Shown here: piece after piece, positions 1 to 37,458 of the stretch
How the letters are laid out: each line of letters starts with the position of its first letter
How positions within the stretch are numbered: position 1 is the first letter of the stretch
Source: Chloroflexales bacterium
Lineage (GTDB): Bacteria; Chloroflexota; Chloroflexia; Chloroflexales; Chloroflexaceae
Assembly: GCA_022360155.1 (NCBI GenBank)
Contig: JAKSDJ010000182.1
Location: 1 to 37,458, forward strand
Length of the DNA stretch: 37,458 nucleotides
Direction of reading: 5' to 3'
Notes under the pieces: generated by a model
What the model was told of the DNA's origin: nothing
What the model saw: only the letters and a program-made list of their open reading frames with translations
Databases searched by the model: none
Made by a program: the position numbers and the translations under genes

Positions 1-1719
1 AGCGCGCCGGTAATTGACTATTTGCGGTCGCTCGGGGTCACGGCGGTGGAATTGATGCCAATCCAGCAATTTGTCAACGATCAGCACCTGTCTGACAACG
101 GCCTGCGCAACTATTGGGGCTACAACACCCTGAACTTCTTCGCGCCGGATGTGCGTTACAGCAGTTCGGGCACGCAGGGCGAGCAGGTGCGCGAGTTCAA
201 GGCAATGGTCAAAGCGCTGCACGCCACCGGTATCGAGGTCATTCTCGACGTCGTTTACAACCACACCGGCGAGGGCAACCACCTGGGTCCGACGCTCTCG
301 TTCCGCGGGATCGACAACCACTCCTATTACCGGCTTGTGCCAGGGACGCCGCGCTACTATATGGATTACACCGGGTGCGGCAACAGTCTGAATCTGTTGC
401 ACCCACGCACACTGCAACTGGTGATGGACAGCCTGCGCTATTGGATCAGCGAGATGCATGTCGACGGGTTCCGTTTCGATCTGGCAACAACGCTGACTCG
501 CGGTATGCACGAGGGAGATCGGCTCTCGGGCTTCCTCGATGTGATCAAGCAAGACCCGGTGATTTCGCAGGTTAAACTGATTGCCGAGCCGTGGGATGTC
601 GGCCCTGATGGTTACTGGGTTGGACGCTTCCCAGCGCCATGGTCCGAGTGGAACGGCAAGTACCGAGATACCGTACGGCGCTACTGGAAGGGCGATGATA
701 GCCAGGCTGCCGAGCTAGCTTCTCGCTTGACCGGGTCGAGCGACCTATACAAGCATAATGGTCGCCGACCGGCGGCTAGCATCAACTTCGTCACGTCGCA
801 CGACGGGTTTACCCTGCGCGACCTGGTGAGCTACAACGACAAGCACAACGAAGCCAACGGTGAAGACAATCGCGATGGCGACTCCCATAACAACAGTTGG
901 AACTGCGGGGTCGAAGGGCCGACCGACGATCCGACAGTCAATACTTTGCGTGAGCAGCAGCAGCGCAACTTACTGGCCACGCTCTTGCTCTCGCAGGGGG
1001 TGCCGATGCTTTTGGCCGGTGACGAGCGCAATCGAACCCAGCACGGTAACAACAACGCTTACTGTCAAGATAATGAGATTAGTTGGGTGGATTGGCATCT
1101 CGACGAAGTTGGCCAGCGACTGCTCAGGTTTACGCAGCGCCTGATCGCCATCCGTCGAGCTCATCCCGCGCTGCGACGCCGCAACTTCTTCTGCGGCTGC
1201 ATGATGTCTGGCAACACCTCGTGTGATATCGAATGGCTCAGCCCCGACGGCCTAGAGATGAGCCCAGGCATGTGGAGCGACGGCAATACGCGCTGTCTGG
1301 GCTTGATGCTCAATGGTCAGGTCATGAATGAACAAGGCGAACAGGGACGCCCAATCAATGATGACATCTTTCTCATCCTGTTCAACGCGCACTACGAACC
1401 CATCCCCTTCATCCTGCCCGACTGGCCCGACGATCCGGAGTGGGAAGTTCTATTTGATACCGCTGTGCCAGACGGCAGCCGCGATTGCACCTCCGTTACC
1501 GATGTTTACGAGGTGCAGGGGCGCTCGTTGGTGCTCCTACGTGAACGCATGACCAGTGTGGCCGAACAACCTAAAATAGCTGTCGAAGCCGTTCCATCGG
1601 CGACCGCCGAGCGCATTGCTGCGATTCTAGAGCCAGATAAAGCGGTCAGCGCGGCATCCGACACACCGACCAAACCTGGCCGAAAAGGGCAACCAATCAC
1701 ACCGGTTACTGACGAGTGA
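1..1719 (+). CDS. glgX: Glycogen debranching enzyme GlgX (5' end cut by window)
   Basis: This is a GH13 alpha-amylase-superfamily enzyme that hydrolyses alpha-1,6 branch points in glycogen in the cytoplasm. The reading frame is open to base 1, so the N-terminus (carbohydrate-binding domain and barrel start) lies outside the window. The TTG at 22 is only an internal leucine. The four GH13 motifs appear in order: DVVYNH, then GFRFDLA with the nucleophile Asp near 478-480, then IAEPWD with the acid Glu near 586, then VTSHDG with the transition-state Asp near 802. The family usually has about 700 residues and 573 are present here. The last 60 or so residues (rich in A, E, T, P) go beyond the usual C-terminal beta domain and look disordered. 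A hairpin plus T-run follows at 1796-1840. The GlgX/isoamylase assignment is firm; the exact substrate is family inference. Confidence 0.93.
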
Positions 1720-2077
1720 CGAGTGTAGAAACTGGCTCTTCGACGCGATATGCCATTTCGCACAACGCGCATAGAGCGCCGAATTGCTTCTGAGAGGGAT
1801 TTTCTGGCAGATGCATCTGTGAGAGAATCCCGCCCTTTTTCTTCCAGGTTGCCATCTCGCCAAGGCGCGACAACTGCTACATCATTCACACTCACAAAGC
1901 GGAAGATGGATTATCTGGAAATAGGGGCGGCGGTGTGTGATCCCCAGGCCGGTCTCACACACCACCGATTAGAGGAAATAATGAAGGATGAGACTGTTGC
2001 CAAGACGCCATAGGGCATGGGTCTAGCCAGTCCCGGCGGCGCTTTCGGTGGGAGTGCAGAGGGCGCGCCGCACACAA
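1720..2077. other. Intergenic region glgX / glpD (convergent)
   Basis: This 358-bp gap between convergent genes holds the glgX terminator and a second stem-loop at 1932-1963, with arms GGTGTGTGA and TCACACACC around a 14-nt loop. No RNA gene was recognised. A plus-strand frame of 87 codons (1750-2013) runs through both hairpins and has no recognisable protein character, so I leave it uncalled. The start of the gap repeats a GACGAGTGACGAGTG text also seen near other gene ends. Confidence 0.5.
1796..1840 (+). terminator. Rho-independent terminator after glgX
   Basis: The arms GGGATT (1796-1801) and AATCCC (1826-1831) enclose a perfect inner palindrome, CAGATGCATCTG (1808-1819). Five T residues follow at 1836-1840. 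It lies 77 bp after the glgX stop. Confidence 0.6.
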
Positions 2078-3892
2078 CTACATCATAGTACGTGCAGTTA
2101 CATTTGGGTCACAAAAAAGGCTTGATGCAACCACAGCCGCCGAATGAGCTGCGACAGTGCGTGTCATTCGCCGCCGCTGCCAAAGCGTGATCGCTAGCGC
2201 CAGCCCGGCCAATCCCCCAACCAACGCTGTCCAAACATCGCGCCGATAGCGCTTCATTGTGGCAAGTTGATTGGACTTGGCTTCTGCCAACAGCTCACTC
2301 CAATCAGGAATGAGCGCCCGATCGGGCAGGCTGTAGGAAGTTTGCCACAGCGTTCGATATGCCTCTTGTTCAGCTTCCCAGCGCGCGTCATCCCACTTTA
2401 GCTCTTCCTGACAGATCCCGCGGATCGTTTGCAGCAGCGCCGCGCCCCCATGCGGCAGCAACAAACCCAGCCGCGTGCGACGCAACAATAGGTCATCCAG
2501 GTGAACGACACCCTCGGCGCGAGCAGTCCAGCGCAGCTCGACCCAGCGCGTCTGTGTGTCAGGAATGACGCTCAACTCACCGGGCCGCGCTGCAGTGACG
2601 AGTGCTGCTGCATCAACCCCATAGCGCCCCAATAAACGGCTCCAAGCCGCCCGATCAAGTTCTTCGCACGGTGATGGCGATATGTCCACCGGGTCCAGCG
2701 CAGGTGCGTCGCTGTCTGTGGGGCGCAACTCCGGCAGTCGGCGGCGCGCTACCATAAGGGCCTGGTGCGCGGTCAGACGGAAGGTGGTAAGTTTGCCCCC
2801 CGTAACTGTGAGCAAGCCTTGTTCTTCCTCAATAATGTGGTCGCGCGACTCCTGTGATGGATCAGCTTGGCCTGTGCTGACTACCGGGCGAACTCCGGCG
2901 AACGTGGCGATGATGTCGTCCAGACCAAGTTGCAACGCGGGAAATTGCGCTGTTACGGCGGCCATCAAGTAGGCGACTTCTTCTGGGCTGATGGTCGGCT
3001 CGCTGTCGAGCGGCTGGTCGTGATCCAGGTCGGTCGTACCTACCAGGGTTACGCCTTCCCAGGGCAGAACAAAGACCGGGCGGTCATCTACCAGATGAAA
3101 GAAGCTAATCGCCTGGGCGACCGGCAAGCGCCACGCTGGGAAGATCAAGTGGCTGCCACGCAGCGGGCGAATACGTGGCGGGCGACCAATTTCGCCGCGC
3201 AGGCAATCAGCCCAAGCGCCCGTGGCGTTGATGACAACCCTGGCACGAACTTCGCCGCAGCGTGTCTGAACCTGGTCGCGCAGCCGCACACCGACAACCT
3301 GGTCGCCGTCACGGATCAGCTCTTCAGCCTGCACATAATTGAGCGCAACGCCGCCGGCTGCGATGCCTTCACGAATGGTCCGCAACACCAGGCGTGCATC
3401 GTCGGTTTGAGCGTCGGTGTAGGCGAACCCGCCGTCGAGATTCTGCCGGGCGATATGCGGCGCGAGCATGCGGAATTCGTCAGCGGGATAATAGTGGTGG
3501 CTCTGGCGCTGACCCATGTAGTCGTACACCGTCAACCCAGCGTTATAGAACCAGCGTTGGGGGCGACTGGCGCCATAGCTTGCCAGCAAAAAACCCAGCG
3601 GCTCGATCAGACCAGGGCCGGCTTGCAGCAGCCGTTCTCGTTCCTGCACCGAGGCGCGCGCCAGGGCAAGTTGACCAGATTTCAGGTAGCGTAGCCCGCC
3701 GTGGACAAGCTTTGAGGAGCGGCTGGATGTGCCCCAGGCGAAGTCGCGCGCCTCGATCAGCAAAACCCGTGCGCCGCAGCGAGCTGCTTCCCGAAACAGA
3801 CCAGCGCCGGTGATCCCGCCGCCGATCACCACGATATCCCACGCTCGATCGAGTTGCGACCACACGTCATTACGTTCGTATACATTCCACAT
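2078..3892 (-). CDS. glpD: Glycerol-3-phosphate dehydrogenase GlpD (FAD-dependent)
   Basis: This enzyme oxidises sn-glycerol-3-phosphate to dihydroxyacetone phosphate and passes electrons through FAD to quinone at the inner face of the membrane. The DAO-type FAD domain opens with DIVVIGGGITGAG (residues 19-31), followed by the family motif SSRSSKLVHGGLRYL (56-70). NATGAWAD and FAGVRPVV occur later, then the C-terminal helical domain. I chose the ATG at 3892 because AGGAGG sits 8 nt upstream and the FAD motif begins 19 residues in. The frame is open for 49 more codons upstream, but those come from a tandem repeat and are not protein-like. At 604 residues it is longer than usual. The extra C-terminus has a hydrophobic segment (about 554-571) followed by RRR, a likely membrane anchor. 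Upstream on the same strand is an alkyl-DHAP-synthase-like gene, which suggests a shared DHAP theme. Confidence 0.93.
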   Translation of the reverse strand: MWNVYERNDVWSQLDRAWDIVVIGGGITGAGLFREAARCGARVLLIEARDFAWGTSSRSSKLVHGGLRYLKSGQLALARASVQERERLLQAGPGLIEPLGFLLASYGASRPQRWFYNAGLTVYDYMGQRQSHHYYPADEFRMLAPHIARQNLDGGFAYTDAQTDDARLVLRTIREGIAAGGVALNYVQAEELIRDGDQVVGVRLRDQVQTRCGEVRARVVINATGAWADCLRGEIGRPPRIRPLRGSHLIFPAWRLPVAQAISFFHLVDDRPVFVLPWEGVTLVGTTDLDHDQPLDSEPTISPEEVAYLMAAVTAQFPALQLGLDDIIATFAGVRPVVSTGQADPSQESRDHIIEEEQGLLTVTGGKLTTFRLTAHQALMVARRRLPELRPTDSDAPALDPVDISPSPCEELDRAAWSRLLGRYGVDAAALVTAARPGELSVIPDTQTRWVELRWTARAEGVVHLDDLLLRRTRLGLLLPHGGAALLQTIRGICQEELKWDDARWEAEQEAYRTLWQTSYSLPDRALIPDWSELLAEAKSNQLATMKRYRRDVWTALVGGLAGLALAITLWQRRRMTRTVAAHSAAVVASSLFCDPNVTARTMM

Positions 3893-3910
3893 GACTTGCC
3901 TCCTAAGACC

Positions 3911-4018
3911 GATATCCCTCGCGTACGCGGGGATAGCCGATAGACTGATAGTCCCTGCGTACGTGGGGATAGCCGATAGACTGTAGTCCCTGCGTACGTG
4001 GGGATAGCCGATAGACCA
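3911..4018. repeat. Three tandem 35-37-bp repeats with CRISPR-repeat-like palindrome
   Basis: Three head-to-tail copies begin near 3916, 3953 and 3988. Each contains a CCC-TGCGTACGT-GGGG palindrome followed by ATAGCCGATAGAC. Copy 1 has the perfect core CGCGTACGCG. The palindrome plus ATAGCCG resembles type I-E CRISPR repeats, but the copies are separated by only 10 or so nearly identical bases. The array lies directly upstream of the glpD Shine-Dalgarno sequence and would form repeated hairpins in its leader. Confidence 0.8.
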
Positions 4019-4085
4019 GTGCGCGATGGCCGTGGTCATATCTGGATGCGTATTGTGTTATGATGTCGTGTTGCAGCAAGCCGAA

Positions 4086-4115
4086 TATCGGCGTGTATCG
4101 GCGTATATCGGCGGT
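4086..4115. repeat. Three tandem 10-bp repeats TATCGGCGTR
   Basis: Three consecutive 10-bp units (TATCGGCGTG, TATCGGCGTA, TATCGGCGGT) lie in the gap between glpD and the flavoprotein gene, about 70 bp from the 35-37-bp repeats. No protein or RNA function is evident. Confidence 0.6.
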
Positions 4116-4187
4116 TCCATGCTTTGGAGTGGATAGCCAAACGCGGAGAGAAGCCTTAGCGCCTACTCGTCACTGATCACTCATCAC

Positions 4188-5783
4188 TCATCTCTGATAC
4201 AACTTTCCTGGATTCATTAACCCATCCGGATCGAAGTTAGCGCAGAGCGTCTGGATGGCATTCATGCCAAGTTTGCCCTTTTCTGCCGGAAGATAGGGCC
4301 GATGATCGACGCCAACCCCATGTTGGTGGCTAATGGTGCCGCCGCGTGCGATGATAGCCAGGCTTGCAGCAGCTTTAAGTTTGTTCCAGCGTCGCAGGGT
4401 CTCTTGCGGATCGGGGGCGATCCGGTACAAATAGGTTGTGTAGATGCTAGAACCGGTCGGGTAGAGGTGCGAGAGATGCGAGAAGACGAATACGCGCTCA
4501 CCGCAGTCGGCCAGTCCATTACGCAGCGACTCCTCGATGGCGGCAAGCAGGGCTGGCACATCCGCCCAGTTGCTTGCCGTTTCCAGCGTATCCAGCGCAT
4601 ACCCGCTCTCCCAGAGGCTGTTGCGCAGGTAGGGCGTGCGGAAGCGATTTTTCAGCCACTGTCGCCCGATTGCACGCCCAACGTGAACACCGCCGTGCTG
4701 CGTCGCGATCTGCAATGCCGCCTTCCGCACCATCGTCACCAGCGCTGTCGTGCCGGTGCAGCCCATCATGAGTATACACTTATCATTGCCAACGCCGCGT
4801 AGCGCCAGTAGCCGCTCCAATGCGCCAATTGCCCGCGTGTGGCCGGCCATGGCCAGAGTCGTCGCTGTTTCGACCGGCGTGCTGAGGCGCAGCAGCGAGA
4901 GCGGCGCTTGCGACTGAATGATCTGGCGCGCAGCAAGGAGCGCCTGTTCCCAGTCGGGGAAAAAGACCGTATGGACTTCCTCACGTTTGGGGAGCGCCGT
5001 CACCCGCACAGTGGCTTCGGTAAGTATCCCCATGCGCCCCTCAGAACCAAGGATCATCTCACGTAGGTCTGGCCCTGCAGCAGAAGCGGAAAATGCGGGC
5101 AGTACCAATGTCCCCGCCGGCGCCTCAAGCCGGCCACCGGCAAAGAGTTGCTCGATTCGCCCGTAGCCAAGCGACTGCTGGCCACTGGAGCGAGTGGCGA
5201 TCCATCCGCCCAGTGTTGAATACTCGAAAGACTGCGGAAAATGCCCCAGCGTATAGCCGCTCGCCCGAACGTGGGCCTCCAAGTCAGGCCCGGTAATGCC
5301 TGCCCCGAACGTCGCCAACTGGCTGGTGGCATCGAAGCGCAGCAACGCACGCATCCGGCCCATGTCGACGGTAATTACCGGGGCGTCGCCGTGCGCCGAG
5401 TTGATATGCCCAACCACGCTGGTCCCGCCGCCGTAGGGGATGAGTCGCGCCCCCGCCGATCGCGCGAAGTTAAGCAAACTGCGAATATCGTCGTTGCTTG
5501 TCGGGGAGGCCACGCCATCGGGAAACATGTCGACTTGAGCGCTGCGCAACGCGATCCAATCGGGCAAGCTCTGGCCGCGGGAATGCCGTGCGCGCGCAAT
5601 TGGGTCTTGGCTTATCAGCGGGTGGGCGGGCAGCCGAGAAGACGGAACCGTCGCGACCAGCTCTTCCAGGGTCGCATCGCGCGGCGCTGAACCGGCGCCG
5701 ACCGCTTGCTCCAGCAGGCGTTTCGCTTGCTCTGGCAGCGGATAGTCTATCGCATCATCGCCCCAACCATTCCAGCGTTTCAT
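4188..5783 (-). CDS. FAD-binding oxidoreductase, alkyl-DHAP synthase (AGPS)-like
   Basis: This is a VAO/FAD_binding_4 flavoprotein of 531 residues. It aligns by eye with alkyl-dihydroxyacetonephosphate synthase, which forms the ether bond of ether lipids by swapping an acyl group on DHAP for a fatty alcohol. Family signatures are RWNGWGDD at the N-terminus, HSRGQSLPDWIALR (67-80), the FAD loop PYGGGTSVVGHI (116-127), FEYSTLGGWIATRSSGQ (186-202), and GGTISHQHGVG (481-491). AGPS enzymes carry three consecutive histidines in that last motif; here it is His-Gln-His. The start codon overlaps the stop of the upstream fadR gene (ATGA), so the two are translationally coupled. GlpD, a DHAP producer, lies 295 bp downstream. 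The real substrate could instead be a glycolate- or lactate-type acid. The fold is certain; the ether-lipid role is inferred. Confidence 0.8.
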   Translation of the reverse strand: MKRWNGWGDDAIDYPLPEQAKRLLEQAVGAGSAPRDATLEELVATVPSSRLPAHPLISQDPIARARHSRGQSLPDWIALRSAQVDMFPDGVASPTSNDDIRSLLNFARSAGARLIPYGGGTSVVGHINSAHGDAPVITVDMGRMRALLRFDATSQLATFGAGITGPDLEAHVRASGYTLGHFPQSFEYSTLGGWIATRSSGQQSLGYGRIEQLFAGGRLEAPAGTLVLPAFSASAAGPDLREMILGSEGRMGILTEATVRVTALPKREEVHTVFFPDWEQALLAARQIIQSQAPLSLLRLSTPVETATTLAMAGHTRAIGALERLLALRGVGNDKCILMMGCTGTTALVTMVRKAALQIATQHGGVHVGRAIGRQWLKNRFRTPYLRNSLWESGYALDTLETASNWADVPALLAAIEESLRNGLADCGERVFVFSHLSHLYPTGSSIYTTYLYRIAPDPQETLRRWNKLKAAASLAIIARGGTISHQHGVGVDHRPYLPAEKGKLGMNAIQTLCANFDPDGLMNPGKLYQR

Positions 5784-6499
5784 AGCGTCTTGCCCTCATC
5801 GTGCCTATGTTCTTGCTCCGCTTGCCGCCACAGCGTAATGCTTTCCTGCATAACCGTGCGGCTGATCCGCGCTGCTGCGACTGTATCACTGGCCTGTGCC
5901 GCTTCGCGCAGTGTAGTGTAAAAGAACCGCGATAGCTGCCGCGCCTCGGGATGCGCAAAGTAGCGCTGGGCCATTTCTTCATAAAAGCCGGTAAACCCAT
6001 TCAGAATCAGTGTATAGACCGGGTTGCCGGATGCAATAGTCAGGGCGCGATGCAGCTGCCAGTCATATGCGGCAAACGCCTCAGCGCTGTCCCCGAGGTC
6101 GCTGGCTTCAGCCAGAATCGAAACCACACGCAGCGCGGCATGCCTAACCGCCGCTTCGGTATAGGCCGGCGCAAGCGCGAGGCGCACTTCAAGAAGATGC
6201 AAGACAAAATTGGGCGGCAGGCGCTGGCAATGTACAAGGGTGCTTAGCACATTGAGCCCGCCCTCACACCAGAAGTCGTTGACTCGGGTCGACTTGCCGT
6301 GGCGGATAGTCAGCCAGCCGTCGCGCGCCAGACGCTGCATTGCCTCGCGTAAGGTGGGGCGGGTCACGCCGAGCGAGGCCGCCAGGTCGCGTTCGCCCGG
6401 CAATGTGGAGTCCGGCGGATAGACGCCATCCAGGATAGCTGTGACGAGCGACTGTTCGGCGTGGATCACTGGGCGTTGCGGCGCGTTGATTGCCAACAT
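5780..6499 (-). CDS. fadR: FadR-type GntR-family regulator of fatty acid metabolism
   Basis: This 239-residue repressor/activator has an N-terminal GntR winged helix (about 17-75; GERDLAASLGVTRPTLREAM and LARDGWLTIRHGK) and a C-terminal FadR acyl-CoA-binding domain (about 80-225). It resembles E. coli FadR along its whole length. For example, ARDGWLTI(R/Q)HGK in the DNA-binding domain and SGNPVYTLILNG and YFAHPEAR in the effector domain closely match the enterobacterial protein. That is notable, because FCD-type GntR proteins are far more common outside gammaproteobacteria. GAGGTG precedes the ATG by about 7 nt. A strong promoter and a perfect FadR operator lie just upstream (6523-6572), which predicts autoregulation. 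The next gene, the AGPS-like flavoprotein, overlaps by 4 nt and should share the control. Release by long-chain acyl-CoA is expected from the family. Confidence 0.88.
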   Translation of the reverse strand: MLAINAPQRPVIHAEQSLVTAILDGVYPPDSTLPGERDLAASLGVTRPTLREAMQRLARDGWLTIRHGKSTRVNDFWCEGGLNVLSTLVHCQRLPPNFVLHLLEVRLALAPAYTEAAVRHAALRVVSILAEASDLGDSAEAFAAYDWQLHRALTIASGNPVYTLILNGFTGFYEEMAQRYFAHPEARQLSRFFYTTLREAAQASDTVAAARISRTVMQESITLWRQAEQEHRHDEGKTL

Positions 6500-6522
6500 G
6501 GCTTCACCTCATATCTGGTAAG

Positions 6523-6533
6523 TGGTCTGACCA
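6523..6533 (-). promoter_or_regulatory. FadR operator TGGTCTGACCA
   Basis: This is a perfect 11-bp palindrome, TGGTC-T-GACCA. Read on the minus strand with flanks it is AACTGGTCAGACCACTT, matching the E. coli FadR consensus core. It lies 24-34 bp before the fadR start and just downstream of the fadR -10 box, where bound protein would block transcription. Confidence 0.85.
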
Positions 6534-6543
6534 GTTTGACTCT

Positions 6544-6572
6544 ATTATACGACTTTCGACAGTTCTATGCAA
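6544..6572 (-). promoter_or_regulatory. Promoter of the fadR operon
   Basis: On the minus strand, TTGCAT (-35) and TATAAT (-10) are separated by exactly 17 bp. The predicted transcription start falls at the edge of the FadR operator. Confidence 0.8.
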
Positions 6573-6698
6573 GCTTTTGTTTTTGACGAGGCGCAGACTG
6601 GGCCGCTCCAACTCGAAGATGTTTTTCGAAAATGGGATGGTCACCTTTGGCGCTGTCGCATCGATTCTGCGGTACATCGCCTCCTCGTCTCTCTTGTT

Positions 6699-6727
6699 TT
6701 GACACGCCAGTCGAAGAGTGTTACACT
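6699..6727 (+). promoter_or_regulatory. Promoter of the marR-ABC transporter unit
   Basis: TTGACA at 6699-6704 and TACACT at 6722-6727 have a 17-bp spacer. The predicted transcription start is near 6734, just before the dyad at 6738-6756. It is divergent from the fadR promoter. Confidence 0.75.
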
Positions 6728-6737
6728 GACCAATGTG

Positions 6738-6756
6738 ATTAGTTAGTCAAACTAAT
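6738..6756 (+). promoter_or_regulatory. Probable MarR operator ATTAGTT-N5-AACTAAT
   Basis: A perfect 7-bp inverted repeat with a 5-nt spacer sits between the predicted transcription start and the first ATG, overlapping that ATG. Its size and AT-rich sequence fit MarR-family sites, so autorepression is inferred. Confidence 0.65.
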
Positions 6757-7228
6757 GAATTCTGGAACAATGGAGCATTTACATTCTGCCGAACATCTTG
6801 CTCATCTCTTCGACCGAATGAGCGTGCTGTCGCGCTCACCAGCTTTTGTCTGCCTGATGCAGCTCAACTTGGGCATCTCGCACGTAAAAGCCCTGCATCA
6901 CATTGCCAAAGCTGGTGAAGTGCCAATGAAGGATCTGGCTGAACTGCTTGTGATGACCCCGCCGTCGGTCACTGCTTTGGTCCGCCGTCTGGAGCAGACT
7001 GGCCTAGTCGAGCGTTCCCAGCACGCCAGCGATAGCCGGGTCAGGCTGCTGCGCCTGACCGATGAGGGGCGACATTTGGCAGATACACTGCGTCAGCAGC
7101 GGCTCCAAATGATGGCGCAACTGCTCGCAACGCTTGACATCGCCGACCAGCGGACGCTCCTCGACCTGCTCGAACGAGCCATCACCGCTGCTGAAAGCCT
7201 GATCGACGCCGAGCGCCCAAAAACATAA
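6755..7228 (+). CDS. MarR-family transcriptional regulator
   Basis: This 157-residue dimeric winged-helix regulator has DNA-recognition segment MKDLAELLVMTPPSVTALVRRLEQTGLVER and wing sequence SDSRVRLLRLTDEG, both typical of MarR. An alternative start is the ATG at 6770 (MEHLHSAEH); neither start has a strong Shine-Dalgarno sequence. The 6770 start leaves a more normal leader because the dyad overlaps the ATG at 6755. The gene is followed after 45 bp by a two-gene ABC exporter on the same strand. This MarR-plus-exporter arrangement usually senses a toxic small molecule and derepresses its efflux. The ligand cannot be told from the sequence. Confidence 0.9.
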   Translation: MNSGTMEHLHSAEHLAHLFDRMSVLSRSPAFVCLMQLNLGISHVKALHHIAKAGEVPMKDLAELLVMTPPSVTALVRRLEQTGLVERSQHASDSRVRLLRLTDEGRHLADTLRQQRLQMMAQLLATLDIADQRTLLDLLERAITAAESLIDAERPKT

Positions 7229-7273
7229 CTATCGATGTTGGCCACACGCAATGTAAACCAGGAGTGAAACACT

Positions 7274-8299
7274 GTGACACCTGTCATTGTCGTACACGAT
7301 CTCGTAAAAACATACCCCGACGGAACTCAGGCCGTCAAGGGAATTAGCTTTGACGTAGAGGAAGGCGAGTTTTTCGGCTTCCTTGGCCCAAACGGCGCCG
7401 GCAAATCCACGACTATCAAGATGCTGATCACCCTGCTGCACAAAACCAGCGGCACGATCCAGGTGATGGGAATGGATGTAACCGCGAAGACCGACGACAT
7501 TCGGCGGCTGATCGGCTATGCGGCGCAGGATATCGGTGTTGATGACGATCTGACCGGGCGCGAGAATCTCATCCTCCAGGGGCGGTTATACCATATGGAC
7601 CAGACGCTGTTGCACAAGCGCACCAACGAGCTGCTCGAACTGATGGATCTATCCGATGACGCCCATCGGCTCGCCGGGTCATACAGCGGCGGTATGCGCA
7701 AGCGGCTCGACCTGGCGACCGGCCTGATGCATCGCCCGCGCGTCCTGTTCCTCGATGAGCCGACGACCGGCCTCGACCCCCAGAATCGGGCCAACCTCTG
7801 GGTCTACCTGGAGCGGCTCAACAAACAAGAGAAATTGACTATCTTTTTGACCACGCACTATATGGAGGAGGCGGACAAGCTCTGCCAGCGCCTGGCAATT
7901 ATCGATCACGGCGAGTTGAAGACCATCGGCAGCCCAACCCAGTTGAAGCAAGAGGTGGGCGGCGATGTGATTGCGCTGCACTTTGGCGCGAACGGGCAGA
8001 GTATCCAAGAACAGCGTGACAAAGCGCAGGAGGTGCTCGCCAATGCTCACTTTGTCTCCGGCGTTGATTTGATCGAGGAGGGCGTAAATGTCTATGCAAG
8101 CAACGGCGGTGCGGTTGTGCCTGAATTGCTGCACATGCTCAACCAGTCGGGTTTGCGCGTCGCGCAACTCTCGCTGACGAGCCCTTCGCTCGATGATGTC
8201 TTTTTGAAACACACAGGCAGCAAGATCCGCGACGAAGCGCCGAACCAGAATTGGCGCAATACGCAAGGCCCATTTGCGCGCCGTCGCCGCGGATCATAG
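7274..8299 (+). CDS. ABC transporter ATP-binding protein, DrrA-like
   Basis: This is the ATPase subunit (341 residues) of an ABC-2 type exporter, like daunorubicin-resistance DrrA. It has Walker A GPNGAGKST (38-46), signature YSGGMRKRL, Walker B VLFLDEPTTGLD and the switch histidine in FLTTHYMEEAD. After the nucleotide domain comes the roughly 100-residue DrrA-type C-terminal extension. The GTG start at 7274 has AGGAG 8-9 nt upstream. The downstream permease begins about 100 bp later, and together they form a homodimeric 2+2 exporter at the cytoplasmic membrane. Control by the upstream MarR regulator is inferred from position. Drugs, lipids or polyketides are possible substrates. Confidence 0.92.
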   Translation: MTPVIVVHDLVKTYPDGTQAVKGISFDVEEGEFFGFLGPNGAGKSTTIKMLITLLHKTSGTIQVMGMDVTAKTDDIRRLIGYAAQDIGVDDDLTGRENLILQGRLYHMDQTLLHKRTNELLELMDLSDDAHRLAGSYSGGMRKRLDLATGLMHRPRVLFLDEPTTGLDPQNRANLWVYLERLNKQEKLTIFLTTHYMEEADKLCQRLAIIDHGELKTIGSPTQLKQEVGGDVIALHFGANGQSIQEQRDKAQEVLANAHFVSGVDLIEEGVNVYASNGGAVVPELLHMLNQSGLRVAQLSLTSPSLDDVFLKHTGSKIRDEAPNQNWRNTQGPFARRRRGS

Positions 8300-8403
8300 C
8301 GTTGATCCCTGTTGCGGCGACGCGCAGACAGCGCCGGAAGGTCGCACAGCAAAGAGATCATAAGAAACTGTAAGAGCATAATGAAAATGGAGCCCCTTTG
8401 GAA

Positions 8404-9288
8404 ATGAGCACAATGACGACACCTCATGCGACAACAACGCTTTCGCGCGGACCAGGCGCATTTCTCAGCGAAACCTGGGCGCTTTACCAACGCGCAGTTC
8501 GCAAATTGGTGCGCCGCCCGGTCATTCTCTATTTTTCACTGGTCCAGCCCCTTATCTGGCTGCTGCTTTTTGGCCAGGTCTTCAGCCGAATTACCGAAAC
8601 CCCCGGCTTTGGCGCGGCGTTTGGCGGCCAGAGCTACCTGGCCTTCTTCGCCCCGGCGGTTATTCTCCAAACTATCCTCTTCGGGGCGGGCCAGTCGGGA
8701 TTGGGACTGCTGAACGACCTCGACAGCGGGTTCCTGAGCAAGCTGCTGACCACACCGATCAACCGCCTAGCGATCCTACTCGGCAAAGTGCTGGGCGATC
8801 TTACGCGGATGCTTTTCCAGGCGGTCATTATCCTGATTATCACCTTCCTGGCTGGGCTGCGCTTTGGCGAAGGCGGCGTCGAGATGACTATCAGTTATTT
8901 CTATGGAATCCCGGGGATTATTGGCGCTCTTGCGATTGCCCTGCTGTTTGGGGTGATGCTCGCCGGTCTCAATGTCGCGATTGCGCTGATGACCCGCAAC
9001 ACCGAGGCAACGTTCCTGATCGCCAACTTCCTGACCTTCCCGTTGCTCTTCACCAGTTCGGCGTTGCTGCCGGTGCAGGTGCTGCCCGGCTGGCTCCAGT
9101 CCTTCTCCCAGTTCAACCCGGTCACGTATACTATTGATGCGTTGCGCGCGCTTCTGTATGGGCCAAGTATTGTGCCCGCCGGGGAGACAGTTGCGGGCAT
9201 GGCGTTACAAGCGGTCGTTGTGCTGGGAATACTGGCGGCGCTGACCTTGGCTTGGGGCACCAGCCGCTTCCGCAAGGCGGTTGTATGA
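8404..9288 (+). CDS. ABC-2 type transporter permease, DrrB-like
   Basis: This is the membrane subunit of the exporter encoded with the upstream ATPase. The 294-residue protein has the ABC2_membrane layout: a short cytoplasmic N-terminus, a first helix around VILYFSLVQPLIWLLLFGQV, and five further helices, including IGALAIALLFGVMLAGLNVA and a C-terminal helix ending WGTSRFRKAVV. The conserved segment LLTTPINRLAILLGKVLGDL is the coupling region seen in DrrB relatives. The start is ambiguous: ATG at 8404 has GGAG 11 nt upstream, while the in-frame TTG at 8398 has the same GGAG only 5 nt away. A palindromic intergenic repeat follows at 9357-9385. Confidence 0.9.
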   Translation: MSTMTTPHATTTLSRGPGAFLSETWALYQRAVRKLVRRPVILYFSLVQPLIWLLLFGQVFSRITETPGFGAAFGGQSYLAFFAPAVILQTILFGAGQSGLGLLNDLDSGFLSKLLTTPINRLAILLGKVLGDLTRMLFQAVIILIITFLAGLRFGEGGVEMTISYFYGIPGIIGALAIALLFGVMLAGLNVAIALMTRNTEATFLIANFLTFPLLFTSSALLPVQVLPGWLQSFSQFNPVTYTIDALRALLYGPSIVPAGETVAGMALQAVVVLGILAALTLAWGTSRFRKAVV

Positions 9289-9356
9289 CATAGCTGAGAA
9301 TGGATAATGGAGCGTGCGAGTGGGTAACGTTTCAACGTGCCAACATTCAACCCCCT

Positions 9357-9385
9357 GTCCTGAGCCCTTCGGCTTCGCTCAGGAC
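9357..9385. repeat. Dispersed palindromic repeat (REP-like), copy 1
   Basis: The arms GTCCTGAGC and GCTCAGGAC are perfect and enclose the loop CCTTCGGCTTC. The same core, inverted and with longer arms, occurs at 13182-13234. No T-run follows, so it is more likely a mobile REP-like element than a simple terminator. Confidence 0.75.
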
Positions 9386-9429
9386 TGACGCAGCGAAGGA
9401 TGCCAACGTGCTAATGAACTTAACCTGAC

Positions 9430-11034
9430 ATGAACCTTAACCGTCTGCTGCAACAGATCCTGAGCGAACTTGAACAGGAACAGCATAGAGTCCAGCGTAC
9501 GGCGCTCATCATTGCACCAATCCTGCTCTTTAGCTTGATAGCGCTCGCCACACTGATGATGCGCGGCGGGTGGGAACTCTTGTCTGGCGCTACAGGGGCG
9601 ATTGTGCTGATGGCACACTTCGCTATGCTCACCGAGCCGGCGATTAAGCGGGTGCGCGGCTTGGCCCGCGATGTTACGATCTATCTGTCGCTGCCCAGCG
9701 ATTGGAACTCCGCACCGCTCCCCGAGGCGCCCGCGCCGCGCACGCTGCTCTGGTTGTACGGGCCGAGTGTCCTGACTGGCCTGTCGGGGATTGCGATCTT
9801 CGCGCCGGTGTTGTTAGTCGAGACTAGCGTATGGCAGCAAATTGCGGGTGTTGTTCTGGGGGGCGTTCTGATCGGAGTCTTTTGCCATCGTTTCGCACAA
9901 ACATATTCGCTGATCCGTCATCTCGAGATCTCCTTTACCGACATGCTCACAGCGCGCCAAGCGTCACGCTACGCACCGGGCGCAACTGCACAATCTAGGA
10001 CAGATCTCCTCGACCAAGAAGCGCTTGCCCGCTTGGAGGCGCAGCCCCAACCCGTCGAACGTCTCTCGCCGGCGGCGCGGGCGCTGATCCGCACCGAGAG
10101 TTATCTGCTGCTGCGAGACGCGCCGGATACGAGTGATACAGACGTTCAAGAAGCGGTTCAGGCCTGGGCCAAGCAAGCTTCTGCCGACGAACTAGGCCAT
10201 TGGCTGCTCCCGCCGATAGGCGGTAAAATCTACCTGCCGATCGAGCCGCATGGCTTGTTGGCCAGCACGTTGGCAGCTACAGCCCGCCGCCTGGGGATGG
10301 ACGGGGGATATAGTGCAAGCCTGAACACATGGCTGATCCGCCTGCCGCCAGCGCGTTCCTACGCCGTAGCCGCCCGCCTGATCGACGCCCTGGTCGCCCT
10401 GGGTGTGTTCCCGCCTGGGGAAACGCTGATCCACCACCTCACCGTTGCGGGCGATCTGGGAAGCGAAGCGGCGGTCCCGGCGCTCTTATACCTAGCAGCC
10501 ACGCCGCTGATCTTTGAACCGCAGCCCAATCCCGCACTTGGCGACGACCACTCGTTTATTATGCGCGGCGGCGGGGTGATGGACGATCTCGATCGCGGGC
10601 ACGCCAGCGCCGGTTCGCGTACCGACTTCGCCGATGGCTTCCTGTTTGTCGACCAGCCAGCATGGAGCGCCGTTGAGCATATCACCGGACACGTCATCAA
10701 TCTACGGCTCAAGCAGGTGCTGGCTTGGGCTGCTTATGCGGCAAGTCGCGCTCCAGAGCGTCGTTCGACGGCGGAAGCAACAGCCACAGCGCGCTATGAT
10801 CGACTGCGCGGCGACCTTGCCGCATTTTTGCGCGAGCACGATTTGCAAGACGCTCTGACCATCCGCTGGCTCGATGGGCGCTGGAGCGAGCAGTGGCCCT
10901 ACCTGAAAGCGATCAGTGAGCGCAAACAAGGCGACCATACGTTCCTCGCCAGTGCGCAGCAGCTCCGCGACACAGCCCTCGACGACCTAGAACAGATCGC
11001 GCTCCGTGCGGCAGGGCAACGGCGCACGACATAG
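9430..11034 (+). CDS. Hypothetical membrane protein with large soluble C-terminal part
   Basis: I do not recognise this 534-residue protein. Residues 1-25 form a charged amphipathic start (NRLLQQILSELEQEQHRVQR). Two hydrophobic stretches follow at about 27-45 and 52-70, then two more at about 105-128 and 136-155. The remaining 375 residues are soluble in character, rich in Ala, Leu and Arg, with no catalytic motif I can name. A segment near 300-340 (GYSASLNTWLIRLPPARSYA) and a well-ordered middle suggest folded domains. The ATG at 9430 is the first good start, and no strong Shine-Dalgarno sequence is visible. The gene stands alone between the DrrAB-like exporter and a decayed gene, and a short CG-rich hairpin (11047-11063) follows its stop. 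It may be lineage-specific. Confidence 0.8.
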   Translation: MNLNRLLQQILSELEQEQHRVQRTALIIAPILLFSLIALATLMMRGGWELLSGATGAIVLMAHFAMLTEPAIKRVRGLARDVTIYLSLPSDWNSAPLPEAPAPRTLLWLYGPSVLTGLSGIAIFAPVLLVETSVWQQIAGVVLGGVLIGVFCHRFAQTYSLIRHLEISFTDMLTARQASRYAPGATAQSRTDLLDQEALARLEAQPQPVERLSPAARALIRTESYLLLRDAPDTSDTDVQEAVQAWAKQASADELGHWLLPPIGGKIYLPIEPHGLLASTLAATARRLGMDGGYSASLNTWLIRLPPARSYAVAARLIDALVALGVFPPGETLIHHLTVAGDLGSEAAVPALLYLAATPLIFEPQPNPALGDDHSFIMRGGGVMDDLDRGHASAGSRTDFADGFLFVDQPAWSAVEHITGHVINLRLKQVLAWAAYAASRAPERRSTAEATATARYDRLRGDLAAFLREHDLQDALTIRWLDGRWSEQWPYLKAISERKQGDHTFLASAQQLRDTALDDLEQIALRAAGQRRTT

Positions 11035-11155
11035 AACGCGCCGTCACGCACCGACCGGGTGCGGTTCAAGCTGACCTGTTTGCAGCGCTTGATCGGCTTG
11101 GGGCTCGACCCGGCGCATCAGCCAAGCGCCAGATCCACACGTAGCCGTCGTGCGG

Positions 11156-11605
11156 CTATATACCTCCATCATTCCACTGCACATCGCTATCACGTATGAT
11201 GGGTAATGCCCCAGGTCGAAGAACAAAGACTCCACTCCCGAGACCATAGAGTCTGCCCCAAACCCAGAAAGGCAGGGCGCTTGCCGGGAAGGCGCTGTGG
11301 CTCAGACCAAAGACCAGGTGAAACAGCAACTATGCCGCCAGCATGCGCCATCCGGGGCGCAGCATGACCCACAGCGCTCCCCATTGAAGCAGCGCGACAA
11401 TCTCTAAACCGCCGAGTATAGCTAGCCACACCGGACCTGATCTTATGCTCACAATGTTGTACAAGATCCAGAATGCTGTCCAAGCGCAGGAAAAATACCG
11501 ATCAAACGGCTCATTCCGCTGGAGGGCGCGATAGCTGGGTTTAGTTGCGCACCATTGTTGGCGGAGATTCTCAATGGGCTGCCATTGTTCGCGGATGAGT
11601 TGCAC
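11156..11605 (-). pseudogene. Remnant of a membrane protein gene with an in-frame TAG
   Basis: From a GTG at 11605 the frame reads QLIREQWQPIENLRQQW, then a strongly hydrophobic stretch (AWTAFWILYNIVSIRSGPVW, LAILGGLEIVALLQWGALWV). It stops at a TAG at 11330-11332. Reading past the TAG in the same frame gives another protein-like hydrophobic segment (LLFHLVFGLSHSAFPASALP, then FWVWGRLYGLGSG) before a second stop at 11156. The frame also continues upstream of the GTG for eight codons (ADRWYHEV) without an ATG. This suggests a decayed multi-pass membrane protein, though a genuine 91-residue small membrane protein is possible. The family is not recognised. Confidence 0.45.
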
Positions 11606-12053
11606 TTCGTGATACCACCTGTCTGCTTATACGTCTATTGGTGTTAAAACTGCAATACGCGGACGCGGAAGCGACTCATCAACGAAGACTGTTGTTTGGG
11701 TTTGCGAGTGTGTGCTGGAGGCGGGGAATCGCAAAACAAACATTACTCCGCTTAATGAAATTTGACAATCAACAGAGGTAGTCTGATGTAGTGCCGCCTT
11801 TAGGCGGTTTTATGGCAGTACAGCCGCCTGAAGGCGGCACTACGAGCGCCTTTCCCTATTAACGGTTTTGATTGTCAAATTTCATAAGATAAGATCTGCT
11901 TTGAGCTGTAAGGTTCAAAGGGCTCTTCATGGCTCATCTTTCCCAATATCGGCCATTTACCCTTGTTGCTGTTCAGAAGGGGTAAAACCTTGGACTTTTA
12001 TATCTTGGGGACATTGGACACATTCTCAATCATGGATCTTGAACTCCAGCGGT
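11606..12053. other. Intergenic region with MITE-like element
   Basis: This roughly 450-bp stretch holds the element at 11755-11885 and otherwise nothing I can identify. Plus-strand frames here continue into the antisense of lysK and look like shadows. Confidence 0.5.
11755..11885. mobile_element. MITE-like element, 131 bp, 18-bp terminal inverted repeats
   Basis: Perfect terminal inverted repeats ATGAAATTTGACAATCAA (11755-11772) and its complement (11868-11885) enclose a second, nested inverted repeat. The inner arms are GTAGTGCCGCCTTTAGGCGG and its complement with one mismatch, and each arm is itself palindromic (CCGCC...GGCGG). TAA flanks both sides if the ends are taken as TGAAATTT/AAATTTCA, consistent with a short target duplication. 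There is no coding capacity, so it would depend on a transposase elsewhere. Confidence 0.75.
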
Positions 12054-13097
12054 TTAGCGCAATTGTTTCAGCACCCCGGTCAGCACTGCAATCGCCCGTT
12101 GATACTCATCGAGGTCGATATGCTCGTTCGGAGTATGGTCGAGCCGCGAGTCGCCGGGTCCGTAGGCGACAATCGGACAGCGCCACACCGGGCCGACGAC
12201 GTTCATATCGGCGGTGCCCGTTTTGTGGAGGAAGCCGGGTTGCCCGCCATTCGCGCGGATCGAGCGCACAAAAGCGCTGGCTAGCGGCGTCGTGCGCGGG
12301 CTGCGAAAAGCGGGGCAACCGCCCTCGCTGCTGATCTCTGCAGCAGCGGCCAGACTGCGCAGCTCATCGGCCAGCGCCGCCGGATCGATGCCCTCGGGTA
12401 AGCGCAGGCCGATTGTTCCCTCGGCCCAGTCATGCAAGCCGTCGCCGCCGCTGGAAATCCGCCGCAACGAGGGCAGCAACTGCACGAAGAGGCGTTCGCG
12501 CCCGGCGTTGTAGCGCTCGCAATAGCGCTGCACTGCCGTCCAGAAGTCGACCAGGCGTTCCGGCGCAGCGCGTAGCTCTCCGGCACTGTGCGCGCTGGGT
12601 TGCTCATGGCGGTAGTGTAACAGCAGTCGCCCCTTGTAGCCCAACGTGACGCGATCCCAACTGCTTGGCTCGCCAATGATGCAGAAGCCAGGCGCGTATT
12701 TGTCAACGACATAGTGCGCGCCTTTCGACGAAGCTGCCTCCTCTTCGACAGCGCCAATCAGCACGATCTGGCAGCGAATACCCCCGGCGTAATAGGCGCG
12801 CGCCGCAGCGCACACGAAGGTTGCAAACGGCCCCTTGGCGTCCACGGCGCCGCGCCCATAGAGCTTGCCCTCTGTGATTTGCACGGGCACGGCGCCGGCC
12901 ACTGTGTCGATATGACCGAGTAAGACGACCTGCGGCCCCGTGTCGCCGATCGCTCCGACCGCGTTGCCCGCGCCGTCCACGTGGGCAGCGAAACCCAGAG
13001 CTTGCATCTGCTCAACCAGGAACGCGGCGGCGGCGGCCTCCTGGTGCGAAAGCGAGGGAATGCGTACGAATGCTTCAAGGAATGCTATTTCGTCCAT
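12054..13097 (-). CDS. lysK: [LysW]-lysine / [LysW]-ornithine hydrolase (M20 family)
   Basis: This zinc-dependent M20 amidohydrolase (347 residues) releases lysine (or ornithine) from the amino-group carrier protein LysW. It is the last step of the alpha-aminoadipate lysine route found in Thermus, Chloroflexota and archaea. Metal and catalytic residues are visible: H62 and D64 in GHIDT, bridging D86 in GRGAVDAKG, the E118-E119 pair in GAVEEE, E143 in IGEPSSW, and a C-terminal His (about 326) in TPNEHIDL. The stretches [12 protein letters not shown] and [14 protein letters not shown] followed by [11 protein letters not shown] are diagnostic of LysK rather than ArgE or DapE. The ATG at 13097 has no clear Shine-Dalgarno sequence. 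No other lys genes are nearby, so this one stands alone. Confidence 0.9.
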
Positions 13098-13181
13098 AAT
13101 TTTGTTTATGACTACGAGTGATGCTAGTGACGAGCAATGAGTAACGAGTTTGGAACGCTATGTATTGGTGTCACCCCAGCC

Positions 13182-13234
13182 CTTGGCGGGCTTGCCCTGA
13201 GCGAAGCCAAAGGGCTCAGGGCAAGCCCGCCAAG
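13182..13234. repeat. Dispersed palindromic repeat (REP-like), copy 2
   Basis: Two perfect 21-bp arms (13182-13202 and 13214-13234) enclose the loop GAAGCCAAAGG. That loop is nearly the reverse complement of the loop in the 9357-9385 copy. The shared core is CCTGAGC-loop-GCTCAGG. Confidence 0.8.
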
Positions 13235-13420
13235 CCCGCAGAATGAACACGTCTCATTGGAATGCTAGTGTACCACGGAACAGCCTGCTAGTATTCACAG
13301 ACCCCTTGGCGAATCGCTCGCCTATCTATTCGGCGGCTCAACTTTGTGAATGAGGCGCGATACCAGAAGCAGCCGGGCGATATCTTGGTGAGATTGATGG
13401 TACACACTACTGCCCATCAT

Positions 13421-13429
13421 TGATATAAT
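13421..13429 (+). promoter_or_regulatory. Extended -10 promoter of the AraC-family gene
   Basis: TGATATAAT fits the extended -10 pattern TGNTATAAT. No good -35 box is seen at 16-18 bp. The predicted leader to the GTG at 13500 is about 64 nt. Confidence 0.5.
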
Positions 13430-13499
13430 GTTTATATTCCAACGAAACACTCTGTCCTAGAAGCAGTGCGGCTGAACACGTGCGTTATGATGCATTGAG

Positions 13500-14480
13500 G
13501 TGCAATCGCAAACGCCGCCTTCCGCATGCGAAGATTACCTGACGGCCATGCAAGTGCAGCCTGAAGCTACTGATCAGCAATCGGCGCCACTGGTGCGCGC
13601 TATTATCTTTACGAGCGATCTCGTGCAGATCGGGATTTTTCGCTGTCGGCCCTGGTATGCGCATTTCGAAGACACAGGACCAATCAGTGCGAATCTGATC
13701 GTTTTTCCGCGCACCAGCGTCAGTATCACGCACGCTGGCGGCGAGCCAATCATTGCCAACCCGAATGTGATAATGTTTTACAATCAGCACCAGGTCTACC
13801 GCCGCGGTCGCCTTTCAGAGCGTGGTGATCTGTGCGAGTTTTTTGCCTTTTCTCCTGAACTGCTGGCGGATGTCCTCGATCGTTATGATTCGTTGGCTGT
13901 CAAGCATCTGGAGAGTCCATTCCAGTTCACCCACAGCCCAAGCGAGCCCCATAGTTACCTGTTGCAACGCCTGGTGGTCGAACACGTGCTGGCTAGCGTG
14001 CAACCCGTTCAACTCTTTGTCGAGGAGACAATGCTCCAGGTATTGACGCGCGTTGTTGCGCACGCCTACCAGGTGCGCGGTGTGCGGCCCAGACACGGGT
14101 TAGCCAGCACGCACCGCGCCCACGCCGCCCTGGCGCATGAAGCCCAGGCCCTGATCTCGACCCGCTTTCACGAATCGCTTTCGCTTGCCGAACTTGCCGC
14201 AGAGCTGTATACCTCGCCGCATCACCTCTGCCGGATCTTTCAACAACAGACGGGTTATTCGATCCATCGTTATCAGAATCATCTGCGCCTGTGTACCGCT
14301 TTGGAATATGTGGCCCAGGGCTACACCGACCTAACCGAGTTGGCGTTGGCGCTCGGATATTCTAGCCATAGCCACTTTACCCAGGCGTTTCGCCAGATCT
14401 TTGGCGTTCCGCCCTCAAGTCTGCGCCACATCCTATCAATCGCGCGTCGCCCCGACATGAGCAAGATTTCGATAGTCTGA
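13500..14480 (+). CDS. AraC-family transcriptional regulator
   Basis: This 326-residue regulator has a C-terminal AraC/XylS DNA-binding domain with two helix-turn-helix units. The first is around LSLAELAAELYTSPHHLCRIF and the second around DLTELALALGYSSHSHFTQAFRQIFG, followed by VPPSSLR. The N-terminal 200 or so residues would be the ligand-sensing part, and the sensed compound is unknown. The GTG at 13500 is the first start in frame; a shorter start is the ATG at 13548 (MQVQPEATDQQ). A strong terminator hairpin follows. The gene stands next to a secreted FG-GAP protein on the same strand and two genes away from the dehalogenase locus, but no target can be deduced. Confidence 0.88.
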   Translation: MQSQTPPSACEDYLTAMQVQPEATDQQSAPLVRAIIFTSDLVQIGIFRCRPWYAHFEDTGPISANLIVFPRTSVSITHAGGEPIIANPNVIMFYNQHQVYRRGRLSERGDLCEFFAFSPELLADVLDRYDSLAVKHLESPFQFTHSPSEPHSYLLQRLVVEHVLASVQPVQLFVEETMLQVLTRVVAHAYQVRGVRPRHGLASTHRAHAALAHEAQALISTRFHESLSLAELAAELYTSPHHLCRIFQQQTGYSIHRYQNHLRLCTALEYVAQGYTDLTELALALGYSSHSHFTQAFRQIFGVPPSSLRHILSIARRPDMSKISIV

Positions 14481-14503
14481 CCGCAATTGGTTAGGTATCC
14501 TCG

Positions 14504-14537
14504 AAACAGGCATTCCGCCTCACGGTAATGCCTGTTT
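14504..14537 (+). terminator. Terminator after the AraC-family gene
   Basis: The arms AAACAGGCATT and AATGCCTGTTT are perfect. An inner CCG/CGG pair extends the stem, and the hairpin ends in TTTT. It sits 23 bp after the stop codon and before the Shine-Dalgarno sequence of the next gene. Confidence 0.75.
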
Positions 14538-14566
14538 TCGTTCGATTGCAACAGAGGGAGAAACCT

Positions 14567-15913
14567 ATGAACACCAAGCGTGTGTTCCTGGCGAGCTGTC
14601 TTTTCGGGTGCGCGTTGTTAGGGTTGCTGCTCGTGATCGGCGCAACGCAAGCAACGGCTGCCGCATCGACCAGATTGTCCGCAACTGCCGCAGAAACCTT
14701 TGTTGAGCCGAACATAGTGCTGATCCACACTCTGAACGGCGAAGCGCCCAACGCTGCCGATAGCTTCGGGTGGGTTGGGGCCAGTATTGGCGACCTCGAC
14801 CAGGATGGCGCCAACGAATTCATCATCTCCGCGCCAACATACTCGGCAACCGTTGCGAACCAGGGTCGCGTGTATCTCTACTCGGGGCGCACTGGCGCGG
14901 CGCTGCACACCATCACCGGCGAAGCAGGCGGGCAGTTGGGCTATAGTGTGGTTGCGGCAGGCGATATCAACAAAGACAATGTCCCCGACTACATCGTCAG
15001 CAGCCCCGGCGGCGCCGGCGTGCTGGGTCGCGTGCAGGTCTATTCTGGCGCCGACAATAGCGAGCTGTACAACCTGAGCAGCAATCCAGGCTTTTTTGGC
15101 GCCGACATCGATGGCGGGACCGATGTCAATGGCGACACCTACCCCGACATCATCGTCGGCGCCCAATTCGAGACCACAACGCTGACTCGCACCGGACGAG
15201 TCTATCTCTACTCCGGCCAGAACGGCGGAGTCCTCTGGACCCGCGATGGCCTCAACGAAGGCGATCTGCTTGGGGCAGGCGTCGGTTTTGTCGATGATGT
15301 CAATGCCGACAGTGTGCCCGACATCGTCGCTGCCGCGAATGGCGCCGATAGCGGCAATGGCCGCGCCTATGTGCTCTCCGGCAGTGATGGCGTAATTATT
15401 CACACCTTGGCCCCAACCGAGCCGTTCAGCAACACGAACGCCTTCGGACGATTTTTCGCCCTCGGGGCGGGCGATATCAACAACGATGGCACGTCCGACA
15501 TCTTCATCGGCGACTATGCGACCCTCAACGGCAATGGGCGCGTCTACCTCTATTCGGGGGTTGATGGCTCGCTCTTGCGGGTTATCGAGGCCGAAGCGCC
15601 CGGCGACGGTCTTGGCCCAGGGCGCGGGATCGGCGATGTCAACAGCGATGGGTTCGGCGATCTGATCATTGCCTCCTACACGTTTGGTGGCGCAGCGAGC
15701 AGCGGCGGCAAAGCCTACATCTACTCGGGGGCTGATGGTAACATCCTCAACAGCATCACCAGCAAGGTCGCGAACCTCTTTTTAGGCGTTGACGCGCTCA
15801 GTCTTGGCGATGTCAACGGCGACGGCGCACCCGACTACCTGGTGACTGGTTTTGGGTCGGCCTATGTGGTGAGCTTCAATTCGATGGTCTATCTGCCGGT
15901 GCTGTTCCGGTAG
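14567..15913 (+). CDS. Secreted FG-GAP/integrin-like beta-propeller protein
   Basis: This 448-residue exported protein has a signal peptide (NTKRVFLASCLFGCALLGLL, cleavage probably after ATA or QATAAA). It contains seven FG-GAP repeats, each with a calcium-type loop: DLDQDGANEF, DINKDNVPDY, DVNGDTYPDI, DVNADSVPDI, DINNDGTSDI, DVNSDGFGDL and DVNGDGAPDY. Most are next to a GRVYLYSG strand. Seven repeats make a complete beta-propeller, so it is probably a calcium-stabilised extracellular binding or adhesion protein. I chose the ATG at 14567 because AGAGGGAG lies 6 nt upstream; the longer frame from 14528 overlaps the terminator. The protein ends in VYLPVLFR, an aromatic/Pro/Arg tail that I associate with exported Chloroflexota proteins. 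The ligand is unknown. It is convergent with apbE. Confidence 0.88.
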   Translation: MNTKRVFLASCLFGCALLGLLLVIGATQATAAASTRLSATAAETFVEPNIVLIHTLNGEAPNAADSFGWVGASIGDLDQDGANEFIISAPTYSATVANQGRVYLYSGRTGAALHTITGEAGGQLGYSVVAAGDINKDNVPDYIVSSPGGAGVLGRVQVYSGADNSELYNLSSNPGFFGADIDGGTDVNGDTYPDIIVGAQFETTTLTRTGRVYLYSGQNGGVLWTRDGLNEGDLLGAGVGFVDDVNADSVPDIVAAANGADSGNGRAYVLSGSDGVIIHTLAPTEPFSNTNAFGRFFALGAGDINNDGTSDIFIGDYATLNGNGRVYLYSGVDGSLLRVIEAEAPGDGLGPGRGIGDVNSDGFGDLIIASYTFGGAASSGGKAYIYSGADGNILNSITSKVANLFLGVDALSLGDVNGDGAPDYLVTGFGSAYVVSFNSMVYLPVLFR

Positions 15914-16077
15914 ATTACGGGGAATTGTATTAGGTGCTGAACATAGCACGCTGGCGAGTAGACCGAAGCTATGGCTCGTTGGCACGGCGCCGTTTGGCAG
16001 GATACACTGCAGCGATGGCAGCGCATCCTGCAGATGCAGGATCGCGTCGCGCGGGAGCGCCTGATCTTGAACCTGCC

Positions 16078-17133
16078 TCAGTCCAAGGGCACGCTGGCGT
16101 GCTGGGCGAACCCCGGCGTGTGGAACACGTCCCGCGTTTTCGTGACCAGGTACGCTTCGCAACCGCTAAAGCGCCGCATCATCGCCAGCCCATCGGCGAC
16201 ACCCAGCGCTAGGACCGCGGTCGACAGCCCGTCGGCCAACGCCGTGTTCGGCGCGGTGACCGTCACGCTGGCCAACTCCGGCGGTGAATACCCCGTGCGC
16301 GGATCGAGGATATGATGTTGGCTCCGGTCGTCGGTATACGCCTGTTGATAGTCGCCCGACGTGGAGATCGCCCCATCGGTGATGCCGAGTGCGGTGAGCA
16401 CGCCCGCGCCAGAGGCCGCGCGGGGGTCCGCAATCCCCACCTGCCAGGGTTGGCCCCGCGCCCGCGTCCCCGCCGCCATCAGGTCGCCCCCCGCATCGAC
16501 CAGCACGTTCGGGAAGCCATGCGCTTTGAGCGTCGCCACCCCGATATCGACGATATATCCCTTCGCAATACTGTTCAGGGTCAGCCCCATGCCCGCTTGG
16601 GCGAACCGCAGCTCATTGGCCGTAACGATCAGGTTGCGGTAGTTCACCCGCGTGCGCGCGCGGGTGATCGCGGCTGCTGTGGGCAGGCAGCGCTGGGTCC
16701 GCCAGGTGTTGTCATACAGGTCACTCAGCGGCTTGATGGTCGGATCATACGCACCTCCCGACAGCGCGCTGATGGTCAGCGCGTGCTGGACGACGGCAGA
16801 TAGAGCGGGGGAAGGCGCTCTCACGCGGCCCTCCCGATTCAAGATGGACACGTGGCTATCAACCTTGAAGCAACTCATGATTGCTTCGAGTTCAGCCATC
16901 CGATCAAACAGTGCCGTGGCCGCTGCGCGGGCACGATGGGCCTCCGCGCCGACCAGGGTCAGACTGACCAGCGTGCCCATCAGCAGCCGCGTTTCCTGGA
17001 TGGGGCGCGCCTGGCGTTGAGCGATTAGCTCGCCGCCCAGCACCGCAGCGACACCGACCCCGGCGCCGCCGGCCAGAATACGAAGCGCCTGGCGACGGGT
17101 CAGCGCCTTCCTTGTTGTTTTGACGGCATTCAT
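16078..17133 (-). CDS. apbE: FAD:protein FMN transferase (ApbE)
   Basis: ApbE attaches FMN covalently from FAD to a Thr/Ser of FMN-binding domains on the outer side of the membrane. The 351-residue protein has a Tat-like signal (LTRRQALRIL at 11-20, then a Gly/Ala/Val-rich core). Family motifs follow in order: MGT (52-54), LNSIAKGYIVD (186-196), VDAGGD (212-217), STSGDY (257-262), HILDPRTGY (274-282), and the Mg site D301-x3-T305 (DGLST). All catalytic positions look intact. GAGGAT lies about 7 nt before the ATG. The gene is last in the dehalogenase locus, 21 bp after a 39-codon membrane-peptide gene, and its expected client is the FMN-binding domain of RdhC. That domain lacks the normal acceptor Thr, so the client may differ. 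Confidence 0.92.
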   Translation of the reverse strand: MNAVKTTRKALTRRQALRILAGGAGVGVAAVLGGELIAQRQARPIQETRLLMGTLVSLTLVGAEAHRARAAATALFDRMAELEAIMSCFKVDSHVSILNREGRVRAPSPALSAVVQHALTISALSGGAYDPTIKPLSDLYDNTWRTQRCLPTAAAITRARTRVNYRNLIVTANELRFAQAGMGLTLNSIAKGYIVDIGVATLKAHGFPNVLVDAGGDLMAAGTRARGQPWQVGIADPRAASGAGVLTALGITDGAISTSGDYQQAYTDDRSQHHILDPRTGYSPPELASVTVTAPNTALADGLSTAVLALGVADGLAMMRRFSGCEAYLVTKTRDVFHTPGFAQHASVPLD

Positions 17134-17154
17134 CCACAGATCCTCATCTGGCAG

Positions 17155-17274
17155 TTACAGCGCAGTGATCACATTCCCGGCCAATTCGACCAGAATGAGC
17201 ACGACGCAGACGGTGACATAGATCAGCAGCACTAGGGCGCCGCTGCCGGTTTTTTTGTGTGGTGTGTTTGCCAT
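17155..17274 (-). CDS. Small one-helix membrane protein, 39 residues
   Basis: This unrecognised small open frame lies between rdhC and apbE, overlapping the end of rdhC by 43 bp in another frame. The N-terminus is short, polar and basic (MANTPHKKTGSG), followed by one hydrophobic helix (ALVLLIYVTVCVVLILV) and a short tail ending in NVITAL. By the positive-inside rule the N-terminus would be cytoplasmic. A GGGGGAT stretch about 6-7 nt upstream can serve as a ribosome site, and apbE starts 21 bp after its stop. The tight packing and ideal transmembrane pattern favour a real gene. It could be an accessory subunit of the RdhC electron-transfer module. No homologue is known to me. Confidence 0.6.
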   Translation of the reverse strand: MANTPHKKTGSGALVLLIYVTVCVVLILVELAGNVITAL

Positions 17275-18470
17275 AGTTCAATCCCCCAGGTGCGAAACAT
17301 CCGCATAAAATCCATAATTGGGTCGATGGGGCACAGGTAATTACACCAGGGCCGCTTCCAATACAAGGCGCCGATCAGGATCATGCCCAACAGGGCAAAC
17401 TGGACCGGCGAGCCAACGAAGGTGAACAATGTCCCAAAAATCTCGAAACTGGTCACCCCCGGATTGCGCAGCAGCAGCGCCAGCACAATCGCCAGCCAGG
17501 CCAGTCCGCGTTGCAGCCACTTCAGGCCCCAGCGATACCGGCGTGGGGTGCGCACCTTGGCCCCGCCAATGACCGCCAGGCATTCCTGCGCGGCCCCAAA
17601 CGGGCAGAACCACTGGCAGTACGGGTTCTTGTTCGTGATGGCGAAGACCGCCACCGCACCGCCCACCAGGATGTACCAATAGAGGTTGGTGTGCCAGTCG
17701 GGCCAGAAGCCGAGTAGCAGTTGGTTGACGGCGGTGATGGTCAACGAGCTGTTATACATGAAGCCAATCGTGACCAAACCGAGAAGCAGCGTCGCCCAGC
17801 GCAGGTGGGAAGTATACCGGAACCTGCGCTGATGCGCGATGTACCCCAGGGCGAACAATGCGACGAGGACCAGTTCTTTCGGCCCGATCATGATGGTAGG
17901 CTGCGCCGGTGGCGGAATCGGATAGCCAAGCTGCGTCTCGGCGATGTCCAACACGCTCTGGCGCACCGAGTCGACGATGGCCCGTGAACTTAGGGGGGCG
18001 CCGGTCACCGCATCCACATCGGCGCCAAGGGTGATTGGGTCAGCGTATGAGCGACCGGTGAGCGATTCGAGCAAGTCGCTGCTCACGACCCGGGCGATGA
18101 AGGATGGGGTTTCGCGCTGCGCGACAAGGCTCGTGTGCAGCACCGTCCCGTCGGGAGCCACGGCCACGGCGACGGTCAGCGGGCCGCCATAGCCGTCGGC
18201 GGCGCCGAAGCCAACGTAACCCAGCCGCGCTGCGTTGGGCGACTCCGAGTCGTAGGCGGCGTAGATGGTGTCGGTCAGGCGCTCGAATGCAGCAGCCTGG
18301 GGCATCACCACACGTAGGTGTGGTTCACGGTCGGCTTCACCAAGCATACCGCCCACAATCCAGGCGATAACAATGGTGATGATCGCAACGACGCCCAGGC
18401 GGCGCTCCCATCGCCGGTTCGTGATTATATGCTGGTTCCCTCCGAACGGAGGTGCGGTTGCAGTACTCAT
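17232..18470 (-). CDS. rdhC: RdhC-like membrane flavoprotein (FMN-binding, NosR/NirI family)
   Basis: This polytopic membrane protein (412 residues) is of the RdhC/NosR type, thought to move electrons from quinol to an extracytoplasmic reductase or to help its maturation. Layout: an N-terminal helix (about 25-43), an external FMN-binding domain (about 50-180), then about five helices (near 200-212, 223-240, 264-279, 322-335, 352-371). Two cytoplasmic CX3CP motifs are present: C285-C289 (YCQWFCPFGAAQEC) and C376-C380 (WCNYLCPID). This is the standard RdhC arrangement. One key residue is unusual. The flavinylation motif normally reads D-x-x-S/T-G-A-T, and here it is D153-A-V-T-G-A-P159, with proline (codon CCC) where FMN is attached. 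S161 and S162 follow directly. The stop is 17232-17234, and it sits between rdhA and apbE. NosR is excluded by context, since no nos genes are present. Confidence 0.85.
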   Translation of the reverse strand: MSTATAPPFGGNQHIITNRRWERRLGVVAIITIVIAWIVGGMLGEADREPHLRVVMPQAAAFERLTDTIYAAYDSESPNAARLGYVGFGAADGYGGPLTVAVAVAPDGTVLHTSLVAQRETPSFIARVVSSDLLESLTGRSYADPITLGADVDAVTGAPLSSRAIVDSVRQSVLDIAETQLGYPIPPPAQPTIMIGPKELVLVALFALGYIAHQRRFRYTSHLRWATLLLGLVTIGFMYNSSLTITAVNQLLLGFWPDWHTNLYWYILVGGAVAVFAITNKNPYCQWFCPFGAAQECLAVIGGAKVRTPRRYRWGLKWLQRGLAWLAIVLALLLRNPGVTSFEIFGTLFTFVGSPVQFALLGMILIGALYWKRPWCNYLCPIDPIMDFMRMFRTWGIELWQTHHTKKPAAAP

Positions 18471-18496
18471 GTTGACGCATTCTCATAGCATCAAAC

Positions 18497-18530
18497 GGTG
18501 TGGGGGCAGATGCGGCACTGCCCCCACACC
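18497..18530 (-). promoter_or_regulatory. Strong hairpin between rdhA and rdhC
   Basis: Perfect 12-bp arms, GGTGTGGGGGCA and TGCCCCCACACC, surround a 10-nt loop. It lies 27 bp before the rdhC start on the coding strand, with no long T-run. It could be an RNA processing or stabilising element, or an attenuator, that sets rdhC below rdhA. Confidence 0.55.
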
Positions 18531-18690
18531 AATATGACACGCCTCATTCCGCTTGCTGGCAATCCGTGTTGAGTTGTATCGCACTGATATGATGCGGGGA
18601 TGCTGCGATGCACAGGCGACGTGATGGCCCCTTTGCCGCTTCGCCTGCTTGTATCGACCATCCGCTCCGAACATCCGGTGCGCAGAACGA

Positions 18691-18720
18691 GTTGTGTCCC
18701 CTCATGGGGGCCACACCAAC
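18691..18720 (-). terminator. Imperfect hairpin just after rdhA
   Basis: GTTGTGTCCCC and GGGGCCACACCAAC pair with small bulges around TCATG, 18 bp past the rdhA stop. No clear T-tract follows, so it is a weak or factor-dependent terminator, or a 3' stabilising stem. Confidence 0.4.
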
Positions 18721-18737
18721 GTTGCTTCCAACAATGG

Positions 18738-20468
18738 CTAGGCCTTGATATGAATGTAGGTGTCTTTGTCCCAGAAATCACGCGGATCGTCGCCCGATTC
18801 CGATCCGTACCCAGCAGCATCGTCCAGTTTGAGCAGCAATTGGTTCAGTGGCCCTGACTGCACCCCGATCAGGATGCGAGTCGCCTCATGCAGCCAGCCT
18901 TCCGGCTTGTTGAAAGGGCAAACACGAATGCAGTTGTAGCAACTGCCGCCGACTTCCGCCCAATACCCGAAGCACTTGTCGCCATCAACCGGCCAGCTAT
19001 ACAGGCCCGGAATGCCTGTGACAGACGCTTCATAGGTGCGCCCTCCATTCGAGATGGCGCTACCGGGGCATTGTTCTGCACACTTACCGCAGACTGCGCA
19101 GAATTCGGTCACGCCAAAAGAGATCGGACGGTCGGTGAGCAGCGGCAGGTCGGTCAAGACTTTCGCCAGCCGCACCCGCGGCCCATACTTCGTTGTGATC
19201 AAGAGGCCGTGGCGACCAAGTTCGCCAAGCCCGGCATCAACGGCCATGGGTATACTGAGCGAGTGATCGTTGCCCATTGGGATGGCGTTATACCCCAGGC
19301 GGTGAATAAAGTTTGCGAGGCAAGCGCTGGTAAACGCCATGCGCGAGTAGCCGTTCATTGCCGCCGCTTCGCCAAGCTGGCTGACCACGTGGATATTACC
19401 CCCGGTGTTAATACTTCCCTCGTCCATCTCAAAGGCCATCACGACCACGCGGTTCATCGAGCGCGGAATAATCTTGGTGCCATCATCCTCAATGACCGGC
19501 GCATCAATCTCATCGGAAAAGCGGATGTCTCTCAAGCGGCCCTGTATTATCGCGCTGAAATCCATCGTGCCTATGTCCATCGCACCGTCCATCATCGCGG
19601 GCCTATCCGGCATCATGGAGGGGTCCATGTTTTCCATTAGGGCGGACATCATGGCCGGGTCCATGTTTTCCATCATGCGCGGCAGCATCTGTTGCAGCAT
19701 AGCGGCAGGCATGTTCGTTAACATGTCCGGGTTTATACCGTCAGGCAACACTGCGGGATCGACCTGCTCCATCACACCCATGAGCATCTCTTTGAGCGCT
19801 TCTGGTTCCATATCACCCAGCATTTCGGGCAGCATCTCCTGCACCTGTGCAGGATCCATCTCTTGCGGAGGCGTCTTCCCCTCTGGAGGCGAGGAGCCTC
19901 CAAACATAGCAGCAGGGCTTATATCTCCATAGTCTTTATAGAACCAACGTTCGTCGAGGGGCGCAATCCCAACCAGCGAGGCGCCATACAGCTTGGCGGA
20001 TCGCTTGACGATTTTGCTCACATCTTCAACCGTGTACCCATGCTCCTCGGGGATCCAGCGACCCTCGGGCATTCGTGAAGGGTTCGTAGCCTGTCTATCC
20101 CAACTGTACATGTCTTGATCAAACATGAACGTTGCTGCGCCTGCAGCATACGCATAGGCCAGCCAGTCATCGCCAACCTCGCCGGACTCCAGATTCTTGC
20201 GCGTATTTTCATTGCGCGTCAAGAGCTTATCCGGGTTACGGATAAAGCTGGTATCCCCCCCGGATTTTCGGTCATACACGGCGTCATCGACAGCATAGGG
20301 CGGGTCATCCGGATCATGGGAGCGAATATAGAAGCCGCCTGCGTCATCCGCGGCTACGCCTCCTCCCTGCTTTACCACTTCGAATATGCTGGCAGCGCCA
20401 AACACACTTGCTGTGATGCCGCCAATCTTGAGAAAGTCGCGTCGGTTGATACCGTTTTTCTCTGCCAT
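18738..20468 (-). CDS. rdhA: Reductive dehalogenase catalytic subunit with Met-rich insertion
   Basis: This is a corrinoid/iron-sulfur enzyme of the RdhA family, which removes halogen from organohalides as terminal electron acceptors. The 576-residue protein begins with a Tat signal (INRRDFLKIGGITASVFGAA, 7-26), so it is exported folded. YGASLVGIAPLDERWFY (161-177) starts the core. NGYSRMAFTSACLANFIHRL (372-391), GYNAIPMGNDHSLSIPMAVD (392-411) and AGLGELGRHGLL (412-423) are classic RdhA blocks. The Fe-S motifs are CAVCGKCAEQCP (457-468) and C499...C510YNCIRVCP, with all eight cysteines present. Between the two halves is an insertion of about 105 residues (199-303) with 24 Met, in units such as MENMDPAMM and MENMDPSMM. 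This is far beyond the usual linker. GGAGG lies 8 nt before the ATG at 20468; an upstream in-frame TTG overlaps that site. Electrons would come via RdhC. The substrate is unknown. Confidence 0.9.
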   Translation of the reverse strand: MAEKNGINRRDFLKIGGITASVFGAASIFEVVKQGGGVAADDAGGFYIRSHDPDDPPYAVDDAVYDRKSGGDTSFIRNPDKLLTRNENTRKNLESGEVGDDWLAYAYAAGAATFMFDQDMYSWDRQATNPSRMPEGRWIPEEHGYTVEDVSKIVKRSAKLYGASLVGIAPLDERWFYKDYGDISPAAMFGGSSPPEGKTPPQEMDPAQVQEMLPEMLGDMEPEALKEMLMGVMEQVDPAVLPDGINPDMLTNMPAAMLQQMLPRMMENMDPAMMSALMENMDPSMMPDRPAMMDGAMDIGTMDFSAIIQGRLRDIRFSDEIDAPVIEDDGTKIIPRSMNRVVVMAFEMDEGSINTGGNIHVVSQLGEAAAMNGYSRMAFTSACLANFIHRLGYNAIPMGNDHSLSIPMAVDAGLGELGRHGLLITTKYGPRVRLAKVLTDLPLLTDRPISFGVTEFCAVCGKCAEQCPGSAISNGGRTYEASVTGIPGLYSWPVDGDKCFGYWAEVGGSCYNCIRVCPFNKPEGWLHEATRILIGVQSGPLNQLLLKLDDAAGYGSESGDDPRDFWDKDTYIHIKA

Positions 20469-20503
20469 CGCCTTATCCTCCAATCTATGAGACTTGTTCA
20501 GTG

Positions 20504-20818
20504 TTACTTGGGCGCCGGGCTGGGTTGGCCTGCAATTTCCGGCGCTCCTGCAAGCTTAGCGAACACAAATCGTCTGAGTAAAACTGCCCAGACAACGCCG
20601 AAGAAGGCAATCAGCAAGCCGATGAGTAAGGCGGCTTGCGGTGCGCCTTCAGCCAGAAAGCCATAGATGACCTCCGCAACGAAGACAAAATACAAAACGT
20701 TGAGTATCGTCAGAGTCCACTGCCACCAGTTCAGGTTCAAACCTTCCTGTTTGGCATAGTCGAGTAGAAACAGCACCGCCCACATGGCGAATGCCCCGAT
20801 GAAAAGGTGGATAGTCAT
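20504..20818 (-). CDS. rdhB: Reductive dehalogenase membrane anchor RdhB
   Basis: RdhB is a small integral membrane protein thought to hold RdhA on the outer face of the cytoplasmic membrane. This one has 104 residues, the usual size, with three hydrophobic helices: LFIGAFAMWAVLFLLDY, WTLTILNVLYFVFVAEVIYG and ALLIGLLIAFFGVVWAVLLR. The loop FLAEGAPQAA between helices 2 and 3 matches the short Glu/Gly/Pro loop typical of RdhB. AAAGGAG sits about 6 nt before the ATG. It precedes rdhA by 35 bp, the B-then-A order also known from some Desulfitobacterium loci (cprBA), whereas many Dehalococcoidia use A-then-B. No adjacent MarR, CRP or two-component regulator of the kinds usual for rdh operons is present. 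Confidence 0.82.
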   Translation of the reverse strand: MTIHLFIGAFAMWAVLFLLDYAKQEGLNLNWWQWTLTILNVLYFVFVAEVIYGFLAEGAPQAALLIGLLIAFFGVVWAVLLRRFVFAKLAGAPEIAGQPSPAPK

Positions 20819-21207
20819 GTGGCTCTCCTTTCCTTATGTAGGTTCCATTCCAACATCCGTGCGCTCAAGCGCAGCATGTTCAAAAGACAGCATCACAACC
20901 TGGCGTTTTTCATATGTGTTCACTGCGGTATAGGTATAGATGTAGAAGAGAGAGGAGCTTGCACAATATGTTGTTCTTGCTGGCTTGCTCAAGCTGCACG
21001 TTTCATGCTGCTGTGCGCTGGCGCAGCAGGATTGGGATGCAGTCGCTAACGTCCTAACTGTTGATACTGATGCGGTAAGCTCCGCTTAGGAATGGTGTGG
21101 GCGCATACCGCGTATCTGAACGAGCGAGAAGCGCAGATCCAGCGACAAGATCACCCCTCGTCTGCCAACATCTGCGCCCCGCATGTCCAGGCCAGCGTCG
21201 CCCTTGC
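20819..21207. other. Intergenic region upstream of rdhB
   Basis: This 389-bp gap lies between the macB-like permease end and rdhB on the same strand. It holds a bulged hairpin at 21008-21029 (CTGCT..GCGC / GCGC..AGCAG), possibly ending the exporter transcript. A weak minus-strand promoter is possible (TTGTGC, 16 bp, TACATC, about 130 nt before rdhB). No FNR- or CRP-type box was found. Confidence 0.4.
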
Positions 21208-22536
21208 TCATTCGTGGCGCAGGGCCTCGATAGGATTGAGTTGTGCGGCGCGTTGGGCCGGATAGATCCCGAAGAACAAGCCAACCGCCAGCGAAAAGCC
21301 CAGCGCAAGCGCCACCGCCCCGAATGAGATCGAAGCTTCTAGCAGGCCGCTCAGGGTAACGGCCAAGGAAATGACACCGCCGAGCACTACCCCGATCAGC
21401 CCGCCAGCCACACTCAGCACCAGCGCTTCGACCACAAACTGCAACGAGATATCGCCCCCACGCGCCCCAACCGCTTTGCGCAGCCCGATCTCGCGGGTTC
21501 GCTCGGTAACGCTCACCAGCATGATGTTCATAATGCCGATCCCGCCGACGACCAACGAGATCCCGGCGACAGCGGCGAGAAAGGTGGTCAGCAAGCCAGT
21601 CACGATCGAGAGCGTATCCAGGATCTCCGCCTGGTTGAGCACGTTAAAATCATCCTCGCTGCCATCCGCGGCGAGGCGGTGCCGATCACGCAGCAGCGTC
21701 GCGATCCGCGCCTCGATCTCAGAGAGATCATCGCTATTGTAGGCCGACACCGCAATCGACGAAACCAGGTAGCTATTGCCGTCCGGCGTGCGTGTGCCGA
21801 AAAGCCGCTGTTGGGCCAGAGTGATCGGGACGAATGCCTGGTCGTCAACCGAACCAAAAGCGCCGCCGCCTTGTGCTTCCAACACACCCGTCACCCGTAG
21901 CGGCTGCCCTTCGACGCGCACCGTCTGTCCTAGCGCCTCGCCGCTGCCAAAGAGCTCGGTGGCCACATTCGCGCCCAAGACGATGACCGACTCAGCATTC
22001 TGTACCTGCTCCTCGTCAATAAAGGTTCCACTGCGCAAGGGCGGCTCGTTGATCGTGTCGTAGGCGGCTGTGACCCCGGCAACAGTAGCACTAGCATCGG
22101 CTGCGGCGGCCACCAGCCGTGTACTATTGTTCAACTGTGGCGAAACTGCAATGACCGGCAGGTTGAGCGTGGCGATGGCTTCGGCATCGTCCATCGTCAA
22201 GGTCTGCGCCTGACCGCCGCTCTGCCCCGGCCCTTGGTTGCTGGATGAACCAGGGCTGATGGTGAGAACATTGGTGCCAATTGCCTCGAACTCGCCGGTA
22301 ATTGCGGAGGTAGCGCCATCGCCCAGCGCCATCAGCGAGATGACCGCGCCGACGCCGATGATAACGCCGAGCATCGTTAGCAGCGAGCGCACTTTGTTCG
22401 CCAGCAGGCTGTCGAGCGCGATGCGGATTATCTCCCCGATACCCACAGTGCTGTTGCCCTGCTGCTCCAAGGGTTCCAACAGTTGGTCTGAACCAGGGTT
22501 GGGTCGAATCCGGCTTTCGGATAATGATATGGTCAT
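21208..22536 (-). CDS. MacB-like ABC transporter permease (FtsX family)
   Basis: This is the permease of a MacAB-type efflux or lipoprotein-release system, 442 residues. A first helix (LTMLGVIIGVGAVISLMAL) follows a conserved RIALDSLLANKVRSLL segment. A large extracytoplasmic MacB_PCD domain comes next, then three C-terminal FtsX helices (including LAAVAGISLVVGGIGIMNIM, and SFGAVALALGFSLAVGLFFG before YPAQRAAQLNPIEALRHE). The motif TERTREIGLRKAVGA between them is the coupling loop. The ATG at 22536 (MTISLSES) has AGGAAGAG just upstream; a 17-codon longer frame is unlikely. It is the third gene of an operon with the ATPase and adaptor on the same strand. It probably exports a peptide, antibiotic or lipid. 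Confidence 0.9.
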   Translation of the reverse strand: MTISLSESRIRPNPGSDQLLEPLEQQGNSTVGIGEIIRIALDSLLANKVRSLLTMLGVIIGVGAVISLMALGDGATSAITGEFEAIGTNVLTISPGSSSNQGPGQSGGQAQTLTMDDAEAIATLNLPVIAVSPQLNNSTRLVAAAADASATVAGVTAAYDTINEPPLRSGTFIDEEQVQNAESVIVLGANVATELFGSGEALGQTVRVEGQPLRVTGVLEAQGGGAFGSVDDQAFVPITLAQQRLFGTRTPDGNSYLVSSIAVSAYNSDDLSEIEARIATLLRDRHRLAADGSEDDFNVLNQAEILDTLSIVTGLLTTFLAAVAGISLVVGGIGIMNIMLVSVTERTREIGLRKAVGARGGDISLQFVVEALVLSVAGGLIGVVLGGVISLAVTLSGLLEASISFGAVALALGFSLAVGLFFGIYPAQRAAQLNPIEALRHE

Positions 22537-22644
22537 AGGACTCTTCCTCTGTGGTTTGCTTGGGGCAATGCGGGATGCGCTGTGCATTCATTCCTGCATT
22601 GTCCGCCAACATCATTTCAGCTTTCCAAAGCATTAGATTGCATA

Positions 22645-23340
22645 TCAAGCAACTTGTCTCATTTCATCAGCAGCAAGCAGACCATCGCGCATCGTTAGGA
22701 CGCGGCTGGTGTATTCGGCAATGTCTGGTTCGTGTGTGACCAGGACGATGGTCAGGCCTTGTTGGCGGTTCAGGGTTTGGAGGATATTCATAATCTCCAG
22801 ACTGGTCTTCGTGTCGAGCGCGCCGGTTGGTTCGTCAGCAAGCAATACCGCCGGGCTGCCAACCAGAGCGCGAGCAATCGCGACTCGCTGCTGCTGTCCG
22901 CCACTCAACTCTTGGGGACGGTGTTCCATGCGCTCTTTCATGCCCACTATCTGCAGGGCGATCTGCGCTCGTTTCCGGCGTACGTCTGCGGGTACGCCGC
23001 GGTAGAGCAAGGGCATTTCGACATTGCGCAGGGCCGACTGGCGCGGCAGGAGGTTGTACTGCTGAAAAACGAACCCCAGCTTCTGGGCGCGCACCAGCGA
23101 CAACTCATCACCTTCCATTTGGGCCACCGACACGCCGTCCAGGTTATACGCGCCGCTGGAAGGCGTATCGAGGCAGCCAATCAGGTTCATCAGCGTGCTT
23201 TTGCCGCTGCCGCTTGGACCCATAATCGCCACGAACTCGCCACGCTGAATATTGAAGCTGACACCTTTGAGCGCTGGCACCGCCACATCACCCATCCGGT
23301 AGATCTTTTGCAGGTTTTCGACGCTAATCATTGCTTGCAT
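22645..23340 (-). CDS. MacB/LolD-type ABC transporter ATP-binding protein
   Basis: This ATPase powers the adjacent FtsX-family permease. It has Walker A MGPSGSGKST, Q-loop FVFQQYNLLPRQSALRNVEMPL, signature ELSGGQQQRVAIARAL, Walker B VLLADEPTGALD and switch His in LVTHEPD. The sequence closely follows the LolD/MacB subfamily from ISVENLQKIY onward. There are three possible starts: ATG 23340 (GGAG 7 nt upstream, 231 residues, the family length), ATG 23409 (GAGG upstream), and ATG 23439, which overlaps the adaptor stop as ATGA. I prefer 23340 by length, but the overlapping start would give tight coupling. The permease begins 108 bp downstream. Confidence 0.9.
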   Translation of the reverse strand: MQAMISVENLQKIYRMGDVAVPALKGVSFNIQRGEFVAIMGPSGSGKSTLMNLIGCLDTPSSGAYNLDGVSVAQMEGDELSLVRAQKLGFVFQQYNLLPRQSALRNVEMPLLYRGVPADVRRKRAQIALQIVGMKERMEHRPQELSGGQQQRVAIARALVGSPAVLLADEPTGALDTKTSLEIMNILQTLNRQQGLTIVLVTHEPDIAEYTSRVLTMRDGLLAADEMRQVA

Positions 23341-23435
23341 TGCATGACTCCGTAGCATAGTGACAGGCTCCAGTTGTGCGCCGTAACCCGTCGAGGCTGA
23401 ACTGTTCATATGACGGTTCCTCTGTATAACTTTCA

Positions 23436-25214
23436 TCATTGGGTTACCCCCCCAAAGAAGCCGCCACCCTGCGCGCCCTGTGTATTCGTTCTTGGTAGTG
23501 CAACAATCTCATCACCCTCGTTGAGGCCGCTCACAATCTCGGTCTGCGCGTCGTCGCTCAAGCCGGTGACAACCTCGACTTCGCGGGTGTTGCCCTCCGC
23601 ATCTGTGATCTGGACCACCTGGCCTGCGCCCTTGGGCAGCAATGCCGAATTCGGCACGAGCAACACATCATCTTCTTGCGCGGTAATGATATCGATGTTC
23701 GCCGTCATACCGACTTTCACGCGCTGATCATCGTCGGGAAAGCTCACCTGCACGCCGTAGGTCACCACGCCATTTACATTCTCTGCAGCCGGCGCAATAT
23801 AGGTCACTGTACCCGTTGTCTCCCAGTTTTCAAGAGCGTCGATCAGCAGGGTGACCGGCTGGCCAAGTTCGACCTGGGCGACATCGTTCTCATTCAAACT
23901 CAGGTCGACGTGCAGCGGGTCACGGTCGATCAGCGAGATAGCCGGCGTACCAGTAGTCACAACACTCCCCGGAACAATATTCACCGCAGAGACAACCCCG
24001 CCGAAGGGGGCGGTAAGGGTCGCGTAGGAAAGCTGGAGTTGGGCCTGCGCGAGCGACTGCTCGGCCTGGGCGACGCTAGCTTGCTGAATTTCCAAATCTG
24101 TTGCGGTCGCCGGCGCCGTGAGCTTCTCCAAATTGGCCTGCTGCTGGTTGACGGTCGCCTGGGCCGCAGCGATATCGACGGCAGTGCCGCCCTGGCGCAG
24201 CTTCTGCAGATCGGCCTGGCGCTGTTCAACGGTTGCCTGAGCCTGGATCAACTCGGCCTCGGTCGCACCCTGTTGCACCGAGCGCAATTGCTCTTCGGCG
24301 TCGCGTACCTGAGACTCGGCGGTGGCAATGCCGCTCACTTCGGCCTGTTGCGCCTGTTCATAGTTCAATTGCGCCTGGGCCAGACTCGCTTCGGCATTCT
24401 CGATGGCGCGCAGCGCTGCCTCCTCGCGGTTGATATCCTCCAGGGATAGCTCGCGGCCAAACTTGCTGAGCTGGTCCTCGAGTTCGCGGTTATCCCAGTA
24501 GATCTGGCTGTATTCGGCTTGTGCATCACGCAGGTTATTGGCGGATTGCTCCATCTGCGACTGCGCGGTTGTTTTAGCGATCGCGAGGTTGCTGCGCTGC
24601 GATTCGAGGTTCGCCTGCGCCTGATCGAGTTTGGCCTGCGCAGCAGCGAGTTGGTCGGGTTTCGAACCGGCGCGCAGGTCGTCGAGTGTGGCCTGGGCCG
24701 AGCGTAACGCTGCTTCGGCGCTTGCGATATCAGCGGCGGTCACATTGCCGCTTTGGGTGCGTTGAAGTTGCGCTTCGGCGTTTGATAGACTCGCCTGCGC
24801 AGCGGCAATATCTTGTTCGGTTGCATTCCCTTCCTGGGTCTGGACCAGACGCGCCTGCGCGCTTTCCAGGTTGGCGGCGGCATTCGCAACTTGTATTTCC
24901 AGATCGCGGGTGTCGAGGCGGGCCAGCGCCTGCCCTGCTTCGACCACGTCGCCTTCTTCGACCAGGACTTCTACAACCGCGCCGCTAGTCTGGAACGGCA
25001 GATCGAGCGATTGTGCAGCGGTAATCGAACCGCTCCCGCTTACGCGGGCGACGACAGAGCCATGCGTGACGGTAACGGTGCTTGCCTGGGTTGTTGCCGA
25101 ACTCGACAGCGCGTTAATCACCAACGCAGCAATAATTGCGAAGGCAATAAAGACGACACCGCCGACCTTCCAGCGGCTCGTACCCCGACGTTGCTCTAAC
25201 GTTGTTGTTGCCAT
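23436..25214 (-). CDS. MacA/HlyD-type membrane fusion adaptor with long coiled coil
   Basis: This is the periplasmic-type adaptor of the tripartite exporter, 592 residues and longer than classical MacA (about 370). One N-terminal helix (residues 16-36, VGGVVFIAFAIIAALVINAL) precedes a biotinyl-lipoyl half (VEVLVEEGDVVEAGQALARL). A long Ala/Gln-rich coiled coil follows (about 110-375), with repeated units such as AAQASLSNAEAQLQRTQSGN and IASAEAALRSAQATLDDL. The second lipoyl half (ATLTAPFGGVVSAVNIVPG) and the beta-barrel and proximal domains come last. GGAG lies 9 nt before the ATG at 25214. The longer frame up to 25394 is created by a MITE-like repeat and should not be annotated. In a monoderm-like Chloroflexota envelope, the extended hairpin may reach across the wall rather than to an outer-membrane channel. 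Confidence 0.9.
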   Translation of the reverse strand: MATTTLEQRRGTSRWKVGGVVFIAFAIIAALVINALSSSATTQASTVTVTHGSVVARVSGSGSITAAQSLDLPFQTSGAVVEVLVEEGDVVEAGQALARLDTRDLEIQVANAAANLESAQARLVQTQEGNATEQDIAAAQASLSNAEAQLQRTQSGNVTAADIASAEAALRSAQATLDDLRAGSKPDQLAAAQAKLDQAQANLESQRSNLAIAKTTAQSQMEQSANNLRDAQAEYSQIYWDNRELEDQLSKFGRELSLEDINREEAALRAIENAEASLAQAQLNYEQAQQAEVSGIATAESQVRDAEEQLRSVQQGATEAELIQAQATVEQRQADLQKLRQGGTAVDIAAAQATVNQQQANLEKLTAPATATDLEIQQASVAQAEQSLAQAQLQLSYATLTAPFGGVVSAVNIVPGSVVTTGTPAISLIDRDPLHVDLSLNENDVAQVELGQPVTLLIDALENWETTGTVTYIAPAAENVNGVVTYGVQVSFPDDDQRVKVGMTANIDIITAQEDDVLLVPNSALLPKGAGQVVQITDAEGNTREVEVVTGLSDDAQTEIVSGLNEGDEIVALPRTNTQGAQGGGFFGGVTQ

Positions 25215-25740
25215 TGCAAGAAACTCCTTTTTCTGGTTTTGTGTCTTGTCAATAACAGGACTTACGCAGTCACCGATCGGCAGGAAGGTTTTGGAAGGCT
25301 GCAAGCCCTCCAAGAATCCTTTTTCTCGCCGCTGCCGCGGCGACAGCGGCGAGAAGGGTTTTCGGGGAAGCTTCGCCTCCCCGACCGCTACCACCGCGTA
25401 AGTCTTGTCAATAAAATATGGTAGGAATTGCGCGGTAACAGGCTCAATACCTGCGAATGATCCGTCAGGCGGTTCAGCCGTTTGACTATGCCTGCGCCCT
25501 ATGCTGCCGCAGATACAGCGGCTTTTCGCTCGTCACGTATCACAAATGGTCTTGCAGTGTGCTAGAATGCGACTGCGCAACTCCTGTCAATCAGTCTAGC
25601 GATTCAGCGGCGCGATGTCGTCAGGCGAGCTAATGATTCGGGGGCATCAATTCCGGTGATCCGGTGATCACCCAAATGAGTGATCGCCCATCGCCGGCCA
25701 AGGCGATCCTTCTCTACATAGGGGGTGGTACAATAACGTC
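25215..25740. other. Divergent intergenic region with MITE-like insertion
   Basis: This 526-bp gap lies between the adaptor gene (minus) and the histidine kinase gene (plus). It contains the element at 25243-25414 and, next to the kinase, a TACAAT at 25729-25734 only 6 nt before the ATG. I see nothing else of note. Confidence 0.5.
25243..25414. mobile_element. MITE-like element with GACTTACGC ends and direct repeats
   Basis: Inverted 9-bp ends GACTTACGC (25259-25267) and GCGTAAGTC (25396-25404) enclose a structured core. The core includes a perfect 12-bp stem, TTCTCGCCGCTG / CAGCGGCGAGAA (25323-25355). The direct repeat GTCTTGTCAATAA flanks both sides (25243-25255 and 25402-25414), as a target duplication would. 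No transposase is encoded. Confidence 0.65.
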
Positions 25741-27111
25741 ATGATGAATTGGAAGCCTTCCCAACGCCAACCTGCAACACACGACGAACGGCAGCGCCGG
25801 AGCCGACTGGTGCTCTATGTCCTGCTGTTATTGGTTGCACCATTCGTGCTCGTAATCGTCATTAGGCTGTTGATGCAGCTCGTGGTTGGCCCCAAATTGC
25901 AACCGCCACACCCGCCGCCTAATGATCGGCCCGCTTTTTTTGCCACCTCTCTGGTAATAACGATCATCTTCATTAGTGCATTAGTCCTGCTGATTCGGCT
26001 GCGTCGACCAACCCTATCGGCGCTGTTGTTGATCGGGATTTGGTCTCTGCTAACGACCGTTACCACACTCCGGTTTGGCATTATGACGTTTTTGCCAGCC
26101 ATGTTCATCTTGCCTATCTGCGCTGCCGGTCTGTTGATCGATCGGTTGGCCAGTGTAACCTTGGCGCTGTTGGCCACCGCATTTGTAGGAGCGATGGCTT
26201 GGACGGAGTTGTTTTCGCCAACTGCGGGTCGCATATTGTCGAGCTTTGAAGGAACCCCTGCTTTTGCCTTTGGATTCTGGGTTATGATCTTCTGGACAGT
26301 GGCTATCCTAACGGCCCTGCTGTCCGGCGGATTGCAGCGCGCGTTGCAACAGAGCCGTGTTCATGCCGAGGAATTGGCCCAACTGAGCGCCCAACTCGAA
26401 GAACGGGTCGCTGCACAAACGGCCGAGCTGCTGTCTCAGGCCCAAGAAAAGGCGACCCTAGAAGAACGTACGCGACTGGCTCGCGAGATTCACGATACGC
26501 TGGCCCAAGGACTAACCGGCGTGGTCGTGCAACTCGGGGCGGCGCAGCGCGCACTGACAGCCCTCTCCAGCCATCAAGACAACTATCCTGCGGAGGAACT
26601 ACGCACCAATCTTGGCCTAGCCCAGCAAATGGCCCGCGAGTCGCTCGCCGAGGCGCGGCGCTCGGTCTGGAACCTGCGCACCCCAGCCCTGGAGCGTGGC
26701 GACTTGGGCGATGCCCTGCGCGGCTTAACAACCCATCCGCTGCGCCCCGAAACAAGCGTCAGTTTCACCCAATCTGGCGCACCCTGGCCGCTCTCGTCGG
26801 CAACCGAGGCGGCGCTGCTGCGAGTCTGTCAGGAGGCGCTGGCCAACGTAAGTAAACACGCCCAGGCCACCCATGTCGAGGTCGAATTGGCGTATACTGC
26901 CGATGCTGTGAGCTTATCTGTTGATGACAATGGGGTAGGCTTTTCTGACCCGACATTCGATCAGTTGACTTCTGGCAATGGTCCCTGGGGTAGCTTCGGA
27001 GTGCTGGGCATGCGTGAACGAGTTGTCGCACTGGGCGGCGCGCTGCATTTAAGTAACGCCGGCGGGGCGAAGGTGTTGGCGACTATTCCGCGGAATGACA
27101 CCGTGATGTAG
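25741..27111 (+). CDS. Sensor histidine kinase, NarL-system (HisKA_3) type
   Basis: This is a membrane sensor kinase of 456 residues. About six N-terminal helices (residues 20-200) form a membrane sensor with no large external domain. A short coiled linker (ELAQLSAQLEERVAAQTAEL) leads to the HisKA_3 dimerisation/H box RTRLAREIHDTLAQGLTGVV, whose His is the phosphorylation site. The ATPase domain follows: N box LLRVCQEALANVSKHA, G box VDDNGVGFSD, and GSFGVLGMRERVVALGGAL. The partner is the response regulator 151 bp downstream. TACAAT lies 6 nt before the first ATG, so the transcript may be leaderless; the second codon is also ATG. The signal is unknown. Confidence 0.92.
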   Translation: MMNWKPSQRQPATHDERQRRSRLVLYVLLLLVAPFVLVIVIRLLMQLVVGPKLQPPHPPPNDRPAFFATSLVITIIFISALVLLIRLRRPTLSALLLIGIWSLLTTVTTLRFGIMTFLPAMFILPICAAGLLIDRLASVTLALLATAFVGAMAWTELFSPTAGRILSSFEGTPAFAFGFWVMIFWTVAILTALLSGGLQRALQQSRVHAEELAQLSAQLEERVAAQTAELLSQAQEKATLEERTRLAREIHDTLAQGLTGVVVQLGAAQRALTALSSHQDNYPAEELRTNLGLAQQMARESLAEARRSVWNLRTPALERGDLGDALRGLTTHPLRPETSVSFTQSGAPWPLSSATEAALLRVCQEALANVSKHAQATHVEVELAYTADAVSLSVDDNGVGFSDPTFDQLTSGNGPWGSFGVLGMRERVVALGGALHLSNAGGAKVLATIPRNDTVM

Positions 27112-27262
27112 CAATTTGGATCGGTTGTAGACAGGGTCATGCCATAGCTCTGCAAGAGAACACCGAGTTGACATAGCTCTGAGTTTCAGGTTCGTAGGTA
27201 TGCAGGTGCGCGGCTGGGAGCTTACACCTAACACACTAGCAATTAATTAAGGATGGAGAATC

Positions 27263-27895
27263 GTGATTCGGGTGCTTGTTGTTGATGATCATCCCGTTGT
27301 GCGCCATGGCTTGGTCGCAATGTTACATTGGGAACAGGATATCGAGATTGTCGGTGAGGCCGCTGACGGCTTGGAGGCGGTGCGGCTGATTACCGAGCAG
27401 CAACCCGATGTTGTGCTGCTCGATCTGCGTTTGCCCCACCTGAGCGGCATCGAGGTCATGAACCAGACCCGCGCCCAGGCGCCGCACGTTCGTTTCCTGG
27501 TACTGACCACGTACGATACCGACGAATACATTGGCCCGGCGCTGGCTGCCGGCGCGCGGGGCTACTTGCTCAAAGATGCTCTGCCTGACGAACTGGCCCG
27601 CGCGGTGCAGGCGCTGATGCAGGGCGGCGCGGCCCTCGAACCGAGCGTCGCAGCACGGGTGCTTGGTCGGATGCACGAAAACGAGAGTGTCAATGACCTG
27701 TCGCAGCGTGAACTCGAGGTGCTACGGCTGTTGGTTGCAGGAGCAAGCAACAAAGGTATTGCCGCCCAACTCAACCTCTCTGAAAACACGGTCAAATCGC
27801 ACCTCAGCCATATCTTTAGCAAGCTCGACGTACAGAGCCGGGCCGAAGCGGTTGCGGTAGCGCTTCAGCGCGGTCTGGTGCGCTTAGCTCAATAG
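27263..27895 (+). CDS. NarL/FixJ-family response regulator
   Basis: This 210-residue regulator has an N-terminal receiver (acidic pair D8-D9, phospho-acceptor D54 in VLLDLRLP, T82/T83 and K104 in GYLLKDAL). The C-terminal LuxR-type helix-turn-helix reads LSQRELEVLRLLVAGASNKG then IAAQLNLSENTVKSHLSHIF. All phosphorylation residues are intact. The GTG at 27263 has GGATGGAG about 4 nt upstream. It is almost certainly phosphorylated by the histidine kinase encoded just before it. Targets are unknown. The pair is convergent with the downstream kinase gene. Confidence 0.93.
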   Translation: MIRVLVVDDHPVVRHGLVAMLHWEQDIEIVGEAADGLEAVRLITEQQPDVVLLDLRLPHLSGIEVMNQTRAQAPHVRFLVLTTYDTDEYIGPALAAGARGYLLKDALPDELARAVQALMQGGAALEPSVAARVLGRMHENESVNDLSQRELEVLRLLVAGASNKGIAAQLNLSENTVKSHLSHIFSKLDVQSRAEAVAVALQRGLVRLAQ

Positions 27896-27896
27896 T

Positions 27897-28067
27897 CGAA
27901 CGTTGGCGCGTTCGCAGGTTCACAAGTTATCACATTTGAACGTTTGAACGTTACAGCCTCACATTCTCAACTTTCAACTCTCCATTCTCCATTCTTCGCC
28001 ATCAGCGTGCCATTGCAGGTTGGCGGGTTGGAACATTGGCGGCTGATACCTGACGGCTGAACGCTGC
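27897..28067. repeat. Intergenic filler with GAACGTT-type palindromes
   Basis: This short convergent gap starts with the palindrome CGAACG-TTGGCG-CGTTCG (27897-27914). TTTGAACGTTTGAACGTT and runs of CATTCTCC and CAACTTTC follow. Similar GTTGGAACGTT text recurs after 35010 and near 9320. It has no coding potential. Confidence 0.5.
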
Positions 28068-29825
28068 CTAGGGAGATGGCGCATCTGTCGGGCGGGGGAT
28101 CAGCGGGGACGGCGTGAGAGTCTCCGTTGGCGTAAGGGTCGGCGTCGCGCTGGGCGATGGCGTGATCGTTAACGTGGGAGTGACTGTCGGCGGCAGTGGT
28201 GTCACTGTGAGTGTAGGAGTAAATGTTTGGGGCAGTATCAACGTTCCCGTCAAGGTTGGCGAGAACGTTGGCGTTATGGTTAGCGTCGGCGTTATGGTTA
28301 GCGTCGGCGTTATGGTTAACGTCGGCGTGAGGGTCGGCGTTGCGCTGGGCGGCGGTGGCGCGGCAGTCAGCGTTGGCGTCAAGGTCGGCGTCGCACTCGG
28401 CGGCGGCGGGATTGGTGTCAGAGTCGGCGCGAGGGTGGCCGTCGCGCTGGGCGGCGGTGGCGGCAGTGTTGCCGTGGCAGGGACAGGCGATAAAGTTGGC
28501 AGGGGCGCGGTCGCCGTCGGCTGTTCAACGGTTGGGCTGGGCAGCGTCACGGTTATAACTGTCTCTTGCGGCGTTATTGTGATCGGTGCAACGAGCGGCG
28601 GCGTCGGGGATAGCGGCGGCGAGCTGGGCGCGCCATTGCTATTCAGCACAAAGAAGACGAGCAAGCCAACGAATACTACGCCCGCCATACTCCAAGCAAC
28701 CGGCATCCACGAGACCGGTGATCGTCCAAGCGTCCCGCTACTCGGGCTGGTTGTAGAACTACGGTCTGTTGCCCGGGGTTGCGGCGGCGTGGCGACTTGT
28801 TGATCGAAGCGCGGCGGCGGACCAACCGCTTGGCGCAGCGGCAGTGATGGCTGGGACGTGGGCGATCTTTGGTTAGATGGCGGAAACGCCGCGATCGGAG
28901 TTTGGCCCCGACCTAAAGACACGGTTGGTTTACCAACCGATGAGTCGATGGGCGTTGCCAGAGCCGCAATTTCTTCGTTCGTCGCTTCCGGAATACCATA
29001 ACGTCGCGCCACATCCCGCAGGGCTGCGGTCAGTGCAGCGCCGCTGGCATACCGACGCTGGGGATCCTTCGCCAGAGCCTTTGCCACTACTATATCCAGA
29101 TCTTCCGGTAAATGTGCGGCGATGCTACTCGGCGGCGGCGGCGGCGTTTGTGCATGTGCGACGATGATCTGGGGCGTTGCACCAGAGAAAGGTACGCTGC
29201 CGGTGATGATTTCATAGGCGACAATACCCAGTGAATAGATATCGCTGAGGCCATCGACCCGCTGCGCCTCGGCCTGTTCCGGCGACATATACTCCGGCGT
29301 GCCCATAAAGATGCCAGTGCGCGTGAGCCGCTTACCATCTTCATTGGGAGGCAAAGCAATGCCAAAATCGGTTAGGCGAATCCGCCCCTCGACATCGATC
29401 ATCACATTATGCGGCTTGACATCGCGATGCACTGCACCCCGACGGTGGGCATAGTCCAGCGCCTGGCCCAGCGTATCGATGATGCTGACCGCATAACCTA
29501 CTCCTAACGCATCGCGTTCTTCCAGGATGGTATGCAAGGTACGCCCGCGGATCAGTTCCATGGCAATATAGTGGAACCCATCCTGCTCGCCAATATCATA
29601 GATTGTGACAATGCCGCGATGTTCGAGATTGGCGGTTGTTGTCGCCTCACGTTGAAAGCGCTGCGCAAATTCCGGGTCCAGGCTGAGTTGAGGCGCGAGC
29701 ACTTTGATGGCGACTGGGCGCCGGAGTTTGCTATCGTTGGCGCGGTAAACCCGTGCCATGCCACCGTGGCCGATTTCCTCCTGGATCTCGAAACGGCCAA
29801 GCCTGCGTCCAACAAGCTGAGTCAA
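28068..29825 (-). CDS. PknB-like membrane Ser/Thr protein kinase with Pro/Thr-rich tail
   Basis: This Hanks-type kinase has 585 residues. The catalytic domain (about 12-270) has the glycine loop GHGGMA (19-24), K41 in VAIKVL, E60, HRDVKPHN (133-140), DFG (153-155) and SPEQ, so it should be active. A disordered juxtamembrane region (about 290-370) leads to one helix (about 376-394, WSMAGVVFVGLLVFFVL). The external 190-residue tail is almost wholly Pro, Thr, Ser, Leu and Ala (for example TPTLTITPTLTITPTLT). No PASTA domains are present. The start is TTG at 29825 with AGGAG 7 nt upstream. It has its own promoter (29918-29946), divergent from an FHA-winged-helix regulator that is a plausible substrate reader. 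Confidence 0.93.
   Translation of the reverse strand: MTQLVGRRLGRFEIQEEIGHGGMARVYRANDSKLRRPVAIKVLAPQLSLDPEFAQRFQREATTTANLEHRGIVTIYDIGEQDGFHYIAMELIRGRTLHTILEERDALGVGYAVSIIDTLGQALDYAHRRGAVHRDVKPHNVMIDVEGRIRLTDFGIALPPNEDGKRLTRTGIFMGTPEYMSPEQAEAQRVDGLSDIYSLGIVAYEIITGSVPFSGATPQIIVAHAQTPPPPPSSIAAHLPEDLDIVVAKALAKDPQRRYASGAALTAALRDVARRYGIPEATNEEIAALATPIDSSVGKPTVSLGRGQTPIAAFPPSNQRSPTSQPSLPLRQAVGPPPRFDQQVATPPQPRATDRSSTTSPSSGTLGRSPVSWMPVAWSMAGVVFVGLLVFFVLNSNGAPSSPPLSPTPPLVAPITITPQETVITVTLPSPTVEQPTATAPLPTLSPVPATATLPPPPPSATATLAPTLTPIPPPPSATPTLTPTLTAAPPPPSATPTLTPTLTITPTLTITPTLTITPTFSPTLTGTLILPQTFTPTLTVTPLPPTVTPTLTITPSPSATPTLTPTETLTPSPLIPRPTDAPSP
28270..28323. repeat. 18-bp tandem repeat x3 inside the kinase tail
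   Basis: Three 18-bp units GGCGTTATGGTTAGCGTC lie head to tail, with one base different in the third. They encode repeats of the Thr/Pro tail on the minus strand. Such a repeat can change copy number without shifting the frame. Confidence 0.85.
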
Positions 29826-29917
29826 GAAAAGGCTCCTCTACTTCTTCATATTAAAAGGGGCGTAACTGTGGTGGTATTTTTGTCGCCCTGATGGTATAAT
29901 CGTGGCAGATTGGTGCG

Positions 29918-29946
29918 ATTGTACCATAATGCACGGCGAGTTTCAA
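29918..29946 (-). promoter_or_regulatory. Promoter of the PknB-like kinase gene
   Basis: On the minus strand, TTGAAA and TACAAT are separated by 17 bp. The predicted leader to the TTG start is about 86 nt. Confidence 0.7.
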
Positions 29947-30067
29947 AAGGAAGACGTACTGTCACAACTGCAACACCTGGCTTCGTGCGGAACCATTCTA
30001 GATAGCCAAGCGTCCTACTAGACGTATGTGTAAATTATTCGTTTGAGTCGTTTCACCCATGCGCCGT

Positions 30068-30073
30068 TATAAT
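30068..30073 (+). promoter_or_regulatory. -10 box upstream of the FHA-winged-helix gene
   Basis: TATAAT lies 24 nt before the ATG. The best -35 match, TTGAGT at 30043-30048, is 19 bp away, longer than ideal. TTGGAGGA just downstream is a strong ribosome site. Confidence 0.45.
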
Positions 30074-30096
30074 CGGCTGCTTGGAGGATCGCCAAT

Positions 30097-30765
30097 ATGC
30101 AACTTGTCCCCACTCCGAAACTAATGATTAAGCGTAAGGATGGCTATTATCGCGAGCTAGACTGGGATCGTGATCAAATCACAATCGGACGTGATAATAC
30201 GAATGATATTATTATCGACCATCCGCTTGCATCGCGTCGTCATGCCCGCTTTGAACGAAACAAGAACGGTTTTGCTATTCGTGACCTGGAAAGCACAAAC
30301 GGAACATATGTCAAACGCGCCCAAATTGCCGAAGGTGAACGTATCAGCGGCGCGGTCCATCTCTATAATCTCGACCAAGTAATCATTGCCGATACCATCA
30401 TTACGTTCCAAGACCCCGAGGCAACGGTTAAAGGTTCGTTGCCGCCTGATGTGCTCCAGGCGATGCGCGAAGAACTGCGTGTAGACAGCCAAGCTAAAGA
30501 AGTCTTTGTTAAAGGTCATTTGGTCGAACCCTCGTTGACGGTCAAGGAATTCCAATTACTCGAACTGCTCTACAAACGAAAGGGTCATGTCGTCAGCAAA
30601 GATGAGATTGCCCGCGCCGTGTGGGACTACGAGGTGTTCGATTATAACGCGATTGACGCGCTTGTGTATCGTGTGCGCCAGCGCATCGAGATTGAACCAA
30701 ACAACCCCCGTTACCTGATTACACAGCGCGGGTTTGGTTATAAGTTGATTACATCGCCAGAGTAG
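30097..30765 (+). CDS. FHA domain fused to OmpR-type winged-helix DNA-binding domain
   Basis: This 222-residue regulator has an unusual architecture. Residues 8-105 are a forkhead-associated domain with the phosphothreonine-binding residues G31-R32, S46-x2-H49 (ASRRHARF) and S66-T-N-G-T70. Residues 130-218 are a Trans_reg_C/OmpR winged helix (LTVKEFQLLELLYKRKGHVV, IARAVWDYEV, IDALVYRVRQRIE, ITQRGFGYKL). There is no receiver domain, so the input is phosphothreonine rather than phospho-Asp. The gene is divergent from a Ser/Thr kinase, which suggests a kinase-to-FHA-to-DNA circuit. GGAGGA lies about 8 nt before the ATG. The next gene starts within 20 bp. The functional link is inferred; the domains are clear. 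Confidence 0.88.
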   Translation: MQLVPTPKLMIKRKDGYYRELDWDRDQITIGRDNTNDIIIDHPLASRRHARFERNKNGFAIRDLESTNGTYVKRAQIAEGERISGAVHLYNLDQVIIADTIITFQDPEATVKGSLPPDVLQAMREELRVDSQAKEVFVKGHLVEPSLTVKEFQLLELLYKRKGHVVSKDEIARAVWDYEVFDYNAIDALVYRVRQRIEIEPNNPRYLITQRGFGYKLITSPE

Positions 30766-30781
30766 GCATTTTGTGGAGGTC

Positions 30782-31429
30782 ATGAGCGAGTCGACGCTGT
30801 ATACCTTTCGCATCGAAGTATACACAAGCGGTTTGTTGATCAGCGGAAGCTATGACCTACCGCTCTACCGTCGAGTCAGCGATGCCCTCAATAGCGGGAT
30901 GCATCGCTATATTACTCTACGTGATGCAACGTTGGCGTCACAAAGCCATCCACAACAGGTACAGCGGATTCCCCAACTCCTGGTAGATTGGGGAAACGCT
31001 CTGTTGGTGGCGACGCTGGAAGAACCATCACCCCCGCCGGACTACGAACCGACGACGCCGGTTAGCCGTGATATCCAGCAGATGATGTTTTTTACGTCTC
31101 ATTTCGCCCTACGCGCCTACTTCCACAAACGCCCTAACTTAGATCTGGCCGCTACCCTGGAAGAGCTAACCGACGATTTTATCCCGCTTAGCGATGTACA
31201 GGTTTTTTCGCTGAGCGGCGGTCTTTCTGTAACCCGCCAGTTTGCCTGCCTGAACCGCGAACATATTCAGGCAATGTATGCTCTTGGGGCGGCGGCAACG
31301 CCTTCATTGGTCCCTGCGGCCCAAGCTCCGAACCCTGTTCGCGACGATGCGCCGGGCAGTGAAGAATTGCCTGCCAGCTCAGAACCATCTGTCCCCGCTG
31401 AAGAAACAGACGATACCGAGTCTGAATGA
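30782..31429 (+). CDS. Hypothetical protein, operon partner of the FHA regulator
   Basis: I do not recognise this protein of about 215 residues. It is soluble, with no signal peptide or membrane segment. The N-terminal 150 residues look folded and beta-rich (STLYTFRIEVYTSGLLISGS, DVQVFSLSGGLSVTRQFACL). The last 45 or so are acidic, Pro/Ser/Glu-rich and disordered (EELPASSEPSVPAEETDDTE). GGAGG overlaps the region just before the ATG at 30782 with only 2 nt between; an in-frame GTG at 30773 is the alternative start. It follows the FHA-winged-helix gene directly and is probably co-transcribed, so a role in the same kinase signalling is possible. Confidence 0.78.
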   Translation: MSESTLYTFRIEVYTSGLLISGSYDLPLYRRVSDALNSGMHRYITLRDATLASQSHPQQVQRIPQLLVDWGNALLVATLEEPSPPPDYEPTTPVSRDIQQMMFFTSHFALRAYFHKRPNLDLAATLEELTDDFIPLSDVQVFSLSGGLSVTRQFACLNREHIQAMYALGAAATPSLVPAAQAPNPVRDDAPGSEELPASSEPSVPAEETDDTESE

Positions 31430-31595
31430 TCTCTTGTCTCGGATCTTCACCTGAGCGCCTCTGCACAGCAGTATGCCAGTGCAAAAGCAAGAGAGGCGTT
31501 TATACAAAGCCATACATGTTGGTTTGAAACAAGCCATATCCCACTATCATAAGGTGCAACGCTATCTCGCTACAACATACAGGAAGGAGCCTTTT

Positions 31596-32579
31596 GTGAA
31601 GATTCTGGTTACAGGCGGCGCTGGCTATATTGGCAGCATCACCACTGCTGAACTCATTCAGGCTGGTCATCAAGTCGTCGCCTTCGACAATCTGTACCAA
31701 GGCCACGCCGACGCCGTTCATCCCCAAGCTACGTTCGTCCAGGGCGATCTCGCCGACCGCGAGGCAGTGGCGCAACTCTTTGCCGAGCATCCTGGCATTG
31801 AGGGGATCATGCATTTTGCCTCCTATACCCTGGTCGGCGAGAGTATGGCAAAACCGCTCTTGTATCTACGCGACAACCTCGTCAACGCCTCACATTTGCT
31901 GGAGGCTGCAGTCGCCCATGGAGTGCGCCGCTTCATTCTCTCGTCCACCGCAAACCTGTTCGATGACCCGGAACGTATGCCAATCGACGAACACGAGCGG
32001 ATTGCGCCCGGATCGCCTTACGGCGAGTCAAAATTCTTCATCGAGCGCATGCTCTACTGGTTCGAGCGGATCTATGGCCTGCGCTTTGCGTGTCTGCGCT
32101 ATTTTAACGCTTGTGGTTGCACGCCAGAGGTTGGTGAAGACCACGATCCCGAAACCCACCTGATACCGCTTGTCCTTCAGGTCGCCCTGGATCAGCGCCC
32201 GTATATCACCGTCTTTGGCGACGACTATCCGACACGCGACGGCACCTGTGTGCGCGACTATATCCACGTCGTCGATCTGGCCCATGCCCACATTCTCGCG
32301 ATGGAAGCGCTCGACCGCATGGGCAGCCGCAAGTACAATCTGGGCAACGGCGCCGGGTTCACGGTGCTGGAAGTAATCGAGACGGCTCGCAAAGTCACCA
32401 GTCACCCCATTCCCTACGTTATTGGCCAACGACGCTCTGGTGATCCCGCAACACTGATCGCCTCGTCGGAGACGATCCGCCGCGAACTCGGCTGGCAGCC
32501 GCGTTACCCTGACCTGGAAACTATTATCAAAAGCGCTTGGGAATGGCATCGCGCCCACCCGAATGGTTACGCTAAGTAA
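31596..32579 (+). CDS. galE: UDP-glucose 4-epimerase (GalE-like NAD-dependent sugar epimerase)
   Basis: This short-chain dehydrogenase/epimerase has 327 residues and interconverts UDP-glucose and UDP-galactose (or a related UDP-sugar) for surface polysaccharide. It has NAD loop GGAGYIGS near the N-terminus, the D-N pair in [10 protein letters not shown], catalytic S-S-T in LSSTANLF, Y-x3-K in [14 protein letters not shown], and [16 protein letters not shown] chose the GTG at 31596 because GGAAGGAG lies 6 nt upstream and the Rossmann motif starts immediately; the longer frame from 31473 adds 41 non-conserved residues. It is flanked by signalling genes with no other sugar gene adjacent. Confidence 0.88.
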
Positions 32580-32937
32580 GAAGACGAGGGGATGCGGCAA
32601 GGAGGGATAGGGGCGTACCAGCGTGTACGCCTGGCGACGAATCGGTATCATCAACTCATCGCGTCATCTGCGCTCTAACATTTTGGTCACATGCATTTCA
32701 TTCTGCCTGCCGAGTGGTATAATAACCGTACATGTGGTCTGAAAACCAAACGGTTATTCCCGAGCAAGCCTCCTCCCAAGACTCAAACCTGGTCGAGGCG
32801 GAATGAAAAACGCCAAGATCGCTGACGAGAACGAAGATAACATGCGTTTAGTATAGTGAATCACGCATCCATTGTAGGAAAGCGTCTGTACTTGACCCGT
32901 ATTCGTAGCATATCGTCGTTCACTGTGTACCGTTGCT
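32580..32937. other. Intergenic region galE / kinase
   Basis: This 358-bp gap contains a short stem GGCGTAC/GTACGCC (32612-32631) after galE and an extended -10 promoter (32715-32723). An inverted repeat AATAACCGT-N20-ACGGTTATT (32721-32758) starts inside the -10 box and could be an operator. About 200 nt of untranslated leader follow. No RNA gene was recognised. Confidence 0.5.
32715..32758 (+). promoter_or_regulatory. Extended -10 promoter with overlapping inverted repeat
   Basis: TGGTATAAT (32715-32723) is an extended -10 element. Perfect 9-bp arms AATAACCGT (32721-32729) and ACGGTTATT (32750-32758) overlap the start site and suggest a repressor site or leader hairpin. Confidence 0.5.
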
Positions 32938-35010
32938 ATGACCAGAAGACCGCAGCAAATCGGCAATTATGTGTTGGAACGCGAGGTAGGGCGGGGCGGA
33001 AGCAGCGAAGTGTGGCTGGCTCGCCACGCCCATCTTGAGGAACGCCAAGTCGCGATCAAGATCCTCACCGACAACAACAAGGAAGCCATCCAGCGCTTCA
33101 ATCGCGAAGCTAACCTCGCCGGACGTCTGAGCCATCCCCAGATCGTCCGCCTCTACGATCATGGCTATACCGGCGTCTTCTACTACTCCATCTTCGAGTA
33201 TATTCCCGGTGGATCGTTGCGCCAGCTAATTGAAAAGCAGCATCGACTGCCGCTTACCGACGCTGTCGCGATCTTCAAACAGATCGCCGTGGCGCTCGAT
33301 TATGCCCACAGCCTCAACATCATCCACCGCGACATATCACCGGGGAATGTGCTGCTCGAACAAGCGACCGGCCGCGCCCTGCTGACCGATTTTGGCATTG
33401 CCCGCGAGGTAGACAATACCATCACTATCGTCCACTCGGTGATGGGTACGCCGGGGTATTGGTCGCCCGAACACGCCCAATCGGCGACGCTGGTGAGCCG
33501 TCTCTCTGATATCTACAGCCTTGGCGTAGTCTTCTATGTGATGCTCGCCGGTGATTTGCCCTGGGATGAAACGCCGGGCTTGAACAACCGTGTTTTTGGC
33601 CCGCCTTTGCCGTTGAAGCAGCGCGGCGTTGATAATCTGCCGGTCGATATTGATCGTATCCTCCAGACGATGCTTGCCACAGATCCGGCGAAACGTTTCC
33701 CAACCGCAAACGCAGCCGTCGAAGAACTCGAACGGGTTCTAGTCCGTCACGAGGTGCAGACGCAGATCAACCCGCAGCTCGCGAAAGGCAAAAAGCGCGG
33801 CGCTACGCGGGCTCAAGGGGCGGACGACCAGGCGCTGACCGTCTTATCCACTGGCGTCGAGACCAATGAGGTCGAAACGGTTCTTGGTCCGACTCTGATC
33901 CGCGCACCCATCGCTGATGCTCACAAACGCGCCAAGGAATTGAGCCAACCCGAGGTGATCGCGAACCTACTCGACAATTGGTCGCGCCAAGGACCATTTC
34001 GCCGATCGCTGCTCGGCCGTATGGCGCAGTTGCACAAGGTGCAGAGTCGTAACATCTACTTCTACAAGGTGCGGATCCTCTACGAGTACCGTGATCCACC
34101 CTATGCCGTCGAAGAGCCGGATCGCCATAAAGAGCAATTAAAGCTAGAACCGGAACTCGATCGCTGGCAAGTGTCGCTATCTCCTGTCCACGATTTTAAA
34201 GACGAGCCAGGGATGCAGATCACTCTGCCCGGTTCGACCAAAGTTATAGACTGCTCAGACTGTAAGGCAAAAGGCAAGATTGTTTGCCCCAACTGTAAAG
34301 GCAAATCCCGTATCCTTGTGAAACAGGCTGCCGATGAAGCGACGGGCAAGCGCACAACTTCGCGCAGTTCGAGCGCGGTCAGGATGCAAGCTGCCGAGCC
34401 GCAAACGATAGAAACATCTCGTCGGGCTATCCCCACAACGGCTGGGGCAGCGACCGCCGTACTGCCTCCCGAGCCGAGTCTCGTAGCTTGCCCGGTCTGC
34501 GAAGGTTATGGCGGCACCAAGTGCGAGCGCTGTGAAGGTGTAGGCCGGCTGGTCCAACGCGACGCTTTCCGCTGGAGGCGTTTTGTACGTGACATTCAAG
34601 GCAACGACGACCTGCCGGATCACGATGAAGAGTATATTCGCAAGCAGTGCAAAATGCAGGAGATTTACTGCGAACGGGCGAGTAATGGCTTTCGCTTCGA
34701 GTGGGGGCAGATTCCAACACTACGTGAGCTGATCCAAAAGGCCCAGGCTGCCACCGACGATGACACTCGAATCTTGCTCAGTGAGGTAACAATCGGCTTT
34801 ATTCCTGTTACCGACATCATCTTCGACCTAGGCAAATTCGATCCTGGATCGAACAACGAAGGCCTCAACAAAGTATCCATCTACGGCTTCGAGCACTATA
34901 TTCCGCCTGACTGGCGCTTCCTCAACTGGGAACGGGTAATCTTCATCTGTGCGATTGGCTTTATGTTTGTGCTGGTCGTCGTTTTCGGATTCTTCGCTTT
35001 TACCGCGTGA
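32938..35010 (+). CDS. Ser/Thr kinase with DnaJ-like zinc motifs and C-terminal membrane helix
   Basis: This 690-residue protein has an N-terminal Hanks-type kinase (about 10-268; GRGGSS loop 18-23, K41, catalytic loop HRDISPGN 130-137, DFG 151-153, SPEH). The catalytic-loop lysine (normally HRDxKPxN) is serine here. A linker leads to four CxxC motifs: C439/C442, C450/C453, C518/C521 and C529/C532, with GKG- and GVG-type spacers. This is the pattern of the DnaJ cysteine-rich domain and should bind two zinc ions. A soluble domain of about 120 residues follows, then one helix near the C-terminus (667-688), leaving almost everything in the cytoplasm. The ATG at 32938 has no clear Shine-Dalgarno sequence. 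Which substrate the zinc part recruits is unknown. Confidence 0.88.
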   Translation: MTRRPQQIGNYVLEREVGRGGSSEVWLARHAHLEERQVAIKILTDNNKEAIQRFNREANLAGRLSHPQIVRLYDHGYTGVFYYSIFEYIPGGSLRQLIEKQHRLPLTDAVAIFKQIAVALDYAHSLNIIHRDISPGNVLLEQATGRALLTDFGIAREVDNTITIVHSVMGTPGYWSPEHAQSATLVSRLSDIYSLGVVFYVMLAGDLPWDETPGLNNRVFGPPLPLKQRGVDNLPVDIDRILQTMLATDPAKRFPTANAAVEELERVLVRHEVQTQINPQLAKGKKRGATRAQGADDQALTVLSTGVETNEVETVLGPTLIRAPIADAHKRAKELSQPEVIANLLDNWSRQGPFRRSLLGRMAQLHKVQSRNIYFYKVRILYEYRDPPYAVEEPDRHKEQLKLEPELDRWQVSLSPVHDFKDEPGMQITLPGSTKVIDCSDCKAKGKIVCPNCKGKSRILVKQAADEATGKRTTSRSSSAVRMQAAEPQTIETSRRAIPTTAGAATAVLPPEPSLVACPVCEGYGGTKCERCEGVGRLVQRDAFRWRRFVRDIQGNDDLPDHDEEYIRKQCKMQEIYCERASNGFRFEWGQIPTLRELIQKAQAATDDDTRILLSEVTIGFIPVTDIIFDLGKFDPGSNNEGLNKVSIYGFEHYIPPDWRFLNWERVIFICAIGFMFVLVVVFGFFAFTA

Positions 35011-35112
35011 GACGTTGGAACGTTGGAACGTTCGATCTGCGTTCATTGGTATCATCAGTGGTTCATTGCAGGTTGGCGTCTCTTCGTCTCCCCGTCTCCT
35101 CACCTCCTCGCC

Positions 35113-37458
35113 TCACCGATGCACAATCTCAATCGTCGCTACTTCGATCTGCCGCTGAAGTCCCGCTAGAGTCTGGAGCGGTACGACTGCGCCCGTGGAG
35201 CTGAGCAATTCGACCGTCAGGACATACTGGCCCTCCGCCACATCCGGCGGCAGCGTGATCAGCGTTGTCCGCTCACCAAGCTCCCCCTCTTGCCACCGTG
35301 TCGGCGGATGATCGGGCGCCCCCAGGCTAACGGCGCTGGTCGCCAGCAAAGCGCCCCCAGACGCGGATAGGATCAAACGCGCGGCATAGTCTTGTTCCAG
35401 ATGCGCCAATGCCTGCCAGACCAGTGTAACTTCGAGCTGCTCCCCCACTTGCATTTGCTGCGCTGGAATCGTCACGCCACGCAGCACAAGTTGTGCATCC
35501 TCTGTCGTGTAATTCAGCGCGGTGACCGGCGCGGGCAACTGCACACGCTCGACCCACACATCATCTACATATGTAGAGAATATTTGTCCATTGCTACGCT
35601 TCCAGTGCCAGATCCCATAGGCGGCGACGATCTTGGTGTTGTTCGCCAACAGCAGCGATGCCTGGTACGACCCATCCGTGGGCGGCTCAGCCGTGCCGAA
35701 GAGATCGGCAGCGCGCTGATCAATCATCAGACTAGCGCTGTGATCGCGTAGGTCGGAGGAGATCTGGATCTGCGGACTCTGGATCGGGAAGAAGACCCAG
35801 CGCCCCACCTCACGCCAATCCTGACCTTGCGCCCGATGCGAGAATACTAACAGCGCAGTGAGTTTCTGGTGCAGGTCTGGCCCGATCAGCGGGGTATGCA
35901 GTTGCATAGCGGCGGTAAAGCGTTCTGTGTTGTAGCGCGATGTGATTTGGATCAGAACATCATCCTGCGCCATCATGGTCAGAGACGGATCGGGTTGGCG
36001 CAATGCGATCTGCCAGAGGTTCACCGGCACACTATCCACATTGCGCAGGGTAATCTGGGTCGGGAGCGAAAGGGCGGCGCTGGACAAGACCGCCATGCCG
36101 CCGGGGAGCGTCACCGGCTGGGGCGGCGCAGCGCCAACTTGGAATTCGAGGCGGGCGGGCGCAAAACTACTCAGGGTCAAGGCCGCTTGCGGCTGGCTGT
36201 GCTCTGCCAGGCTATAGTCGATTGCTTGCGTCTCGGCTAACACCAACCGGTCCGCCCCAAAGTCCATCGATAGCGATTGACCAGGGAGTAGCACTGGGCG
36301 ATCAGGTGGGAGGTAGGAGAACAAGGTGGCATCGGTGCGCTGATAGAGGTGCATCCCTAGGCCGCTCCAGCGCAGCCCGTCACGGGTGTAACCGAAACTT
36401 GCCGGATCGGTCTCGGCGGACAGCAAACCAAACGCAGTCGTGTGTCCGGGCGGCAGCGGGCGATGCATAGCATTGTAGCCGCTGCGCAGGCTGCCCTGCA
36501 AGCGATAGCCAAGCAGTTCGTAACCCAGCAGGCCACCGAGAACCGGCGCTTGATCTGCCGGGGGAACGATCAATACGTCCTCGCCGGGCGGGATCATCTG
36601 CCGCAACTCGCTAAGTTCGAGTTCGCGTGCGGTAAAGAGGCGCCGGTCGCCCGCGAGATAGCTGCGCTGGGCGCCTAACCAGCTTGTCACTGTCGCCGCC
36701 AGCACAAGCAGCACCAGACTTAGGCTGCTTGCCAGCAACGCGTATTGCGCCCAGCGGTTCCGTACGAACAGCTGCGACTCAATCCCGCTAGCCAACGCTA
36801 TCGCCAGCAGCGGTACAGCGAAGGTGATGCCTTTGTAGTAGCCATACGCATAATCGAGGGTAAGCATCAGACCCTGGTAGGCCAGGGCGCTTGCCAGCAA
36901 AACCATCAGGATCGCGGGGCGTCGCCCGAGCGCGAACAGCGCCAGCCCGGCGACGGCAATCAGGCCGAGCTGCACCGGGATCTCAGCGAAGGGCGCAATC
37001 CCCTGCCAGGCTGGGTCGAGACCTAATGCAGCGCTCAGTGGCGTGAGCGTGTCGATGCCCATTCCGCCCGAGCGCTCGGCGTATTGGGCCAGGAACCCAT
37101 CGCGCAAGAAGAGAAAATACTGGCCGGTGCTGCTCAACAGAAAGGCCAACCCGCCGAGCAGAAAGGTACGGCCAAGCAACGCGCCCATCGCGGCCCAACG
37201 TTCTGCACCGACGAACCAGCAACGCAGCAGACCGAACCCGACCAACGCCGCTACCCAGCACACATAGGCCGTTAGCGCCGGTTGGTAAGCCAACGCCAGT
37301 CCGCCAACCAGCAGCCCCGCTGTGAGGATTTCACGCAGTAGCGCCAAGCCCGATATGTGCGGAAGCCGCTGCCCGATGGCAGGAGAAAAGGACAATCCGG
37401 CGTGATGCACCGCGCCTGCTTTGCCTAGCAATGTCACTCTGGCGCCTGACGTGTCGTG
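35113..37458 (-). CDS. Large polytopic membrane protein, N-terminus cut by window
   Basis: The frame is open to the last base, so the N-terminus lies outside; the GTG at 37437 is probably internal. At least 780 residues are visible. The first 270 or so contain many hydrophobic helices (for example LFALGRRPAILMVLLASALA and YALLASSLSLVLLVLAATVT) and include acidic/aromatic loops, as in glycosyltransferase or mannosyltransferase-like membrane proteins. The remaining 500 residues are extracytoplasmic in character and beta-rich, with segments such as LAETQAIDYSLAEHSQPQA and the last domain (LEVTLVWQALAHLEQDYAAR, then QYVLTVELLSSTG) resembling an Ig-like beta sandwich. Chloroflexota have many such fusions of unknown function. 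I would not assign an activity. Confidence 0.75.
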   Translation of the reverse strand, partial: HDTSGARVTLLGKAGAVHHAGLSFSPAIGQRLPHISGLALLREILTAGLLVGGLALAYQPALTAYVCWVAALVGFGLLRCWFVGAERWAAMGALLGRTFLLGGLAFLLSSTGQYFLFLRDGFLAQYAERSGGMGIDTLTPLSAALGLDPAWQGIAPFAEIPVQLGLIAVAGLALFALGRRPAILMVLLASALAYQGLMLTLDYAYGYYKGITFAVPLLAIALASGIESQLFVRNRWAQYALLASSLSLVLLVLAATVTSWLGAQRSYLAGDRRLFTARELELSELRQMIPPGEDVLIVPPADQAPVLGGLLGYELLGYRLQGSLRSGYNAMHRPLPPGHTTAFGLLSAETDPASFGYTRDGLRWSGLGMHLYQRTDATLFSYLPPDRPVLLPGQSLSMDFGADRLVLAETQAIDYSLAEHSQPQAALTLSSFAPARLEFQVGAAPPQPVTLPGGMAVLSSAALSLPTQITLRNVDSVPVNLWQIALRQPDPSLTMMAQDDVLIQITSRYNTERFTAAMQLHTPLIGPDLHQKLTALLVFSHRAQGQDWREVGRWVFFPIQSPQIQISSDLRDHSASLMIDQRAADLFGTAEPPTDGSYQASLLLANNTKIVAAYGIWHWKRSNGQIFSTYVDDVWVERVQLPAPVTALNYTTEDAQLVLRGVTIPAQQMQVGEQLEVTLVWQALAHLEQDYAARLILSASGGALLATSAVSLGAPDHPPTRWQEGELGERTTLITLPPDVAEGQYVLTVELLSSTGAVVPLQTLAGLQRQIEVATIEIVHR

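Follow-up and report, generated by a model that had tools for sequence, protein, structure and literature searches.

A methionine-rich insertion with a four-residue hydrophobic period in a reductive dehalogenase of a Chloroflexales bacterium

Active-site access in the best-studied reductive dehalogenase is limited by a narrow channel entrance (PMC5500849). What, then, does a reductive dehalogenase do with a methionine-rich domain of about 120 residues in place of a short linker? The question is raised by a gene in a 37,458-nucleotide stretch of DNA from a Chloroflexales bacterium (hereafter the window). If a natural variant has rebuilt the entrance, the role of its lip becomes directly testable, and such a variant would be a pointer to enzymes for larger organohalides.

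The gene, rdhA (18738-20468, minus strand), encodes a catalytic subunit of 576 amino acids (P0001) in a stop-free frame with a Tat signal (motif RRDFLK). P0001 scores 218.6 bits against the TIGR02486 reductive dehalogenase model (curated cut-off 160.35), placing it within the RdhA family, and 19.9 bits against Pfam PF13486, below the cut-off of 24.3. Its nearest relatives in the PDB are both PceA (8q4h and 4uqu; phmmer E about 1e-58), from Desulfitobacterium hafniense TCE1 and Sulfurospirillum multivorans, respectively. With these it has in common the RdhA core, the tyrosine/arginine pair, two [4Fe-4S] motifs and a membrane anchor gene. The catalytic tyrosine Y374 (Y246 in S. multivorans PceA, SmPceA), the arginine R433 (R305) and the eight cluster cysteines (C457/460/463/467 and C499/510/513/517) are invariant in an alignment of P0001 with seven other RdhAs. 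Because these residues are retained, the enzyme should be active. The residues reported for the menaquinone pocket of D. hafniense PceA are K489, H495, R499, D515 and Y520 (PMC10624902), and the phmmer alignment pairs all five with identical residues in P0001 (K521, H527, R531, D549 and Y554). P0001 combines a Tat signal with an adjoining RdhB anchor gene, as respiratory membrane-bound RdhAs do, and judging from its sequence is probably a membrane-associated, menaquinol-linked respiratory enzyme.

Residues 199-303 (19874-19560) contain 24 methionines, against 12 in the other 471 residues (36 in total). The binomial probability of this excess is about 2e-16, which excludes chance on composition; the same residues include no cysteine, histidine, tryptophan or tyrosine. 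A preliminary description of the window had reported this block, its methionine count and its flanks (LVGIAPLDERW and IPRSMNRVVVM) exactly as we find them, together with an intact frame and intact RdhA motifs. Its edges delimit the methionine-rich part, whereas the insertion itself is slightly wider, spanning residues 183-312 approximately (19533-19922, minus strand). Between the flanking anchors, the linker measures 156 amino acids in P0001, 142 in a paralogue from the same genome (L035) and 133 in L076, a cousin that belongs to a different class of the phylum, versus 18-38 in the nine relatives in which both anchors could be measured. The insertion thus does replace a short linker. Because paralogue and cousin both carry it, misassembly and frame artefacts are ruled out, in line with the earlier judgment that the segment is not assembly junk. 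An open reading frame antisense to it (19405-19932) is a shadow of the methionine codons, with nothing that marks it as a gene.

A four-residue register and a predicted helical fold

Within the insertion, residues 204-288 (19605-19859, minus strand) form a core, delimited by autocorrelation, structure prediction and dN/dS, in which the hydrophobic residues of both paralogues show a period of 4.0 along a stretch of about 85 residues. Hydrophobic autocorrelation reaches 0.41-0.57 at lags 4 to 20 (comparable in 0 of 5000 shuffles), one of the four phases never holds a hydrophobic residue, and the prolines of the core keep register with the same period. Methionines are likewise spaced, with 10 MxxxM pairs in 87 residues (as many in 13 of 20,000 shuffles). 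Two adjacent hydrophobic residues in every four create a face that covers roughly half the circumference of an α-helix over three turns.

Modeled alone from its single sequence, the segment is predicted by AlphaFold2 to form five to six short helices (206-218, 222-235, 247-252, 255-268 and 271-280), with a mean pLDDT of 72.1 and values of 72-85 in mid-domain. Each of these predicted helices begins at a DP, EP, NP or MP, so that most have a [DEN]-P cap. Modeling of the full length, also from the single sequence, gave a poor result (mean pLDDT 37), whose best part is these same helices. The single-sequence model thus suggests a helical fold, and the DP and NP that space the units of the preliminary description reappear as predicted helix caps, to which the period of four is now added. 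Foldseek found no significant match of the segment model to solved structures (best E 1.9), nor did a viral fold library match it.

The segment had also been likened to STI1/Hop. The C-terminal domains of Sgt2 and SGTA, the STI1/DP domains and the M domain of SRP54 are methionine-rich and flexible, with five or six amphipathic helices and a hydrophobic groove, and the Sgt2 and SRP domains hold hydrophobic helices (PMC8010706). In composition and helix number the insertion resembles them; those proteins, however, are cochaperones or SRP, and the likeness stops at analogy. We found no Pfam hit to STI1/DP and an hhalign probability of 0.7% (against three STI1 rows, one of them entered by hand), so that, together with the Foldseek result, homology to STI1/DP is not supported. 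The STI1 sequences that we tested also lack the period of 4.0 residues. A second likeness is to CueO, an exported multicopper oxidase of Escherichia coli, whose methionine-rich, partly helical insert caps the substrate entrance and alters specificity when deleted (PMC6497955). CueO differs in that its fold is unrelated and its segment of about 45 residues binds Cu(I), which we regard as improbable for P0001 (below). CueO and Sgt2 are precedents, and neither is homologous to the insertion.

Relatives that share the insertion

The host genome carries a second operon (TetR, rdhB, rdhA, rdhC and apbE; contig C527) whose RdhA, L035, is 72% identical to P0001 and retains the insertion. Comparison of the two RdhAs gives a dN/dS of 0.26 for the N-terminal part, 0.24 for the methionine core and 0.16 for the C-terminal part, and the core value indicates that the segment is under purifying selection. 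Identity within the segment is 88% for proline, 70% for Asp/Glu/Asn, 70% for methionine and 49% for Leu/Ile/Val, with hydrophobic class kept at about 90%; the difference between methionine and Leu/Ile/Val is not significant (P 0.07). Methionine occupies 16 columns in both paralogues and exchanges with Leu, Ile or Val at 10. A Pfam CAAP1 match to the L035 segment (21 bits, below the cut-off of 25) we take as an artefact of composition. At the end of contig C816 lies an RdhA-like fragment of 47% identity with two TAG stops (L036:3659-4057), possibly a decayed third copy.

RdhAs were sought in 158 genomes of the class, in 400 across the phylum and in two further classes with about 390 genomes each. 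Many were found, and among the best-scoring loci of each search, which are those compared in full (further carriers may exist), only L076 has the insertion besides the pair. RdhAs lacking it contain at most 2-7 methionines in any 60-residue stretch, versus 16-17 in the pair. L076 (genome G678) is the closest RdhA outside the host genome among the loci compared, with 39% identity over its full length (383 bits). Its insertion lies at the same site and is homologous to that of P0001 (pairwise BLASTP E 4e-6), with 8 methionines versus 24. It is hydrophobic at 24 of the 32 hydrophobic columns (hypergeometric P 3e-11, a generous value as the alignment was optimised) and has methionine at 5 of the 24 methionine positions of P0001, the others being mainly Leu, Ile, Val or Phe. 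One MxxxM pair is left, and the four-residue period is absent. Thus, of the Met-rich segment whose conservation the preliminary description proposed to check, L035 keeps the segment and L076 the domain with few of its methionines.

P0001, L035 and L076 group together in a tree built without the insertion (SH-aLRT 98). The G678 operon has the same content as the C527 operon (TetR, rdhB, rdhC and apbE beside rdhA), with rdhB downstream of rdhA rather than upstream as in the window. Because L076 has the homologous domain and this place in the tree and only 8 methionines, the insertion is, by sequence comparison, the mark of an RdhA subclade, and methionine richness is limited to one lineage within it. 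The subclade is known from three sequences.

Beyond these loci, plasmid-borne RdhAs matched in the core only, with the insertion in none; two scans of viral contigs returned no relative, and a scan of genome contigs returned distant short matches only. A weak match in genome G457 (E 6e-4) lies within a protein that reads as an isoleucyl-tRNA synthetase, and we take it as chance. No family with such an insertion was found in Pfam, NCBIfam or the PDB, and a full-text literature search, largely of open-access articles, found no methionine-rich insertion in a reductive dehalogenase. The earlier view that no such RdhA had been described stands to this extent; the insertion is not unique, however, as L035 and L076 share it.

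Proposed position at the substrate channel and candidate roles

To place the insertion on a solved structure, we took SmPceA numbering from a Sulfurospirillum RdhA that is encoded on a plasmid and differs little from that enzyme. SmPceA residues 176-190, IPADVPYEQSLHKEI, are the stretch replaced by the insertion, in an alignment that is anchored on both sides and not exact within the loop (IRFSDEIDAP in P0001 is aligned with IVFKDVPLP). What is a short loop in SmPceA is, in P0001, a predicted helical, methionine-rich domain. SmPceA Leu186 and Glu189, together with Thr39, Phe44 and Phe57, line a letter-box entry of 5.5 x 3 Å that sits in a hydrophobic surface groove (PMC5500849). Because the replaced stretch includes Leu186 and Glu189, our working model has the domain hinged at both ends on the channel mouth, over which it would lie by comparison with SmPceA.

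Our preferred explanation, with a probability of about 0.45, is therefore that the insertion forms a hydrophobic, helical structure that caps the substrate entrance or serves as its vestibule. In this arrangement, the lip of the entrance would give way to a helical mini-domain about 100 residues long, with a methionine/leucine face presented by five to six short amphipathic helices that are mostly [DEN]-P capped. The domain would most likely cover or widen the channel mouth, as a flexible hydrophobic vestibule that could capture an organohalide that is bulky or dissolves poorly and hand it on to the cobamide; methionine richness may make this surface soft and adaptable in this lineage. The role in capture or gating is inferred. 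The cap or vestibule is in keeping with the site, with the amphipathic helices and with the tolerated exchange of methionine for leucine, and the domain could equally face a partner protein as a substrate. More tentatively, and to our minds doubtfully, the three enzymes may represent an RdhA subfamily of their own, spread over at least two classes of the phylum, in which a helical domain at the mouth of the active site captures clients. An anoxygenic phototroph would then have elaborated this domain into a strict four-residue methionine ladder that captures natural products or pollutants that are halogenated, bulky and hydrophobic. Substrate delivery of this kind is undescribed for any reductive dehalogenase.

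Partner proteins enter in two other explanations. As an assembly module acting in cis, the methionine-rich helical hand would do the work of a dedicated RdhT/PceT-type chaperone: until the enzyme is exported and docks to RdhB, it would shield hydrophobic segments, either the core of the Tat signal or the quinone-site helices at the C terminus. In favour of such a module, the insertion resembles Sgt2-C and the SRP M domain in its composition and in the number of its helices (PMC8010706), and no trigger-factor-like gene was recognised within the window; yet alignment puts the insertion at the catalytic face, away from the C-terminal membrane contact, and neither an STI1 profile match nor a significant fold match was obtained, which leaves this explanation unlikely. 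Less probable still is an oligomer interface, in which the extra helices would enlarge the contact between RdhA subunits or connect the enzyme to another membrane complex. That contact is helical and the largest interface in D. hafniense PceA2B2 (PMC10624902), and added helical domains frequently make contacts.

Explanations that turn on methionine itself have to account for the cousin. A site for Cu(I) or another soft metal, with MxxxM ladders as ligands after the manner of CueO, had been raised before and draws on the excess of MxxxM pairs and the 16 methionine columns common to the paralogues. The insertion lacks cysteine and histidine, however, methionine gives way to Leu, Ile or Val at 10 columns between the paralogues, and the idea is weakened because L076 keeps the hydrophobic positions and few methionines; we regard it as improbable. 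If the host is a phototroph that lives near oxygen, its oxygen-sensitive corrinoid/Fe-S enzyme might be protected by a sacrificial methionine surface, an idea that agrees with the reaction-centre genes of the host (below) and with the restriction of the methionine excess to this lineage. It leaves unexplained both the helical domain shared with L076 and the strict four-residue register, and is very improbable. We give as little credence to neutral expansion of a 12-base repeat in a permissive loop. DNA self-match in the region is raised at lags 12, 24, 36 and 48 (0.40-0.46 versus 0.24-0.30), but no tandem array was found, and the constraint on the core (in dN/dS and in its prolines and Asp/Glu/Asn) and the homologous domain in another class already make such an origin unlikely.

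Operon and host

In the window, rdhA is part of a set of four genes, all on the minus strand. Upstream lies the RdhB-like membrane anchor (20504-20818; 104 amino acids with about three hydrophobic stretches), so assigned from its position. It adjoins rdhA in all three operons, with 75% identity to the C527 anchor and 53% to that of G678, and has no match in Pfam or NCBIfam; it appears as an RdhB type not yet modelled. Downstream are a membrane protein with FMN_bind and Fer4_5 domains (17232-18470) and an ApbE-type flavin transferase (16078-17133; PF02424, E 7e-74). The former has the two CX3CP motifs of RdhC (CQWFCP and CNYLCP). The RdhC consensus for FMN attachment is [S/T]G[A/S]TX[S/T] (PMC5928378), from which the window protein departs with TGAPLS, a change of threonine to proline (residue 159; 17992-18009, minus strand), and we therefore call it RdhC-like only. 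The motif is intact in the paralogue (SGATMS) and in G678 (SGATVT), and the window copy may, on this motif, not be flavinylated despite the adjoining ApbE.

RdhA needs a corrinoid, and CobS (PF02654) had no match in the host genome, a bin of 8.9 Mb in 1048 contigs that is 96.7% complete with 6.0% contamination. Because this genome has two adjacent Photo_RC genes for type-II reaction-centre subunits (G000:C1027:6003-7657), the host is probably an anoxygenic phototroph, and one with two RdhA operons. A probably quinol-linked RdhA operon is thus present in two copies in a genome with a phototrophic reaction centre. For a flanking gene of the window, the best match (58% identity) comes from a genome of the same order; this agrees with correct binning and is not decisive against mis-binning.

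TetR-type regulators stand beside the C527 operon (L035:463-1098) and the G678 operon (L107:8553-9149), with none directly beside that of the window. Directly upstream of the window operon, genes for a MacB-like permease, an ABC ATPase and an HlyD-type protein (21208-25394, minus strand) form a possible efflux neighbour, and a histidine kinase and LuxR-type response regulator pair follows at 25741-27895.
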